Positions 1 through 64,000 of a stretch of DNA of 64,000 nucleotides are shown here, piece after piece (the stretch's first letter is position 1; every line of letters begins with the position of its first letter). The notes under the pieces are model-generated. The model worked only from the letters and a program-made list of their open reading frames with translations. It did no database searches and was not told the DNA's origin. The stretch is taken from NCBI GenBank assembly GCA_009691245.1, contig SHUM01000008.1, positions 1-64,000 on the forward strand. Direction: 5' to 3'. The translations under genes were made by a program, and so were the position numbers. This stretch comes from Acidobacteriota bacterium (GTDB lineage Bacteria > Acidobacteriota > Terriglobia > 2-12-FULL-54-10).

Positions 1-278
1 TGTCTTCCCGCTGGCCACCGCCACTTAAACCTGCCGCAACACCGTTACGATCTGCTCTGGTTTGTACCTCTGCATCGGCATATTCAAATACCTCCCTCAT
101 GAGATTCTCTCTCACTTCGGCTGGTATCGAAATCGCCGGGCAGGTCAGTATGGCCCTTCGGGCCATTGCGCGCCAACGTCATCGATCAGTACTGAAGTCG
201 AACACCATTGTCGGGAGGATGCCGGCGCTACGTTGACCCACCTCTCCACGTCTGGGACAATGTGGTTGGTCGATCAAT
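1..278. other. Unassigned left-edge stretch with a half-copy of a dispersed repeat
   Basis: I cannot assign a gene here. Frame 1 on the plus strand is open from the window edge to a stop near position 110, so it may hold the C-terminal tail of a gene that begins outside the window, but the residues match no family I recognise. Positions 216-232 (GATGCCGGCGCTACG core) are the reverse complement of the left arm of the palindrome at 47499-47549, so a half-copy of that repeat sits just upstream of mnmG. A short hairpin around ATGGCCCTTCGGGCCAT lies near 150-166. Confidence 0.4.
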
Positions 279-2237
<1,959 letters not shown>

Positions 2238-2382
2238 CGCGCTGATTCCCATCCGGACTAGTCAAATAGATGTCACGCGAAAGCGCGCACCGTATTCAGG
2301 GATTGTGGTAGACTAAGTTCCCCGCAAACCAAATGAAAACCAATAGCGCATATTACAAGATAAGCTGGAAGGAGCTTAATCC

Positions 2383-2814
2383 ATGTTGAAAGAGTTCAAG
2401 GAGTTCATCGTCCGGGGTAACGTGATTGATCTCGCGATCGCGGTGATCCTGGGCGGCGCGTTTGGACCGATCGTCAATTCAGCCGTCAGCGATATAATCA
2501 TGCCGCCCATCGGGATGATGATGGGCAATGTCGATTTCAAAGACCTGTTCTTCAGCCTCTCCGGCACCGCGTTTCCCACCCTGGCCGCCGCCAAAGCCGC
2601 AGGCGCGCCGGTGATTGCCTACGGCAGCTTCATTAACACGGTGATCAATTTTCTGATCATCTCCTTCGCGATCTTCATGATGGTCAAGCAGGTGAACCGC
2701 TTCAATGCCCCTGCGCCGGCCCCCGCCGCTCCGGCGACGAAGGATTGTCCACAGTGTCTGAATGCCATCCCTGTCAACGCCAAGCGCTGTGGCCATTGCA
2801 CGACCCAGCTCTAA
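2383..2814 (+). CDS. mscL: Large-conductance mechanosensitive channel MscL with C-terminal zinc ribbon
   Basis: Forms the homopentameric inner-membrane valve that opens under osmotic downshock. Residues 1-30 ([28 protein letters not shown]) are the conserved N-terminal helix and first membrane segment; a second membrane segment ([18 protein letters not shown]) lies at about 82-100. After an Ala/Pro linker, the usual cytoplasmic helix bundle is replaced by CPQC...CGHC (about residues 122-141), a four-cysteine zinc ribbon. Length 143 aa is normal. Start ATG 2383 has a clear upstream AAGGAGC ribosome site. The metal-binding tail is seen in the sequence; a role in gating or sensing is only inferred. 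Confidence 0.95.
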
Positions 2815-3014
2815 GTTTAGCGAGTGGCATGGCGTTTCCGATGTGGTAGCACAGTTCCCCTGACAACCAGAGCCGCGGGCGAATCACCCGGCGGTTATTC
2901 ACAAAATCAGAGATGCCCGTGGTATGCCTTTGCCGCCTGCATGGGTTGCACAGGGCCAGCTTGCGGCGGGCAAGCCGCAGAATCCTAGTTCAATTCATTA
3001 AGGAGACTAGCACC

Positions 3015-4046
3015 GTGAAGAATACACTTTTGATTTTGATCTTGATCGCTGTGCAATCCGCTGTGGTGTGCGCCGATCAGATAACGCTGAAGAATGGCGA
3101 CCGTGTCACGGGCAGCATCGTGAAGAAGGATGGCGCTTCGCTGACTGTAAGCAGCGCGCATTTCGGGATCATCACTTTGCCTTGGGATCAGGTGGAGTCA
3201 GTAACCTCCGATGGGCCGCTGAATGTGGTGATCGGCGCCAACACGGTGCAAGGCCCGGTGCGCATCGCGGGCGGGCGACTGGAAGTAGCGGGTCGCAGCG
3301 CAGCGCTGGCTGAAGTAGCGGCCATTCGCAACGCCGGAGAGCAGGCCGCGTACGAGCGCATGCTGGAACCCGGCTTGGGCCAACTCTGGGCGGGCAGCGC
3401 CAGCCTGGGCTGGGCGGGAACGGCTGGCAACGCGCGTACGCAGACGCTGGCGACGGGTGTGAATGCCGCGCGCGCCACCAACTCGGACAAGACTTCGCTC
3501 TACTTTAATACCGTCAGCTCCTCCGCGACGGTGAACGGATCGAACACCGAAACCGCCAAGGCTGTGCGCGGCGGGGTGGGCTACAACCGCAACATCAGCT
3601 CGCGGACGTTCATTAACTTGTTCAACGATTATGAGTACGACCGGTTCCAGAGCCTGGATCTGCGCTTCGTGCTCGGCGGCGGCTTCGGCGTGAACGTGAT
3701 CAAGTCCGATGTCAGGCGCTTCGACCTGCTCGGCGGCGCCGCGTACAATCGCGAGAAATTTTCGACACCGCTCACGCGCGATGCCGCGGAGGCGTACTGG
3801 GGCGATGATTACAGCATGAAAATGAACTCCGCCACCAGCATCGTGCAGAGTTTCCGCATGTTCAACAATCTCTCCAAGTCGGGCGACTACCGCATGAACT
3901 TTGATCTGGGTGCGGCGACCAAACTCAGCAAGTGGCTGAATTGGAATGTGAACCTCAGCGACCGCTACCTGAAGAATCCCGCGCCCGGACGCAAGACCAA
4001 CGACGTGCTTTATTCCACGGGCATCGGCATCACCTTTGCGCAATAA
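3015..4046 (+). CDS. DUF481 family outer-membrane beta-barrel protein
   Basis: Probable outer-membrane barrel protein of unknown ligand (YdiY/DUF481-like). I chose GTG 3015 because AAGGAGA lies just upstream and translation from it begins with a signal peptide (VKNTLLILILIAVQSAVVCA, cleavage before DQITL). Residues 21-75 (ITLKNGDRVTGSI...LPWDQVESV) form a small beta domain often seen in front of DUF481. From about residue 140 the sequence consists of alternating aromatic beta strands (GSASLGWAGTAGNARTQTL, FINLFNDYEYDR) ending in GIGITFAQ, a barrel-type C-terminus. Frame is open upstream to 2913 but without a ribosome site. Confidence 0.85.
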   Translation: MKNTLLILILIAVQSAVVCADQITLKNGDRVTGSIVKKDGASLTVSSAHFGIITLPWDQVESVTSDGPLNVVIGANTVQGPVRIAGGRLEVAGRSAALAEVAAIRNAGEQAAYERMLEPGLGQLWAGSASLGWAGTAGNARTQTLATGVNAARATNSDKTSLYFNTVSSSATVNGSNTETAKAVRGGVGYNRNISSRTFINLFNDYEYDRFQSLDLRFVLGGGFGVNVIKSDVRRFDLLGGAAYNREKFSTPLTRDAAEAYWGDDYSMKMNSATSIVQSFRMFNNLSKSGDYRMNFDLGAATKLSKWLNWNVNLSDRYLKNPAPGRKTNDVLYSTGIGITFAQ

Positions 4047-4074
4047 TAGGCTGAGGTGAACCGATCAAGGCGTG

Positions 4075-4740
4075 ATGTCTGGAGATACTAAACCACTAGC
4101 CGAATTGTTGGAGCAGTGCGCGAAGCAGACTGGCATTCCACTCAGCAGCGTGCAACAGCGGCAACTCCTGATCCATTTTGAGTTGCTGCTGAGTTGGAAT
4201 CAGAAGATGAATCTTTCGGCGATCCGCGATCCACGGCAGATTGCCGAAAGACACTTCGCCGAGTCGCTGTTTTTGGCCAGCCTGTTGCCCGCTCCCGACG
4301 GCCTGCCGGGCGCGCCAGCTCGAATAATGATTGACGTGGGTTCCGGCGCGGGCTTCCCCGGCTTGCCGCTGAAGGTGGTTTGGCCGCATGTGGAGACGGT
4401 GCTTCTGGAGCCAAACCAGAAGAAGGCCACGTTTCTGAAAGATGTGATTCGGCAGTGCGGGCTGGAACGAGCGAGCGTCTCAACGGATCGTCTGGAAACG
4501 GCGGCTCGCGGGGAGATGGCTGGTCGCGCGGCGCTGGTAACCATGCGGGCCGTTGCAGTTGCTCACACGGACCTCGATAGTCTTGCCCGGCTGCTCGACG
4601 GAAATGGACAGGTGGCGCTGTTTCTGGGCGAGGCCGACGCCGAGCGAGTGGCGCGTGATTCATCGTTCTGCTGGCTTCGCATGGATGTAATTCCCAACTC
4701 ACTGCGACGGATGATTCTTACCGGCACGCCATCCCGATAA
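4075..4740 (+). CDS. rsmG: 16S rRNA (guanine527-N7)-methyltransferase RsmG
   Basis: SAM-dependent methyltransferase that modifies G527 of 16S rRNA. The SAM-binding core IDVGSGAGFPGLPLK is at about residues 85-99, with the downstream acidic turn LLEPNQKKATFL. The N-terminal helical segment (LLIHFELLLSWNQKMNLSAIRDP...AERHFAESL) is typical of the family. Length 221 aa is normal. A GTG codon immediately precedes the ATG at 4075; the ATG is preferred. The gene follows the DUF481 gene by under 30 bases and is followed by a long palindromic repeat. Confidence 0.95.
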   Translation: MSGDTKPLAELLEQCAKQTGIPLSSVQQRQLLIHFELLLSWNQKMNLSAIRDPRQIAERHFAESLFLASLLPAPDGLPGAPARIMIDVGSGAGFPGLPLKVVWPHVETVLLEPNQKKATFLKDVIRQCGLERASVSTDRLETAARGEMAGRAALVTMRAVAVAHTDLDSLARLLDGNGQVALFLGEADAERVARDSSFCWLRMDVIPNSLRRMILTGTPSR

Positions 4741-4769
4741 ACTCAATTCCAGAGTTGCAATTGGTGACA

Positions 4770-4851
4770 CAGAGCCGCGACCGGAAGGGAGCGGTACTGA
4801 ATCAACGCCACCGTTCCCATGTGCCACCGCTCCCTTCCGATCGCGGCTCTG
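4770..4851. repeat. Long palindromic intergenic repeat, copy 1
   Basis: Two 25-base arms (4770-4794, starting CAGAGCCGCGACCGG, and 4827-4851, ending TCGCGGCTCTG) are reverse complements with one mismatch, around a 32-base loop. A second copy with nearly the same arm sequence lies at 37747-37840. Both sit directly after a plus-strand gene and before the 3' end of a minus-strand gene, so each could act as a bidirectional terminator or mRNA-end stabiliser. REP-type element; no transposase is nearby. Confidence 0.9.
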
Positions 4852-4879
4852 CGTACTCTACTTCAATGGTAAAAATCGT

Positions 4880-7090
4880 CTAGAAGCGCACGGTGTACTG
4901 GACTTTGGCGGCGAGCTTGGTGTCGGCGGCATGGAAATGCAAGCCCTCTTGGTCGTCGCGCAGCCAACCCTGATTCAGCACCAGGAAGAAATCGTTGCCG
5001 GGTTGCACGATCCAGCGCAGGCGGCTCTGCCAGCCGAGGTTGCGCGACGTAGTGTCATACTGCATCAGATTGAACAGGGAGAGGAATGGCGTGAAGGAGT
5101 AGTTGAGGCGCAGGCTCTGCACGCGCGCCACGAAATTCCCTTCTTTCAAACGGCCGAAGGTCTGGTTGGTTTCCAGAATTACTTGCAGGTGCGGCTGGAA
5201 TTTATAGTTCAGGCTGGCGCGGATTTCATGCGCCGTGCCGGAATAATAATCGCCCAGCCACAATGTCAGCCGCGCTTCCACGGCGCGTTTGGAGGCGGTG
5301 AAGGCCTCCACGCGCCAGCGCGTAAATTGATAGTCGCCCACCGGCAAAATCACTCCGGGAGAGATTTCAAAAGGCTTGAAGACTCTTTCGAAAGTGGGTT
5401 GCCAATTGAACTCGATGTGATCTCCGGAATTGAATCGCCAGTTGATAGGAGCGGTCATCAGCCGCCATGATTCGCTGGCTCCCGCGTCCAGGCGGGTGTA
5501 GTGAGTAAAGAAGGCCTCATGCAGCATCTGGCGCACGCCGAGAAAATTCTTCGGTCGCGGACTGTAACCGAAATTCACTCGAATCAGGCGCGAGCCAGGC
5601 CGCTGCACGAATCCCTGCGCCGGGCGGAAATTCTTATCGACGCGCCGCCAGTTGGCCGAGAGGTCCAGCAGATCGTTGGGAAAGCTCACGCCGACGCCGA
5701 ACGCCTTGTCGTCGCCCGTGGGACTCGCTGGGGTGATCCGCTCATTGCTGCTCTTCAGCGCGAAAGCGTTCAGCGATAAATTCCGGTCGCCGCCCAGAAA
5801 ACTGCTGGTCCCCAGGCGCACATCCGCGCCGAAGGTGCGCGCCGAGCGCGTCGAGGACGGATCGCCGTCAGTGAAGACGGCCCCGATGTACGACTGCCGA
5901 AACAACGTTTGTTTCACGCGCCCCACCAGCAGATTTCTGGCCGGAGAAAACCCGGTTTCTCCCGTGCGCGCGTCCAGCAGCCCAATGTCGAGGCCACCAA
6001 TCTTCCCGGTGAGCTTGGTCCCGAAACGGATGGGGACTTCCTGGCCACCTGATAATCCGATGCGGCGGCTGAAGAACGGCAGCAACTCGTTTCCGTTGTC
6101 TGAGAAATTGAAGACGCCGGAGTTCTCCAGAAAAAACTGGCGCTTCTCCGGGAAGAAAAGCGGGAAGCGCGTGAGATTGATCTGGCGGGTGTCCACTTCG
6201 GTCTCGCCGAAATCCGTGTTGACAGTGGCATTCCATTTCAAGCTGGGTGTGATGTTATAGGCCATGTCTACGCCGGGCTTGCCGGTGAACGTGCTTTTGG
6301 TCTGTGTGCCCGCTTCGTCGCGAATCCAGCGACCGCCGGTGAATGGACGCAACTCCAGCCCACGGCCCTGGGTGATGTCGCTGAACCCGCTGATCTCGCC
6401 CGCTTCGGAGACTTGCAGAAAATTCACATCCAGACGTGGCGAAGCCCAGCGGTCTTCTTCAATCTTGCGCTTGATAGTGCGCGAGAAATTAAAACCCCAG
6501 GAAGTTCCACCAGTTTGAAATGTCAGGCTCTTGAAGGGAATGGCGAACTCCGCCGTCCAGCCTTCGCGTGTGCGCCGCGTGCGCACCACCCAGATGGCGT
6601 CCCAGTCGCGGTTCAGTGTGCCGTTCTCGATGACCAGCGCATCCACCAGCGCGCCGGACGGGCTGGTGGAAAAGTAGTAGGCGTTGCGGCGATCGTGAAA
6701 GGTGTCGAGCAGTATGTCGATGTGATCGTCATCCACGAAGTCCGAGTCGCGGCCCATGCGCGTGGCGATGATGCCGGGGGGGTCGGAGTCCCAGCAGGTT
6801 ACACCGATGTAGAGATTATTGTCGTCGTAAAGCAGGCGGACTTCGGTGCGTTCCGAGGCAACGGTGCCAGCGTTCGGCTCGCGCTGCTGTATCTCGCCGA
6901 TAGGCGGCGCCTGCGCCCACTGCGGTTCATCCAGTGCGCCATCCACGCGCATGGACGCCTCGGCCCGCTGGACACGAGCCTGCCGCGTTTGCGCGGAACC
7001 AGCCACTGGCACCGTCAGTAGACAAACCGCGACGCTCAACCAAATCGCCGGAGTTGCGAATATGCGATGCAGGAATCGAAGAGAGGTCAT
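4880..7090 (-). CDS. DUF5916 outer-membrane protein with N-terminal CBM9-like domain
   Basis: Secreted or outer-membrane protein of unknown substrate. The chosen ATG at 7090 begins MTSLRFLHRIFATPAIWLSVAVCLLTVP, a signal peptide cleaved near AGSAQ; the frame is open 12 codons further upstream but that would place charges before the signal. Residues 35-225 match a carbohydrate-binding family 9-like fold (VDGALDEPQW, VRLLYDDNNLYIGVTCWD, DDHIDILLDTFHDRRNAYYF, AIWVVRTRRTREGWTAEFAIPFKSL). The remaining 500 residues are DUF5916, beta-rich and ending in KVQYTVRF, as expected for an outer-membrane barrel. Such proteins are common in Acidobacteriota and Bacteroidetes. The DNA ends just after palindromic repeat copy 1. 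Confidence 0.88.
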   Translation of the reverse strand: MTSLRFLHRIFATPAIWLSVAVCLLTVPVAGSAQTRQARVQRAEASMRVDGALDEPQWAQAPPIGEIQQREPNAGTVASERTEVRLLYDDNNLYIGVTCWDSDPPGIIATRMGRDSDFVDDDHIDILLDTFHDRRNAYYFSTSPSGALVDALVIENGTLNRDWDAIWVVRTRRTREGWTAEFAIPFKSLTFQTGGTSWGFNFSRTIKRKIEEDRWASPRLDVNFLQVSEAGEISGFSDITQGRGLELRPFTGGRWIRDEAGTQTKSTFTGKPGVDMAYNITPSLKWNATVNTDFGETEVDTRQINLTRFPLFFPEKRQFFLENSGVFNFSDNGNELLPFFSRRIGLSGGQEVPIRFGTKLTGKIGGLDIGLLDARTGETGFSPARNLLVGRVKQTLFRQSYIGAVFTDGDPSSTRSARTFGADVRLGTSSFLGGDRNLSLNAFALKSSNERITPASPTGDDKAFGVGVSFPNDLLDLSANWRRVDKNFRPAQGFVQRPGSRLIRVNFGYSPRPKNFLGVRQMLHEAFFTHYTRLDAGASESWRLMTAPINWRFNSGDHIEFNWQPTFERVFKPFEISPGVILPVGDYQFTRWRVEAFTASKRAVEARLTLWLGDYYSGTAHEIRASLNYKFQPHLQVILETNQTFGRLKEGNFVARVQSLRLNYSFTPFLSLFNLMQYDTTSRNLGWQSRLRWIVQPGNDFFLVLNQGWLRDDQEGLHFHAADTKLAAKVQYTVRF

Positions 7091-7158
7091 TGTTAGGGGC
7101 CGCTCGCGGCGGCGGCCTGGTTCCAAGTTTGTCTCGATTGATTTATTCTATGGGATTA

Positions 7159-7464
7159 TCAGACCGCGGTTTTTGCCGCGAGGATTTCCATCTTGCGGGC
7201 CAAGGCCAGATCAAGCGTGCTGATGCCGCCGAGGGAATGCGTTATTAAATCCACCACGACTTTGTTGTAGCCATTAGACCAATCTGGATGGTGGTTCATC
7301 GCTTCAGCGATGAGCGCCACGCTGGACATAAAGCCGAATGCCTCGACGAAGCCCGGAAATTTATAATCGCGATGGAGTTTTTCCGCGACGACGTTCCATC
7401 CGGGCAGCTCTTTCAAGGCGTCGTGAATCTCGGTTACAGTCAAACGCCTGGGTTGCTCCGACAT
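7159..7464 (-). CDS. 4a-hydroxytetrahydrobiopterin dehydratase (pterin-4a-carbinolamine dehydratase)
   Basis: Dehydrates 4a-hydroxytetrahydropterin, recycling the pterin cofactor of aromatic amino acid hydroxylases. The family signature EAMNHHPDWSNGYNKV with the catalytic histidines is at about residues 54-69, followed by LITHSLGGIS. The start at 7464 is set by AAGGAGG nine bases upstream; the frame stays open to 7584 but that extension has no family match. Length 101 aa is typical. No phenylalanine hydroxylase is in the window. Confidence 0.93.
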   Translation of the reverse strand: MSEQPRRLTVTEIHDALKELPGWNVVAEKLHRDYKFPGFVEAFGFMSSVALIAEAMNHHPDWSNGYNKVVVDLITHSLGGISTLDLALARKMEILAAKTAV

Positions 7465-7620
7465 GGGTGGGCCTCCTTGCATGACTTGCTGGACTCGCTC
7501 AGCTAATCTTCCAGCATATGGCATAGAGTGGGCGATCACAAGGATTGCACGTCCGCCAACTTGCCAGATGGGCCGCACTGCCACTATAGTTTTTCTGCGG
7601 GCCTTGCTCGCCTCGCTACT

Positions 7621-8529
7621 ATGAACATATCTGCGCCAGTGGACCTGAGTCCGTTTGATGTCCTATTTGACCACAGCGAGAAGAATGTCGCGCTGACGCA
7701 TGAACTGCGTCAGTTCGCAGGCAATGTGGGCTTCCCGGCGGCACCCGCTGGAAGGCCTTGGATTTACGCCAACTTCGTGCAGTCGATTGACGGGATGGTC
7801 AGCTTCGGCGGGACGCATCCGGGCGGTGAATGGATCGCGCGCAGCCGTCATGACCGCTGGATGATGGACCTGCTGCGCGCGCACGCCGACGCGCTGATCT
7901 GCGGCATGCGTTCGCTGGAGATGGAGGCCCGCTTCGGACGCATCCCCGGCGGGCCCGTTTACCGCATCGTCGATCCCGGCCTGCTGCGATATCGCACGGA
8001 CGTTCTTGGCCGTCGCAAGCTCATCAACATCATCGTAAGCGGGACGGGGAAATTTCGCCCGACTGACTACCGTCTGTTTAGCTCCGAGCACGTGGAGGCG
8101 TGGATTGCCACCACCCCGGAGGGCGCACGACATTTAGAAAAGGCGGTGGCAGGCACGGCAAACGTACGCCTTCTCGTCTGCGGGGAGAACGGACATCTGG
8201 ATTGGACGGAACTGATGAAGGAGCTGCATCGGTCTGGCATCGAGCAGTTACTCTGCGAGGGCGGCCCGGCGCTCTACGGCAGCATGCTGCGGTCTCGGCT
8301 GATCGACGAAAAATTTCTGACGATTTCCCCGCAAGAGATCGGTGCGGAACATCCGGCGCCGGAGGAATCGCGCGTGGCCGAAGAGATGTTCGCACCCCGG
8401 CTGACATCCTTCACTGGTGCCGGGTTTGGCCCGGAAAACGCCCAGTGGTACCGCACCATGAGTTGCCGCCGCGCCGGCGACCACATGTTCCTGCGATACC
8501 GTGCGGCCGCACATCCTGATCAACGGTAA
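7621..8529 (+). CDS. RibD C-terminal-domain (dihydrofolate-reductase-like) reductase
   Basis: NAD(P)H-dependent reductase of the RibD-C/DHFR-like superfamily; the substrate cannot be read from sequence. The N-terminal block RPWIYANFVQSIDGMVSFGG (about residues 46-65), HDRWMMDLLRAHADALICGMRS and the late CEGGPALYGSMLRSRLIDEKFLTISP are the conserved nucleotide- and substrate-binding segments. It lacks the deaminase domain of full-length RibD, so it is a stand-alone pyrimidine-reductase-like protein. ATG 7621 is preferred; the frame is open from 7528, where it would overlap the divergent dehydratase gene. Ribosome site is weak. Confidence 0.82.
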   Translation: MNISAPVDLSPFDVLFDHSEKNVALTHELRQFAGNVGFPAAPAGRPWIYANFVQSIDGMVSFGGTHPGGEWIARSRHDRWMMDLLRAHADALICGMRSLEMEARFGRIPGGPVYRIVDPGLLRYRTDVLGRRKLINIIVSGTGKFRPTDYRLFSSEHVEAWIATTPEGARHLEKAVAGTANVRLLVCGENGHLDWTELMKELHRSGIEQLLCEGGPALYGSMLRSRLIDEKFLTISPQEIGAEHPAPEESRVAEEMFAPRLTSFTGAGFGPENAQWYRTMSCRRAGDHMFLRYRAAAHPDQR

Positions 8530-8616
8530 GTACAGGATTGCGCTGACAACCGCGCCTGGCGTAGAAAACTTCCCTCAGTTGCAGCAAAACTTTGCCGATT
8601 CTCCTGCGACGTACTC

Positions 8617-8631
8617 TTCCCATAATGGGAA
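8617..8631. promoter_or_regulatory. Perfect 15-base palindrome upstream of the sensor gene
   Basis: TTCCCAT-A-ATGGGAA is a perfect inverted repeat about 135 bases before the start of the receiver-like gene, followed by a looser TTCCCAATGGCGGAA. It could be an operator or a small hairpin; no regulator can be tied to it. The remaining sequence 8530-8764 shows no gene. Confidence 0.35.
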
Positions 8632-8764
8632 ACAAGTTCCCAATGGCGGAATAATAGAATTCAACATGGTCCCGTATGTAATTGATAAATAGATGGAAGT
8701 CATGCGTTGTTGCTGGCCAGTCAGTTGCGCTTGGTACGTTCGCGGGAATATTGCGGAGGGCCCA

Positions 8765-9535
8765 ATGCAACTCGAAACGATTCTGATGGTTAGTGAACAA
8801 CGACACTCGTATCATCGCTTGCGCGCCGAACTGATGGGGAGCTGCTATCGGCTGATCCGCGCCAGAAATCTCCGCATTGCCCATTGGCTCATCTCGCGCC
8901 GAAAGATCGGTCTCCTGCTGATCTGCGATCCGCAAACCTTCGCCAGCGACGCGCCCACTTCCGTTGCCACTAACCGCATACCCGATGCCGATGCATGGCA
9001 AGGTCCATGCGCGAACTCCCTCCTGATCAGTCGAGATGATTCCATTGGCGTTCGCTGCGGCTCCATTCTTGGCGAGAGTGAGAAGGACACAGCCCAGGAC
9101 ATGGCCCCAAACATTTCCGATGTCGTGCTGGATACCGATTTTGACATCGACGCTGAGCAGGAAGTTTTGAGCATGGCTGAAGAGCAGCGTATTCCGGTCC
9201 TGCGCATCATACCAGATTGGCCAGATTGGCCAGGTTGGCCAGCGATGTCTCTCATTTCTGGTGTGAATCGGGGCGCCGACTACATCCTGTTGGCCCCCTA
9301 CGATCAGAGCCAATTGATTCAAGCTATCCGCACTGCGATGCTGAATGGGGCGTCGCAGGCACAAGACCCTCAGTCCAGTCCGCTGGAGATTGCGCTTCAA
9401 GACCGTATATGTACCCTGAATACCAGCCGGGAGCGGATGGCGAAGATGTTAATCGGGACCGTGGAGCAACCCAGCACGTCAAGGCCGCGCTTTCCTGGAG
9501 TGAGTCGGAGATTCACGAGCTTCGGCAAACGGTGA
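8765..9535 (+). CDS. Receiver-like N-terminal half of a frameshifted sensor kinase
   Basis: Start ATG 8765 is preceded by GCGGAGGG. The second half resembles a response-regulator receiver domain: VVLDTDFDID around the phospho-acceptor strand, VLRII, and GADYILLAPYDQSQLIQAI, which aligns to the usual GADDYLTKPF region but with alanine where the conserved lysine is expected, suggesting a pseudo-receiver. A 9-base tandem repeat (9210-9241) encodes DWPDWPGWP inside the domain. From about 9470 the reading frame turns to unlikely sequence while frame 1 picks up a kinase linker helix. One missing C in the CCC at 9470-9472 would join this gene to the kinase. Either a single broken gene or two coupled genes. 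Confidence 0.6.
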   Translation: MQLETILMVSEQRHSYHRLRAELMGSCYRLIRARNLRIAHWLISRRKIGLLLICDPQTFASDAPTSVATNRIPDADAWQGPCANSLLISRDDSIGVRCGSILGESEKDTAQDMAPNISDVVLDTDFDIDAEQEVLSMAEEQRIPVLRIIPDWPDWPGWPAMSLISGVNRGADYILLAPYDQSQLIQAIRTAMLNGASQAQDPQSSPLEIALQDRICTLNTSRERMAKMLIGTVEQPSTSRPRFPGVSRRFTSFGKR

Positions 9536-10368
9536 TACGCAACGAGATGAAATCGCAGTCCGCCGGCAAGCTGCCCGAAGCGATTGAGGGTATTGCCCAT
9601 GATTTCTCCAATCTGCTGGAAGCTGCCGGGACCGTCACCACTTCACTGCATTGGTCCGCTCAAAACACACAACACTACCGAGAGGCCATGCGTGGCGTCA
9701 TGGAGCAGGCGCAGGCGTTGCTGGATTGTCTGTTGGAGATGGCCCATCCCGCCGAACAGCCCTGGCGCACGGAAGCGGTGGATTTGCGATCCATCGTTGA
9801 TCAGGCGCTGAGTGCCGCGCTGCTCCCATTGCGAGAACCGCTCATCCGCGTGCGTGTCCGCGTGGGAGGGCTCGATCCGGTCAGGGTGCATCGCTCGGTA
9901 GTCTTTCGCGCGCTGGTGAACCTGATTTGGAATGCCGTGCAGGCGATGCCCCATGGCGGCATGCTCAGTCTGGTGGGATACGTTCGCGGAAACCGTGTGG
10001 TACTGGAGGTCTCCGATACCGGCACTGGAATTTCCAGGGACGATCTGCAGAAAGTATTCAACGAGCCATTCAGCACTAAGCCGGGACACCGCGGACTAGG
10101 CTTGTCGCTGGTCCGCGATCTGCTGGCGAAATGCGGCGGCGAACTCACTTACTCGAGCCGGCCCGATCGCGGGAGCAGCTTCTGCCTCGCGCTGCCTATG
10201 GCGCGGACAACGGAGCTTGCGCGTCCGGCGTTGGTGCCTGCCAGGAGGAAAGTGTCTGAACTGGTTGCGGTAGGGAAATACGATGGGACCCGTTCAGCAA
10301 AGAATGCCGCCGCCCCAAGAGCTATGCCGCCGGCCAAAAACCACCGGCCCGTAGTACTGCAATCCTAG
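9532..10368 (+). CDS. Histidine kinase (HisKA/HATPase_c half)
   Basis: Two-component sensor kinase core. The H-box EGIAHDFSNLLEAAGTV carries the phospho-accepting histidine; the ATPase domain shows the N-box VFRALVNLIWNAVQAMPHGG, G1 VSDTGTGIS, F-box KVFNEPFSTKPGHRGLGLSLV and a G2-type glycine motif. GTG 9532 overlaps the TGA of the receiver-like gene (GTGA), which would allow coupled translation. The frame is, however, open upstream and reads AALSWSESEIHELRQTV, a typical linker helix, which favours an original single protein split by a one-base deletion near 9470. C-terminal 50 residues are unstructured. No membrane segment is seen. Confidence 0.72.
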   Translation: MIRNEMKSQSAGKLPEAIEGIAHDFSNLLEAAGTVTTSLHWSAQNTQHYREAMRGVMEQAQALLDCLLEMAHPAEQPWRTEAVDLRSIVDQALSAALLPLREPLIRVRVRVGGLDPVRVHRSVVFRALVNLIWNAVQAMPHGGMLSLVGYVRGNRVVLEVSDTGTGISRDDLQKVFNEPFSTKPGHRGLGLSLVRDLLAKCGGELTYSSRPDRGSSFCLALPMARTTELARPALVPARRKVSELVAVGKYDGTRSAKNAAAPRAMPPAKNHRPVVLQS

Positions 10369-10471
10369 TACCGTGGCCTAAATTGAAATGAGTCCTTTGC
10401 GCTATTCCGCTCTCTGCAGGGACGCGTTAAATTGGTTTCAACATCACAGCAGTTCACCTGATCCGCTACTC

Positions 10472-10508
10472 GGGGGCTGGTTGCTCAAACCAGCCCCCTC
10501 TGCCTTTT
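10472..10508. terminator. Rho-independent terminator after the kinase gene
   Basis: An 11-base perfect stem (GGGGGCTGGTT, 10472-10482, with AACCAGCCCCC, 10488-10498) around a 5-base loop, followed by CTCTGCCTTTT. It lies between the plus-strand kinase and the minus-strand TonB remnant. Confidence 0.85.
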
Positions 10509-10539
10509 AGGCCATTTTCATAATTGATGTATAGCGTGG

Positions 10540-11786
10540 CTACCAGCGCAGCCGCAGCCCGAGCTGCACCAGGCGACCGCGGTTGGCGGTGTTGGTGATC
10601 TCGCCAAAGGTGTCCGATGAAATTCGCAGATTTGGTTCGGCGAACTGCGGCTGATTCAGAAAGTTGATGAACTCGCCACGGAACTGTAGCGAAGTGTCGG
10701 CAGCGGCTTTGCCCAGCGCGAATTCCCTTTCCAGTGCCACATTCCAGTTATGCACGCCGTCTGAGCGCAGCACGTTGTAACCCAGATCGCCACGCCCGCC
10801 CACGGGCAGATTCGTGTTGAAGTACTGACACTCGTATACGCGAAAATTCGCGCCATCTGGCCCGACGGTTGGAATGCGGCGGCAGCTATCGGCAGACAGC
10901 ATGGCGCGCGAGGTGTCGGGATGGTCGATGCTGCGACCGAGAATGGACGTGTCGAGAAGATTCGGCCGGTCGGAAGCGCGAACGCCATCCACGTTCCCGA
11001 TGCCGCGCGCATCCGACCCGGTTGTTATATTTAATGGTGTCCCTGACTTATACGTCGCCGTGCCGGCTATGCGCCAGCCCCCCAGCAGCTTGGAGATGAA
11101 TCGTGAGCCTCGCCCGCCAGGCGCAGGTCCGGGAATTCGTAATTGAATCCAGCGGTGAGACTGTGCGGTGAGTCGAATTTCGTCACACCTTTCAGGTCTG
11201 AGTTGCGCTCGTTGGCGGTTTGGGCTACGCCTGTGCCGGTCTCGATTTCCGCAAAGGTCGTGTCACCGGTGCTGATCGACTTGCTGAACCTGTAACGAAC
11301 ATTCAGCGCAAGGCCGTAGCTTAGTTTCCGCGCGAGCGTTGCTTGCAAGGCACCGAAGTAGGCGGTCACGCCGTTGAGGGCGCTGGTCATCTGGAGATAG
11401 TTGGGATGGGGGCGGCGCGCGTCGATATTCCCCGTCGCTGCGACCATGCCGGGAACCTCCACGCCGCGATTGCCCACGAGCCGTACGGGCAGTTTGAAGG
11501 TCCGCTCTCCGACATATCCTAGGGTGAGCGAAAAGTTCGCCGGAAGTTCCTGCTGAATCTGGAGTGAGTAAACGTGACTATAGGGCGATACCAAATCGGG
11601 ATCCATCGTCTTGATCTCGGAACGCTTGCCGCCCACCGAAGACTCTTCCGCGTTCGCGAGAGGGTCCAGTAAACTCGGGAACTGCACTTGCACCAGCAGC
11701 AAGTCAGGTGGATTGAAGCGGGCACGTTGGTAGAGCAGTGGGTGGATCGCTCCGAAGCTGACACCATGTCCGCCGCGTGAACGCAC
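10540..11786 (-). pseudogene. TonB-dependent receptor (Oar-like) remnant, 5'-truncated and frameshifted
   Basis: Only the C-terminal part of an outer-membrane receptor of the CarboxypepD_reg/Oar type remains. The upstream piece (11067-11786) contains VSPYSHVYSLQIQQELPANFSLTLGYVGERTFKL and the barrel strands LARKLSYGLALNVRYRFSKS. Near 11095-11115 the frame changes, and the other frame continues FISKLLGGWRIAGTATYKSGTPLNI down to GRLVQLGLRLRW, a typical barrel terminus. A TGA directly precedes 11786, and no plug or signal peptide is present upstream, so roughly 60% or more of a normal receptor is missing. At least one frameshift plus the truncation make it a decayed gene. Confidence 0.85.
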
Positions 11787-11921
11787 TCATTGGATTTGCA
11801 AGAGACACCCACAGCATTATAGTAGTTAGTTCAATAAGACGTCTGGATTGATTTTTCTGTTGCGGCCAATTCCTGCGGAATGAAAGTCGTGCAGTGTACA
11901 TCGCGAAGCCAGAGGTGAGGC

Positions 11922-12680
11922 ATGGGAAAGCTGAAGGTGGTGGGGGTGATTCCGGCGCGGTTAGCTTCGGAGCGGTTGCCGGGGAAGGTGCTGCTCGAAC
12001 TTGACGGCAAGGCCATGCTGCATCACGTCTATGATGCGGCGCGCGCCTGCCCGCTGCTGGACGAGTTGCTCATCGCCACCGACGCCGAGCCGGTGCGCGA
12101 GTATTGCCAGCGGCAAGGCATCCCCGTGCGCATGACGTCATCGGCGCACTCGAGCGGCACCGAACGCATTCGCGAGGTGGCCGACAGTCTTGCCGCCGAC
12201 GTGTATGTGAACATACAGGGCGATGAGCCGCTGGTGCAGGCCGAGCACGTGCGCCTGTTGATCGACCTGTTCGAGAGCGGCGGGAAGGGTGCGGAGGTTC
12301 AGGTGACGACCTTGAAAACACCGCTCGAACACACTGCCACGCAGAATCCCAATGTGGTGAAGGTGGTTACAGACCTGCATGGCTGCGCGCTATACTTCTC
12401 GCGTTCGGCGATTCCTTATCGCCGGAATGCGGAGTCCCCGCTGCCAACCTACAAGCATCTTGGTTTCTATGCCTACCGCCGCGACGCGCTGTGGAAATAC
12501 TGCGATCTGCCCATGACGTTAATCGAACAAACGGAAAGGCTCGAACAGCTTCGTTTCCTGCATCACGGCATCCCGATCCATGTTGCGGAGACATCGTTGG
12601 ATACCATCGGAGTTGATACGCGGGAGGATTGGGAAGCGTTCTCCGTCCAATGGGGAAAGAGAAAATCTAGCCAGCCATAG
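11922..12680 (+). CDS. kdsB: 3-deoxy-manno-octulosonate cytidylyltransferase KdsB
   Basis: Activates Kdo as CMP-Kdo for lipopolysaccharide inner-core synthesis; cytoplasmic. The nucleotide-binding N-terminus VIPARLASERLPGKVLLEL is at residues 8-26, followed by HSSGTERI and the metal-binding NIQGDEPLV. Length 252 aa is typical. ATG 11922 is preceded by GAGGTGAGGC. Its 3' end overlaps the convergent sigma-factor gene by 14 bases. It implies a Gram-negative envelope with Kdo. Confidence 0.96.
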   Translation: MGKLKVVGVIPARLASERLPGKVLLELDGKAMLHHVYDAARACPLLDELLIATDAEPVREYCQRQGIPVRMTSSAHSSGTERIREVADSLAADVYVNIQGDEPLVQAEHVRLLIDLFESGGKGAEVQVTTLKTPLEHTATQNPNVVKVVTDLHGCALYFSRSAIPYRRNAESPLPTYKHLGFYAYRRDALWKYCDLPMTLIEQTERLEQLRFLHHGIPIHVAETSLDTIGVDTREDWEAFSVQWGKRKSSQP

Positions 12681-13596
12681 CGGTCATTCTGTTCACCGTA
12701 AATCGGGAATCCGCTGCCCGGTTCTTGGGCGCTTTTTCCGAAGAAGTTCTTGCCCCAGCGGTCGGGTTCGTCAGCGTTTTGCGAAGTTGCGTGATGGCGG
12801 CCAGATGGAGTTGCGAAATTCTGGATTCATGTACGCCGAGCAGGTCGGCGATTTGCCGCATGCTCATCTCGCGCCGATAGTAGAGGTCCAGGACTTGCCG
12901 GTGCCGCTCGGAGAGGTCTGCAATTGCCATCGCCAGGAGGGTCCCTTGCTGCTTGCGAGCCATTAGATGTTCAGGCGTAGCCTCGCTGCGATACGAATAC
13001 TTTGCGGCGCGGGAATTATGGTAGAGCCGCTCCATTTCATTCAGTCCCCCTGATGAAAATACAGAGGCAGTTGGCATTGGAAGCTTGGGGGGGGCGTCCA
13101 ACTTCGTGGCGTAATGCGGAGTCGACGGCTGCGGGTCGGCTAATCCATTATTGGCCAATTCATGGATGGGATCGGAGTCTTGTGTCGGAGCATTGTCTCG
13201 GAGGCTCTTCACTTTTTTGCGAGCGCTGCGTGACAGCCAGTTCATGCCCCGTAGCCCATCCAAAATTGCGCCGCGTATGCGGTGCTCTGCGTATGTCTTG
13301 AGCAGGATGCCGCGGCTGGGATCGTACTTACCAATGGCGTCGAGTAAGCCAAGTGTCCCATAGCCAATCAGGTCATCGATGTCCACCGCAAAGCACTGTC
13401 GCTTCCAGAGACCTCTGGCTACCATGCGAACCTGCGGCAGATGCGCGAGCATCAGTTCCTCGCGATGCCACGGATCGGGTTGCGTGCACTGCGAGGTGAT
13501 TGTGGGCAATACGGGGATAGCGTATGCATCGGCGGAAGTGGCTATCGAACTAGAACCAACACGTACCGCAGTAGCTTGAGAATAAGTTGAGGGCAT
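12667..13596 (-). CDS. FliA/WhiG-type RNA polymerase sigma factor
   Basis: Sigma-70 family group 3 factor. Region 2 reads DIDDLIGYGTLGLLDAIGKYDPSRGILLKTYAEHRIRGAILDGLRGMNW (about residues 85-135 from this start), the classic FliA/WhiG/SigB form; region 4 LSERHRQVLDLYYRREMSMRQIADLLGVHESRISQLH is the -35-binding helix-turn-helix. The linker (Pro/Ser-rich, about 160-225) is long and replaces a clear region 3. I chose ATG 13596, with AGGAGA somewhat far upstream; the frame is open to 13782 and a longer low-complexity N-terminus is possible. No flagellar genes are in the window, so its regulon is unknown. Confidence 0.87.
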   Translation of the reverse strand: MPSTYSQATAVRVGSSSIATSADAYAIPVLPTITSQCTQPDPWHREELMLAHLPQVRMVARGLWKRQCFAVDIDDLIGYGTLGLLDAIGKYDPSRGILLKTYAEHRIRGAILDGLRGMNWLSRSARKKVKSLRDNAPTQDSDPIHELANNGLADPQPSTPHYATKLDAPPKLPMPTASVFSSGGLNEMERLYHNSRAAKYSYRSEATPEHLMARKQQGTLLAMAIADLSERHRQVLDLYYRREMSMRQIADLLGVHESRISQLHLAAITQLRKTLTNPTAGARTSSEKAPKNRAADSRFTVNRMTAMAG

Positions 13597-13951
13597 CGCG
13601 AATGTTGATCTCCTGCCCTTCTTCAATAGGGCAGTGGAAGAGGGCACGGTGATGGAAGCACGTGCGTAGCCACGATTTGAGGTGGGAGCGCAAGCGCTAA
13701 CCGGTTGATTGCAATCTGCTAATGATTGAACAGAGAAGTGGGTGTGGACACGCGGGAGGACCGATTTGGGAAGAAATGCCATAATGGCACGCAGATGATG
13801 CGTTGCCGAGGTTTGGCTATACGTGCCAGATTGGGCATGGGATTTAGGTGAGCACTGACGTGAGCGGGACGGCTCACATGTGTCGCCGTGTGGTAGGATG
13901 AATTCTTGCGGATTTACAGGTCATTTACTCTAGTGCGGGGGCCAAGCGACC
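13597..13951. other. Intergenic region between sigma factor and RmlC-like gene
   Basis: No convincing gene. It carries the divergent upstream regions of the sigma factor and the epimerase gene. A small inverted repeat GTGAGC-GGGACG-GCTCAC is at 13860-13877. If the sigma factor starts at 13782 the empty part shrinks to 169 bases. Confidence 0.5.
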
Positions 13952-14542
13952 ATGATTCAAACAGCGCCGCGGGCGGACATCCGCTCCATTGCCCAATCGG
14001 AAAAACTTAATTTGGCCGTTCGGCTGCATGGTGAGCGCAGCCAAGGCGCGGTGATCTCAGCTCCAGGGTCGCCAAAATTAATTTCCGGCGTGTTGCTGGA
14101 AGCCCTGGCCATACATCCCGACGACCGCGGATATTTCGAGGAAGTTTTCCGTGTTGGCAAGGGGCTGGCCAGCGAGTTGGCGGGAGCGCAAGAATTACAA
14201 GTTTCCGCCGCGCTCTCTTATGCCGGAACGATCAAAGCGATTCATTTTCATCTGCGCCAAACTGATCTATGGACGCCGGTATTGGGACTGATGCAGGTGG
14301 TCCTCTACGATCTGCGTGTGGATTCACCCACATTTGGACAGACCAACACCATCTACTCGGGCGTGCTCCGCCCGTTGCAGATATTGATTCCCCCGGGCGT
14401 GGGGCACGGATATAAAGTGGTTGGTCCCGATCCCGCACTTCTCGTTTATGCCACGGATCGTTTCTATGATCCCAGCGACGAATGGCGCATTTCCTGGAAT
14501 GATCCCGACATTAATTACGACTGGGATACGCAGAAAAAGTAA
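13952..14542 (+). CDS. dTDP-4-dehydrorhamnose 3,5-epimerase-like protein (RmlC family)
   Basis: Cupin-fold sugar-nucleotide epimerase. The family core is recognisable: GTIKAIHFHL (aligns to the GVLRGLHYQ catalytic-histidine block), LMQVVLYDLRVDSPTFGQ, LQILIPPGVGHGYKVVG and TDRFYDPSDEWRISWNDPDINYDW with the conserved tyrosine and WNDP motif. The 70-residue N-terminal part is more divergent than in RmlC, so the substrate may differ. The carbamoyltransferase starts about 70 bases downstream, suggesting a joint role in decorating a surface sugar. Confidence 0.83.
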   Translation: MIQTAPRADIRSIAQSEKLNLAVRLHGERSQGAVISAPGSPKLISGVLLEALAIHPDDRGYFEEVFRVGKGLASELAGAQELQVSAALSYAGTIKAIHFHLRQTDLWTPVLGLMQVVLYDLRVDSPTFGQTNTIYSGVLRPLQILIPPGVGHGYKVVGPDPALLVYATDRFYDPSDEWRISWNDPDINYDWDTQKK

Positions 14543-14610
14543 GCCAGTCTAAAAGGGCGGCTCAGCAAGCCATCTATTCAAATTTGATCTGTCCGTATTT
14601 CCCCGTACCT

Positions 14611-16278
14611 ATGCCCGAGGCAACTTCGCCGAATATCTTGGGAGTTTCCGCCAGCAGCCATGATGCTGCGGCCGCATTGCTGCAAGGCGGTCGCATGGTA
14701 GCCGCCATTGAGGAAGAGAAGCTCTCGCGCGTGCGCAGGACTCACGGGCTTCCGCAACAGGCGATTCGATACTGTCTTGACCAAGCTGGCTTGCGTGCTG
14801 CTGATATCCAGTTTGTCTCCGTGGCTCGTCCCCTCAGGGACCGTGCGCGCGGGTCCCAATCGGCGGAGACATGGATTCCTGCGTGGCTGAAGACGGAATT
14901 TTCTTCGGCAAAAGTAATCCTTGTGGATCATCACGCCTGCCACGCCGCGGCAGCATTCTACCCTTCTCCATTTGATCGAGCTTTGGTGCTGGTACTGGAT
15001 GAATCGGGCGACGGAAAGTCCGCCAGTCTATCACTGGGCAGCGGTCTCGATATCGAACCTCTCTCCGATGCCACATTCCCGGACTCGCTGGGCAATCTCT
15101 TTAGCCGTGTCGCGGCACTGGCGGTATTTGCTTCGTTCGGAGAAGAGCACAAACTGCAATGGTTGAGCACCGCCGGCACGCCCCGCTACGCCCAAGTCTT
15201 TCGGAACATCCTTGCAATGCAACCGGGTGCGCTGCTCAGTGTGGATCAGAGCTACTTGCTTGCCGGCGAGGGAGCGCGCGGCGGATTTGCCGGCAAGTTT
15301 TTCGAGGCCTGCGAGCTTCCGCTTTCAGGAGAATTCACAGAGATACAGCGTGTCGACTTGGCCGCCAGTCTTCAGTTGGTCGTGAATGAAACGGTGGAGT
15401 TGCTGGTGGGAGCCCACCTTCAGAGGACTGAATCTGAAAATCTTTGCCTGGGCGGTGGCGTCGCTCTGAACTCTCTGCTGATCAGTCATCTGGAAAGCTC
15501 CACAAAGTTTGGTGGTGTATTTGTTCAGCCAGCCGCGGGCAACGCGGGTAACGCCGTAGGCGCGGCGCTCCATTGCGCGCACACGCATTTGCGCCTCGCC
15601 TCCCGCACGCCTCTCGATCACTTGTTTTTCGGCCCAGAGTTTAGCGATGAAGCGATCAAGGACGTGCTGGAAAACTCGAAACTCAGTTTTCGCTACTTGC
15701 CGCAGCGTAAGGATATAATCACCGCCGCGGTGGATGTCCTGAAGGGCGACAGGATACTGGGCTGGTTTCAGGGACGCGCCGAATTCGGCCCACGCGCGCT
15801 CGGAGCACGGAGCATCCTGGCTTCGCCTCTGGGTCAATACGTTAACGAGAACCTGAATCAGTACGTAAAGCATCGTGAAAAATACCGGCCATTCGCCGCC
15901 GCCGTTCCCGAGGAGTCTGCGTCGGAATACTTTGAATTCTCGGGATCGGCGAGGTTCCTGACTTCGGTGGGACGCGTGAAGCAAAAGCATCTTGATCGGT
16001 TTGCATCCAATTTGTTGGTGACGCAGTCCGAGCCAGGGTCCACCGAGGGAACAATGGAGAATCGCATTCGAGTGCAAATTGTTAACAAGACCAGCAATCG
16101 ATATTTATGGGATTTGCTGGATGCCTTTGGAAAAGCCACCGGAGTTCCGGTGCTGTTCAATACATCCTTCAATCTATTCGGTGAGCCAATGGTATGTTCT
16201 CCCCGCGACGCTATTCGTAGCTTCTACTGCTCGGGACTTGACCATCTGATGATCGGTCCATTTAGTCTTGCCAAGTAG
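14611..16278 (+). CDS. Carbamoyltransferase (NodU/CmcH family)
   Basis: Transfers carbamoyl from carbamoyl phosphate, through an adenylate, to a hydroxyl of a sugar or natural product. The N-terminal ASKHA domain starts NILGVSASSHDAAAALLQGG with AAIEEEKLSRVRRTHGLP; VDHHACHAAAAFY carries the metal-binding histidines, and LVLDESGDGKSAS is the nucleotide loop. The C-terminal domain has FGPRALGARSILASP, KYRPFAAAVP and GVPVLFNTSFNLFGEPMVCSP. ATG 14611 gives the expected N-terminus; a TTG at 14584 in frame is less likely. Length 555 aa is typical. Downstream of the RmlC-like gene. Confidence 0.93.
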   Translation: MPEATSPNILGVSASSHDAAAALLQGGRMVAAIEEEKLSRVRRTHGLPQQAIRYCLDQAGLRAADIQFVSVARPLRDRARGSQSAETWIPAWLKTEFSSAKVILVDHHACHAAAAFYPSPFDRALVLVLDESGDGKSASLSLGSGLDIEPLSDATFPDSLGNLFSRVAALAVFASFGEEHKLQWLSTAGTPRYAQVFRNILAMQPGALLSVDQSYLLAGEGARGGFAGKFFEACELPLSGEFTEIQRVDLAASLQLVVNETVELLVGAHLQRTESENLCLGGGVALNSLLISHLESSTKFGGVFVQPAAGNAGNAVGAALHCAHTHLRLASRTPLDHLFFGPEFSDEAIKDVLENSKLSFRYLPQRKDIITAAVDVLKGDRILGWFQGRAEFGPRALGARSILASPLGQYVNENLNQYVKHREKYRPFAAAVPEESASEYFEFSGSARFLTSVGRVKQKHLDRFASNLLVTQSEPGSTEGTMENRIRVQIVNKTSNRYLWDLLDAFGKATGVPVLFNTSFNLFGEPMVCSPRDAIRSFYCSGLDHLMIGPFSLAK

Positions 16279-16492
16279 GTTCGCGTCGAGAAGCAGTCAA
16301 GAAAATGTAATCTGAACTGGCTCTTCAGCACGGAAACCCAGTACAATAGAGACTTTCGGCACAGCTTTTGCCAGAGTACTGGTGGGGCCATCAATCGCTG
16401 GCCATGTAACAAGGGCTGCGTTGCTCCGTGGCCTAATGCCGGCGCGTCAGTGACCCGATTCATACGAACAAGAAAGCAGTTAAGCAAAACCC

Positions 16493-17326
16493 ATGTCTAA
16501 ACAAGAAATTACGATTGCCCACAGCCCGGACTCCGACGACGCATTCATGTTCTATGCGTTGGCGACGAACAAAGTTACCTCCCCCACGCTCTCCTTTCAG
16601 CACACGTTGAAGGACATTGAGAAACTCAATCAGGAGGCGCACGAGGGGGTCTGGGATCTGACCGCCATCTCGTTCCATGCCTATCCTTACGTTGCGGATA
16701 AGTATTGCTTAATGCCCTGTGGTGGGAGCATGGGCGATGGCTACGGTCCGATGGTCGTTTCGCAGCGCTCTTCCATGCAGGCTTCCGACCTGCGCGGAAA
16801 GAAGATCGCCGTGCCCGGCCTGCTGACCACCGCGTACCTGGTCTTGAAGATTTACGAGCCGGATTTTAAGCCCGTGGTGGTTCCTTTCGATAAGATACTG
16901 GATGCGGTGCAGGAAGGCAGTGTGGACGCTGGCTTGCTGATTCATGAAGGTCAGCTCACCTACCGGCGGCAAGCTGCCCACTGTGTTCTGGATATGGGAA
17001 AGTGGTGGAAGGAAAAGTTCCAATTGCCACTGCCCTTGGGGGGCAATGGCATCCGGCGGACGTTTTCTCCTGAACTGCGCGCCGAGATGGCCCGCCTCCT
17101 GCATGATAGCGTGCAATACGCGCTTGACCACCGCCAGGAAGCTCTGGCGTACGCCATGCAATTTGCCCGGGACCTGGAAACAGAATTGGCGGATCGCTTC
17201 GTGGGAATGTACGTCAACTCGTACACGCTGAAATACGGCGATGACGGGAAGAAGGGCATCGGGAAGCTTTTCGATCTGGCCTTTGAACGCGGGTTGATTC
17301 CCAACCGGCCAGCCGTGGAATACTAG
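16493..17326 (+). CDS. mqnD: 1,4-dihydroxy-6-naphthoate synthase MqnD
   Basis: Converts cyclic dehypoxanthinyl futalosine to 1,4-dihydroxy-6-naphthoate in the futalosine route to menaquinone. The N-terminal ITIAHSPDSDDAFMFYALAT is the family hallmark; GGSMGDGYGPMVVS and GGNGIRRTF are further conserved blocks of this periplasmic-binding-protein-like fold. Length 277 aa is normal. No other mqn gene is in the window, so the pathway is dispersed. The 214 bases before it contain no gene I can support. Confidence 0.95.
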   Translation: MSKQEITIAHSPDSDDAFMFYALATNKVTSPTLSFQHTLKDIEKLNQEAHEGVWDLTAISFHAYPYVADKYCLMPCGGSMGDGYGPMVVSQRSSMQASDLRGKKIAVPGLLTTAYLVLKIYEPDFKPVVVPFDKILDAVQEGSVDAGLLIHEGQLTYRRQAAHCVLDMGKWWKEKFQLPLPLGGNGIRRTFSPELRAEMARLLHDSVQYALDHRQEALAYAMQFARDLETELADRFVGMYVNSYTLKYGDDGKKGIGKLFDLAFERGLIPNRPAVEY

Positions 17327-17433
17327 GTTCTTGAGCATGAGTTCGTATGCGTTGCGGTGGCTGCCTTTGTGCGCGATGTAAATTGCTCAAGACGAAATTG
17401 GTGCAAGGGCAAGACGGAACAGATAGCTGGTAG

Positions 17434-18453
17434 ATGCAATTAATTGCTACGAACGCGGGCAGTTACCCCCGAATCGACGCAACGCCGGAATGCTCGTTGC
17501 GGCGGCAGACTATCGCCCAGGTTGACAGCGGAAAGAGGGCCAAGGCCGAGCTGGGCGCCACAGAGATGGGTGCCACAGAGATGGGCGCCACCGAGGATAT
17601 GCTCACTCGACTGGCCATCAAAGATCAGGCTGATAGCGGTCTCGATCTGGTTACCGATGGACAGATTCGCTGGTATGACCCCATCTCGCACGTGGCTGGA
17701 AAATTGACGAACGTTGCGATCAACGGCTCACTGCGCTTTTTTGATACCAATTTATATATTCGCCAGCCAGTGATCCGTGGTCCGTTTGCGTGGGCAGTGC
17801 CTGTACTGCGCCCGGAATTCGAGATGGCCCGTGCAGCCAGCTCCAGGCCGGTAAAGCCGGTCATGACCGGCGCGCTGACTATTGCGCGACATTCCCTGGT
17901 CCTTGATCCACATTATCAGAAGGATTTCGCGCGTTTGGTCAAGGACTACAATGAGGCGTTGGTATGCGAGGTTCGCGAACTGGCCATCGCCGGCGCCACC
18001 GTCATCCAGATTGACGAACCTGCCATCCTTAAGGACCGCCAGCCTAACGATCTGCGTATTATGGCTGCGTGCTGGCGTAGATTGGCTAGCGCCAAGGGAA
18101 GCGCCAAGTTGGTATTAAACGTATTTCTTGGCGACCCCGGACCAATTCTTGGTGATCTGCTTGCTCTGCCGGCTGATGTACTGGCTCTCGACTTTACCTG
18201 CCGCCCGAAACTGGTCGATCAGGTTGCCGCCGCAAGACCTGCCAAGCCATTGGGATTGGGTTTGTTGGATGGTGGCAATGCGATACTGGAGGAGACGGCT
18301 GCGGTAGCGGAGTCGCTCGCGAAGATTCTGCCCAACGTCCGTGCGGCGGAGTGTTACCTGAGTCCGTCGGCTGGGCTGGGGTCCTTACCGCGCGATCACG
18401 CGCTGGCGAAGCTTAAGCATTTGGTGGCGATTCGCAACAGCTTTCGTGGTTAA
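17434..18453 (+). CDS. MetE C-terminal-domain-like protein lacking the zinc ligands
   Basis: Single-domain homologue of the catalytic barrel of cobalamin-independent methionine synthase. The N-terminal TNAGSYPRI, TDGQIRWYDPISHVAGKL, VKPVMTGALTIARHS and VIQIDEPAI blocks are characteristic. The four zinc ligands of MetE are not present: the HxC pair aligns to NVF in LVLNVFLGD, the Glu to Asp in VLALDF, and the last Cys to Ala in LSPSAGLGSLPRD. Without zinc it is unlikely to activate homocysteine in the normal way. Three 15-base tandem repeats at 17553-17597 encode GATEM-GATEM-GATED near residue 42. Function unknown; automated labels as methionine synthase should be doubted. Confidence 0.8.
   Translation: MQLIATNAGSYPRIDATPECSLRRQTIAQVDSGKRAKAELGATEMGATEMGATEDMLTRLAIKDQADSGLDLVTDGQIRWYDPISHVAGKLTNVAINGSLRFFDTNLYIRQPVIRGPFAWAVPVLRPEFEMARAASSRPVKPVMTGALTIARHSLVLDPHYQKDFARLVKDYNEALVCEVRELAIAGATVIQIDEPAILKDRQPNDLRIMAACWRRLASAKGSAKLVLNVFLGDPGPILGDLLALPADVLALDFTCRPKLVDQVAAARPAKPLGLGLLDGGNAILEETAAVAESLAKILPNVRAAECYLSPSAGLGSLPRDHALAKLKHLVAIRNSFRG
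17553..17597 (+). repeat. 15-base tandem repeat, three units, in the MetE-like gene
   Basis: Units GGGCGCCACAGAGAT, GGGTGCCACAGAGAT and GGGCGCCACCGAGGA run head to tail in frame and encode a triplicated GATEM pentapeptide. Unit changes alter the product by multiples of five residues. Confidence 0.9.
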
Positions 18454-18522
18454 CGGGCACCTACTAGTAAGAGGGAGCGGGGCCGCCGATCCCCCCAGGA
18501 ATTTGCAAAGAAGGAGAAAGCG

Positions 18523-18828
18523 ATGATTGAGAAGCCGAGTGAGCCGGAGAACGAATATTTTGCGCGGGTGGAAGCCCAGAAGCGTCTGGACGCGGAAGTG
18601 AAGCGTGCGGCGGGAATAGCGGACGGGGAGAAAAAGAGGCTGAAGGAACTGCACTACATGCATTGCCCGAAGTGCGGGACCGAGCTGCACGAAGAGACGC
18701 TCGAATCCATTTCCGTGGATATCTGCCCGTCCTGCCGGGGCATCTTCCTTGATGATGGCGAGCTGGTGAAGTTGACGGAGCGGCCCAAGGGAGTGCTCGG
18801 CAAAGTGCGCGGCCTGTTTTCTTCGTGA
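18523..18828 (+). CDS. Small zinc-ribbon (zf-TFIIB) protein
   Basis: 101-residue soluble protein with a single zinc ribbon: CPKCGTELHEE at about residues 47-57 and CPSCRGIFLDDGEL at about 68-81, the zf-TFIIB family pattern. The N-terminal 45 residues are charged and probably helical. Good ribosome site AAGGAGAAAG before ATG 18523. Function of this family is not established; it follows the MetE-like gene by 69 bases on the same strand. Confidence 0.85.
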   Translation: MIEKPSEPENEYFARVEAQKRLDAEVKRAAGIADGEKKRLKELHYMHCPKCGTELHEETLESISVDICPSCRGIFLDDGELVKLTERPKGVLGKVRGLFSS

Positions 18829-19100
18829 TGTAATCTCCGTAAAATGGACCGCCCTCAAACGCAAAGGGACATTTTTCGCAAGCATTTTCTGCAATACTTC
18901 CCCCACTGTGCAATCACGGAACTTTGGTGACATCAAGTCCCAAAATCCACTTTTTTCATCTAAAAAATAGGATGTATTTTTCGTGTTCATTGCGAGCCGT
19001 CCTGGCATAGAATGGTCCCCGCTCAAATCGAGTACAGTTCTTCTCCAATTTAAGCAACAAAGTTGTGCCCGTGGGTTTTACGATTAAGGACGCGTCCCTG

Positions 19101-20015
19101 ATGAGCATGGTACTGACACAGACTATTTTCCCCGGCCTCCAGCCGGTCGCAAGGGGAAAGGTGCGCGACATCTACAGTGCCGATGGCGGATTGGTCATGG
19201 TGGCCACCGATCGCATCTCCGCCTACGACTGCATCCTCGGCACGCCAATTCCTCTAAAGGGGAGAGTGTTGACGCAGTTGTCGATTTTTTGGTTTGATCT
19301 GTTGCAGGACATCATTCCGCACCACCTGCTGACGGCCGACCCGGCAATGTTTCCAGCACCGTTTCCGCAGTTCGCCGATCAACTGGATGGCCGCGCGATG
19401 TTCGTCAAGCAGGCCAGGCCGATACCGATTGAATGCGTGGTGCGAGGATACCTTTCGGGCTCGGCATGGAAGGAATATAAAGCCAGCGGGCAAACCGCAG
19501 GCATCACTCTTTCAACAGGACTGCGAGAATCCGACCGGCTGAATGAGCCGATGTTCACGCCCGCCACCAAAGCGCAGTCTGGACACGACGAGAATATCTC
19601 ATTCGAGCAAATGGTCAGTCAGACGGGCAAGACCTTGGCCACCCATTTGCGCGACGTTAGCATTGCTCTCTATCAGAAGGCATCCGCCTATGCACGAGAT
19701 CGTGGCGTGATGCTGGCCGACACCAAGTTTGAGTTTGGAATTGAGTCTGGCACGGAAGACGGCAGCAGCGAGGGTAAAGTGATTTTGATCGATGAGGCGC
19801 TTACTCCGGACTCCTCGCGCTACTGGCCGCTGGCGCAGTATCAGCCCGGCGGACCGCAGCCCTCATATGACAAGCAGTTTGTCCGCGACTATGTTGAGTC
19901 GATTGGTTGGAATAAGCAGCTGCCGGCGCCGCAATTGCCAGCCGACGTCGTCGCGAAGACCACCCAGAAATATCTGGAAATATTCAGTCTATTGACGGGC
20001 CGTGAGTTGGCCTAG
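19101..20015 (+). CDS. purC: Phosphoribosylaminoimidazole-succinocarboxamide synthase PurC
   Basis: ATP-dependent condensation of CAIR with aspartate, giving SAICAR in purine synthesis. GKVRDIYSADGG (ATP loop), VATDRISAYDCILGTPIPLKGRVLTQLS and the SAICAR signature ECVVRGYLSGSAWKEY are present, followed by LADTKFEFG and LIDEALTPDSSRYWP. Length 304 aa fits the longer bacterial/yeast-like class. I chose ATG 19101 (AAGGA upstream); GTG 19065 in frame and ATG 19107 are alternatives. The Fis-type gene follows 67 bases downstream. Confidence 0.95.
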   Translation: MSMVLTQTIFPGLQPVARGKVRDIYSADGGLVMVATDRISAYDCILGTPIPLKGRVLTQLSIFWFDLLQDIIPHHLLTADPAMFPAPFPQFADQLDGRAMFVKQARPIPIECVVRGYLSGSAWKEYKASGQTAGITLSTGLRESDRLNEPMFTPATKAQSGHDENISFEQMVSQTGKTLATHLRDVSIALYQKASAYARDRGVMLADTKFEFGIESGTEDGSSEGKVILIDEALTPDSSRYWPLAQYQPGGPQPSYDKQFVRDYVESIGWNKQLPAPQLPADVVAKTTQKYLEIFSLLTGRELA

Positions 20016-20082
20016 GGATCACGCCGGGGCCAAGGATGTTGATAGGGATTGTGCAGGAAGCAGAAACATTAGAGGAGTTGCC

Positions 20083-20340
20083 GTGAGAGACCTGATCGAA
20101 AAATTGATCGCGCAGATGGTGGAGACGGGAGTCTTCTTCCAGGATGCGGTGTCGGAGTTCGAGAAAAAATATATTCGCAAGGTTCTGGAGCAGTCCGGCG
20201 GCAACCAATCCAAGGCTGCTAAGGCACTCGGCATGCACCGCAACACGCTCGGTCGGAAGATGGAGGAATACCACCTCGCCGCGCGGAACGGATCGCGCTC
20301 CAAGGCCTCTCGGGCTCCTCGCGCCAAGCGCCCCAAATAG
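20083..20340 (+). CDS. Stand-alone Fis-type helix-turn-helix protein
   Basis: Start GTG 20083 is fixed by AGAGGAGTTGCC just upstream. The 85-residue product carries a Fis/HTH_8 domain, YIRKVLEQSGGNQSKAAKALGMHRNTLGRKMEEY (about residues 24-58), of the sort that ends NtrC-type activators, here with no AAA+ or receiver domain. The C-terminal tail is Arg/Lys/Ser-rich (SRSKASRAPRAKRPK) and may aid nucleic-acid binding. Probably DNA-binding; target unknown. Its position directly after purC suggests co-transcription. A strong terminator follows. Confidence 0.85.
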   Translation: MRDLIEKLIAQMVETGVFFQDAVSEFEKKYIRKVLEQSGGNQSKAAKALGMHRNTLGRKMEEYHLAARNGSRSKASRAPRAKRPK

Positions 20341-20373
20341 TTTCCCCTCTGATTTTGTGCCTCTATTGAAAAC

Positions 20374-20416
20374 AAAAGAGCCTTCCTGAATAGCAAGCGT
20401 TCAGGAAGGCTCTTTT
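20374..20416. terminator. Bidirectional rho-independent terminator
   Basis: A perfect 17-base stem (AAAAGAGCCTTCCTGAA with TTCAGGAAGGCTCTTTT) around a 9-base loop, with A-run and T-run flanks in both directions. It separates the convergent Fis-type gene and the TPR protein gene. Confidence 0.95.
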
Positions 20417-20433
20417 ATTGTATGCTGTGAATC

Positions 20434-21708
20434 CTATTTGGTGATCTTGGCTTCAGTAATCTTCAGGACAAAAGGCTTGGCGGTGTAGGAATCAATTACG
20501 CCTTCCACCATGATGTCTTCGCCCTTCTTCAAAGCGCGGACAGGCGCAGTCAGGCTAACCTCCAGATCATGCTTGCCGTCCACGACAGCGACGTCTGCCG
20601 AGACGGCCAGCATAAGCGTGCGCGGAGCGGTGGCAGGGGTGGACGAGACCACTCGGCCCGGTAGCGGCAACGACGCTCCCTTCAGAAGCGTCCAAGTGTC
20701 GGCTTCCTTCTCTCCACCCGCCTGAAGATGCTTGCGAATGTCGTCGAAGGTTTCCAGGTCCTCAGGCTTAACCGTCAGTTCGCGCACCTTCACCGGCTCT
20801 GGTTCCGGCTCCGGTGGAGGTGCCATTTCTTCCATACTTTTCACGTGGAAGTCAGCGGGCGGGAATGCCGCGCCGCCGGCTTGTGCCAGCACGGCATCCA
20901 AGCCCTCTGTGTCGCCGTGGCGGGCATCGTAGACTTTTGTCAGATAGTCTTTCACGCTGGTCTTGGTCGCCTCTGGAAGAGCGCCGGGCCCGGCGACGGA
21001 TATCGCATGGGACAAAGCCCAAATACCTTGATCATAGTTTGAGGGCTTGGGAGACAAGTGCGCTAATCCCAGCCAGTAGAAATTCAGAGCGTCGTTCGGA
21101 TTGGTTTCGCCGCTTCGTTTCAGGTCTGTCTGTGCCTTTTCGTATTCCTTCTTCTGCAAGGCGACGAATCCGGCAGTCTGATGGAAGATGGCTGCCGACT
21201 GTGCTTTTTGTTTTTCAAACTGCTCAGGCGCCACGCCTGCAGGAGCCTGCATGGCATCAACCGCAGCCACGCCTTTTACCGCGATTGCAGCGGTCTTGCT
21301 GAGTTGGGCGTCAAAATCGGGAGCCGAAGGATTGGCCGAGCGTGGGAACATGTAGCTGAGCAGAATCAGTGCGCGCAGATTGTTCGGCGTGAGTGTGAGC
21401 AATTTCTCAGCGGTCTCCTGCATCTTGGCGGCATTATTGGTTGCCTGATAGGCGCCGAGCTTCATCTCCAAAATCTTGTCCGGAAACTTGGACTCCGGGT
21501 AGTCGGTCGTGTACTTGTCCGACAACTGGATTATCTGTGCGGGATCCTTAGACTGAGCAATGGCATTGAAGGCGTCATACTCGGCACGGTCCTTCCATGG
21601 CGAGGCTTCCTGTGCTGGCGCCTGCGTCCATGCAGGCCGGACTGCCAAGGCACCTCCCAGCAGGATAGTCATTATGGCCAAGCGAAGTAAAAATTTACCC
21701 TTCATCAT
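20434..21708 (-). CDS. Exported TPR-type repeat protein of unknown function
   Basis: Start ATG 21708 is set by AAAGGAG upstream; it begins MMKGKFLLRLAIMTILLGGALAVRPAWTQA, a signal peptide. Residues 35-250 are helical with tetratricopeptide-like repeats (AYQATNNAAKMQETAEKLLTLTPNNLRAL; GFVALQKKEYEKAQTDLKRSGETNPNDALNFYWLGLAHL). A Pro/Glu linker (PPPEPEPEPVKVRE) precedes a small beta-rich C-terminal domain (about 345-424) ending VEGVIDSYTAKPFVLKITEAKI. Likely periplasmic scaffold; no enzymatic motif. The 290 bases between its start and the next minus-strand gene hold nothing I can call. Confidence 0.78.
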   Translation of the reverse strand: MMKGKFLLRLAIMTILLGGALAVRPAWTQAPAQEASPWKDRAEYDAFNAIAQSKDPAQIIQLSDKYTTDYPESKFPDKILEMKLGAYQATNNAAKMQETAEKLLTLTPNNLRALILLSYMFPRSANPSAPDFDAQLSKTAAIAVKGVAAVDAMQAPAGVAPEQFEKQKAQSAAIFHQTAGFVALQKKEYEKAQTDLKRSGETNPNDALNFYWLGLAHLSPKPSNYDQGIWALSHAISVAGPGALPEATKTSVKDYLTKVYDARHGDTEGLDAVLAQAGGAAFPPADFHVKSMEEMAPPPEPEPEPVKVRELTVKPEDLETFDDIRKHLQAGGEKEADTWTLLKGASLPLPGRVVSSTPATAPRTLMLAVSADVAVVDGKHDLEVSLTAPVRALKKGEDIMVEGVIDSYTAKPFVLKITEAKITK

Positions 21709-21999
21709 CCTAATTACTCCTTTCAACTGGATTACCGATATCCGAATTACTATACCCCGGCATGGGGGGCTGATTTCCACCAAAAAATTAACATAGATCG
21801 CGTGGAGCGGAAATAGTTATTTTGCGGTTCGTCAAAGGCTGCCTCGCCGCAACCCTTTCGCCGGTTCTCATCAATATTAACAGATGCCCGCAGAATAAAT
21901 AGCGTTGCCTTGAGCGGTGAAGCAGGGACTCCTGCCATTGCAAGGGCTAGGCTCCTCCTGGGATAGTAAATGGGTGGCCTGGCTGGTCGCTGGGTCGAG

Positions 22000-22794
22000 C
22001 TACCGTGATTGGGGCAAGGCTCTGCCTTTTTGCTTCGAGTTTATAAGCTTATCAACATAATTCCGCAGATTGGTAGACAGCCTGGGATCCTGCCGCAGGT
22101 CTGCCAACTCGCTGGTGGTAAGATCGGGGAGCAGCGCGGCAAAACGCGCTAGCGAGAGATGCTTACTCCGCAACAGGCCCAACTTCACGGAGCGCCGCCG
22201 CATCCACTTGTTGCTTTCGGCGACAGCCGCGGCCAGGACAGGGTGCGCCTTCTCCATGGATAGAGCCAGCGCTAATGCAGCATCGGTCATCGCGGGATTT
22301 TCAAGAGCGGCTTCCACTACCCGGCGTTCCGTGTCGAGCAGCATCCCCGCCGCGATGCGGTGCGAACCCCGCCGCGCCAGGGTCAGGCGTTGCCCCAGTG
22401 CGATGCCCTGAGGTTGCGCCAAGATGGCGTCTTCGGCCAGCCGCCTTAAGTCAGGGGGAACTCCCGCCGTTCGGGCGATTTCCATGAGGTCAAAAAGAAA
22501 TAGGAATTTTATGAGCGGCAGCGCCAAGTGGCGAGGCGTTTGCGGATGCTTCAACACGGCTGCCTTCATGGCGTAGCTACGCATCCACTCGACTCTCTTC
22601 GCTATGCTGGTAACGGTCTTGCGTGGCAGGTCTCGTCGCGAAAGCAGAAGCAACAGATGCGGCTCGCGCAGGCCGGGGTTATCGAGAAGGGTGTCCAGAA
22701 CCTCTTGTACCTGGCTGTATAGCAAGATTTCCAGCTCAGGGCCACTGGCGGTTCGTGCTTGCCGCAGCAAATCCAGATTGGTAGGTTCTGGCAT
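22000..22794 (-). CDS. Alpha-solenoid (HEAT/LRV-like) cytoplasmic protein
   Basis: 264 residues, no signal or membrane segment. Consists of roughly 35-residue helical repeats containing NP-[GQA] turns (LLDNPGLREPHLLLLLSRRDLPRKTVTSIAK; AVLKHPQTPRHLALPLIKFL; AALENPAMTDAALALALSM), like HEAT or variant leucine-rich repeats. I do not recognise a characterised family. ATG 22794 begins MPEPTNLDLLRQAR. Possibly a protein-interaction scaffold. Confidence 0.65.
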   Translation of the reverse strand: MPEPTNLDLLRQARTASGPELEILLYSQVQEVLDTLLDNPGLREPHLLLLLSRRDLPRKTVTSIAKRVEWMRSYAMKAAVLKHPQTPRHLALPLIKFLFLFDLMEIARTAGVPPDLRRLAEDAILAQPQGIALGQRLTLARRGSHRIAAGMLLDTERRVVEAALENPAMTDAALALALSMEKAHPVLAAAVAESNKWMRRRSVKLGLLRSKHLSLARFAALLPDLTTSELADLRQDPRLSTNLRNYVDKLINSKQKGRALPQSR

Positions 22795-23053
22795 GAAACA
22801 TCACTTAGCTAAACTAAAAGGCAAGCCTGCGGGCTGAATCCAACTATGGTGGCTCACTCCGATTTTGATGCTAGCACTGAATGCGCACGATTGGCCGCTC
22901 AATCGCGAAGAAACCCCAACAGATGGGGGAGGAGTAGCCACTACCACAACAGGTATTGCCCATCTGGCATTTTCGATAATTAGGGGGTTACCTTAGCTGT
23001 AAACTTTATGGTAGGCTAGCGCAGTTTAGTTGATGGGGATACGGGGGTGAGGT

Positions 23054-23794
23054 TTGGAAGGAATCTCTGCTGTCTTTCCCGCATACAATGATGCGGGTAC
23101 AATTGGCCAACTAGTCAAGAAGACATTCCACCTGATTGCAGCCACTGGACGTGACTTCGAGATTGTCGTAGTGGATGATGGCAGCGCGGATGACACCGCG
23201 GCTGTTCTGGAGCAAACCCAGGCGGAGCTAGGCCCACGCCTTCACTTTATTCGTCACCCGAAAAATCGCGGCTACGGCGCTGCGTTGCGTTCCGGCTTTA
23301 AGGCCGCGCGCAAGGAATTGGTGTTCTATACTGACGGCGATGGCCAGTACGATCCGGGCGAGTTGAGTCTGCTGCTTGCCAAAATGACCAGCTCGATTGA
23401 TCTGGTGAATGGTTATAAAATCAAGCGCCACGATCCGCTGTATCGCATCGTGGTGGGCAAGGTCTATAACCGGTTTGTGCGGCTGGCATTTCAATTGAAA
23501 GTCCGGGACGTAGATTGTGACTTCCGGCTGGTCCGCCGCGAACTTTTGAATCAGGCGCATTTGGAATCTGACTCCGGCGTGATCTGTGTGGAGATGGTTC
23601 ACAAGCTGCAGCGACTCGGCTGTCGGCTCACAGAAGTTCCTGTGCATCATTATCCGCGACTGGTGGGCAGTTCCCAGTTCTTCCGCTTGCGAGCCGTAAC
23701 GGAAACCCTCCTGCAGCTTGTCCGCCTTTTCTTGAAGAGGTCTTCCCCGATCCGGCCTTTATCGCAGGAATTGCCTGAGTCCACGATAAAGTAA
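23054..23794 (+). CDS. Family 2 glycosyltransferase (DPM1/DpgT-like)
   Basis: GT-A fold transferase, probably using a lipid phosphate or nascent glycan as acceptor. Core motifs: ISAVFPAYNDAGTIGQLV at the N-terminus, EIVVVDDGSADDTAAVL, GYGAALRSGFKAARKELVFYTDGDGQYDPGEL with the metal-binding DGD, and LVNGYKIKRHDPLYR. No C-terminal membrane segments, unlike many DPM1 relatives. The start is a TTG at 23054 behind GGGGGTGAGG. First gene of a four-gene sugar cassette (to 26949). Confidence 0.87.
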   Translation: MEGISAVFPAYNDAGTIGQLVKKTFHLIAATGRDFEIVVVDDGSADDTAAVLEQTQAELGPRLHFIRHPKNRGYGAALRSGFKAARKELVFYTDGDGQYDPGELSLLLAKMTSSIDLVNGYKIKRHDPLYRIVVGKVYNRFVRLAFQLKVRDVDCDFRLVRRELLNQAHLESDSGVICVEMVHKLQRLGCRLTEVPVHHYPRLVGSSQFFRLRAVTETLLQLVRLFLKRSSPIRPLSQELPESTIK

Positions 23795-23847
23795 TCTTGC
23801 TTCTGCTCCTCCGTTACAGCAATCCTGGTTTCTGATATCTTTGTCTT

Positions 23848-23872
23848 TGCCATCGCATTCATTGCGATGGCA
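23848..23872. other. Perfect hairpin between the GT2 and epimerase genes
   Basis: TGCCATCGCA-TTCAT-TGCGATGGCA: a 10-base perfect stem with a 5-base loop, lacking a downstream T-run. It may be an attenuator, processing site or operator inside the sugar cassette. Confidence 0.45.
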
Positions 23873-23934
23873 TATCCTTGCGTGATGGAGTCTGTGGATC
23901 GGGGCCCCGGGGGCTATCCACATTCGAGTAATTG

Positions 23935-25014
23935 ATGTTCAAAAAACACGATCCAATATCGGTACAGGATGACCCCCAAAGAACGTATTGGCGGGAGTCC
24001 TCCCTGGATTCATATTACAGGGGCTTGTCGGTTCTGGTTACCGGGGGCTGTGGATTCATCGGTAGCAATCTGGTTCATCGGCTGGTGGAGCTGGGTGCAA
24101 ACGTAACCGTTATCGATTCCCTTGTGCCGGGTTGTGGCTGGCATCATGCAAATCTAGATGGAGCGGTCGATAAGATACGACTCTCATTCTCGGACATGCG
24201 AGATGCCGTTGCGATGCGCCCGCTAATTGAAGGGCAGCGCATTGTCTTCAATCTGGCGGGCGAGATCAGCCACATCAGCAGTATGCGTGATCCGCAACGC
24301 GACCTGAGTCTGAACGCCTCCGCTCAACTTTCGTTTCTCGACGTTTGCCGCCTGCATAATCCTTCGGCCACCATCGTTTATGCCAGTTCGCGCCAGGTTT
24401 ATGGCAGCGCGCGCTATCTGGGTGTTGATGAGCTGCATCCCATCAACCCTGTGGACTATAACGGCGTGCATAAGCTGACGGCGGAGGGTTATCACTCTTT
24501 GTTGCGGAATCAGTTCGGAGTGCGGACGATCAGCCTGCGCCTCGGGAATATCTACGGACCGCGACAGGGTATTCACCAGGATTGCCGTGGGTTCATTGAT
24601 TCCTTCATGCGCATTGCCTCGACTGGTGAACAATTAGTGGTTTTTGGCGACGGAACCCAAGTGCGCGGCATGCTCTATGTGGACGATGCCGTAGACGCTT
24701 TTCTGCGCGCTGGCGCTGCGGGGCCGTTGGCCAGCGCAGTGTATAATATTGGCAATCCCACCCCCATTTCATTGATCGACATTGCGCGGCAACTGGCACG
24801 CGTTTTTGACGGCCCGGAACCGCGAACCGTCCCATTTCCAGAAGAAAGCAAAGCCATCGATATTGGCGATTTTTATCAAAACACGGAGCGTGCCCGTTGT
24901 GAGTTGGGCTGGGCACCGCGCGTTGGATTTGCAGATGGCCTGAAGCGAACGCTGGATTTTTTCAGACCCCGAATCTCTGAAAGGCTCCATGCCGGCAAGC
25001 CTCCCATTTCTTAA
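23935..25014 (+). CDS. NAD-dependent sugar-nucleotide epimerase/dehydratase (extended SDR)
   Basis: Extended short-chain dehydrogenase acting on a nucleotide sugar. Rossmann motif VLVTGGCGFIGSNLVHRL is at about residues 32-49; NLAGEISH, VYASSRQVYG (catalytic Ser region), RLGNIYGPRQ and YVDDAVDAF follow. The active-site block reads PVDYNGVHKLTAEGY: counted back from the lysine, the usual YxxxK tyrosine position holds Asn and the Tyr is one residue earlier. Related SDRs with a PVDVNGINK block exist, so this is probably a subfamily trait. Its 3' end overlaps the aminotransferase gene by 26 bases, indicating co-translation. Confidence 0.88.
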   Translation: MFKKHDPISVQDDPQRTYWRESSLDSYYRGLSVLVTGGCGFIGSNLVHRLVELGANVTVIDSLVPGCGWHHANLDGAVDKIRLSFSDMRDAVAMRPLIEGQRIVFNLAGEISHISSMRDPQRDLSLNASAQLSFLDVCRLHNPSATIVYASSRQVYGSARYLGVDELHPINPVDYNGVHKLTAEGYHSLLRNQFGVRTISLRLGNIYGPRQGIHQDCRGFIDSFMRIASTGEQLVVFGDGTQVRGMLYVDDAVDAFLRAGAAGPLASAVYNIGNPTPISLIDIARQLARVFDGPEPRTVPFPEESKAIDIGDFYQNTERARCELGWAPRVGFADGLKRTLDFFRPRISERLHAGKPPIS

Positions 25015-26137
25015 CCTTCCGCTTGCGGATCCCGCCAGGCGCCGCCGTTATCAGCAGGCGCTGGTGCGCGTGCTGTCCGGCGGCCAGTTGATTCTGGGCA
25101 GGGAAGTTGCTGCATTCGAGCGCGAATTCGCGCGCTATTGCGGGGCGTGTGAGTGCGTGGCTGTCGGCAACGGAACCGATGCGTTGCAGATTGCGCTGAA
25201 ACTCAGCGGGGTAATGGCGGGTCAGCAACAGGAAGTAATCACGACTCCGCTGACGGCGTCCTTCACTGCGCATGCCATCGTTGCCGCCGGGGCCCGGCCC
25301 GTTTTCGCCGATGTCGATCCCGGCACGCTGCTGATTGATCCCGCACTAGTGTCCAGAGCTATGAATGCCAGAACGGCGGCGCTGCTTCCAGTACACCTCT
25401 ATGGGCAGGCCTGCGATCTAAAGACACTGGGAACGTTGGCTCGCAAATCCCATGTGCCGCTCATACAGGATGCCGCGCAGGCCCACGGCACGTTCTATCG
25501 CGACCGGCCTATCGCCGAATATTCCGACCTTTCCTGCTACAGCTTCTATCCCACCAAGAATCTTGGTGCGCTTGGCGATGGAGGGGCGTTGGTGGTGAAC
25601 CGCGCCGAAACGGCGCACAGCGCGCGACTCATTCGGGATGGTGGGCGAGCGGGCAGCCACGTGGCCCGGGTCGAGGCTGTTAATAGCCGGCTCGATGAAT
25701 TGCAGGCTGCATTTCTGCGGCTGCACCTGGCTGAACTGGAGCAATGGAATCGCCGCCGCGAGGAATTGGCTGCGCTCTACGACCAATTAATAGGCGCGCT
25801 GCAGATAGATGAAATAAAGCCGATCGCCCGAGCTGCCGGAAGCCGGTCATTCTTCCACTTATATGTTGTACGAATTGCATGGAAAGCGCGCCGACCGCGT
25901 ACTCGCAGAGATTCCTTGCGGACGTTTCTGCAAAGTCGTGGGATCGAAACGGGGATACACTATGAACACGCGCTGCATCTGCATCCGGCCTTCCGCCGAT
26001 TTGGCTATGCGCCGGGGGATTTCCCACATTCGGAACTCGCCGTCCAGCAAATATGTTCGTTGCCGATGCACCCCTTTCTTTCGCGCCGTGATGTTGGGCG
26101 AGTGGTTCGTGCAGTTGCTGATTTTTTTCGAAAGTAG
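24989..26137 (+). CDS. DegT/DnrJ/EryC1/StrS-type sugar aminotransferase
   Basis: PLP-dependent aminotransferase or dehydratase of nucleotide ketosugars. Conserved segments: GNGTDALQIALKL, DVDPGTLLIDP, PVHLYGQACDL, IQDAAQAHGTFY (PLP-binding Asp) and CYSFYPTKNLGALGDGGALV with the Schiff-base lysine. C-terminal GIETGIHYEHALHLHPAF is typical. Length 382 aa is normal. It probably acts on the product of the overlapping epimerase gene, giving an amino sugar. Confidence 0.93.
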   Translation: MPASLPFLNLPLADPARRRRYQQALVRVLSGGQLILGREVAAFEREFARYCGACECVAVGNGTDALQIALKLSGVMAGQQQEVITTPLTASFTAHAIVAAGARPVFADVDPGTLLIDPALVSRAMNARTAALLPVHLYGQACDLKTLGTLARKSHVPLIQDAAQAHGTFYRDRPIAEYSDLSCYSFYPTKNLGALGDGGALVVNRAETAHSARLIRDGGRAGSHVARVEAVNSRLDELQAAFLRLHLAELEQWNRRREELAALYDQLIGALQIDEIKPIARAAGSRSFFHLYVVRIAWKARRPRTRRDSLRTFLQSRGIETGIHYEHALHLHPAFRRFGYAPGDFPHSELAVQQICSLPMHPFLSRRDVGRVVRAVADFFRK

Positions 26138-26169
26138 TTAATCACGCAGGCATTGCCACACGATATTTC

Positions 26170-26949
26170 ATGACACCAGAAGAGCTGCACAACATATTCC
26201 GAACCGAGCAAGAGTTCTGGTGGTATGACGGAATGCGCGCCATCACCAAGGCCTTTCTTGATCCGGCGATGCCACGCGACTTGCTCTTAGGGCTGGACGC
26301 TGGTTGCGGCACCGGCTTTAACGCCCAGAGCCTTCAGTCTGCCTATGGCCTGCGCATGTTCGGCTTGGATCTGGCGCCGCTGGGCATTCAATATGCGCGT
26401 AAGCGCGGGTTCCTGCGCTCTCTGGCCGCCTCGACGATGGAGTTGCCGTTTCCCAGCGGCAGCCTGGACTTTCTGAGCTCTATCGATGTGCTTCCAGTGC
26501 TCCCCGAGGGTGGCGATCAAAAGGCCATGCAGGAATTTGCGCGGGTGCTACGGCCTGGCGGATTGCTTTACCTGCGCTCGGCGGCGTTTCACGCGCTACG
26601 TAGCCGGCACTCGCAGTTTGTGGCCGAACGCCGCCGCTATCGGGGTCCCGAGATTCTCCGCATGATCGAGGCCTCAGGGATGCGCCCGCTGCGCAGTACC
26701 TATGCGAACACCTTCCTGTCTCCTGTCGCGCTGCTGAAGTTTCGCGTCTGGGAGCCTCTCACGCAGGCGCCGCCGCAGTCTGGAGTGGGAGTGATTCCGC
26801 CCGCGTGGATCAATCGAACGCTCGCCGCAGTGCTGCATTCTGAGGCAGCGCTTTTGCGGCGTGGTTGGAGCTTTCCCTTCGGCCAATCCTGGATGGTGGT
26901 GGCGAAAAAGCCGCCTGCGAATTTTGTGGCCGGAAATGAAAAGTTATAA
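26170..26949 (+). CDS. Class I SAM-dependent methyltransferase
   Basis: SAM-binding motif GLDAGCGTGFNAQSL at about residues 41-55, motif II LPFPSGSLDFLSSIDVLPVL and RVLRPGGLLYLRSAAFHALRSRH. N-terminal RTEQEFWWYDGMR resembles methyltransferases of glycan clusters. The preceding aminotransferase stops 32 bases upstream, so it probably methylates an amino sugar or lipid carrier; the acceptor is not readable from sequence. Length 259 aa. Confidence 0.88.
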   Translation: MTPEELHNIFRTEQEFWWYDGMRAITKAFLDPAMPRDLLLGLDAGCGTGFNAQSLQSAYGLRMFGLDLAPLGIQYARKRGFLRSLAASTMELPFPSGSLDFLSSIDVLPVLPEGGDQKAMQEFARVLRPGGLLYLRSAAFHALRSRHSQFVAERRRYRGPEILRMIEASGMRPLRSTYANTFLSPVALLKFRVWEPLTQAPPQSGVGVIPPAWINRTLAAVLHSEAALLRRGWSFPFGQSWMVVAKKPPANFVAGNEKL

Positions 26950-26987
26950 CGGCTGGCGGCTGCGATGTACTACCATGTGGAATTGAT

Positions 26988-27509
26988 ATGGCTCTGTATT
27001 CGTCCACTCGCGACTCCAAAGTAGAAATCTACCGGGTCAATCCAATCATCCTCTGCTTGCTTGCAGTATTCGCGTTGGCTCTGCAATCCTATCTGCCGAT
27101 TCCCCTGCCCTCGACACGTTACCTGGACTTTCCCCTGCTGGTGGTTGTTTACTACGGTTTGACGCGTCGCAATGCGATTAGCGGTCTGCTGGTTGGCTCG
27201 ATCATCGGCATCGCGCAGGATTCGCTCACTCGGGGTCCGCTGGGGATGATTGGAATTGTAAAGACGGTTATCGGATATGTTACTACCTTCTTGAGCGTTC
27301 GATTTGACGTGGATAGCCGCGGCTTTCGTTTCACTATCTCTTTTGTTTCTTATTGGCTGAACTATCTATTGCTGGTACTGATGAGCCTGCTTCTGGTACA
27401 CTCGCCGATCCCGGTGGAAATTGGCGTCAGGCTGGTCGCCTCTATTGTAAATAGCGTAATTGGTGTGCTACTGTTTTCACTGTCGGACCGATTTCGGCGA
27501 CAAACCTAG
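26988..27509 (+). CDS. mreD: Rod-shape-determining protein MreD
   Basis: Small integral membrane protein of the elongasome. 173 residues with five to six predicted membrane segments (IILCLLAVFALALQSYL; LDFPLLVVVYYGL; AISGLLVGSIIGIAQD; FTISFVSYWLNYLLLVLMSLLLV; LVASIVNSVIGVLLFSL). GLLVGSIIGIAQDSLTRGPLGM is the MreD hallmark. ATG 26988. It heads mreD-mrdA-rodA, but mreB and mreC, usually just upstream, are absent and a methyltransferase takes their place. Confidence 0.9.
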   Translation: MALYSSTRDSKVEIYRVNPIILCLLAVFALALQSYLPIPLPSTRYLDFPLLVVVYYGLTRRNAISGLLVGSIIGIAQDSLTRGPLGMIGIVKTVIGYVTTFLSVRFDVDSRGFRFTISFVSYWLNYLLLVLMSLLLVHSPIPVEIGVRLVASIVNSVIGVLLFSLSDRFRRQT

Positions 27510-27573
27510 ACCGACTGCTTGCTTGCTAGTAATGAAGCTCGCAATATACTGAAATAGAAAGTGTTATACCAAG

Positions 27574-29652
27574 ATGCCCTTGCTTGAAAGGGAGCCGCGA
27601 TTCACGCAAAACCGGCTCATCCTGTTTCGCTGGGGCACGGTTGTCGTTTTCGTCTTCCTGATCAGCGGCTTCTGGCGTTTGCAGATCCTCAAGCCGGACT
27701 TCTACATTCAACTTTCCGATCAGAATTCCATCAAAAATTTGCCCACGCCTGCACCCCGCGGCAGAATTCTCGACCGTAATGGTAAAGTGATTGTCGACAA
27801 CTACCCATCCTTCAGCATCATTGCTCAGACCGATTCCAAACATTCATTTGAATCGCATCTGCCCGGAATCGCGGCTGGTTTTCAGATTGATCTTGCAGTC
27901 CTGAAATCCCGTGTCGCCGTGGCCCGCAACAAGAATCCTTACGGGCATATTGTCCTGCTCGAAAATGCTACGCGAACCGAGATCACATTTCTGGAAACCC
28001 ATCGCCGTGAGTATCCAGAACTGGATATGCTTTCCGTTCCCCGCCGCAACTACCCCTCTGATGGGATGGCAGCACACATGATTGGCTACGTTGGTGAAAT
28101 CTCTGATCGTGATCTGGATCAACCCGAGTGGGCACTAATGCGGCTGGGCGCGATTGTCGGCAAGAGCGGCATCGAGCGCCAATACGATCATTTGCTGCGG
28201 GGCGAAGACGGGTTCCGGCGGGTGGTGGTAGACAGCATGGGGCGCGAAGCTGCGGTGCTTGATGAGCTGGTTCCGATGCCTGGTCAGGATTTGCGACTGA
28301 CCATCGACCTGGATTTGCAGATAGTTGCGGAAGCTAGCTTCCACGAGGACAGCGGCGCCATTGTGGCGCTTGATCCACGAACCGGCGGAGTCCTGGCCAT
28401 GGTCAGCCGTCCGGACTACAACCCCAACCTATTTGCGACCGGAATCTCTACACAGGCTTGGAATCAGATTATTGGCGATCCGGACAATCCTCTCCTGAAT
28501 CGCGCCATACAAGCACAGCTCGCTCCGGGATCGGTACAGAAAATTCTAATGGCCACCGCAGGTTTGGAAACAGGGGTTATTGATAGCAATACATCACACT
28601 ACTGTGGTGGCGGTGGAACCTTCTACGGTCGCTATTTCCGCTGCTGGAATGCCAAGGGTCACGGCAGCGTAAGCATTATCCGGGCCATGGCCCAATCCTG
28701 CGATGTCTTCTTCTACAATCTCGGAAAGGATTTAGGCATCGAGCGCATGGCCGAGTACTCGACCAAATTTGGATTGGGCCGGCCGACGGGGATTGATCTC
28801 CCCAATGAAGAGTCCGGGACTGTACCGTCTCCTCAATGGAAAGAGCGGCAGTTTCATGAACCCTGGTATCCGGGCGAGACGATCTCCGTAGCGATCGGGC
28901 AAGGCGCTTTGACCGTAACACCCGTACAGTTAGCCTATGCCGTAGGGGGCATTACGTCCGGCGGCGTCTTCAACCGCCCCCGGTTGGTTTCAATCGCAGA
29001 GTTGCGATCATTGAATCATCCCTCCGCTATCAGCTCAGACTCCCAGCCGAGTGGCCGCCGCGAGGTACCCTTAGCCGAGGCAACCGTGCAGGTGGTTACC
29101 GATGCTATCTATGCCGTCGTGAACCAGGGCGGCACCGGCGGTAGCGCTCGAGTTCCGGGACTGGATATCGCAGGCAAGACAGGTACGGCGCAGGTGGCCA
29201 GCCTCTCTCTAGCCAAGGGCGGGGGCAAGGGACTAGATTTGCGCGACAATGCCTGGTTTGTTGGTCTTGCGCCGCGCCGCAATCCGGAGATTGTGGTGGC
29301 GGTTCTCTACCAGAGTGGCGAACATGGCGCTGCCGCCGCTCCTGCGGCCCGTGACGTCATCAAGACCTACTTTGATAAGAAGAAGGGACTCCAGCCTCCG
29401 TCTGTAAATTCCACCCTGACACAGGCCAGGCCGGCTCCCGTTCCGAACGCCACTCCAAAACCTGCTCCAGAATCTGCTCCAGGTTCCGCAGCGCCGGCGA
29501 CCAGCCCTTCCGTGCCCCTGCCATCGTTGCCACTTCCGCCGTCGCCTGTGCCTGCGGTGTTGCCTCCTGCAAATCCAGCTCCCGTTGCCGCAAGTCCGCA
29601 ACCGGCTGCGTCCCCCGCAGCGCTAATGATCAGTGGTGGCAACTCAGGATGA
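27574..29652 (+). CDS. mrdA: Penicillin-binding protein 2 (MrdA), elongasome transpeptidase
   Basis: Class B PBP that cross-links peptidoglycan during cell elongation. One membrane anchor near residues 18-36 (WGTVVVFVFLISGFWRLQI), the dimerisation block PAPRGRILDRNGKVIVDNYPSF, and the transpeptidase domain: active-site LAPGSVQK (SxxK), SCD in MAQSCDVFFYNLG (SxN equivalent), and KTGTAQ. The C-terminal 70 residues (about 620-692) are a Pro/Ala/Ser tail not found in E. coli PBP2. Partner SEDS protein RodA follows 71 bases downstream. Confidence 0.96.
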   Translation: MPLLEREPRFTQNRLILFRWGTVVVFVFLISGFWRLQILKPDFYIQLSDQNSIKNLPTPAPRGRILDRNGKVIVDNYPSFSIIAQTDSKHSFESHLPGIAAGFQIDLAVLKSRVAVARNKNPYGHIVLLENATRTEITFLETHRREYPELDMLSVPRRNYPSDGMAAHMIGYVGEISDRDLDQPEWALMRLGAIVGKSGIERQYDHLLRGEDGFRRVVVDSMGREAAVLDELVPMPGQDLRLTIDLDLQIVAEASFHEDSGAIVALDPRTGGVLAMVSRPDYNPNLFATGISTQAWNQIIGDPDNPLLNRAIQAQLAPGSVQKILMATAGLETGVIDSNTSHYCGGGGTFYGRYFRCWNAKGHGSVSIIRAMAQSCDVFFYNLGKDLGIERMAEYSTKFGLGRPTGIDLPNEESGTVPSPQWKERQFHEPWYPGETISVAIGQGALTVTPVQLAYAVGGITSGGVFNRPRLVSIAELRSLNHPSAISSDSQPSGRREVPLAEATVQVVTDAIYAVVNQGGTGGSARVPGLDIAGKTGTAQVASLSLAKGGGKGLDLRDNAWFVGLAPRRNPEIVVAVLYQSGEHGAAAAPAARDVIKTYFDKKKGLQPPSVNSTLTQARPAPVPNATPKPAPESAPGSAAPATSPSVPLPSLPLPPSPVPAVLPPANPAPVAASPQPAASPAALMISGGNSG

Positions 29653-29723
29653 ATGGGAGCCGGTAGAGCGAGGATAGAACTGTGATCCAGCAGCCGCGAT
29701 GGCTATGAAAGTGAGTAGAAAGT

Positions 29724-30815
29724 TTGTCCACTCGATCGATATCATTTCGGGATTTTGACTGGACGATGTTCGGCATCCTGCTGTCCATCTCGTTGCTTGG
29801 CGTGCTGCAGATATACAGCACGACATGGAACACGCCGTTTGCGGGGGCCCACCAGAAGCAAATGCTGTGGATCGGCATCGGCATCGTAGTCATGTTCATT
29901 GTTGCCCGCATTGATTACCACTCATTGTTGAACTATGCTCCATGGTTCTATCTGGCTACCCTCGGATTTCTAGCCGCGCTTCTGGTGGTGGGCATCGAAA
30001 TCGCCGGTGCGCGCCGCTGGTTTCGCATGGGGGGCGTGAGTTTCCAAGTCTCCGAATTCGCCAAGTTTGGACTCATCCTGCTTTTGGCGCGCTTCTTCAG
30101 CGAGCAAGACTCCCGGGAAGTCTCCTGGCAGGATGCCGCCAAGGTTGCCGCAGCGGCGGGAGTGCCGTTCCTGTTGGTTGCCGGACAGCCCGACCTGGGT
30201 TCCGCCTTGACGCTGATCCCGATCGCCATCGCGGTGCTGTTCCTGGCAGGTTTCCCCTTGCGCTACTTTGCCATTATCGTTTTGGCCGGAGTGCTTGCAT
30301 TGCCGGTTGGCTACCACTTTCTGAAACCATATCAGAAGAATCGCATAGCCACCTTCCTAAATCCTGAGGCTGATCCCAAGAACACTGGATATCAGGTCAT
30401 GCAGTCCCGAATCGCCATAGGATCTGGGGAGATTTGGGGTAAAGGCATTGGGCAGGGCACTCAGACGCAACTGCGATTTCTGCCGGTAGCCCACACCGAT
30501 TTTATTTTTGCAGCTTTTAGCGAAGAACATGGCTTTGCCGGTGTATTATTAACTCTTGTACTTTATTTTGCCTTGTTGATGCGGTTGTTGCGGACGGCCG
30601 AGACCGCCCCGGATAATGCGGGGATGTATATCATTGGGGGTACGGCTGGGATACTTCTGTTTCAGATCCTGGTCAACGCGGGGATGGTGATTGGTTATAT
30701 GCCAGTTACTGGAATTCCTTTGCCTCTGATGAGTTATGGCGGGTCATCGGTGTTATTTACTTGGATGGCGATGGGCCTGGCAGGTAGTGTGCAAGTCCGT
30801 CGCTTTGTGAATTAA
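29724..30815 (+). CDS. rodA: Peptidoglycan glycosyltransferase RodA (SEDS family)
   Basis: Multi-pass membrane polymerase of lipid II that works with PBP2. The start is a TTG at 29724, which gives the usual SFRDFDWTMFG opening; no ATG in frame fits better before 29766. Ten membrane segments; signature VAGQPDLGSALTLIPIAIAVLF, ATFLNPEADPKNTGYQVMQSRIAIGSGEIWGKG and HTDFIFAAFSEEHGFAG, ending MPVTGIPLPLMSYGGSSVLF. Length 363 aa is normal. Confidence 0.95.
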   Translation: MSTRSISFRDFDWTMFGILLSISLLGVLQIYSTTWNTPFAGAHQKQMLWIGIGIVVMFIVARIDYHSLLNYAPWFYLATLGFLAALLVVGIEIAGARRWFRMGGVSFQVSEFAKFGLILLLARFFSEQDSREVSWQDAAKVAAAAGVPFLLVAGQPDLGSALTLIPIAIAVLFLAGFPLRYFAIIVLAGVLALPVGYHFLKPYQKNRIATFLNPEADPKNTGYQVMQSRIAIGSGEIWGKGIGQGTQTQLRFLPVAHTDFIFAAFSEEHGFAGVLLTLVLYFALLMRLLRTAETAPDNAGMYIIGGTAGILLFQILVNAGMVIGYMPVTGIPLPLMSYGGSSVLFTWMAMGLAGSVQVRRFVN

Positions 30816-31378
30816 TGGTTCTGCGTCCGTTAGGGGCAACCCTTGGGAGTGAACGGGACCCCAGTTTTTAGAGACAGTAGTTTGACTATAAAGATTTTTG
30901 AATTAAAGGAAGAAGAATCAATCGGCGGAGTTCCCCTCGAAAGTGTTCGTGGTGCGCCTCCGTCAGGCATTACAAGTTGAGCGACGGGATTGTCCCGCAA
31001 GGCGGGTAGAGATCCTGAAAGGCTCCAGAAACAGTTTTGACAAGCTGGTATGTAGTTTTAGGTAGGGAAACGCGAATCCTCTTGCTTAGAGTGATTTTCA
31101 GCGGATTCGAATAGGCCGAACGCGCCGGAGATATCTTGAGACCAAACGGAATTTCGACTCAACAATTCACATGCAAGTTCCGCTTGGCAGTCCCGGCCAT
31201 GGTCCGCTCAATTTGTTTTGCAACGCTGAGCGCCGCGTCCCGTATCCAGCCGTGTCCAAACCTTTGCGGTCCTGAGGTTGGCGGGAATCCCCCAGCCTAG
31301 CCTACAGTACAGCAGACCGCAGCCTTTCACTCTCTCTCCAGCCCTTCCCGGCAACCTCCCGTCATTTAGGAGAGGTTC
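30816..31378 (+). promoter_or_regulatory. 563-base leader/intergenic region before the RNase E/G gene
   Basis: No coding region is convincing on either strand, and I see no tRNA, tmRNA or RNase P RNA features. A candidate promoter TTGACA (31037-31042), 16-base spacer, TAGGTA (31059-31064) would give a leader of about 300 bases. A small hairpin CGGGA-TTG-TCCCG lies at 30985-30997. The last 60 bases are a pyrimidine-rich tract before GGAGAGGTTC at the start codon. E. coli rne has a long 5' UTR through which RNase E limits its own synthesis; a similar role here is inference. Confidence 0.4.
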
Positions 31379-34159
31379 ATGGCAAAAGAAATGGTAGTCT
31401 CCTCAAACCCACACGAAACTCGTGTGGCGATTCTTGAGGATGGTCTTGTCTCAGAAATTTTCTTTGAGCGCGAGCAGACGTATAGCCTGGCAGGCAGCAT
31501 CTACAAAGGCCGCGTAATGCGTATCCTGCCCGGCATGCAATCGGCTTTTGTCAACATTGGCCTGGAGCGCGATGCCTTTCTGTATGTCTCCGATTTTCTG
31601 GAGGGTCTGGAAGAGTACGACCAGCTGATGCACACGTTGGAGGAGCGCACTCCTCCACGCGGCAGCGCGGAGGAGGATGCCGAGTTGTCTTCGGCGGACG
31701 CCTTGGTGGAGGTCGGCACAGCACAAGTTGCTCCTTCCGTGGCACCTCTGGATGGCACTCCTGAAACTTCCAATCCAACTGGCCCGTCAAGCGCATCACC
31801 CCCTCGCCCGCCACAGGGCGATCGCGGCCGCGACGGTGGGCGTGGCCGGAGTGATCGCGGGTGGCGATACGGCCGACGCGGTCGAAGCGGTGCACCGCGT
31901 GGTGGTAAAGGTGGCATTCCTGACTCCAAGTACGCTCGCACCGGACCCGAGTCGGCGCCACCCCCTCCGAATGAGCGCCCCATTGAGGCGGTCACGGAAC
32001 CCGAAGTTTCCGAGCAACTAGTTTCTGCGCCTGAAGTTTTGGATCAGCCTGTGGCGCGCATCCTGCTTCCGGGTGAATCGTTGGCTAAATACCGTGAGCA
32101 GCCCAGCCCTTCCGATTCCACAATGGAAATCGCCGGCTCGCATGAATCCCCCTTGGAAATTTCTCGTGGCAATGAAGCGGTTGAGCCGGTTCACGAGGAA
32201 GAGATCGCAGCCATGCCCGTCGCTGCATTGGATGTGGTCGTTGCCGCCGTTCCCGCAACGGTGCAATCGAAAATAGAAGCGCAAGACGAGGTGCTGGATG
32301 AAGTGCTGGCCGAGGCAGACGGCGCTCTCAGTGCGGAGCCGCTTGAGCAGGAAGCCTCTGAAGTGATCAGTCATCCACTAGCTTTTACCCCGCGGCCATT
32401 TGACCTTCAGGCTTTTGCTGAATCCAGCCCGGAGGACATGACCGCCGAGGAGATGGATGCCGCCGGTGAGCAGGTGCTGCGGGAGGCTGCTGCCGAATCG
32501 GCTGGCGCTGGCATTGATTGGGAATCACGAGAGGAAACGCAGGATATCTCTGGTGAGATGAGCGCGGAAGAGTCCGGAGAAGAAATCTCCACTCCGGCAG
32601 ATAATGAATCCGGCACCCCCGCAGAATCGGGAGAAGCTCCAGCCGGAAGGGAAGGCGCACCGCGCGAAGCGGCTGTCCGTGAGGGTGGCCGCAACCCTCG
32701 CTTCCAGCGCCGAGGGCGTTCGCAAGCCCGTCGCGGTGGGCCGCGGCGTGATGGTATGCCGCCTCGTGAGGGCCTGCCGCCGCGCGAGGATGCAGCGCCT
32801 CCGGATCCCGGCCGAGACCAAGTTCTCGACCAAGGTCGAGCGCAGGGTCGAGCGCAGGGCCGCCGTCCGCAACGCAACGGCAACGGGCCTCGGGAAGGCC
32901 AGCGCGATACTCCGCGCGACACCCCGCGCGACGGGCAGCGTCAGGGTCAGGCTCCACGCCCGCTGATTGGCGACATGCTCAAGGAAGGCCAGGAGATCAT
33001 CGTCCAGATCGCCAAGGAGCCGCTCGGCAAGAAAGGTGCGCGCATCACGTCGCACGTCGCGCTGCCGGGCCGCTATGTGGTCTACATGCCCACGCTCAAC
33101 CACATTGGCGTGTCGCGCAAAGTGAGTTCGGACGAAGAGCGCCAGCGCCTGAAGCGCGTTGTGCTGGACGCCGCGAAAAACTTTGCCGGGGGATTCATCG
33201 TGCGCACCGCGGGCGATGGTCGCAGCGATGAGGACATTCGCCAGGACGTGCAGTATCTGACGCGCCTGTGGCTGGACATCAAGGCCAAGGCAGAGAAGTC
33301 CAACGCGCCGTCGCTGCTGCATCACGATCCCGACCTCGTCCTGCGCACGCTGCGCGATCAGCTTTCTCCCGAGTACACCACCATCTGGGTGGACAACGAG
33401 CAGGTCTATGAGCAGATTCTGCTGATGGTCCAGAAGTTCCAGCCCACGTTGGTGGGTCGCGTGCGGCTCTACACCAAAGAAGTGCCGCTCTTTGAAGAGA
33501 CCGGCGTTCAGGATGAGCTGAACAAAGCGCTGAAGCCCAAAGTCTGGCTCAAGTCGGGTGGCTACATTGTCATCAATCAGACCGAGGCGCTGGTGGCCAT
33601 CGACGTCAACACGGGCAAGTTCGTGGGCAAGTCGAATCGCCTCGAAGACACCATCGTCAAGACCAACCTCGAGGCCATTCAGGAGATTGTGCGGCAGATT
33701 CGCCTGCGCGACCTGGGCGGCATCATCGTCATCGACTTCATCGACATGGACGAGCGCAAGAACCGCGCCAAGGTGATGATGGAACTGGAAGACGCAGTGC
33801 GGGCGGACCGCTCGCCGTCCAAAATCCTTTCATTCAACGAATTCGGCCTGGTGGCTCTTACGCGCAAGCGTGTGCGTCAGTCGCTCGAACGCGCCCTGTG
33901 CACCTCCTGCGTCTATTGCGACGGATCGGGCATGGTGAAGTCGCCCGCAACGGTGAGCCTGGAAATTCTCAGCGAAGCCAAGAAGGTATGCGCCGATTGG
34001 ACGGGCAAACAGGTAACCATTCGCGTGAATCCCGAGGTAGGCAAAACCCTGAAATCCACCGCTGCCAGCATCATCGAATCCATTGAAGAGATGACCGGCA
34101 AGGGCGTCATCATCCGCAACGACCCCAGCGTCCACATGGAGAACTTCTACTTCGACTAG
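31379..34159 (+). CDS. rng: Ribonuclease E/G family endoribonuclease with large disordered insertion
   Basis: Single-strand-specific endoribonuclease acting in mRNA turnover and rRNA processing. N-terminal residues 1-76 start the S1 domain (GSIYKGRVMRILPGMQSAFVNIGLERDAFLYVSDF). Residues about 78-528 are a Pro/Glu/Arg-rich, probably disordered insertion; the S1 domain then resumes (GQEIIVQIAKEPLGKKGARITSHVALPGRYVVYMP). The catalytic DNase I-like domain has the two metal-binding aspartates in VAIDVNTGKF and IIVIDFIDMDERKNR, and the zinc-link cysteines are in CTSCVYCDGSG. Total 926 aa versus about 490 for RNase G. The insertion has an Arg/Gly tract (about 138-180), acidic stretches, and an Arg tract (about 430-525) with repeats such as DQGRAQGRAQGR and DTPRDTPRD. 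Start ATG 31379 behind AGGAGAGG. Confidence 0.95.
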   Translation: MAKEMVVSSNPHETRVAILEDGLVSEIFFEREQTYSLAGSIYKGRVMRILPGMQSAFVNIGLERDAFLYVSDFLEGLEEYDQLMHTLEERTPPRGSAEEDAELSSADALVEVGTAQVAPSVAPLDGTPETSNPTGPSSASPPRPPQGDRGRDGGRGRSDRGWRYGRRGRSGAPRGGKGGIPDSKYARTGPESAPPPPNERPIEAVTEPEVSEQLVSAPEVLDQPVARILLPGESLAKYREQPSPSDSTMEIAGSHESPLEISRGNEAVEPVHEEEIAAMPVAALDVVVAAVPATVQSKIEAQDEVLDEVLAEADGALSAEPLEQEASEVISHPLAFTPRPFDLQAFAESSPEDMTAEEMDAAGEQVLREAAAESAGAGIDWESREETQDISGEMSAEESGEEISTPADNESGTPAESGEAPAGREGAPREAAVREGGRNPRFQRRGRSQARRGGPRRDGMPPREGLPPREDAAPPDPGRDQVLDQGRAQGRAQGRRPQRNGNGPREGQRDTPRDTPRDGQRQGQAPRPLIGDMLKEGQEIIVQIAKEPLGKKGARITSHVALPGRYVVYMPTLNHIGVSRKVSSDEERQRLKRVVLDAAKNFAGGFIVRTAGDGRSDEDIRQDVQYLTRLWLDIKAKAEKSNAPSLLHHDPDLVLRTLRDQLSPEYTTIWVDNEQVYEQILLMVQKFQPTLVGRVRLYTKEVPLFEETGVQDELNKALKPKVWLKSGGYIVINQTEALVAIDVNTGKFVGKSNRLEDTIVKTNLEAIQEIVRQIRLRDLGGIIVIDFIDMDERKNRAKVMMELEDAVRADRSPSKILSFNEFGLVALTRKRVRQSLERALCTSCVYCDGSGMVKSPATVSLEILSEAKKVCADWTGKQVTIRVNPEVGKTLKSTAASIIESIEEMTGKGVIIRNDPSVHMENFYFD

Positions 34160-34188
34160 GGATGTGAATTGAATTTGCGAAATGGGAG

Positions 34189-34221
34189 AGCAGGAAGCAT
34201 CGCTTCCTGCTTTTCTTTCTT
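34189..34221 (+). terminator. Rho-independent terminator of the RNase E/G gene
   Basis: Perfect 10-base stem AGCAGGAAGC-ATC-GCTTCCTGCT followed by TTTCTTTCTT, 30 bases after the stop codon. Confidence 0.95.
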
Positions 34222-34248
34222 GCGGCTCAATCAACAAATAAATAAGGT

Positions 34249-34275
34249 CGTCATTCCGAGCGAAGCGGGGAACCC
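34249..34275. repeat. GTCATTCCGAGCGAAGCGGGGAACCC-type dispersed repeat
   Basis: The motif GTCATTCCGAGCGAAGCGGG is a wording I recognise from dispersed repeats in many bacterial genomes. Here it overlaps the 3' end of the YfhO gene on the minus strand, so its complement encodes the last residues (GSPLRSE) and the stop codon. Confidence 0.55.
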
Positions 34276-37094
34276 GCTTTTCCAACTGCCGCGTTGGCTT
34301 CCTGTGATCTGCTGCCGGAAGACCTCCGTCCCATCCGCCAGAAAACTATCAACCCGCATAGTGTCAACAGCGAGACCGACGCACCGATCCAGAAATGCCG
34401 GGGGCGGAAGCGCATCTCGATGCGATGCGATCCAGCGGAGACGGGCAAGGCGCGGAAGATGCTGTCGGCGCGAAGAACTTCCGCCGGTTGGCCGTCGATC
34501 GTCGCTTCCAATCCCGGATAGAAAATCTCATTTACCAGAACTATTCTCGGCTTCGCTGAAGCCACAGTGAACGAATACCGATTGGCCGAAACATCGTAGT
34601 CCCGGAACTTGAAGTCACTGCCAGTCATTGCGGGAGTCGCTGTGCCTTCCGGCGACGGCGTTTTGGGCAGGCGAATCAGAGTGAGTCCGTAGATGCTCAT
34701 GTCGGATTTTTGATGGGCGGTCAGAGTGATGCTGCCAGCGCCTGCCCGCAACTCAAATACTCCCAGGTCCACGGTGCGCGTGGACGCGCAGAAGTATCCG
34801 CCGGAGCGTGGAACCTTTGTCGGCTGGCCTTCCTGCAACTGATCGTCTTGCTGAACTTTCGCGGTAACGATAGGGAAGGGGTCCGTTTGCTGGGTGAAGT
34901 ACTCGGCGGAGATCAGATAGTTCCCGGGTTGGACGTTCGCGGGCAGGGGGAAGCGCTGCCAGTCATCTGGAAAGTTTCCCCAATAGGCGCGATACCGGCG
35001 CGGCTCAGAGCAACTGCCATCGTCGATCACGCCTCCGGTGGAACCCTCTTCGGCTGAGGGCAAGGTGTAGGTCTGTAACTCTTCAATCGGGAACGCGGGA
35101 TTTGCAGGGACGTCTCCGCGCTCCATAACTAACGCACTTCGGGCAGTGAACCAGAGCGAGTTCATCAGCGCCAGCGCCGCAGCGTTGTCAGGAACCACGT
35201 ACGCCCGGTCAAACATCCAAGCGCGCGAGAGGAAATTGCGGTTCTCGTAAATCTTGTACCAGCCCAGGCCGTCGTAGACTTTCTTCAGGTTCGCCATTTT
35301 CTCCATATGCATGTCGGCTTCGCGGATCGAGACCGTCAGGTAATACTTGATGCCCAGCAAATCCTGCATGCCGGATTGCAGATTGTTGTCCGGCCCGGCA
35401 TCGGCCCACGCGTAGGCGTTGGTCTGCATGAACTGGCGCACGTATTCGTTGTAGCGGCGCGGCAGCACCGGGTTCCAGCCATACGTGCCGGGGATGCGCA
35501 CGAGGTTCCAGTAGTTATTCGGCCAGCCCATGGTGTTGGCCACGCGAAAATCTCCGGACTGATCCGCGCGGAGGAATGCAATCTCCTCCTTGCGGTCATA
35601 GAGTGAGTCGTAGCTCATGAATAGCCGTGGATCCCGCGGCTCGGCGTTGAATGGGTTGTTCATGTGGAAGTTGAACAGCTCCGCGGCGGCGAGCAGGAGA
35701 ATCGTCCACTGGACGGCATGAATGCGCCGCAGCTCCATCGGCCACGCGAGCACAAACGCTGAGACGATTCCGAGGCCCAACAGCATGTACCAGTAGTACG
35801 GTATGATCCCGAGCCACCCCCAGTGCAGCCCTCCCAGCACGGCAAACGCGAAGGCGGCAAGGACGAAAACGCGCAGCCAGCGGAGGTGGAACCTTCGTTT
35901 CTCTTCATCCTCCAGCGCCGCCGCGCCCACACCCGCCATCACCGCTGCCGAGAAGATGGCTAGGTTGACGAAGATGAAGATGTTGCGGAACAGCTTCAGC
36001 AACGGCAGGCTGTAGTTGAGCTTGAAAAACGGTCCATTCGTGCCGAGCGATGCGAGCGAGAAGACAATGATCATGCCCAGCCAGAAGAAGTTCTTGCGCC
36101 GCGCCATCTCCACCAGCCCCACCAGCGCCAGCACACAGCCCGGCACGCTGATGAAGGCGATTTGGTAGCTGGGCCATGGGATCAGGCGAAGTTGCGCGCC
36201 GTGGAACTCGCCGAAAAAGTTGGGCAGAAAGTAAGTCCACAGATAGCGCGGATCACGTCCGCCGGCCATGACCTCCGGCGTCAGTTGCGAGCGAATCGAG
36301 AGTGCGCCAAGCTCCGCGGCCGGGATAAGCTGGACCATCGCCAGCCCAGCCCCAATTAAGGCAATCGTTCCGAGAAGCAGAATCCAATGCGGCCACAGGA
36401 TTTTTCTGTCCGCCCCGGCGCAGGCTTCATAGAAGAAGTAAAGAAATAGCAGCAGCCCGAGGTATACCGCGTGCTGGTAATGGCCGGTCAGGCAGACCAT
36501 CCCGTACGCGCCGCCGGCCAACGCGCCCGCGCGCCAGTCCCGGCCATGCAACGCGCGCCGCGCCAACAGGAACACCAGGGGGAACCAGCCGAGCGCGTTC
36601 ACGATGGACTGGTGCTGCGCGTGCGTGGTCAGCGGCCCGCTGAACATATAGATTACGCCGGCGATGAGCGCGGGCAGATGCTTCTTCGTCCAGTCCTTCA
36701 CCAGCCAATACATGCTGAGTCCGGCGAGGAAATAGTGGACGACAATTTGAATCTCCAGCAACTTGTAGGAAAGCGGATAGAACAGCCGCGACACCAGCAT
36801 CAGCCAGTTTGGTGGATAGAATATCTGCGCCTCGGGGTCGGCGATCACTGGGTAACCCGCAAAGTTGAACGGGGTCCACAGCGGCAGGCGAAAGTGGCGC
36901 AGCTCTTCATGGACGTATCCAAGCAACGGGTAAAAGAAATCCACCGCGTCCCAGGGGATGATGGCGCGATTGGTGAAGAGAATTCTGGAGTAGAAAATGA
37001 GGGTCAGCAGGGCCAGGACGATGGGTCCACTCCAGCGAGATTGTTCCGAGAGCAGCCCGAAGGCCTTCCGCATAAGCGAGCGCAGCAGGATCAT
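34251..37094 (-). CDS. YfhO-family multi-pass membrane protein
   Basis: Large membrane protein with glycosyltransferase-C-like topology. N-terminal TM helix VLALLTLIFYSRILF followed by the luminal loop IIPWDAVDFFYPLLGYVHEELRHFRLPLWTPFNFAGYPVIADPEAQIFYPPNWL, typical of YfhO; about 12 further membrane helices extend to residue 480. The C-terminal half (about 490-900) is extracytoplasmic and beta-rich; a last helix (GASVSLLTLCGLIVFWRMG) ends the protein. B. subtilis YfhO is implicated in lipoteichoic-acid glycosylation; the role here is unknown. The final residues come from a dispersed repeat. Length 947 aa. Confidence 0.86.
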   Translation of the reverse strand: MILLRSLMRKAFGLLSEQSRWSGPIVLALLTLIFYSRILFTNRAIIPWDAVDFFYPLLGYVHEELRHFRLPLWTPFNFAGYPVIADPEAQIFYPPNWLMLVSRLFYPLSYKLLEIQIVVHYFLAGLSMYWLVKDWTKKHLPALIAGVIYMFSGPLTTHAQHQSIVNALGWFPLVFLLARRALHGRDWRAGALAGGAYGMVCLTGHYQHAVYLGLLLFLYFFYEACAGADRKILWPHWILLLGTIALIGAGLAMVQLIPAAELGALSIRSQLTPEVMAGGRDPRYLWTYFLPNFFGEFHGAQLRLIPWPSYQIAFISVPGCVLALVGLVEMARRKNFFWLGMIIVFSLASLGTNGPFFKLNYSLPLLKLFRNIFIFVNLAIFSAAVMAGVGAAALEDEEKRRFHLRWLRVFVLAAFAFAVLGGLHWGWLGIIPYYWYMLLGLGIVSAFVLAWPMELRRIHAVQWTILLLAAAELFNFHMNNPFNAEPRDPRLFMSYDSLYDRKEEIAFLRADQSGDFRVANTMGWPNNYWNLVRIPGTYGWNPVLPRRYNEYVRQFMQTNAYAWADAGPDNNLQSGMQDLLGIKYYLTVSIREADMHMEKMANLKKVYDGLGWYKIYENRNFLSRAWMFDRAYVVPDNAAALALMNSLWFTARSALVMERGDVPANPAFPIEELQTYTLPSAEEGSTGGVIDDGSCSEPRRYRAYWGNFPDDWQRFPLPANVQPGNYLISAEYFTQQTDPFPIVTAKVQQDDQLQEGQPTKVPRSGGYFCASTRTVDLGVFELRAGAGSITLTAHQKSDMSIYGLTLIRLPKTPSPEGTATPAMTGSDFKFRDYDVSANRYSFTVASAKPRIVLVNEIFYPGLEATIDGQPAEVLRADSIFRALPVSAGSHRIEMRFRPRHFWIGASVSLLTLCGLIVFWRMGRRSSGSRSQEANAAVGKAGSPLRSE

Positions 37095-37135
37095 AAGTTA
37101 GTGGCCTGATTAGCTGGTTTCAGTATAATCAGTGT

Positions 37136-37723
37136 ATGCGAAAGTCGTCAATCAACTTAGCACGACTGGTGGGACTTCTTCTCCTGGCGGTGTATCCCGC
37201 ATCAAGTCTTTTGGCGCAGCAGCCGCAAGCGGGAGAGCCGGATAAAGTAAAGCCGGTAACGTTGCGTATCGGTGTGCCCAACAAGCAGAGCGAACGCGAT
37301 GTGGTATTTTCGCTGATCGTGGAGACCTCGGGCGCGGCGTCGGTGGGACGCATTCGCGCGGAACTCGAGCTGAGCGCGATGGACGGCTGGAGCTTTCGCA
37401 ACATTGAGCAGACGCGCGGGCTGAACCTGCGCAGCACGGCGAAGAAGCGTAATCAGGGCGCGGGCACGCTGGTGATTGACTGGGATATCTCGGCCGAAGG
37501 CAATGAGTTGCCCACCGGCCACGTGGCGTTGCTCCGTGTTCAGGCGGACAAGAACAGCAAGTCGCCGGGACCGGCCTCGGATAACCCGCCGACGCTGGTG
37601 GTGCGCAAGATGTCCTGGGGGTTGGCTGAATTTGAAAAGCCGCCGGAGGGGTTGCCGCAACTGGAAACGCCGGACAACCTCACCGGCAATCCAGACGTCT
37701 CCTGCTTCTTCTTCACTCACTAA
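37136..37723 (+). CDS. Secreted protein of unknown function
   Basis: 195 residues. A signal peptide MRKSSINLARLVGLLLLAVYPASSLLAQ is clear. The rest is beta-rich (PVTLRIGVPNKQSERDVVFSLIVETSGAASVGRIRAELELS; GTLVIDWDISAEGNELPTGHVALLRVQA), suggesting an immunoglobulin- or cohesin-like sandwich, but I cannot name a family. It ends in NPDVSCFFFTH, with a single cysteine. It is transcribed divergently from the YfhO gene (41 bases apart) and is followed by palindromic repeat copy 2. Confidence 0.7.
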   Translation: MRKSSINLARLVGLLLLAVYPASSLLAQQPQAGEPDKVKPVTLRIGVPNKQSERDVVFSLIVETSGAASVGRIRAELELSAMDGWSFRNIEQTRGLNLRSTAKKRNQGAGTLVIDWDISAEGNELPTGHVALLRVQADKNSKSPGPASDNPPTLVVRKMSWGLAEFEKPPEGLPQLETPDNLTGNPDVSCFFFTH

Positions 37724-37746
37724 TATGCTTATGCCGATGGTGTACC

Positions 37747-37840
37747 GCAAACAGAGCCGCGCCCGGGAGGGAGCGGTTAACTGGCACAGGCTGGCGTGCT
37801 TGACGAGAAACCGCTCCCTCCCGGTCGCGGCTCTGTTTGC
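37747..37840. repeat. Long palindromic intergenic repeat, copy 2
   Basis: Arms 37747-37778 (starting GCAAACAGAGCCGCG) and 37809-37840 are 32 bases each with one mismatch, around a 30-base loop. The arm core matches copy 1 (4770-4851) closely while the loops are unrelated. The right arm ends exactly at the stop codon of the small minus-strand gene at 37841. Confidence 0.92.
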
Positions 37841-38017
37841 TCAGCGGCGGATCAGATACATGAACCACGCGCCGCCGACGATGACGGCGGAAAATATGCC
37901 GAACACCTGTAAGCCGTAGCGCAGCCGCTCGCGATCCGTACTCTTGCTGGTGACGCCGAAGACCACGCTGGTGGCGATGGCGAAAATCATGGCGGCGGTA
38001 AAGTGGGAACTGTTCAT
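37841..38017 (-). CDS. 58-residue two-helix membrane protein
   Basis: A short frame of 59 codons: it begins MNSSHFTAAMIFAIATSVVF, has a charged loop (KSTDRERLR), a second hydrophobic segment (YGLQVFGIFSAVIVGGAWFM) and ends YLIRR. Both hydrophobic stretches are of membrane-helix length, giving an in-in or out-out hairpin. It lies 30 bases after the DUF6677 gene as the last member of a minus-strand operon. I recognise no named family; its layout and position argue for a real gene. Confidence 0.72.
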   Translation of the reverse strand: MNSSHFTAAMIFAIATSVVFGVTSKSTDRERLRYGLQVFGIFSAVIVGGAWFMYLIRR

Positions 38018-38047
38018 CGAATCCTGCGCCTTCCTAATGGAAATTTC

Positions 38048-38449
38048 TTAGCTCTTCTTGCCCATGGCGATGTCGTAGGCGTCTAGAATCGCCAGCACGT
38101 TCAGCAGTCCGGCGACGATCAGAAACTTTGAACCGTAATCGGCGTGTGGCGCGGCCGTTATGGTTGAGGTGTAGCCGGAAAACTTCGCGCCGAAGTAAAA
38201 CAATCCCGCGCACAGATTCCCGAGAAATCCAAGTGTATCGACGGGATTGCCGCGCGCGGGCTCAAAGAAGCTGCCTGCATTGGCAAGGCCGAAAACAAAT
38301 AGTAGTCCAATTGAACCCAGTAGCAGTCCTCCACGGCCCCAGCGGCCTAGCAGGAAATGTCCGCCTCCGGGCAGCAACCATCCAGCCACCAGCGGGCCCA
38401 CGGGCAGCGCCGGCTTCGCTTCAGTGAGTACTTCCGCTTTCCTCGACAT
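38048..38449 (-). CDS. DUF6677-like small membrane protein
   Basis: About 133 residues with three to four membrane segments (VGPLVAGWLLPGGGHFLLGRWGRGGLLLGSIGLLFVFGL; LGFLGNLCAGLFYFGA; FLIVAGLLNVLAILDAYDIAMG). The GWLLPGGGHFLLGRWGRG motif resembles TM2/DUF6677 proteins. The start at 38449 has GGGAG five bases upstream; in-frame ATG 38461 and TTG 38476 are alternatives. It directly follows the M24 peptidase gene. Function unknown. Confidence 0.77.
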   Translation of the reverse strand: MSRKAEVLTEAKPALPVGPLVAGWLLPGGGHFLLGRWGRGGLLLGSIGLLFVFGLANAGSFFEPARGNPVDTLGFLGNLCAGLFYFGAKFSGYTSTITAAPHADYGSKFLIVAGLLNVLAILDAYDIAMGKKS

Positions 38450-38477
38450 TAGGGCTCCCATCTTCGCACCGGTCAAC

Positions 38478-39659
38478 TCACGGCTCGATACAAATCCTCA
38501 CGATCTCATTTTGCACCGCGCCAGTGATGCGCGCCGCGCGCGGCTCCACGTAAACATCCAGTTCACTGCGTACGCCGAACTCGGGCAGGTAGATACCAGG
38601 CTCGATCGAAAAGCAGGTTCCGGGGATGACAGGACGTTCGTCGTGCGTCTCCAGATCATCCATGTTGGCGCCGTTGGCATGCACCGACTGGCCGATGGAG
38701 TGTCCCGTGCGATGCACGAAATAGTCGCCGTACCCGGCTGCCTCGATCACCGAACGCGCGGCCCGATCCACTTCATAGCCGCGAATCACTTGCCCCGCTC
38801 GCATGGCTTCATCGACCGCCGCGACCGCCGCGTCGCGCGCCTGCCGCACGATGGCGAAAACAGTTTCAATCTGCTCGGGCGGCTGCGGGCCGGCAAATCC
38901 GGTCCAAGTAACATCATAGTAGACTGCGCCGGGCTTGTCACATTTCGCCCAGACGTCCAGCAGCACAAAATCCCCTGCGCGAATCGAGCTTGACCCAGCG
39001 GCCTGCGGCGCGTAGTGCGGAATGCCGGAGTGCGCGTTGGCGGCGACGATGGGCGGTGAATCGGAGACCAGGCCGTGTCGCGCCAGCCGCTCGGCCATCC
39101 ATTGCTGGGCTTGGTGTTCGGTGAAGGCCCCATCCCGCGTGATACTCTTGCCAATCTTCGCGAAAGTTTCCCGAACGATCTGGTCGACGGCGCGGCCTGC
39201 CTCGAGATGCAACTCCAGCGCCGCCGCCGACCACCGCGAATCGCAGCGCTGGACCAGGTTCCCCGAGCTGATCACTTCATGGCCGAAGCTGCGAACCAAC
39301 TCCACCGTCCCCGCATCGGCCATGGATACCGACGGCAGTTGATTGAGCGGTGAGTATTGCATGGCGATCGTTCCGTAAGGCGCGAGCATCTCCCGCAGAC
39401 GCTCCTGCAACTCCACCCAACCACGATAGACGCGCACCGTCCCGGGCAGCGCGGCAAGCTGATCGCTCTCGATGCGATGCAGCAGCTTCACGGGCGCGCC
39501 CTCCGCGGGCACCAGATAATACCAGCGCCGCGTCATCCAATCGCCCTTGGGCAGATCCAGCAGCGTGCGCGCCACGTGGTCGCGGCGATGAAAATCGCAG
39601 AACAGCCACGCGGGAATGCCTTCGTCGCGCAGCGCCAGCTGGATTGCTTCCATGTTCAT
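38478..39659 (-). CDS. M24-family metallopeptidase (Xaa-Pro aminopeptidase-like)
   Basis: Pita-bread-fold peptidase likely to remove N-terminal residues before proline. N-terminal creatinase-like domain (residues 1-150, AWLFCDFHRRDHVARTLLDLP) and C-terminal M24 domain with the metal ligands in FVLLDVWAKCDKPGAVYYDVTWTGF (Asp...Asp), HRTGHSIGQSVH (His) and CFSIEPGIYLPEFGVRSELDVYV (two Glu). The first aspartate lies in an unusual DVWAK context. Length 393 aa. ATG 39659 overlaps the TGA of the DUF167 gene (ATGA). Confidence 0.9.
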   Translation of the reverse strand: MNMEAIQLALRDEGIPAWLFCDFHRRDHVARTLLDLPKGDWMTRRWYYLVPAEGAPVKLLHRIESDQLAALPGTVRVYRGWVELQERLREMLAPYGTIAMQYSPLNQLPSVSMADAGTVELVRSFGHEVISSGNLVQRCDSRWSAAALELHLEAGRAVDQIVRETFAKIGKSITRDGAFTEHQAQQWMAERLARHGLVSDSPPIVAANAHSGIPHYAPQAAGSSSIRAGDFVLLDVWAKCDKPGAVYYDVTWTGFAGPQPPEQIETVFAIVRQARDAAVAAVDEAMRAGQVIRGYEVDRAARSVIEAAGYGDYFVHRTGHSIGQSVHANGANMDDLETHDERPVIPGTCFSIEPGIYLPEFGVRSELDVYVEPRAARITGAVQNEIVRICIEP

Positions 39660-39988
39660 CTTTGCCTGTTCCCTCGATTGGACTCCGCCGCCGCGCGCTG
39701 AGTTGGCTGAACGTTCGCCGTTGTCTCGGAAATTCCGGCGAGCGTGCGCACGTCCGCCTCGCTGATGCTCTCGAGCGCAATCACTTTCTGCCGCGCCGTG
39801 TGTCCCGACACGATGCGCACCCGCGAACGCGCAATGCCCAGGCCGCGCGCGAAGAATTCAATGCAGGCCTCGTTGGCTTTGCCGTCCACAGGAGGGGCGG
39901 TGAGGAATAATTTCCACTCATCCGGCTGCCAGGGCTTCAGAGCGTTGCGGGTGGCGCGCGGCTGGACGCGCACGCGAAGGTTCATCAC
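39656..39988 (-). CDS. DUF167 (YggU-family) protein
   Basis: Small conserved protein of unknown biochemical role. Signature LRVRVQPRATRNAL, LFLTAPPVDGKANEACIEFFAR and VRIVSGHTARQKVIAL are all present in the first 75 residues; the C-terminal 35 residues are a polar extension. Overlaps its neighbours by 4 bases on each side (ATGA), as in other genomes where YggU and YggS lie together. Confidence 0.92.
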   Translation of the reverse strand: MMNLRVRVQPRATRNALKPWQPDEWKLFLTAPPVDGKANEACIEFFARGLGIARSRVRIVSGHTARQKVIALESISEADVRTLAGISETTANVQPTQRAAAESNRGNRQR

Positions 39989-40731
39989 TTTGCTCCGGCC
40001 CCATCTCCGTCGCGTTTCGTGCGCGGGCCAAAAATCGCGGTGCCGATGCGCACCATGGTCGCGCCTTCTTCGATGGCAATGGGGAAGTCATGGCTCATTC
40101 CCATGGAGAGCTCCTGCACCCAGGCGTGGCCCTCGGCGCGCAGGCGATCACGCAACTCGCGCAACTTTCGGAAGAAGGGTCGCGAGGCTTCGGGATCATC
40201 CATGTACGGCGGGATCAGCATCAGTCCCTGCGGATCCAGATGATCGAGCGAACCAAGGATGGTGGCCAAGCGTGACGCGTCCGATTCTGCCGCGCCGGTT
40301 TTGCGATCTTCCTGCGCCAGCTCTTCGCCGAGCTTGATTTGCAGCAGGACTTTCAAGCGCTTGCCTTGCTGCGCCGCTGCCTCATTGAGTCGCCGCGCCA
40401 GGCGCTCACTGTCTATAGTCTGAATATAGTTAAAGCCGAGGGCCAGCGAAACTTTGTTTGATTGCAGGTGTCCGATCAGATGGAATTGCACGCCGGGCAG
40501 GGCACTGGCTAGATTGAGCACGGGGGCCTTCTCCTGAAACTCCTGAACACGATTTTCACCGAACTCGCACAGTCCGGCATCATAGGCAGCTCGGATGGCC
40601 TCGGCGGGAAACGTCTTGCTCACGGCGATCAGCCGCACCGCATCCGCATTGCGGCCCGAGCGATGGGCTGCAACCCGAATTGCTTCCAGTACTTCAGACG
40701 CGTTGGTGGCGATGTGTTCGGTGGTCAACAT
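39985..40731 (-). CDS. YggS-family PLP homeostasis protein (PLPBP)
   Basis: Single-domain alanine-racemase-like TIM barrel that binds pyridoxal phosphate and helps PLP homeostasis. VRLIAVSKTFPAEAI holds the PLP lysine; GENRVQEFQEK, FHLIGHLQSNKV, ELSMGMSHDFPIAIEEGATMVRIGTAIFG complete the family pattern. I start it at MLTTEHIATN (40731); in-frame starts up to 40764 exist. First gene of a five-gene minus-strand operon. Divergent from tmk, with 115 bases between that contain TATCATAAT. Confidence 0.94.
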   Translation of the reverse strand: MLTTEHIATNASEVLEAIRVAAHRSGRNADAVRLIAVSKTFPAEAIRAAYDAGLCEFGENRVQEFQEKAPVLNLASALPGVQFHLIGHLQSNKVSLALGFNYIQTIDSERLARRLNEAAAQQGKRLKVLLQIKLGEELAQEDRKTGAAESDASRLATILGSLDHLDPQGLMLIPPYMDDPEASRPFFRKLRELRDRLRAEGHAWVQELSMGMSHDFPIAIEEGATMVRIGTAIFGPRTKRDGDGAGAK

Positions 40732-40846
40732 ATACAAAAGTTCGCGTAACATTGATTTTAGCACTCTGGATCGAACGCGCGCGCTGTCCAGCCTTAACCA
40801 GATGGAAGTGCTATCATAATAGACACCCTAGCTATCGGACTACATC

Positions 40847-41494
40847 GTGAAACCTTCGGGCAAGTTCATCACATTGGAAGGAATTGACGGCTGCGGGAAG
40901 ACGACGCAGGCGGCGCTGCTGGCTGAGTATCTGGAGCAGCGCGGATATCCCGTGCGGCTAACGCGCGAACCGGGCGGCACCGCCGTGGGTTGTGAGGTCA
41001 GCAAATTGGTGCAGACTCCCGGGCCGGAGCAGCTCTCGCCATTGGTTGAGTTGACGCTGATGTTTGCGGCGCGCGTGCAACATATCGAGCACATTATTGC
41101 TCCGTCGCTGGCTCACGGCACGCACGTCATCTGCGACCGGTTCAGCGACTCGACCATCGCCTATCAGGGCTTCGGGCGCGGTATTCCGCTCGATACTATT
41201 GACCTGCTCGATCAACGCCTGTGCGGTGGGCTACGGCCCGGGCTTACGCTGGTGATCGACGTGGACGTCCCTGTCGCCGCGGCACGCACGTCGGGGCGAA
41301 ATCGCGGCGCTGGCGTCAGCGACACGCGCTTCGAGCAGGAAGGCCTCGATTTCTTTAGTCGGGTTCGCGGTGGCTACGTCGCCTTGTCCCAACAAGAGCC
41401 GAAGCGTGTGCTTTTCATCGACGGCTCAGGCAGCATCCAGGTGGTACACGCGGGGGTTCGATCCGCCGCCGAAGAATTTCTGCGATCTAGTTGA
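40847..41494 (+). CDS. tmk: Thymidylate kinase
   Basis: Phosphorylates dTMP to dTDP. P-loop LEGIDGCGKTTQAALLAEYL at residues 9-28, LTREPGGT, the DRFSDSTIAYQGFGRG (DRY/H-like) block and the LID region SGRNRGAGVSDTRFE. Starts with GTG 40847. Length 215 aa is normal. holB follows 70 bases downstream, the common tmk-holB order. Confidence 0.95.
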   Translation: MKPSGKFITLEGIDGCGKTTQAALLAEYLEQRGYPVRLTREPGGTAVGCEVSKLVQTPGPEQLSPLVELTLMFAARVQHIEHIIAPSLAHGTHVICDRFSDSTIAYQGFGRGIPLDTIDLLDQRLCGGLRPGLTLVIDVDVPVAAARTSGRNRGAGVSDTRFEQEGLDFFSRVRGGYVALSQQEPKRVLFIDGSGSIQVVHAGVRSAAEEFLRSS

Positions 41495-41564
41495 GGCGAG
41501 AGTGCAGCGAAAATCAATCAGGAAGCAATAGGAGATTTGACAGTCCGCTTGGGCAGGCATTGTT

Positions 41565-42689
41565 ATGGGGTTTTCTGATTATCGTGGGAACTCGGAGGTG
41601 GTGGCGGCGCTGCGCGGGATGCTGGCGCGTGATCGCCTGCCGCACTCACTTATTTTTGCAGGTCCGTCAGGCGTTGGAAAATACACGCTGGCGTTGATGC
41701 TGGCTCGCGCGATTCATTGCGTGGACAACGCTGGCCTGGCGGGCAGTGCCGGCCCGCAGGATTTCTGCGGCCACTGCTTCAACTGCCGGTTGCTGGATGC
41801 CGTCGGCGACCGTCGCGCCGCCGTGGCTCATGCCGAGCAGGAGCGTGAAGCGCTCTCCAAGCGTCCGCGGGAAATTCCGCTGATCATTCAGCCACACCCC
41901 GACGTCACAATCTTCGCGCCGAATGGCCCGCTTAGACTGTTTCAAATCGAGCAGGCGCGGCACCTGAAGCAATCGCTCGAATTTGTCGCCACCGGCAGGC
42001 AGCGACGCATTTTCATTCTTCCTGAAGCGGATCGCATGGACGCGGCGGCGGCAAACTCGCTGCTCAAGTCGCTGGAGGAGCCGCCTGCGGATACCGTGCT
42101 GATCCTGACCACCGCGAGCGATGCGGCGTTGCTGCCCACCATCCGTTCGCGCTGCGTGCCGCTATGGTTCAGCCCGGTCAGTACTGCCGAAATCGTCACA
42201 TTTCTGAATGAGCGCGGCGTGGGTGAGAACCAGAAAGAGCGCGAGTGGCGGGCCGCTGTAACGGGAGGATCGCCGGGATCTGCGTTGCGTCTGGACCGCG
42301 AGCGTTACCTCATTCAGCGTGATGCCCTGTTGTCATTGTTGGCCGCTGGCGCAACCGGGCCGAACTTCGCGGAGCTGCTGACGCAGGCGCAGAAGCTCTC
42401 TGGCAAGGATGAGTCACTTGAAAAACTTCTCGAAATTCTATATATTTTGTTTCAGGATATCCTGCATATCGAATCAAAGGCTAACGGGGAACCGCTTCGC
42501 AATTCGGACCGGCCGAAAACTCTAGTGCAGGTGGCTCATGCTCTGGGCGTGGAAGGGCTGCGTAGGGCGGCTGCCAACCTGGATATGATCGAGCGAAACT
42601 TGCGGCGAAATGTTCCAGCGCGGCTTTCACTGGAAGCCCTCGCGCTTGGGCTTGCGGAGGCTGGCACACCGTCCCGCCGGATATCTTGA
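41565..42689 (+). CDS. holB: DNA polymerase III delta-prime subunit (HolB)
   Basis: Clamp-loader AAA+ subunit. N-terminal FSDYRGNSEVVAALRGMLARDRLPHSLIFAGPSGVGKYTLALMLARAI includes a P-loop; a zinc module with CGHCFNC is at about residues 68-74. LFQIEQARHLKQSLEFVATGRQRRIFILPEADRM is the Walker B area, then AANSLLKSLEEPPADTVLILTT and RSRC sensor 1. Length 374 aa is slightly long. Start ATG 41565. Confidence 0.92.
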   Translation: MGFSDYRGNSEVVAALRGMLARDRLPHSLIFAGPSGVGKYTLALMLARAIHCVDNAGLAGSAGPQDFCGHCFNCRLLDAVGDRRAAVAHAEQEREALSKRPREIPLIIQPHPDVTIFAPNGPLRLFQIEQARHLKQSLEFVATGRQRRIFILPEADRMDAAAANSLLKSLEEPPADTVLILTTASDAALLPTIRSRCVPLWFSPVSTAEIVTFLNERGVGENQKEREWRAAVTGGSPGSALRLDRERYLIQRDALLSLLAAGATGPNFAELLTQAQKLSGKDESLEKLLEILYILFQDILHIESKANGEPLRNSDRPKTLVQVAHALGVEGLRRAAANLDMIERNLRRNVPARLSLEALALGLAEAGTPSRRIS

Positions 42690-42800
42690 AGGCCCACAAC
42701 TAATCGGGCCGCAAACTACTTTTGGAGACCGAGCTGATTTCGGATCTTGTGAAAGCCCTTGTGGCTTTCAGGCAAATAGGAACTTTTTGAGGTGAATAAA

Positions 42801-43232
42801 ATGACACGATATCCAGTCCCTCCCACGGGAACCAGAGAGTTGTCCCGGGAGATGCCCCGTGACAACGATGATTCACGCGAGCCACGCCGGGGACCGGCCT
42901 GGGATGAGATGAGCGGCAACCGCAAGCTGATACGTCCGTCGCTGACCGATATCAACAGGGAACCGGCAGGCAATCGTGATTCGGGTGGCAGCCGCCAAGC
43001 CCGCAAGCGTCCCGTGCCTTCGGACTCCACCAACGCCGAGAATTTTTATTACGTCAAGCAGATGCAGTCCAAGACGCCTATGGTGATCGTTCTCACCGAT
43101 GGCGAAATCTTGCATGGCGTAATCGAATGGTATGATCGCGCCTGCATCAAGGTACACCGCACGGGCGAACCCAATCTGCTTCTTTACAAAACCAGCATCA
43201 AGTATCTCTATAAGAAAAATGAAGGAGACTAG
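42801..43232 (+). CDS. Divergent Hfq-like (Sm-fold) protein with N-terminal extension
   Basis: Probable RNA-binding Sm-fold protein. Residues about 80-140 align with Hfq: AENFYYVKQMQSKTPMVIVLTDGEILHGVIEWYDRACIKV corresponds to helix 1 plus Sm1 (Hfq: QxxFLNQ...PVTIYLVNGxxLxGxIxxFD). The Sm2 motif, YKHAIST in Hfq, reads YKTSIKYLYKK. The distal-face and rim residues differ as well. Residues 1-78 are a hydrophilic, Arg/Pro/Asp-rich extension, probably disordered. ATG 42801 follows GAGGTG; a GTG nine bases earlier is possible. It follows holB by 111 bases and overlaps the convergent thioesterase gene by 4 bases. Confidence 0.82.
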   Translation: MTRYPVPPTGTRELSREMPRDNDDSREPRRGPAWDEMSGNRKLIRPSLTDINREPAGNRDSGGSRQARKRPVPSDSTNAENFYYVKQMQSKTPMVIVLTDGEILHGVIEWYDRACIKVHRTGEPNLLLYKTSIKYLYKKNEGD

Positions 43233-43801
43233 CGGGGGCCCCGTTTCTCGCGCTGGTTCAGCTTATTTTTCTTTGCGAGGCTATCCGCGAGCCGCCGTTC
43301 ACGGCGCTGGCCCGCTTCGCGAAAGCGGCGCTTTTCGTCGTCGGTTTCAGTGATTACCGGTGGCACTTCGCGCGGGTTGCCATCATCGTCCACGGCGACA
43401 AACGTCAGATAGGCCGAGCTGGTGTGTTCGCGGGTTCGGTTATAAACCCCTTCTCGATATACCTTAACGCCCACCTCCATTGATGTCCTGAAGGCGCGGT
43501 TCACCGACGCCCTCAAGATAATGATCTCTCCCACGCGGATAGGAACTCGGAAGTCCATGTGATCCATGGATGCCGTAACGACATAGGAGCCGGAGTGCCG
43601 GCCGGCGGCGATGGCTGCCACGATGTCCACCTGATGCATGACCATGCCGCCGAGGATGTTGCCCATGGGGTTGCCGTCGTTGGGCAGCACCATTTGGGTA
43701 ATCTCGGACTGCGACTCGCGCACCGGCTTGGGATCCAGTGTTCTTGCGTGTGTCACGCTCACGTGTCGCGCCGCATCCCATTTTGATTTTCCCGTCATCA
43801 T
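43229..43801 (-). CDS. Acyl-CoA thioesterase (hotdog fold, YciA/ACOT-like)
   Basis: Hydrolyses acyl-CoA. LPNDGNPMGNILGGMVMHQVDIVAAIAAGRHSG is the hotdog helix with catalytic region; VVTASMDHMDFRVPIRVGEIIILRASVNRAFRTSMEVGVKV forms the sheet, followed by SSAYLTFVAVDDDGNPREVP. The last 35 residues are Arg/Lys-rich, an unusual basic tail. Length 190 aa. Its ATG overlaps the stop of the upstream DinB-like gene. Confidence 0.92.
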   Translation of the reverse strand: MMTGKSKWDAARHVSVTHARTLDPKPVRESQSEITQMVLPNDGNPMGNILGGMVMHQVDIVAAIAAGRHSGSYVVTASMDHMDFRVPIRVGEIIILRASVNRAFRTSMEVGVKVYREGVYNRTREHTSSAYLTFVAVDDDGNPREVPPVITETDDEKRRFREAGQRRERRLADSLAKKNKLNQREKRGPR

Positions 43802-44343
43802 TTCCTCTCTGCGGCAAACTTTTCCTGCATCATTTGATTATATTCTCTCGATTTGCCTCGCGGCACGCTTAACGTTGTCCAGTTTTCTCCGACGAAATGC
43901 TTGGCCAGCATCACCATCTGGCCGACATGGCCGGCGTGGTGGTTCAACTGGCGCAGCACGGAGCGGCGCACGGTGTGCGGCTCGCCTCGGATAGTGATGG
44001 TGCGGTCGAGGTCGGCCACGCCGAGCTTGCCGAGTTCGGCGGACAGAAACTCCCAGGAGTCCGCCAAATCCTTGCGCAATCGCTGGGGCGTGTCCGCATC
44101 GTTGGCGATAAATTCGGCGTCGCGGTCGCGATCCGGTTTGTCGCCATCAGTGGTGAGGAAATCCGTCCAGCGCGAGCGGATGTTGCCCGCCAGATGCTTC
44201 ATGATCTCCGCCAGCGAATTGGTTCCCGGATCGAGCTTGCGATAAAGGTCCTGTTCGGAGACCTGTGCCAGCGCGCCATCGGCATTGCGGCGCATTTTCT
44301 CAAATTCACGAAGGCAATCGTTCAGGAATTCGCTTTTCGGCAT
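43798..44343 (-). CDS. DinB-like (DUF1572) protein
   Basis: Four-helix-bundle putative metalloenzyme. The metal-site histidines appear as SLAEIMKHLAGNIRSRWTDFLTTDGD (first His) and LRQLNHHAGHVGQMVMLAKH (later pair), as in DUF1572/DinB proteins. N-terminal FLNDCLREFEKMRRNADGALAQV is typical. Length 181 aa. First of two genes with overlapping stop and start. Function of the family is mostly unknown; related members act in thiol-dependent metabolism. Confidence 0.88.
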   Translation of the reverse strand: MPKSEFLNDCLREFEKMRRNADGALAQVSEQDLYRKLDPGTNSLAEIMKHLAGNIRSRWTDFLTTDGDKPDRDRDAEFIANDADTPQRLRKDLADSWEFLSAELGKLGVADLDRTITIRGEPHTVRRSVLRQLNHHAGHVGQMVMLAKHFVGENWTTLSVPRGKSREYNQMMQEKFAAERK

Positions 44344-44605
44344 GGTTTAATTCCTTCGCTGATCGGATTAGCGGTGGGGCCTTTAGGTGACTCGCCACCT
44401 CATCTTGAAGAAGCGAGTATACACCGTTACCCCAGCAGGCTTGCCGGACGAAAAGACTTCAATGGAAATTTGCGCGGAAGTGCCCTCTTGGGTGTATATT
44501 GTGGAGCTATCCGGTAATTCATGGCAGTGACATCTGCAGGGACCGATTTGGCATCGAACTTTAAGGCGAGGCAGGCAAGGACAGTCTTTACTAAGGAGAA
44601 ATCTC

Positions 44606-46519
44606 ATGTTGCGAAACCGTTTGATCGGTGAAGGCTTGGCCGCCGCGAGGCGCGTGGCATTCCTCATCATGTTAGGAGCTGGCGCGCTGGTGGCACAGCA
44701 GCCTAATATTATTTTGACCAACGGCAAGGTGCTCACGGTGGACCCGAAGTTTTCGATCGCGCAGGCGGTGGCCATCACCGGCAACACCATTAGCGCGGTG
44801 GGCACTTCGGCTGACATTGCGAAGCTGGCCGGGCCGAATACTCAGGTGATCGACCTGAAGGGCCGCACCGTAACTCCCGGCTTTATGGACACGCATCGCC
44901 ACTATACCGCCGAGGGCATGATCGACAACGAAGTCGATAGGACCGTGTTCCGAGTGGATTGGGGCGGCATCAGAACCAAGGAAGACGCGCTCAATCAGAT
45001 TTCCGGCATCATCAAGAAAAACAACTTCAAGCCCGGCGAGTGGGTTCACTTTCAGAACGCCGTCGGCTTCATGGGTCTGGCTTCGCCTACCACCGTGCTG
45101 CACAGCAGAATTCTCTTTGACGAGCTGAATCGCTGGGAGCTGGACAAAGCCGCGCCCAACAATCCCATCATTCTGTCGCTGGGCATCCCCGAATACAACG
45201 GCCTGCTCATCAACGGTGTGGCCATGGATATCCTGTGGAAGGAGTACGGGGATTTCATCAAGCAGAACGGTCGCTACTGGATCAACTCCGCCGGCATTCC
45301 CGACGGCCATCTGGAGTCGGTCGCCACGCGGCCCATCATGATGAAGTATATGCCGCATCCCACCGCCGAGGTGCAGGCTCCCGGATTCCGCAAAATTCAG
45401 GAAGCCCTGGCCGCCATGGGCCTCACCACCGTCTCCGGCAGATACCCGGCTTATCGTGTCGAGAGCCTGAAGCTGCTCGAGGCGCGCGGCCAGCTGATTT
45501 CGCGCGTTGCCTACGGACTGGAAGATGAGTTCGGCGTGATCAAAGACCCCGCCAAGGAACTGGGCCGTCTGAGGTCGTTGATTGGCGCGGGCACGGACAA
45601 GATTTGGATCACTTCCGTCTCACCGTCCTCCGTTGATGGCTCAGGCAGCCGCATGTGCTCGAATCAGCCGAAGAACTCGAAGGGCGCGATCGACCACCTT
45701 TATCCGGTGGGCCAGTGCTATCAGGATGGCGAGTATCGCGGCGCCGCCGGACGTACGGCACAGATCCCCAAGAACTATTATCAGGACTGGATCATGGCCA
45801 GCGCGCAACACGGCATTCGCTTCGCCAACACGCATATGTCAGGCGACCGCTCGGTCTCGCTGTTCCTGAGGTTCATCGCGGAAGCGCAGGCGAAGTTTGG
45901 CCCGGGCTCCACCAAGAACTGGGCGTCGGACCACTGCGATCTGGTGAACCCGGCGGATATCCCGCTGGCGGCCAAGCTCGGCGTGCGCTTCAGTTGCTAT
46001 CCCAACTCGATCAACAATGGTCCCGAGGTCGCTGAGAACTTCGGCGACAAGATCGCCAATACCTACCCGGCGCCGCTAAAGACCATGATCGACGCGGGCA
46101 TCCACGTGTCGTACGAAGGCGAGGGAGCCGCGACGGTTTGGGACGGTCTGTATGCGTTCGTCACGCGCAAGGACGAGACCGGCAAAGTCTGGGGTCCGCA
46201 GGAGAAGATCGACAACGCCACCGCGCTGAAGATGGCCACCATCTGGGGCGCGGAGTACATCCTGAAGGCCGATAAATTTGGCTCCATCGAGAAGGGCAAG
46301 ATCGCCGACATTCTGGTGCTCGACCGCGACTTCCTGACCATTCCCGGCGATGACATCAAGAATGTTCGCCCACTGATGACCGTCTTCGACGGCAAAATCG
46401 TTTACGTCCACACGCAGTTTTCCACTGAGTACAACCTCAAGCCCGCCGGCGCGGTCATCTCCACCTACGATGAGTTGCGCAAAGCCGCAGGCGGCGGCGT
46501 CGCGGGCGGCGGCGGTTAG
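44606..46519 (+). CDS. Exported amidohydrolase (amidohydrolase 3/AepA-like)
   Basis: Metal-dependent hydrolase with a signal peptide (RVAFLIMLGAGALVAQQ, about residues 15-32), so probably periplasmic. Composite beta domain (IILTNGKVLTVDPKFSIAQAVAITGNTISAVG) then the TIM barrel: DTHRHY (HxH metal site), NTHMSGDRSVS and SDHCDLVNPADIPLAAKLGV, and the C-terminal GSIEKGKIADILVLDRDFLTIP. Length 637 aa. Start ATG 44606 with AAGGAGAAA upstream. Substrate unknown. The Gly-rich end (AAGGGVAGGGG) is odd but short. Confidence 0.88.
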   Translation: MLRNRLIGEGLAAARRVAFLIMLGAGALVAQQPNIILTNGKVLTVDPKFSIAQAVAITGNTISAVGTSADIAKLAGPNTQVIDLKGRTVTPGFMDTHRHYTAEGMIDNEVDRTVFRVDWGGIRTKEDALNQISGIIKKNNFKPGEWVHFQNAVGFMGLASPTTVLHSRILFDELNRWELDKAAPNNPIILSLGIPEYNGLLINGVAMDILWKEYGDFIKQNGRYWINSAGIPDGHLESVATRPIMMKYMPHPTAEVQAPGFRKIQEALAAMGLTTVSGRYPAYRVESLKLLEARGQLISRVAYGLEDEFGVIKDPAKELGRLRSLIGAGTDKIWITSVSPSSVDGSGSRMCSNQPKNSKGAIDHLYPVGQCYQDGEYRGAAGRTAQIPKNYYQDWIMASAQHGIRFANTHMSGDRSVSLFLRFIAEAQAKFGPGSTKNWASDHCDLVNPADIPLAAKLGVRFSCYPNSINNGPEVAENFGDKIANTYPAPLKTMIDAGIHVSYEGEGAATVWDGLYAFVTRKDETGKVWGPQEKIDNATALKMATIWGAEYILKADKFGSIEKGKIADILVLDRDFLTIPGDDIKNVRPLMTVFDGKIVYVHTQFSTEYNLKPAGAVISTYDELRKAAGGGVAGGGG

Positions 46520-46552
46520 TATTAATCGTAGTAGGAAATGTTATTAGCAAAG

Positions 46553-46586
46553 CCGCGGCACGCGAACACGTGCCGCGGTTTGTTTT
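46553..46586 (+). terminator. Terminator after the amidohydrolase gene
   Basis: Perfect 10-base stem CCGCGGCACG (46553-46562) with CGTGCCGCGG (46569-46578), loop of 6, followed by TTTGTTTT. Confidence 0.9.
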
Positions 46587-46649
46587 GGTAGCCGCGTCAG
46601 GTGATTGTTCCGGCGCGGGGATTTCCTTTCCTTTGCTTCCTCTGCTTCG

Positions 46650-47453
46650 CTATTTTCTCATCATCGGCTTCAGCAGCGCCAAGGTCAGCCGGTCGATTAG
46701 CGGCGGAGCCAGCCGACGCAGCCAGCCAAAGACGCGATTGCTGCACGGGACCACAATCTCGCGCCGCCTCCAGCGCGAGGCCAGCAAAATTGCGCGCGCG
46801 GCCCTCTCCACGCTGATGCCACCCATCTTTCCCCCCAGGGCCTTTGTACCGGGCCCTTTGAAGGCGTTCACGGTGAAGTTGGTTCGCACCCGACCCAGGA
46901 ACACCAGCAGCACTTGAATGTTATCAGGCCGCAGCTCCATGCGCAGGATGTCGGACATGGCCGTCATCGCATATTTCGTGCTCGCGTACGCGGTGAAGTA
47001 TGGCAGCGGCAGGCGCGCGGCGACGGTCGAGATATTGATGATCTGCCCGCCACCCTGCCGGCGCATCACCGGAACGGCGGCCTGAATGGCGTGCAGCGGC
47101 CCCAGCCAGTTGGTCTTGATCAGATGCTCGCAGGCGGCCATGTCCATGTCGGCGGCGGCTGCGTACATGCCCACGGCGGCGTTATTAACCAGAATGTCAA
47201 TGCGCCCGAAGCGTGCGACGGTCTGGGCGACCATGTCGCGGACTTGGTCCGGCTGGCTCATGTCGGCGGCGATCACCAGCGATTCACCGGGCAGAGACTT
47301 CGCCAGCGACACCAGCTTGTCCATCGAGCGCGCGGCGATGGCCACCTTCGCTCCCTGCGCTGCGAACATCTGCGCCAGCCCCGCGCCCACGCCCATCGAC
47401 GCGCCGGTGATCAGCACGACCTTATCTTGAAAATGGTCTTGAAATTGTCCCAA
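46650..47453 (-). CDS. Short-chain dehydrogenase/reductase
   Basis: NAD(P)-dependent oxidoreductase, substrate unknown. VVLITGASMGVGAGLAQMFAAQGAKVAIAARS (residues 10-41) binds the cofactor; NNAAVGMY, INISTVAARLP (catalytic Ser) and YFTAYASTKYAM (YxxxK) complete the active site. The C-terminal 40 residues (RRLAPPLIDRLTLALLKPMMRK) are hydrophobic/basic and may touch the membrane. Length 267 aa. Confidence 0.92.
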   Translation of the reverse strand: MGQFQDHFQDKVVLITGASMGVGAGLAQMFAAQGAKVAIAARSMDKLVSLAKSLPGESLVIAADMSQPDQVRDMVAQTVARFGRIDILVNNAAVGMYAAAADMDMAACEHLIKTNWLGPLHAIQAAVPVMRRQGGGQIINISTVAARLPLPYFTAYASTKYAMTAMSDILRMELRPDNIQVLLVFLGRVRTNFTVNAFKGPGTKALGGKMGGISVERAARAILLASRWRRREIVVPCSNRVFGWLRRLAPPLIDRLTLALLKPMMRK

Positions 47454-47498
47454 CGCTAGCTCTCCCTCATTCGCTTTATCCTGTGCCGCGTTCTTGAC

Positions 47499-47549
47499 GT
47501 AGCGCCGGCATCTTGCTGGCTTATGGAGCCGCCAGGATGGCGGTGCTAC
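47499..47549. repeat. Imperfect palindrome of a second repeat family
   Basis: Arms GTAGCGCCGGCATCTTGCTGGC (first 20 bases: GTAGCGCCGGCATCTTGCTG) at 47499-47520 and 47528-47549 pair at 17 of 22 positions around a 7-base loop. A half-copy of the left arm lies in inverse orientation at 216-232. Intergenic, between the SDR and LON-domain genes. Confidence 0.7.
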
Positions 47550-47615
47550 ATCGAACGGCAGAACTACCCATCAATCGCGCGCCGCGCAAAATGGTCAGAC
47601 GAGTATAATAGCTCC

Positions 47616-48254
47616 ATGACCGAACTGTTGCTGCCCCTTTTCCCGCTGAAGATCGTATTATTCCCTCGCATGAACTTGCCGCTGCACATCTTCGAGGAGC
47701 GATACAAGCGGATGATCAGCGACTGCCTGGAACACGCAACCGAGTTCGGCATCGTGCTGGCGAATGACGAAGGTCTATCATCGACAGGCTGCACCGCGGC
47801 GGTGGTGCAGCTCGTGAAGACGCATGGCGACGGACGCATGGATATTATTGTGCGTGGCTCGCGGCGCTTCGAGGTTCTGAATTTGAACCGGGATGAGACT
47901 TTTCTGCGCGGCGAAGTGGCTTTCTTCGATGACGAGGAGGTCGGAGAAGTAACCGTCATGGACCGGCGCCGTGATGAGGCCGTGAGTCTCTGCAATGAAG
48001 TTCTGCTATTGATTCCCACCAAAGATCGCAACCCATCCGCCGAAGCTCCTTCGCGCGCCAGTGCTCACCTGGCATTTGAGATTATCGCGCAGGTGCCCGT
48101 AGAACTTGCCTTCCGTCAATTGCTGCTGGAGATGCGCAACGAGAACGAGCGCCTCGACGAAGTGATCGAGCAGCTCGGCCAATTGAAGGGTTTTCTCTCC
48201 CGTCTCGCGGCGACGAGCAGCAAAGCGGGTTCAAACGGGAACGGCCGCCACTGA
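47616..48254 (+). CDS. LON substrate-binding-domain protein
   Basis: Stand-alone copy of the N-terminal domain of Lon protease. LLLPLFPLKIVLFPRMNLPLHIFEERYKRMISDCL (residues 3-38) is the hallmark; GCTAAVVQLVKTHGDGRMDIIVRGSRRFEVLNL continues the beta domain, and a helical C-terminus (ELAFRQLLLEMRNENERLDEVIEQLGQLKGFLSRL) follows. No ATPase or protease domain. ATG 47616 chosen over an upstream in-frame start at 47523 that would run through the repeat. It precedes an AAA+/VWA gene pair on the same strand. Confidence 0.9.
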   Translation: MTELLLPLFPLKIVLFPRMNLPLHIFEERYKRMISDCLEHATEFGIVLANDEGLSSTGCTAAVVQLVKTHGDGRMDIIVRGSRRFEVLNLNRDETFLRGEVAFFDDEEVGEVTVMDRRRDEAVSLCNEVLLLIPTKDRNPSAEAPSRASAHLAFEIIAQVPVELAFRQLLLEMRNENERLDEVIEQLGQLKGFLSRLAATSSKAGSNGNGRH

Positions 48255-48334
48255 TATACTGGTCCAGTCATTCATAGATCAAGTCACGGTATCAGGCATG
48301 GCCGAATACAGGCCACGCGAAGGGATTGACCGTC

Positions 48335-49816
48335 ATGAAACTCAAGCCTCACTTGCTCGGTGAACTGCGCAGCAGCGCATACTCGGAGCAAAAATACCGG
48401 TTGCGAACTGTGAAAGATGAAATGCGTGAAAATCTCATCGCCAAGATGGAAAGCGGCGAGATGCTGTTTCCCGGCGTGGTCGGGTACGAAGACACGGTGA
48501 TCCCGCAAGTGGTGAATGCCGTGCTATCGCGCCACAACTTCATCCTGCTTGGCCTGCGCGGACAAGCCAAGACGCGCCTGCTGCGCGCGCTAGTCGCACT
48601 GCTCGATGAAGAACTTCCCGTGTTGGCTGGCTGCGAGATCAACGACAATCCCTACGCTCCCATCTGCCGCTCGTGTCGATTGTTGCTACAGGAAAAGGGC
48701 GACGCCGCACCGGTGAACTTCCTGACTCGTGAGTTCCGCTATGTCGAAAAACTGGCGACGCCCGATGTAACCATCGCCGACATGATCGGCGACATGGACC
48801 CCATCAAGGCCGCTCGTGGCGGGCACCAGCTCTCCGACGAGCTGACCATTCATTACGGCTTGATGCCTCGCGCCAACCGCGGCATCTTCGCCATCAATGA
48901 GTTGCCCGATCTGGCTGGGAAAATTCAGGTGGGCCTGTTCAACATCATGCAGGAGGGCGACGTGCAGATTAAGGGTTACCCGGTGCGCCTGCCCCTCGAC
49001 ATCATGATCGTCTTCACCGCCAACCCGGAGGACTATACCGCGCGCGGGAAGATCATTACGCCACTCAAGGACCGCATCGGCGCCGAGATTCGCACTCACT
49101 ACCCGGCCACCGTGGAGGAGGGCATCGCCATCACTGTGCAGGAGGCCTGGACGACGCGTGGCGGGTCGAAGCGGATGCAGATTCCGACATTCATTCAGGA
49201 GATTGTCGAGGAGATCGCGTTCCTCGCCCGCGGCGACAAGCGCGTGGATAAGCGCTCGGGAGTTAGTCAGCGCCTGCCTATCAGTTGCATGGAGACGGTC
49301 GTTTCGAACGCCGAGCGCCGCGCCATCAGCAATCGTGAGCGCGACGTGGTGCCGCGCGTGTCGGATATATACGCCGCGCTGCCTGCGCTGACCGGCAAGT
49401 TTGAGTTGGAATATGAAGGTGAATTGAAGGGCGCTGATCAAGTCGCGCGCGAGCTGGTGCGCGGCGCGGTCGGCAAGATATTCGACAAATACTTCGCCGA
49501 TGCCGATCTGCAGCAGATTGTCCAATGGTTTGAGATGGGGGGCTCGTTGAAAGTTCCCGAGGGGGATTCCGCAAACGCCGTGGTCAATGGCCTGCGCAAG
49601 ATCCAAGGACTGCTGGACAAGGCCACCGCCGCCGGTAAACCAGACAAACCCAACGACGCATGGACCGCTGCTGCCGGCGAGTTTGTGCTGGAGGGATTAC
49701 ACGCGCACCGCCGCATTGGCCGTAGCGAAGAGCGTGGTTTCACAATGGAATCGCGCAAGCAGCAGCCAGCGGGCCGCGAAGATATGCGTCAACCGCACCG
49801 TCGGCAATTTAACTAA
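48335..49816 (+). CDS. MoxR/ChlI-like AAA+ ATPase paired with a VWA protein
   Basis: AAA+ ATPase of the helix-2-insert (magnesium-chelatase-like) clade. The P-loop reads [14 protein letters not shown]: the usual GxxGxGK glycine before the lysine is alanine. Walker B is [14 protein letters not shown]; sensor 1 is [18 protein letters not shown] motif (ICRSCRLL) after the P-loop strand could bind metal. The C-terminal 90 residues are family-specific. ATG 48335. The following gene is the VWA partner, as in BchI/BchD or MoxR/CoxE systems, but no porphyrin genes are near, so true magnesium chelatase is unlikely. Confidence 0.87.
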
Positions 49817-49867
49817 AGGCTATGATGAGCGGTTCGTGATGAGTGATGAGTTGATGCACACAAAGCT

Positions 49868-51127
49868 ATGAAGTCTATTACTTATAAAAAGTTTGATCCG
49901 TCCGACCTCGACTCACTCGACATGCAGGAGTTGATGGATAAGCTCGCCGAATTTTTCCTGCAGAGTGGTTTCCAATCGCCTTATGGCGATGACTTCGGAG
50001 AGGGCGATGAAAACTCGCTCGACCAATTGCGGCATGCCTTGCAGCAGGCGCTCCAACAGGAAGAAGGCCAGTTTGGCGAGAATGAGCAGATGAAGCGGCT
50101 GATGGAGGCGTTCCGAGACATGACGCCCGAGCAGCAGCAAGAGATGATCGACAAGCTGATCGAGCGCATGGAGCAGGAGGGCTACGTCAGCGTAACCGAC
50201 CAGCCGCCACAGCAGCAGGATCAACAGCAGCAAGGCGGCGGTTCCCTTGGCGAAGAAGGCCAAGTCCGTTTTGAACTCACGGATAAGGGGCTGGACTTTC
50301 TGGGTTTCAAGACGCTGAAGGACCTGCTCGGCTCACTGGGCCGGTCTAGCTTCGGCCGCCATGATACGCGTGACTTATCCACCGGTATCGAGTCAGGCGG
50401 ATCAACGAAGCCCTATGAGTTCGGCGACACCATCAACATGGATGTGACTGCCACACTCTCCAGCGCTATCCAGCGCGAGGGTTTGGCGATGCCGCTGAAC
50501 ATCGAATACAAAGACTTGCAAGTCCACCAATCCGAGTACCAAAGTTCCTGCGCCACGGTACTGATGCTCGATTGCAGCCACAGCATGATCCTTTACGGCG
50601 AAGACCGCTTCACGCCCGCGAAACGCGTCGCGCTGGCTCTTTCGCACTTGATCCGCACGCAATATCCCGGCGATACGCTGCACCTGGTGCTATTTCACGA
50701 CTCGGCGGAGGAGATGCCGCTTTCGCAGCTCGCGCGCGCGCAGGTGGGGCCGCATTACACGAACACGCGGGAAGGTCTGCGCCTCGCGCAACGCATCCTG
50801 AACCGGCAGCAGAAAGATATGCGCCAGATCATCATGATCACCGATGGCAAGCCCTCCGCGCTCACACTCGAAGACGGTCGCATTTACAAAAACGCCTTTG
50901 GTTTGGACCCATTCGTTGTGACATCCACACTGGAAGAAGTGAGTAAGTGCAAGCGCGCGGGCATTCTGATCAATACGTTCATGCTGGCGAGCGACGCCGG
51001 GCTGATTCATTTTGTCGAGCAGGTAACGCGCTTGTGTCGCGGCAAAGCCTACTTCACCACGCCGTACACGCTTGGCCAGTACCTATTGCTCGATTACCTT
51101 AACAATAAATCGCGCACGATACATTAA
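49868..51127 (+). CDS. VWA-domain protein, partner of the AAA+ ATPase
   Basis: 419 residues, cytoplasmic by sequence. N-terminal helical region (about 1-130) with a Gln-rich stretch ([13 protein letters not shown]) at 115-127; C-terminal von Willebrand A domain (about 225-400) with an intact MIDAS: LDCSHSM (DxSxS), the [14 protein letters not shown] helix, and ITDGKPSAL. The stop-to-start gap to the ATPase is 51 bases. In related systems the ATPase remodels a VWA-bound target, often for metal insertion or complex assembly; target here unknown. Confidence 0.87.
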
Positions 51128-51134
51128 AGAGTCG

Positions 51135-52016
51135 TTAGTTGGCTTCAACTGCGGCGATCATCTCCGCCATCCTGCCTGAATTGAAATCCTTCAGGGCCTG
51201 GCGAATCTGGTCTTCATTGTTCATTACAAATGGCCCATAGCCGGCGATGGGCTCGTCGATGGGCTGGCCGCTCATGACCAACACCATGCTGTCCTCTTTG
51301 GAAATCATCGATATCATTTCGCCCGAGCGGTCGAAAGCGGCGAGTTCCGTGGCGTTGATATCCTGCGCGCCGTTCACCTGTACGGCACCATTCAGCACAA
51401 ACAGCAATGTTGTAAAGCCTTCGGGGATGTTTAGCTCAACCTTGTTTCCAGCGCGCAGGCGCAGATCCCAAAGATTCACCGGCGTGAATGTGGCCGCCGG
51501 GCCATTGACGCCATGAAGTTCGCCCGAGATGACTCGCGCGAAGCTGCCATCACTGTTGAGAGCGACGGATGGAATCTGCGCGTCCGTGATTGCCTGATAG
51601 TGAGGAGGCGACAGTTTGTCTTGCGAGGGGATGTTCACCCAGAGCTGGATGACTTCGAATGTCCCGCCCTTCTTCGTGAACTCCTGGCTGTGCATCTCTT
51701 CATGCAACAGGCCGCCCGCTGCCGTCATCCACTGGACATCGCCGGGGCCGATCTTGCCGCCGTTGCCGGTGGTGTCGCGATGCTCAACCTCTCCTTGATA
51801 AACAATCGTTACCGTTTCGAATCCGCGGTGCGGATGCCAGCCCACGCCGCGCGGCTTGGCGGCGGGCGGGAACTCCACCGGGCCGGCGTAATCCATTAGG
51901 AGGAAGGGACTGACATGCAATCCCTGGCTGTGATAGGAGAATACGGTGCGCACGGGGAATCCGTCGCCAACCCAATGCTTGTCTGTACTGCGATGAATCG
52001 TCGCAAGTTTTTTCAT
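51135..52016 (-). CDS. Pirin-family protein
   Basis: Bicupin with a metal site; some pirins oxidise quercetin, others act in regulation. GWHPHRGFETVTIVYQGEVEHRD (three His ligands) and GDVQWMTAAGGLLHEEM (Glu ligand) are intact in the N-terminal cupin (residues about 55-120). C-terminal cupin ends QPIDEPIAGYGPFVMNNEDQIRQAL. Length 293 aa is typical. Convergent with the VWA gene, 7 bases between stops. Confidence 0.94.
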   Translation of the reverse strand: MKKLATIHRSTDKHWVGDGFPVRTVFSYHSQGLHVSPFLLMDYAGPVEFPPAAKPRGVGWHPHRGFETVTIVYQGEVEHRDTTGNGGKIGPGDVQWMTAAGGLLHEEMHSQEFTKKGGTFEVIQLWVNIPSQDKLSPPHYQAITDAQIPSVALNSDGSFARVISGELHGVNGPAATFTPVNLWDLRLRAGNKVELNIPEGFTTLLFVLNGAVQVNGAQDINATELAAFDRSGEMISMISKEDSMVLVMSGQPIDEPIAGYGPFVMNNEDQIRQALKDFNSGRMAEMIAAVEAN

Positions 52017-52179
52017 AAGTATCTACCGTCCGCTATCGAGGCGGCTCCGCTGGCCCTGTGCAGGACATTGGATGTTGGCAGATGGTGAAGGATTCGAGAG
52101 TTGAATCAGTCTGCCTGAAGCCGAAAGCTGGCGCCGCGAATCAGACAGGATATCAAGATCAAAGGTGGAGGGGCCGCAA

Positions 52180-52908
52180 TTACCTGGCCTCTTCGTGCCA
52201 ATGGGTTTTCATCCAATAGGCGCGTCGTGTTTCCTCTTCTTCCCAACTGAGCGGTCCGGGAAAGTTGGCAACATCCCAGCCCGTAACCAGCGCTGAGGTA
52301 TTAGGATTTGTTATCTGATGCTCGTCACCGGGTGGCAGCAAGGGGGACTTGTCCGCGTCACGCTCGATACGGTGTTGTGGAAAGTTCTGATAGAAGACGG
52401 TCATCACGCGAACACGGCCCAGCCGGAATACGCGCTGGACTTTATCGAGATGCTCCTTCGGGAGCCGCGCGGTTAGAGAATCGCTGGTGGATGGTGGAGT
52501 TGCCATAGTGAATGTGTCGGGCGGAAAGCTAGTGGCGACCCGATCGAGAAACCCGGTGCGCTCCGCTTCACTCAACTCGACAAAGGGTCTTTCGTAATAC
52601 TCCATCGCGGCGGCGTTGAAGACATTTAGATCATCGGCGGGTATGCCAGTCAATCCCTTCATCACTTCATCGGTGATGCCATGGGCTTCCAAACGGAGAT
52701 AGCCGGCGTAGCCGCTCGCGGTAGGAATGAGAGTATCACCGAAAGCAGAAAATAATTGTTTGCGGTCAACGCCGGGGACTGCGCTGTAGTCAACCGCCGG
52801 CCTCGCCAGCGCGGTTGCCGCGACTCCCGGCAGAACAACGCTTGCGCCCAAGGCTCCTGCGCCGGTCTCCTTCAGGAATGTTCGTCTGGATATCGACTTG
52901 GAATCCAT
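52180..52908 (-). CDS. Gluconate 2-dehydrogenase subunit 3-type Tat protein
   Basis: Small subunit of a membrane-linked GMC dehydrogenase. The Tat signal SISRRTFLKETGAGALGASVVLPGVA (RRTFLK twin arginine) opens the protein; I start at ATG 52908 with AAAGGCGG upstream. The domain (about 50-200, LFSAFGDTLIPTASGY...NVFNAAAMEYYERPFVELSEAERTGFLDRV) matches the subunit 3 family. The GMC large subunit, which has no signal, lies directly upstream and would be carried across the membrane with this protein. Confidence 0.9.
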   Translation of the reverse strand: MDSKSISRRTFLKETGAGALGASVVLPGVAATALARPAVDYSAVPGVDRKQLFSAFGDTLIPTASGYAGYLRLEAHGITDEVMKGLTGIPADDLNVFNAAAMEYYERPFVELSEAERTGFLDRVATSFPPDTFTMATPPSTSDSLTARLPKEHLDKVQRVFRLGRVRVMTVFYQNFPQHRIERDADKSPLLPPGDEHQITNPNTSALVTGWDVANFPGPLSWEEEETRRAYWMKTHWHEEAR

Positions 52909-52959
52909 GATCCGCCTTTCTCGTAAGACCGAATTCAACCAGCCGGAAACGAAGTCAAT

Positions 52960-54483
52960 CTATGCTCCGGCGCCTCGTGAAAAGTGTGTTGCTACGATAC
53001 GTCGCGCTCCGTATGCGCCCATGATGGCGGCGAATAGTCCTGAGTTCACCGACGCGCGGGGATAGGAACTGGCGTCCACCACGAACAAACCCTTTACCTC
53101 ATGCGACTCGAAATCACCATTGATGACCGAGTTGCGGCGGTCGCTGCCTGCCCGGCAGGTTCCGTTGGTGTGTCCGCCACCACGACCCGCGAATGAAGCG
53201 GGGAAGCGTGGAGAATACTTCGCGCCCATCTTCTTGGCCAGCTCGATAACCACCTGCTTGGCCTCTTGCATTCTTTTGTCAATGTACGGATCGCCGGGAT
53301 AACTCTGGGCTCCGGTGCGCAGGTTCACGCGTCCCTTCACGTGTAGCGGCGCACGATTGAAGAGTATGGAGATTGCACCCAGCCGGGTCACGGCCGTGCG
53401 CATGAAATCCATGTGCGCCTTGCCGAAGGCCGGAGCAAACTCGCTCAAGGCGGAGATATGCGGGTAATTGATGTAGCTGAGTTCCGCAGTAGAGATGCGC
53501 ACGAAGCCAGTGCCATCGGTGTAATTGGGGTCGCTCAGAAAGAAGCCTAAGCTCGAATTGGTGCCGCGACCAGGCTCTTTGATGGGTTCGGGGAAATAGA
53601 GCGGGATGCGGTAGCTGGTGTCGCCATCCAGATTGCGGCCCACATTGTCGTTCTCGACGATCACGTTATCACCCAACTCATCCTTGGGGCCGTAGCCGGA
53701 GCGCGCCAGCAGAAGAGGGCTGCCCCAGGTCCCGCAGGAGACGATCACTTTTTCTGCGCGCGCTTCCTCAATCACGCCATTCTTTTCGTAAACCACTCCC
53801 TTCACCACGCCGCCCGCTCCCTGCTTTTCGATGATGACTTTCTTTACCTCGGCTTTGTCGATCAGCTCCACGCCGTTGGCCTCGGCGGTGGGAAGATACC
53901 AGAGCGAAGTAGCCTTGGCGTCGTACTTGCAGCCGTGGCTATCATTGTGAAAACCGCAGTAGATGCAATTCTTGCGCGTGGTGAGCACTGGAACGATTCG
54001 GTGCCCCATGGCCTGAGCGCCCTCGCGGAACATGCGCTCACCGCGCGTGTAGGCTTCCTCCGGATCTGCCTCCACGTGGAAGTTGCGCGTGATGTCCTCC
54101 ACCGCATCCTTCATGTGGTCGCGCGACCAGTTGATGCCCATCGACGACCAGTTGGAGTAGTCCTCCGGGAAGGGCAGATGAACGTGGCAACCCCAGTGCA
54201 ACGAGCAGCCGCCCACGGCTTTCAACCCAAACTGCCAAGGCCACTCTTCGAGCATGCCAAACTCTTCCCACAGAATTTGCGGGATCATCTTGCGATTCAG
54301 CGGATCGCCATACCCGGCGCGGGCCTTGCCCTTCAGCACATGCGGGCCAGCCTCGATCATGGCCACGCGCAGTTTGTCGCCGGTGCGGGGATGGATGCCC
54401 TGCTCGGCGATGCGCGCGGCGGCGATGATACCGGCCATACCTGCGCCTACTACAATCAGATCAAATTCACGCGTAGCGGCCAT
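52960..54483 (-). CDS. GMC oxidoreductase (dehydrogenase large subunit)
   Basis: FAD-dependent sugar or alcohol dehydrogenase. Rossmann motif FDLIVVGAGMAGIIAAARIAEQG at residues 7-29; GGCSLHWGCHVHLP, CIYCGFHNDSHGCKYDAKAT (cysteine-rich, as in gluconate dehydrogenase large subunits), VIVSCGTWGSPLLLARSG, and a C-terminal GRGGGHTNGTCRAGSD with GLFVVDASSYPRASVNSGLFAAIMG. Length 507 aa. No signal peptide. The usual cytochrome c subunit is not present next to it. Confidence 0.92.
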   Translation of the reverse strand: MAATREFDLIVVGAGMAGIIAAARIAEQGIHPRTGDKLRVAMIEAGPHVLKGKARAGYGDPLNRKMIPQILWEEFGMLEEWPWQFGLKAVGGCSLHWGCHVHLPFPEDYSNWSSMGINWSRDHMKDAVEDITRNFHVEADPEEAYTRGERMFREGAQAMGHRIVPVLTTRKNCIYCGFHNDSHGCKYDAKATSLWYLPTAEANGVELIDKAEVKKVIIEKQGAGGVVKGVVYEKNGVIEEARAEKVIVSCGTWGSPLLLARSGYGPKDELGDNVIVENDNVGRNLDGDTSYRIPLYFPEPIKEPGRGTNSSLGFFLSDPNYTDGTGFVRISTAELSYINYPHISALSEFAPAFGKAHMDFMRTAVTRLGAISILFNRAPLHVKGRVNLRTGAQSYPGDPYIDKRMQEAKQVVIELAKKMGAKYSPRFPASFAGRGGGHTNGTCRAGSDRRNSVINGDFESHEVKGLFVVDASSYPRASVNSGLFAAIMGAYGARRIVATHFSRGAGA

Positions 54484-54618
54484 CGGGTCTCTCCATTGTG
54501 ACCAACCCAGTGTGGGTGTTCACAGCTTTTCTCCGGAGTCATTCAGCAAATGGGTCTAGGCTATCGCGGGCAGGGAGGGAAGTCAAGATTGGGTCTGGAC
54601 GGAAGGGTCAGTCAACGG

Positions 54619-54867
54619 TCAGCATTTTCCGGAAGTTTTTCCGATGTGCGTTTTAACCGCCTGCTCGATACGCTCATGAAGAGATTGCGGTACTTCGTAG
54701 GCATCGCAACCACGGTATATTTGAACCGTCTTGCGAGTCGAGTCGATGATGATGTGGCAGTTGGGACAGCGCCGCATGTGCGTCTCAATCTCGACGCGAA
54801 GCTCGGCGTCCAGTTCATTATCCAGATAGCTGGACAGTTCTGTCAGCAGTTTCTTGCAGGTGCTCAT
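54619..54867 (-). CDS. Zinc-finger anti-sigma factor (zf-HC2), soluble
   Basis: 82 residues with the ZAS motif HMRRCPNCH (HxxxCxxC) at about 30-38, and a short helical C-terminus. No membrane segment, so it is a soluble anti-sigma rather than a membrane sensor. Its ATG overlaps the TGA of the ECF sigma gene (ATGA), the standard sigma/anti-sigma arrangement. Confidence 0.9.
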   Translation of the reverse strand: MSTCKKLLTELSSYLDNELDAELRVEIETHMRRCPNCHIIIDSTRKTVQIYRGCDAYEVPQSLHERIEQAVKTHIGKTSGKC

Positions 54868-55490
54868 GCGGATTTACCTCGTTCAAAATACTTGTTCAGC
54901 TTCTCCCGCAAATGCAGACGGGCGCGCAGCAGACGCGACTTCACGGCAGGAATGGAAATCTCCAGCAGGCGAGCGGTCTCCTCGGTGGATATCTGTTCCA
55001 AGTCGCGCAGCACCAGCACGGTGCGGAATGCCTCCGGCATGGACTTTAATTCCTGGTCCAGAATTTCCCGCACCTCCTGCTGGGCAAACTTCGATTCTGG
55101 ATTATCCTCCCATTGACCGATCTCGCGAGGAATCAACCCGTCATCCGATTCGATCGGTTCGTCCAGCGAAATGGTGAACGGCGTGTGGCGGCGCTTGCGC
55201 AGCTTCATCAACGACTCGTTGACAGCGATGCGCACCAGCCAGGTAGAAAACTGCGCGCCTTCCTGGAACTGGTCGAGTTTCGTGTAAGCCTTTAGGAACG
55301 CTTCTTGCAAGGCATCCTCGGCATCTTCACGATTCCCAATTATGTGTTGAGTGAGGCGGAATACCTTGCGCTCATGGCGCGAGACCAGTTCGCTGAACGA
55401 AGCGACATCACCTTCCTTGGCGCGATGCACCAAGTCGAGGTCGAGCGACTTGAATAGTGGATTTGGCGGTGCTATGTCAGGCGCTGCCAT
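54864..55490 (-). CDS. ECF-type RNA polymerase sigma factor
   Basis: Region 2: VHRAKEGDVASFSELVSRHERKVFRLTQHIIGNREDAEDALQEAFLKAYTKLDQFQEGAQFSTWLVRIAVNESLMKLRKRR (about 20-100). Region 4: MPEAFRTVLVLRDLEQISTEETARLLEISIPAVKSRLLRARLHLREKL (about 150-198). 208 aa, RpoE-like. Overlaps its zf-HC2 anti-sigma by 4 bases; redox or zinc control through that protein is likely but inferred. Confidence 0.95.
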   Translation of the reverse strand: MAAPDIAPPNPLFKSLDLDLVHRAKEGDVASFSELVSRHERKVFRLTQHIIGNREDAEDALQEAFLKAYTKLDQFQEGAQFSTWLVRIAVNESLMKLRKRRHTPFTISLDEPIESDDGLIPREIGQWEDNPESKFAQQEVREILDQELKSMPEAFRTVLVLRDLEQISTEETARLLEISIPAVKSRLLRARLHLREKLNKYFERGKSA

Positions 55491-55557
55491 CTGCTCACCG
55501 TTGTCTCACACACGCATCTCGCTTGCCACGCTAAAGACCCGCTATCTGTATAGTGCC

Positions 55558-56709
55558 TCAGATGGCTGCACCCATCAACCATGCGATGACTCCAATGAAG
55601 CCCCCGACGGCCAGCATGCGCAGAAAACTGATCTCCAGCCATTGCATTGCGGCCAGCGAAATGGCAAACCAGGCCACGCCAAACCATTCGCCAAAGGGAA
55701 CCTTAGCCAATGACCAGAAGGAGCCGAGCACCGCGCCCACTGCCGCTGGATTGACTGCGCCAAGCGCTGCTTGCCAGTAGGGCGACTTCTTCCTGTTTCT
55801 GAGGAACACGGCAGCCAGGATGATGAGAAAAAACGAGGGAAGAAAGATGGCGGCGGTGGCCACAAAGGCTCCGGCCAATCCCGCTACTTTGTAGCCGATG
55901 AAGGTGGCGGTAATGACCACCGGCCCCGGTGTGATCTGGCCCAGGGCCAGGCCATCGAGGAATTCGCGGTGCGTCAGCCAGCCGAGCCGGGTTACCACTT
56001 CCTTCTCGATGAATGGGACAATCACCAGCCCCCCGCCGAAGATCAGTGTGCCCACTTTCAGGAAGAACCAGCCGAGCTGGCCAAGCAGTGAGAGCGGCAG
56101 CAAGATCATCAAAGAGTTGCCGCCAGAGCATCGTTTACGCAATGTCTCGGATGAGAGGATGCCGACGATGGCTGACACCATAAAGATCAGCGGAAGGTTA
56201 ATCGAGAAAGCGCCTACTGCAATGGCGCAAGCCAGGAGAAGGCCGCGCTGGACCCAACTTGTGGCGGACTGCTGCCCCAGTTTGTAGCAGGTGAGCAGGA
56301 TCATCGCCAGTACGACCGGGGTGATGCCCAGGAAAACTCCGGCAACGGCAGGCAGTGTGCCGTAGCGAAAGTAGAGGGCGGTCAATCCCAGCAACAGGAG
56401 AAATGCTGGAAGGATAAATGCCGCGCCAGTGATGGATGCGCCGCGCAAGCCGCGCAGGTGGTAGCCCAGATAAATGGCGAGCTTGGTGGAAAGTGGTCCG
56501 GGAAGAATCTGAGATAGCGTCAACCCCTCTGCGAAGGCCGCGGATGAAACCCAGCGACGCTTTTCGACTATTTCCTGCTGCATCAGCGCCACATGGGCCA
56601 GCGGCCCGCCGAATCCCAAGCACCCCATTTTCAGGAATGTCTTGCCGATCTCCGCGTTCGATGCGGCACCGGAAGCATAAGCGCCGGACTTATCCTGCTT
56701 CATAATCAA
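55558..56709 (-). CDS. chrA: Chromate transporter ChrA, two-domain form
   Basis: Inner-membrane CHR-family protein, 383 aa, with two homologous halves: [60 protein letters not shown] and [57 protein letters not shown], each with the G-Q-x-x-PGP signature. About ten membrane helices. Probable proton/chromate or sulfate-coupled anion exporter; actual substrate is not proven for many members. Confidence 0.93.
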
Positions 56710-56811
56710 CCATTGTATCTGAGTGGGCTGTCATGCGAATGGAAGGGAATCCCAAGGGAGCGACGTTCCCCTGTGAAGATGGAGCCGAACACGGACTTCA
56801 AATGAATTGGC

Positions 56812-57957
56812 TTAGAACGAGACGCCGATTCCGCGCTTTGTTTTCTTGCCCACTGTAACGGCAAGATTGCGTGTAACACGGGTACTTACTATCGACTTAT
56901 GAAGGGTGGTTCCATCACGCGAGGTGTGGAGCTCCACTTGCAACGGTTCATTCGTGTCGGGATCATTTTCGAGAATGAAAAAGCCGCCGCGGACAGAAAG
57001 ATTTTCGAGGCAAGTGACTTCTTCAAAGGTGGTTCCGTCGGGACGGGTGCCGACTACGCGGACGGGGATCTCCAATTGCTGGCGCCGCCCGAGCCGCCGC
57101 TCAATCATCTCCTGCGGTTCATTCTGCTGCCCCGCGGCGAGATCAATTTCCAGCCCTTCCCAGCTTGCCATCGAATTAGGAAATATCTTGCGTGTCTCGC
57201 CCAGGATCGAGTCTACGAACACATCGTTGTGATCAGGATCATGATGGAAAAGTATGAATTGTTTGACGTTGGTTTCCTTCGCAATGTTTACTCCCTCGCG
57301 CCAGGTCGAATGTCCCCATCCCCGTTTAAAGTTGGAATATTCCAGAGGTGTGTACTGAGAATCATAGATAAAGAGGTCTGCTCCCTGCGCGAGCAGCCGA
57401 ACATTGCGGTCATGCTCGGGCGAGCCTGGCTCATTGTCCGTGGCATAGGTTACGACATGCCCTTCGTATTCGATCCGAAACCCCAGGCATCCTTGCGGAT
57501 GATTGAGTGGAAGTGCTGTTACTTTCATGCCATCCAATTCCACCGGGTTCGCATCCAGCTCCCTGAAATTTCTGCGAGCTTTCATGATATTCATGTTGAC
57601 AGGGAAATAGGGGTCGGACATCTGGCCTTCGATGACGTTCTGAACGCTTCCAGCGTGGGAAATGAACGAATAGAAGTGAAAGTTGTTTTCCGGATTGTAA
57701 AGCGGTTCAAAGAACGTAATGCCCTGAATGTGGTCCCAGTGGTAATGGGACAAAAAAATGTGGGCCTGAATACTCTTGTGGCCATACTCGTTCAGTAACT
57801 GCTTCCCCAGCAGACGGAAGCCGGTGCCGCAATCAAAGACAAAAAGCCTGTCATCCGGCGTGCGGATTTCAATGCAGGGCGTGTTGCCGCCGTAGCGCAG
57901 GTTTTCCAGCGCCGGCGTGGGTGTGGAGCCACGTACTCCCCAAAAGCGCACCTTCAT
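56812..57957 (-). CDS. Metallo-beta-lactamase-fold hydrolase fused to a PilZ-like domain
   Basis: Residues 1-265 are an MBL-fold hydrolase: MKVRFWGVRGSTPTP start, FDCGTGFRLLG, metal motif FLSHYHWDHIQG (HxHxDH with Y at the second place), TYATDNEP and LFHHDPDHND. This group resembles phosphodiesterase-like MBL proteins. Residues about 290-381 look like a PilZ domain: ERRLGRRQQLEIPVRVVG (RxxxR) and ENLSVRGGFFI (the D/NxSxxG position), which in other proteins bind cyclic di-GMP. The fusion suggests a hydrolase controlled by cyclic di-GMP; this is inference. ATG 57957. Confidence 0.87.
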   Translation of the reverse strand: MKVRFWGVRGSTPTPALENLRYGGNTPCIEIRTPDDRLFVFDCGTGFRLLGKQLLNEYGHKSIQAHIFLSHYHWDHIQGITFFEPLYNPENNFHFYSFISHAGSVQNVIEGQMSDPYFPVNMNIMKARRNFRELDANPVELDGMKVTALPLNHPQGCLGFRIEYEGHVVTYATDNEPGSPEHDRNVRLLAQGADLFIYDSQYTPLEYSNFKRGWGHSTWREGVNIAKETNVKQFILFHHDPDHNDVFVDSILGETRKIFPNSMASWEGLEIDLAAGQQNEPQEMIERRLGRRQQLEIPVRVVGTRPDGTTFEEVTCLENLSVRGGFFILENDPDTNEPLQVELHTSRDGTTLHKSIVSTRVTRNLAVTVGKKTKRGIGVSF

Positions 57958-58334
57958 TTTTGTAAACCCTTCTCATTCCATCCGTTGCGGGCCGCAGTTG
58001 CGGAAAGTTCTTCGGCCGTATTCGCCACCATAGTCGCCACATGCTGCGCTCAATCCAGGAGGGGGGCCTGGGTGCGACCGTCAAAAAATTAGCACATCCC
58101 GCAATCGACTGCCAAGCGTAAAACCCGTGCAGGGGGTTCCTTTCCCGATGCAGCATCGGGCTTTGCGCAAGGCCAGCGCTGGGGCCAGCGCACGATAATG
58201 AGCGCATAAACCATGAGCGCAAAAACTATGTTAGTCTTAATCGCGGGCTAGCCGGGTGACGGTTATCGCAATGAATTCCGGCCATTCAAGTTTGCGATTC
58301 AATACTTATAAGGACAATCAGCTTGCCAGGCACC
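57958..58334. other. Intergenic region with two perfect hairpins
   Basis: No gene seen between the MBL-PilZ start and the CbiX-like gene. Perfect inverted repeats lie at 58144-58160 (CCCGATGC-A-GCATCGGG) and 58076-independent 58176-58191 (GCGCTGG-GG-CCAGCGC). A short direct repeat ATGAGCGCA(T/A)AAAC occurs near 58198-58226. I looked for a cobalamin riboswitch (B12 box) ahead of the chelatase gene and found none. Divergent promoters are expected here. Confidence 0.45.
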
Positions 58335-58763
58335 ATGCCAGGAACGGTTCCTCCCACAATTATCTTGTTCGCGCACGGGTCATCCGTGGCGGAGGCAAAC
58401 GAAGCGGTCGAGCGTGTGGCTACGGAGCTGTCCGCCCGCTCGCGCTGTCCGGCCATCGCGGCGTTTCTGGAGAAGGCCCATCCCGATTTGGCCAGCGCCA
58501 TTGCCCGAGCGGTGGGGTGCGGCGCGTTTCGCGTTATCATAGTTCCTTACTTTCTCACCATGGGTATCCACATCAGTAAGGATTTGCCGGAGCTAGCGCG
58601 TCAGCAGCAAGCCCTGTTCCCAGGCTTGGATGTAAAAATCGCTTTGCCAATGGAAGGTCATCCGCTGCTGCTGGAAGCCCTGTTGGATCGGATGACCGCC
58701 GCTGCCGACGCGCCGGAGGATATCCCGGAGAATTCCGGGAGCACCTGGAAATCCGCACTATAG
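58335..58763 (+). CDS. CbiX/SirB-type sirohydrochlorin chelatase-like protein
   Basis: Small class II chelatase inserting cobalt or iron into sirohydrochlorin. PTIILFAHGSSVAEANEAVERV carries the metal-binding histidine near residue 13; AFLEKAHPDLASAIARAVGCGAFRVIIVPYFLTMGIHISKDLPEL contains the second histidine region. About 142 aa, single-domain (CbiX-S-like) form. Start ambiguous between ATG 58335 and in-frame TTG 58323. The next gene begins 15 bases downstream. Confidence 0.85.
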   Translation: MPGTVPPTIILFAHGSSVAEANEAVERVATELSARSRCPAIAAFLEKAHPDLASAIARAVGCGAFRVIIVPYFLTMGIHISKDLPELARQQQALFPGLDVKIALPMEGHPLLLEALLDRMTAAADAPEDIPENSGSTWKSAL

Positions 58764-58777
58764 CTAGCAGGAATCTT

Positions 58778-59638
58778 ATGCACCGCTCACTTTCAACCTA
58801 TCTGTTCCGGCACAATTTGCTGGGTGCACGCTTGCTCGATGAAATAGTCAGTGCTGGATTTCAGAAAATTGAAATCTACGGCGACCGCGGACACTTCGAT
58901 TACACCAATCCCAGTCAACTCCGCGAGATCGGGCAGTGGACCGCCAATTCAGTCGGCAAGTTGCATGCTTTGCATGCGCCTGTATCTCGCGATCCGCGCG
59001 GCGCGTCTCCGCACTCTATGGTTTCCATCGCGTTTCTTGACCGTCAGCGCCGGCAGGACTCCATGGACGAAATCAAGCGAGCATTGGAAACGGCGGAGCT
59101 GGCACCCTTTCGCTATTTGATTGTCCACCTTGGTGTAGAGGGCGAGGAGTTCGATCTGCGGAAGTTTGATGCCGCGCTCACCAGCCTGGAGCACCTCTGT
59201 TTGTTCGCCCGGCAGCGCGGTGTCGAGATTCTGCTCGAAAACATCGCCAATGAAATATCCACTCCACGAAGGCTGATTCAGTTCTTCACGCATACACACC
59301 TGCGAAACATAAAAGTGTGCCTCGACACGGGCCACGCCCATCTCGATGGGAGCGTTACGGAGGCCATCGAAGTGCTTGGCAAAGCCATCGCATCCGCGCA
59401 TCTAAGCGATAACAACGGGATGATCGACGATCATCAGTTTCCTCCGCTGGGTGTGATCTCCTGGAGCCCGGTTCTGCGCGCTTTGGCGCAGGCGGCACCT
59501 GAAGCGGTTTGGACCATCGAGGCGCGCTCGCTGGCCTCGGCAGTCGCCCCGCTCGATCAGGCTCGTGCTTCCTGCGACCAGCTGGAGCGTATATTTGAGG
59601 AGAGCCATAAGGAAGCAGACCAAGGAGATCAGCAATGA
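58778..59638 (+). CDS. Sugar phosphate isomerase/epimerase-like TIM-barrel protein
   Basis: Xylose-isomerase-like/AP-endonuclease-2 barrel. Conserved metal-binding segments: [12 protein letters not shown] (His), [11 protein letters not shown] (Glu), [12 protein letters not shown] (Asp/His), [24 protein letters not shown] (His-Asp). Length 286 aa. Substrate unknown. Its stop overlaps asnS by 4 bases (ATGA), so the two are co-translated, though no functional link is evident. Confidence 0.88.
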
Positions 59639-60969
59639 GCGGATCGGACGCCCCCCGGCCATTTCAGGTTGCCGTGGCGATTGAGAATATTGCGCGCTGG
59701 GATGGGCAGGAAATAACGCTCTGCGGCTGGCTCTACAATCTTCGTGCCGCGGGCAACAAACTTCTGTTCCCCATCTTTCGCGACGGCACCGGATTGATCC
59801 AGGGTGTGGTCGCCAAGAACGCGGTCGAGCCGGAAGTGTTTGAGGCCGCACGCAATCTTACGCAGGAGTCCTCCGTCATTGTGCGCGGCAAGGTCCGCGC
59901 GGATCAGCGCGCGCCCGGCGGCTTTGAGTTGGACGTGATTCACGTCGAGGTCGTGCAGGCGGTCTCCCCGGACGATCCGTTTCCCATCACACCGAAGGAT
60001 CACGGCGTTGATTTTCTGATGCAGCATCGTCATCTCTGGCTCCGCTCGCAGCGCCAGAACGCCATCCTGCGCATCCGCGCCGAGATCGCCAAGGCTTGCC
60101 GCGATTGTCTCGATCAGGAAGGCTACCTGCTGATGGATGCGCCCATCCTGACGCCGGCGGCCTGCGAAGGCACCACGACACTTTTTGAAACGGACTACTT
60201 TGAAGAGAAGGCCTATCTCACGCAGTCGGGCCAGCTCTACAGCGAAGCCGCCGCCGCCGCGTTCGGAAAAATCTATTGCTTCGGCCCCACATTCCGCGCC
60301 GAAAAATCGAAGACGCGCCGCCACCTCACCGAGTTCTGGATGGTCGAGCCCGAGGCCGCCTTCGCCACGCTCGACGACATGATGGACTTGGCCGAGCGCT
60401 TCCTGGCCTTCATCGTGAAGCGCGTCCTCGACAATCGAAAGCACGAGCTGAAAGTGTTGGAGCGCGATGTCGCCAAGCTGGAGATAATCGTTCCACCCTT
60501 CCCGCGCATCACCTACGATGCGGCCATCGAAGTGCTGAAGCGCAAGGGCAGCGAGATTCAGTGGGGCGGGGATTTCGGCGGAACCGATGAAACGCTGATC
60601 AGCGAGGATTTCACCAAACCGGTGATGGTCCACCGCTATCCGTCAGCGATTAAGGCGTTCTATATGGAGCCGGACCCGCTGCGGCCCGAGCTGGCGCTAG
60701 GCGTGGACGTGCTGGCGCCGGAGGGCTACGGTGAGATCATCGGCGGCAGCCAGCGTATCTCGAGCTACGATCTGCTGCTCAGCCGCATCAAGGAACACAA
60801 CCTGTCTCAGGAAGCCTTCGGCTGGTATCTCGACCTGCGTAAGTATGGCGCCGTCCCCCACGCCGGATTCGGCTTGGGCCTGGAGCGCGCCGTCGCCTGG
60901 ATTTGCGGTCTCGAACACGTCCGCGAGACCATCGCCTTTCCGCGCACGCTGAATCGCTTGAGGCCGTAA
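59635..60969 (+). CDS. asnS: Asparaginyl-tRNA synthetase
   Basis: Class IIb aminoacyl-tRNA synthetase charging tRNA-Asn. N-terminal OB-fold anticodon-binding domain ([34 protein letters not shown], about 25-60), then motif 1 region ([24 protein letters not shown]), motif 2 ([26 protein letters not shown]) and motif 3 ([17 protein letters not shown]). Length 444 aa. Direct presence of AsnRS means asparagine charging need not rely only on transamidation. Confidence 0.95.
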
Positions 60970-60982
60970 GAGGGGGCGCAAG

Positions 60983-61201
60983 TTGCGGCTGGCAAGACAG
61001 ATTGTAGGTTCAATTTTCGTCGGTGCCCCCGCAGGTTTCATACTTGCATTTCTATCCACCCCGCTACTGTGGAAGCTGGAAGAGTTGCTTTCAGTGGAAC
61101 TGGCTGGGCACTCAGGGCCGTCGGAATGGATATTGTGGACCAGCGCAACGCTACTGTCCGCGATGATGTTTGTCTATTTCAGGCGCCGCCGAGAGAAGTA
61201 G
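60983..61201 (+). CDS. Small two-helix membrane protein
   Basis: 72 residues from TTG 60983, behind AAGAGGGGG. Two membrane segments (IVGSIFVGAPAGFILAFLSTPLLW and WILWTSATLLSAMMFVYF) and a basic C-terminus (RRRREK). 13 bases after asnS, before a terminator, so likely the last gene of the chelatase-asnS operon. No named family recognised. Confidence 0.68.
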   Translation: MRLARQIVGSIFVGAPAGFILAFLSTPLLWKLEELLSVELAGHSGPSEWILWTSATLLSAMMFVYFRRRREK

Positions 61202-61234
61202 ATAGTGGGATTGAGATAAACTCTCTTCACGCAA

Positions 61235-61280
61235 TGAAGGCTGGGCACAGTGATCATGCTGCACCCAGCCTTCAGATTTT
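61235..61280. terminator. Terminator between convergent genes
   Basis: 11-base perfect stem TGAAGGCTGGG (61235-61245) with CCCAGCCTTCA (61264-61274), an inner CAG/CTG pairing, then GATTTT. It ends the asnS operon and may serve the minus-strand propeller gene as well. Confidence 0.8.
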
Positions 61281-61296
61281 CCCCAGTGAAACCCTG

Positions 61297-62112
61297 TTAA
61301 AACATCTCCGGGAAGTGGAACGATAGCACGGCGTTCAGCCGTTTGTCGCTGGCGATGATGGTTTTGTTCTTCACGTCAAGAGCGATGCCGCGCGGCATGC
61401 GGAACACGCCATGTGGTCCACCCACGGTCCAGCGCGGCGGAACATCGCCTTCATCGTTCACGCTCCAGATTCCGAGGAATGCTTCGTCGGAGGCCAGCGC
61501 GCCGGGGCCGCGCACGGTGGCCAGTATCCAACCCTTCGGGGCGTAAACGGCGATGGGTCCGCCGAGCCGGCTAAACATGCTGTTCTTGCCGCCAATGATG
61601 CGCAGCGGCTTGGCATTGCCAGCGGCCTTGCGGTCAAAGATGCGGAATCGCAGGCCATCCTTATCCCCGATTCCAGCGGCGATCATCAAATTATGCACGT
61701 TGTCGATGGCAATGGCTTCGGCGCCGAGGGTGGTGTCCGGCCCCTCAATCGCGCGCAGCGGAGCTACATCGCCATTCGCGCTGGCGCGATAGACCGTGAT
61801 GCGCTTAACCGTATCCATGGGCACGAAAAACTCATCGTTGACAATGTCCAGCGCGAGGCGGTCCGGCTCGACTAGTTGCGTCCGGGGTCCCTGAATAACG
61901 CGGATGGGAGCTTCCTCCGCATTGGACCCGCCGCGGAACGTCAGCAGTGCCTGAGCGAATGGCTGCGGCACGGTAAATTCGTCGCGCCGATCGTTGTAAA
62001 CGATGGAGTGCATGGTGCGGCCAAGCAGGGTCTTCTGGCCTTCGAGCTTGCGAGTCGCTTTTGTGTTCATGTTCGCCAACCTGGGGAACGTCGCAATCTG
62101 CGGATGCGCCAC
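61297..62112 (-). CDS. C-terminal half of a beta-propeller protein, downstream of an in-frame TGA
   Basis: Same reading frame as the larger upstream gene (62113-63630), separated only by the TGA at 62113-62115. It begins VAHPQIATF, which completes the propeller blade left open upstream, and continues with blades such as EFTVPQPFAQALLTFRGG and EFFVPMDTVKRITVYRASANGDVAPLRAIEG, ending FHFPEMF. Separate translation could use GTG 62112 (directly after the stop) or ATG 62070, but neither has a good ribosome site. Probably one gene with a premature or recoded stop. No signal peptide of its own. Confidence 0.65.
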   Translation of the reverse strand: MAHPQIATFPRLANMNTKATRKLEGQKTLLGRTMHSIVYNDRRDEFTVPQPFAQALLTFRGGSNAEEAPIRVIQGPRTQLVEPDRLALDIVNDEFFVPMDTVKRITVYRASANGDVAPLRAIEGPDTTLGAEAIAIDNVHNLMIAAGIGDKDGLRFRIFDRKAAGNAKPLRIIGGKNSMFSRLGGPIAVYAPKGWILATVRGPGALASDEAFLGIWSVNDEGDVPPRWTVGGPHGVFRMPRGIALDVKNKTIIASDKRLNAVLSFHFPEMF

Positions 62113-63630
62113 TCAGTTGGGAACCAGAATCTCTTCGCGTTTGGTGTCGTAGGCGACAGGATGCGGATTGCCGATGCCCAGCGACGGCTCATCCATCGGG
62201 CCGCTGCGGATCATGCGCAGCGGCGCGGTGTCCCCCGCCGCGCCGATGGGATACACGGTCGCCGCGTGGTTGCCGAAGTTGGCGACCCACAGTTCGTTGT
62301 TCTTTTGATCCAGCCACAGCCCTGTGGGATTCTTGATCATCGTCTTCGGGCCGGTCAGCACGCGCTTCGGCGCGACATCGCCCGAGTCGGTATTATTGAA
62401 AACCAGGATCGAGTTGCCCATGTCGTTGGCGACATAGATCTCGCCCTTGGCGTCATCGGAGGCCAATCCCGTGGGCCAGTTCATCTGCGTCTTCGGTCCC
62501 TGGATCACGCGCAACGGCGGGGTGTCGCCGCTGGCCTTCAGTGGATAGATGGTGATCGATGGCGGAAGGGATTTTCCTGATCCCGCGGCCTGCGCGCCCA
62601 CCGGCCAGTTCTTCTTCGCCGCCGCCGCATCGGTGGCCAGCCCGCCGATATAGGTAACCGACGCCGCACCGCCCACTTCCTTCTGGTGGAAGCTGCCGTG
62701 ATTGCTGACAAACATCAAGTTGTTCTTTACGTCAATGGCCAGTCCGTGCGGATCGGCGAGTTGCGTTTTGTCACCCTGCAGCAGCCGAATGGGCGACTCT
62801 TCGCCAGTCGCGTATTTCTTGAAGACGGTTACGGTGTTGTCATGCTGCGTGCTCAGGTACATCTCTTCGGCGGCTTCGTCCACCGCGACGCCGAAGGTTC
62901 CGTGTGGTGTGCGCAACTCGCGGTCCGCCGGGACGTTGCCCTTGGCCTGGCGCGAGAAGATGACCAGCGTGTCCACTGTATCGTTGTTGACCGCGTAGAT
63001 GTCGCCATTCTTCGGGTCGATATACAACCCGCACTGAAACTCGATCTTGGTTTTTTCGCCGGAGAGGATGCGCTTCGGCTCCGTCATCTTCGCATTCGGC
63101 GGTGTGTTGGCGAGCCGGTCGTAGACGAGGATCTGGAAGAGGTTCTCATCGGTCATCACCACTTCGTTGTTGACGGGGTCCACGGCCACGGCGCTGTAGG
63201 CGGCGTAAGGGTCTTTGATCATGCGCACGGGTTTCAAGTCGCCGCGATTGATCGCCTGGCGCGCGGTAACCGCTGCACTGCGCGCTTCCTGTCGCTGCTG
63301 CAACATGGCCACGAGCGTGTCTTCACTGCTGGCCGGTTGCCACTCGCACATCGGCGCCCCGTTTTCAGCGAGAGGGGCCGCTAGGGTATCGGGGAGCGGA
63401 GTCGCCTTTACCAGCCGCGCCTGCCCGCTTGGCGCATGTCCCGCCATCAGCGATGAATGCGCCAGTTGACCGGACTCGGACGGGCCGGTCCAAAGTATTG
63501 CAATTGCCAGGACTGCGATTCCCCCAGCGAGTGGAAGAATCTTTCTGAGTCGGCTGTTGGTTCCTTTATAGCTCATACGGGATGACCCCCATGAAAATAA
63601 CGAAGTAAGAAACGCATCTCTGAAAGCCAT
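62113..63630 (-). CDS. Membrane-anchored NHL-like beta-propeller protein, ends at in-frame TGA
   Basis: ATG 63630 is preceded by GGGAGAAAGC. One hydrophobic anchor (ILPLAGGIAVLAIAILW, about residues 31-47 from this start), then repeated blades with the pattern RxLxGxKTxxxxPxGLAxDxxNxEIYVANxxxxSILVF, each roughly 50 residues (AVDPVNNEVVMTDENLFQILVY; YIDPKNGDIYAVNNDTVDTLVIF; LASDDAKGEIYVANDMGNSILVF; LWLDQKNNELWVANFGNHAATVY). The final blade stops at EEILVPN, mid-strand, and resumes after the TGA. Extracytoplasmic protein of unknown role. Confidence 0.75.
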   Translation of the reverse strand: MAFRDAFLTSLFSWGSSRMSYKGTNSRLRKILPLAGGIAVLAIAILWTGPSESGQLAHSSLMAGHAPSGQARLVKATPLPDTLAAPLAENGAPMCEWQPASSEDTLVAMLQQRQEARSAAVTARQAINRGDLKPVRMIKDPYAAYSAVAVDPVNNEVVMTDENLFQILVYDRLANTPPNAKMTEPKRILSGEKTKIEFQCGLYIDPKNGDIYAVNNDTVDTLVIFSRQAKGNVPADRELRTPHGTFGVAVDEAAEEMYLSTQHDNTVTVFKKYATGEESPIRLLQGDKTQLADPHGLAIDVKNNLMFVSNHGSFHQKEVGGAASVTYIGGLATDAAAAKKNWPVGAQAAGSGKSLPPSITIYPLKASGDTPPLRVIQGPKTQMNWPTGLASDDAKGEIYVANDMGNSILVFNNTDSGDVAPKRVLTGPKTMIKNPTGLWLDQKNNELWVANFGNHAATVYPIGAAGDTAPLRMIRSGPMDEPSLGIGNPHPVAYDTKREEILVPN

Positions 63631-63824
63631 GCTTTCTCCCAACATTGTCGCCGTTCGAGGCTGCGCGCGTCAATTGTGAAGTTGGAGTGAACTTAATATG
63701 AAGTCCTCGTGAACTCGATTGTCGTGAAGGGCGGAGACGGCAAAAGAGGGCCTCCCCAGGGGAGGAGTTCATGGCATTATGGAGATTACTTTTTCATACT
63801 TGCCTGCAGCCCAGGAGGACTTCC

Positions 63825-64000
63825 ATGCCGACCAAACAAGAATTACTGGCCACGACCATCGAACATGTGGACATCACGCAGCACAACGTAATTCCACTGG
63901 TGGAGGCGATGAGCAAGATGTCTTACTCGTCGCGCGATCTGGCCCGCGCCGCCAGCATCTACGACCGCATGTTGCGCGATCAGAACTGCGCGGTGATCCT
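63825..64000 (+). CDS. Deoxyhypusine synthase-like protein, 5' part
   Basis: Runs off the right edge. ATG 63825 follows AGGAGGACTTCC, a strong ribosome site. The visible 58 residues, MPTKQELLATTIEHVDITQHNVIPLVEAMSKMSYSSRDLARAASIYDRMLRDQNCAVI, match the start of bacterial deoxyhypusine-synthase-like (often homospermidine-related) NAD enzymes. A CCTCCCC-A-GGGGAGG palindrome at 63751-63765 lies upstream. Confidence 0.8.
   Translation, partial: MPTKQELLATTIEHVDITQHNVIPLVEAMSKMSYSSRDLARAASIYDRMLRDQNCAVI

Follow-up and report, generated by a model that had tools for sequence, protein, structure and literature searches.

An in-frame TGA in an acidobacterial tandem NHL propeller gene and its many paralogues is very probably a selenocysteine codon

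What does a single in-frame stop codon mean in a gene that is otherwise open from end to end? The question is raised by a locus close to one end of the window (the whole stretch of DNA analysed here, 64,000 nucleotides of contig SHUM01000008.1 from an Acidobacteriota bacterium). The original prediction had placed two genes on its minus strand, 62113-63630 and 61297-62112, in one frame with only a TGA between them, and our re-check of the frame confirmed this: 61297-63630 is open, its sole interruption is the TGA at 62113-62115, and the blade text reported for the junction, EILVPN-stop-VAHPQIATF, is exact. A nonsense mutation or sequencing error had been regarded as the simpler reading of this stop, with selenocysteine (Sec) as an option. 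The features concerned are as follows.

61297-63630, minus strand: whole read-through gene, 777 residues including the putative Sec506, ending in a TAA stop; family members align over the full length
63645, minus strand: ATG, alternative start of the read-through gene
62113-62115, minus strand: in-frame TGA, read as putative selenocysteine, residue 506; TGA in 97 of 99 copies, Cys in 2 of 99

The read-through protein matches Pfam NHL; the part downstream of the TGA, searched by itself, gave no Pfam match at E up to 0.001. Comparing the window with its 95% relative (L001) on a gapped codon alignment, we counted 114 synonymous and 21 nonsynonymous codon differences upstream of the TGA (501 codons) and 89 synonymous and 17 nonsynonymous differences downstream of it (270 codons); in nine other orthologous pairs, synonymous differences likewise outnumber nonsynonymous ones both before and after the TGA. 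In these ten orthologous pairs, purifying selection acts to a similar degree up to the TGA and beyond it, and the synonymous excess past the TGA indicates that the downstream half is selected as a protein in that frame.

The interruption belongs to a large paralogous family and extends well beyond one interrupted gene. A 17-member profile matched 21 loci in the genome from which the window comes (G000), every match containing a TGA, and although these paralogues share only 36-75% pairwise identity (median 48%), U falls in the same column in all 21. The 123 frame hits obtained from loci L001-L135 and the window were reduced to 102 distinct rows by removal of 21 identical or overlapping hits, and three rows that stop short of the column (L010, the upstream piece of L090 and the distant L035) were left out. 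The codons of the remaining 99 distinct copies, which the original prediction had named as the place to look for the residue at this position, are 97 TGA, one TGT (L096) and one TGC (L097), within the motif VPN-U-VAHPQIAxFARLA. The two Cys copies, the only Cys homologues known, form one branch nested inside the Sec copies. One TGA was present in 35 of the 36 matches listed for a class-wide draw, the exception with none being the known Cys copy of G060, and a phylum-wide draw provided nine further copies in five genomes (L139-L143, L147-L149) with the TGA at the same column; L144 and L145 are distant or partial matches in which the column is not shown. Separately, a contig-edge copy in G000 (L090:931-941, minus strand, contig C18) has an extra in-frame TAG, which may mean that this copy is decaying or that its sequence is wrong.

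If the case stood alone, the default explanation would be that a single codon of an ordinary gene had recently mutated to a stop, or had been misread in sequencing or assembly. We found no support for it here: the same TGA recurs in 21 of 21 diverged copies within the genome and in 97 of 99 overall, from separately assembled genomes, which goes far past what chance would produce, and purifying selection is similar downstream of it. The probability of this explanation is negligible, and the recurrence in diverged paralogues refutes the earlier view that it is the simpler reading.

Where the TGA lies in the protein was addressed by AlphaFold2 (AF2) modeling, together with VIA-align fold searches and Pfam, which suggest the following layout.

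62206-63213, minus strand: first six-bladed NHL propeller, about residues 140-475 (AF2, VIA-align, Pfam NHL)
61300-62217, minus strand: second six-bladed propeller, residues 472-777, holding Sec506 (AF2 of the domain, fold search)
63493-63537, minus strand: N-terminal helix, residues 32-46 (AF2 secondary structure and hydrophobic sequence), a probable export signal or membrane anchor

Read from the secondary structure, the AF2 strands make up twelve blades, i.e., two six-bladed propellers, with a pLDDT of 81.6 for the whole protein and 89.7 for the Sec domain folded alone. The search with the whole model placed NHL domains at the top (TRIM3 with Z 28.9 over 250 residues) but gave poor whole-chain alignments (TM about 0.3) because two domains are present, and the second propeller was therefore folded alone; its search returned TRIM3 at Z 28.0 over 260 residues. 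In domain numbering, where the TGA is residue 35, strands 22-24, 29-34, 40-45 and 56-59 form one four-stranded blade. The strands on either side of the TGA thus belong to one blade in the model, and the TGA therefore lies inside a single blade, as the original prediction had proposed, with Sec506 following the second strand, in the loop to the third.

Recoding of a TGA as selenocysteine in bacteria would call for a downstream stem-loop, and a candidate is present.

62071-62089, minus strand: SECIS-like stem-loop with a GGU loop at 62079-62081, a closing A-U pair and, in the window copy, one C.C mismatch

Its position, and the start of the GGU loop 32 bases past the TGA, had been given correctly in the original prediction. 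The stem had also been called weak, which holds for the window copy (C.C mismatch, −6.0 kcal/mol) but not across the family, where it is strong and co-varying. With the T of the TGA numbered 0, the stem joins bases 27-33 to bases 37-43 and encloses a GGN loop. Each of the six core pairs (27-43 to 32-38) is standard in 77 to 80 of the 80 distinct Sec sequences, and base 34, the second loop base, is G in all 80. The mean number of core pairs is 5.9 of 6; when synonymous codons are redrawn at the frequencies seen in the family itself, it drops to 4.75 (at most 5.05 in 1000 draws), and the folding energy over 21 nt goes from −10.1 to −4.2 kcal/mol. The loop is formed by an Arg codon, and this codon is AGG in 91 of 94 cases; in the rest of the genes, AGG accounts for 6.1% of 4442 Arg codons. 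The column of the loop codon has the largest codon bias of 617 columns (3.72 bits; next 1.32, median 0.21), and those ranking next, +7, +13 and +10, lie in the same region. Among 35 diverse sequences, 95.5% of cells pair, with changes on both sides in four of seven pairs; none of 500 shuffles and no slid register reach either the pairing or the both-side changes, although kinship can exceed shuffles and the comparison is to be taken as support, not as a probability.

According to the Figure 2 legend of a 2026 inventory, a bacterial SECIS has a loop of 3-9 nt with G in the first two positions, a stem of 4-16 bp, a distance of 16-37 nt from the UGA and an energy of at most −7.5 kcal/mol (PMC13188914). 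As given in that legend, all four limits accommodate 93 of the 97 copies; the energy limit alone is missed by the window copy, its ortholog L001 (also −6.0 kcal/mol) and one L034 copy (−6.9), while L124 departs only from the loop rule. In the Cys copies the stem is broken (−2.4 and −4.1 kcal/mol), with two of the six core pairs gone in each, as would be expected if the SECIS decays once Sec has been replaced by Cys. At E up to 0.1, an RNA model of the stem-loop matched the 21 family codons of the genome and nothing else; since these copies supply 21 of the 35 rows on which it was trained, only the absence of other matches is informative, and this among 150 scored of 2944 candidates. The model did not recover the SelD hairpin (see below).

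The codon following the TGA (62110-62112 in the window) is GTG in 90 of the 97 TGA copies, and the codon preceding it is AAC in 89 of 97. This context bias may help decoding. It also brings in another possibility, that translation stops at the TGA and restarts at the adjoining GTG, the two halves then assembling into one propeller, since a start codon is usually available there. However, a Shine-Dalgarno match of at least four bases in the 17 nt upstream occurs in none of the 97 copies (shuffled mean 4.8), and the other seven copies have GTC, GTT or GTA instead of GTG. Further, the break would fall within one blade, both Cys copies are continuous, and the downstream SECIS would be without a role. 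Stop and restart is therefore highly improbable.

The genome contains the machinery that selenocysteine insertion requires: selA (551.8 bits), selB (360.6), tRNA-Sec (73.2) and selD (358.2) all score above their cut-offs. With selA, selB and selC all present, as the original prediction had suggested looking for, the machinery supports its selenocysteine option alongside the homologues and the hairpin. In SelD of the same genome (L136:1501-2439, contig C9), too, the frame contains a TGA, and the stem downstream of it closes on the same A-GGU-U loop; SelD being an established selenoprotein family, this serves as a control. No formate dehydrogenase alpha subunit scored above the cut-off in G000, and its partial matches contain no stop. 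Among the 12 genomes with strong family matches, selA was matched in all 12 (one partially, G036, 153 bits), selB above the cut-off in 10 and tRNA-Sec with at least 58 bits in 10; the two carriers lacking selB and the two lacking tRNA-Sec at these thresholds may reflect incomplete genomes or strict filters. The family is found in none of the seven genomes without any selA match, yet co-occurrence with selA across genomes is by itself no evidence, because selA is matched in 54 of 61 genomes.

The machinery also bears on a third alternative, insertion of a residue other than Sec at the TGA through a tRNA-Cys with a UCA anticodon (Cys, selC*), a suppressor (Trp) or near-cognate read-through. Cys is indeed the replacing residue in both non-TGA copies, and other bacteria are known to have such a selC* tRNA-Cys (PMC7609411). 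In the same source, the discriminator base is U73 in selC* tRNA-Cys and G73 in tRNA-Sec. By contrast with U73, the strong tRNA match of G000, with anticodon TCA, has a G before CCA and is called tRNA-Sec by both ARAGORN and Rfam. Moreover, selA, selD and the Sec-type selD TGA are present, and a neighbouring gene (58778-59638) stops at TGA. We give insertion of another residue a slim chance.

Taken together, the TGA at 62113-62115 is almost certainly a selenocysteine codon, judging by the codons, stem-loop and tRNA encoded in these genomes. It is also very likely that the fuller explanation holds, i.e., read-through at Sec506 in a tandem NHL propeller selenoprotein family absent from the inventories compared. 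Computation gives good support to translation in a single frame, to the position of Sec, to the SECIS and to both machinery and fold, and strong support to selenocysteine recoding in an apparently undescribed family, judged against the literature compared. With the stem-loop at 62071-62089 as its guide, SelB would use Sec-tRNA-Sec to insert Sec506, and 61297-63630 would then yield one protein of 777 residues, which may be exported.

What such a protein might do is suggested by its conserved residues.

63346-63348, minus strand: Cys95 on a flexible N-terminal arm, conserved in 75 of the 86 rows spanning the column (8 others have gaps); pLDDT below 50
63031-63033, minus strand: Cys200 in the first propeller, conserved in 82 of 95 rows
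62746-62748, minus strand: His295, conserved in 95 of 97 rows
62008-62010, minus strand: invariant His541 (99 of 99 rows), ahead of the first strand of the blade beside Sec506

In addition, His509 is conserved in 88 of 99 rows, and 54 of the 77 long Sec rows have exactly two cysteines besides Sec. Propeller topology suggests that Sec506 and His541 could face each other and that Cys95 could reach Sec506. Sec506, at the mouth of the second propeller near His541, may form an active site in the cell envelope, either redox or metal-dependent, with Cys95 as a possible resolving thiol.

The family is patchily distributed. Strong matches occur in 12 of 61 genomes (16 when weak ones are included), in 20 of 399 genomes drawn from the class and in 8 of 396 drawn from the phylum, two of these eight being partial or distant matches in which the column is not shown. 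Nearly all carriers are metagenome bins, and the named relatives are acidobacterial bins, apart from one record labelled Deltaproteobacteria; this family copy (L005, VBKX01000270.1) represents either a transfer or a mislabelled bin.

Among the 170 nearest-neighbour slots around the 99 copies, labelled from one representative per group, 26 hold outer-membrane receptor-type genes, 15 another family copy, 11 amidohydrolase-like genes and 4 molybdenum oxidoreductases. G000 (3.4 Mb) has about 65 OMP_b-brl_4 outer-membrane receptors, and 6 of its 21 family copies adjoin one where chance would give about 1 (binomial 2e-4, assuming 3000 genes and with no other gene family as control), which hints at uptake partners. 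At L127:140-6449, a molybdenum oxidoreductase and cytochrome c pair flanks the family gene on both sides, all on one strand, possibly as an electron-transfer unit. Because several paralogues adjoin outer-membrane receptors, amidohydrolases or a molybdenum oxidoreductase, they may differ in substrate.

On the basis of conservation, topology and neighbours, we consider an envelope enzyme with Sec in its active site an even call, and paralogue-specific substrates a more doubtful one. Equally tentative is the broadest proposal, an undescribed class of envelope selenoenzymes with tandem NHL propellers, near-obligatory Sec at the mouth of the second one and 21 paralogues in one genome, each suited to its own substrate, which a partner outer-membrane receptor would deliver. 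If it were true, these acidobacteria would need selenium for catabolism, and surveys that seek Cys/Sec pairs would have overlooked the class. If the selenocysteine reading is right, the family would be a new selenoprotein family of unusually large copy number, with a fold unlisted in the compared sections of the 2026 inventory, and would provide a concrete reason for keeping the Sec machinery in G000 even though no formate dehydrogenase exceeds the cut-off there. Ordinary annotation would split each copy into two hypothetical proteins. The paralogues, the few copies converted to Cys, whose stem-loops have decayed, and the constraint on the AGG codon would also make SECIS evolution directly testable.

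By fold, the family resembles the NHL propellers of TRIM2/3, the PknD sensor domain and PAL lyase: Pfam NHL is matched by 17 of 17 members, the fold is six-bladed, and the Sec domain scores Z 28.0 with TRIM3, 25.3 with PknD and 25.2 with PAL. It differs from TRIM3, PknD and PAL in its tandem propellers, in the Sec within a blade loop and in sharing only 11-17% identity with them. PAL, compared by fold only, aligns over 265 residues no better than the non-enzyme NHL domains do, and a shared fold alone tells no function. Likeness to YncE/6-phosphogluconolactonase propellers, in which we know of no Sec, consists of partial matches of low score (Pfam Lactonase for 16 of the 17 members; NCBIfam YncE at 24.8 bits, far under its cut-off of 400 bits), and no NCBIfam model came near its cut-off for the propeller protein. 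PF05694, which we take to be the Pfam model of selenium-binding protein 1/methanethiol oxidase (SBP56), was not among the nine Pfam families matched by the 17 members at E up to 0.01; methanethiol oxidase structures were likewise missing among the 50 matches listed per fold search, which excludes nothing. To our knowledge, SBP56 proteins have no genetically encoded Sec. They are, like the present family, propellers linked with selenium (cf. PMC10277263).

Among selenoproteins, the 2026 inventory counts 119 prokaryotic families, and section 7, parts 1 and 2, holds no propeller or NHL entry, nor do the words "propeller", "NHL" or "Acidobacteri" occur in its main text (PMC13188914). The literature searched yielded no bacterial propeller selenoprotein, a 2026 groundwater survey of novel candidates lying outside its scope. 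The deep-Sep method may, as its authors state, miss selenoproteins without Cys homologues (PMC12013277). Tools that need such homologues could be blind to a family in which 97 copies have Sec and 2 have Cys. With bacterial selenoproteins such as SelD and formate dehydrogenase, the family shares the in-frame UGA, the downstream stem-loop with a loop G, the presence of selA, selB, selC and selD in the genome, and the existence of Cys homologues. It differs from the listed selenoproteins in that Sec copies far outnumber Cys copies and in having 21 paralogues in one genome. Counting SelD with the 21 family copies, the genome has at least 22 putative selenoprotein genes, a large set that nonetheless falls short of the at least 46 reported for one genome (PMC12013277); what stands out is 21 copies of one family.
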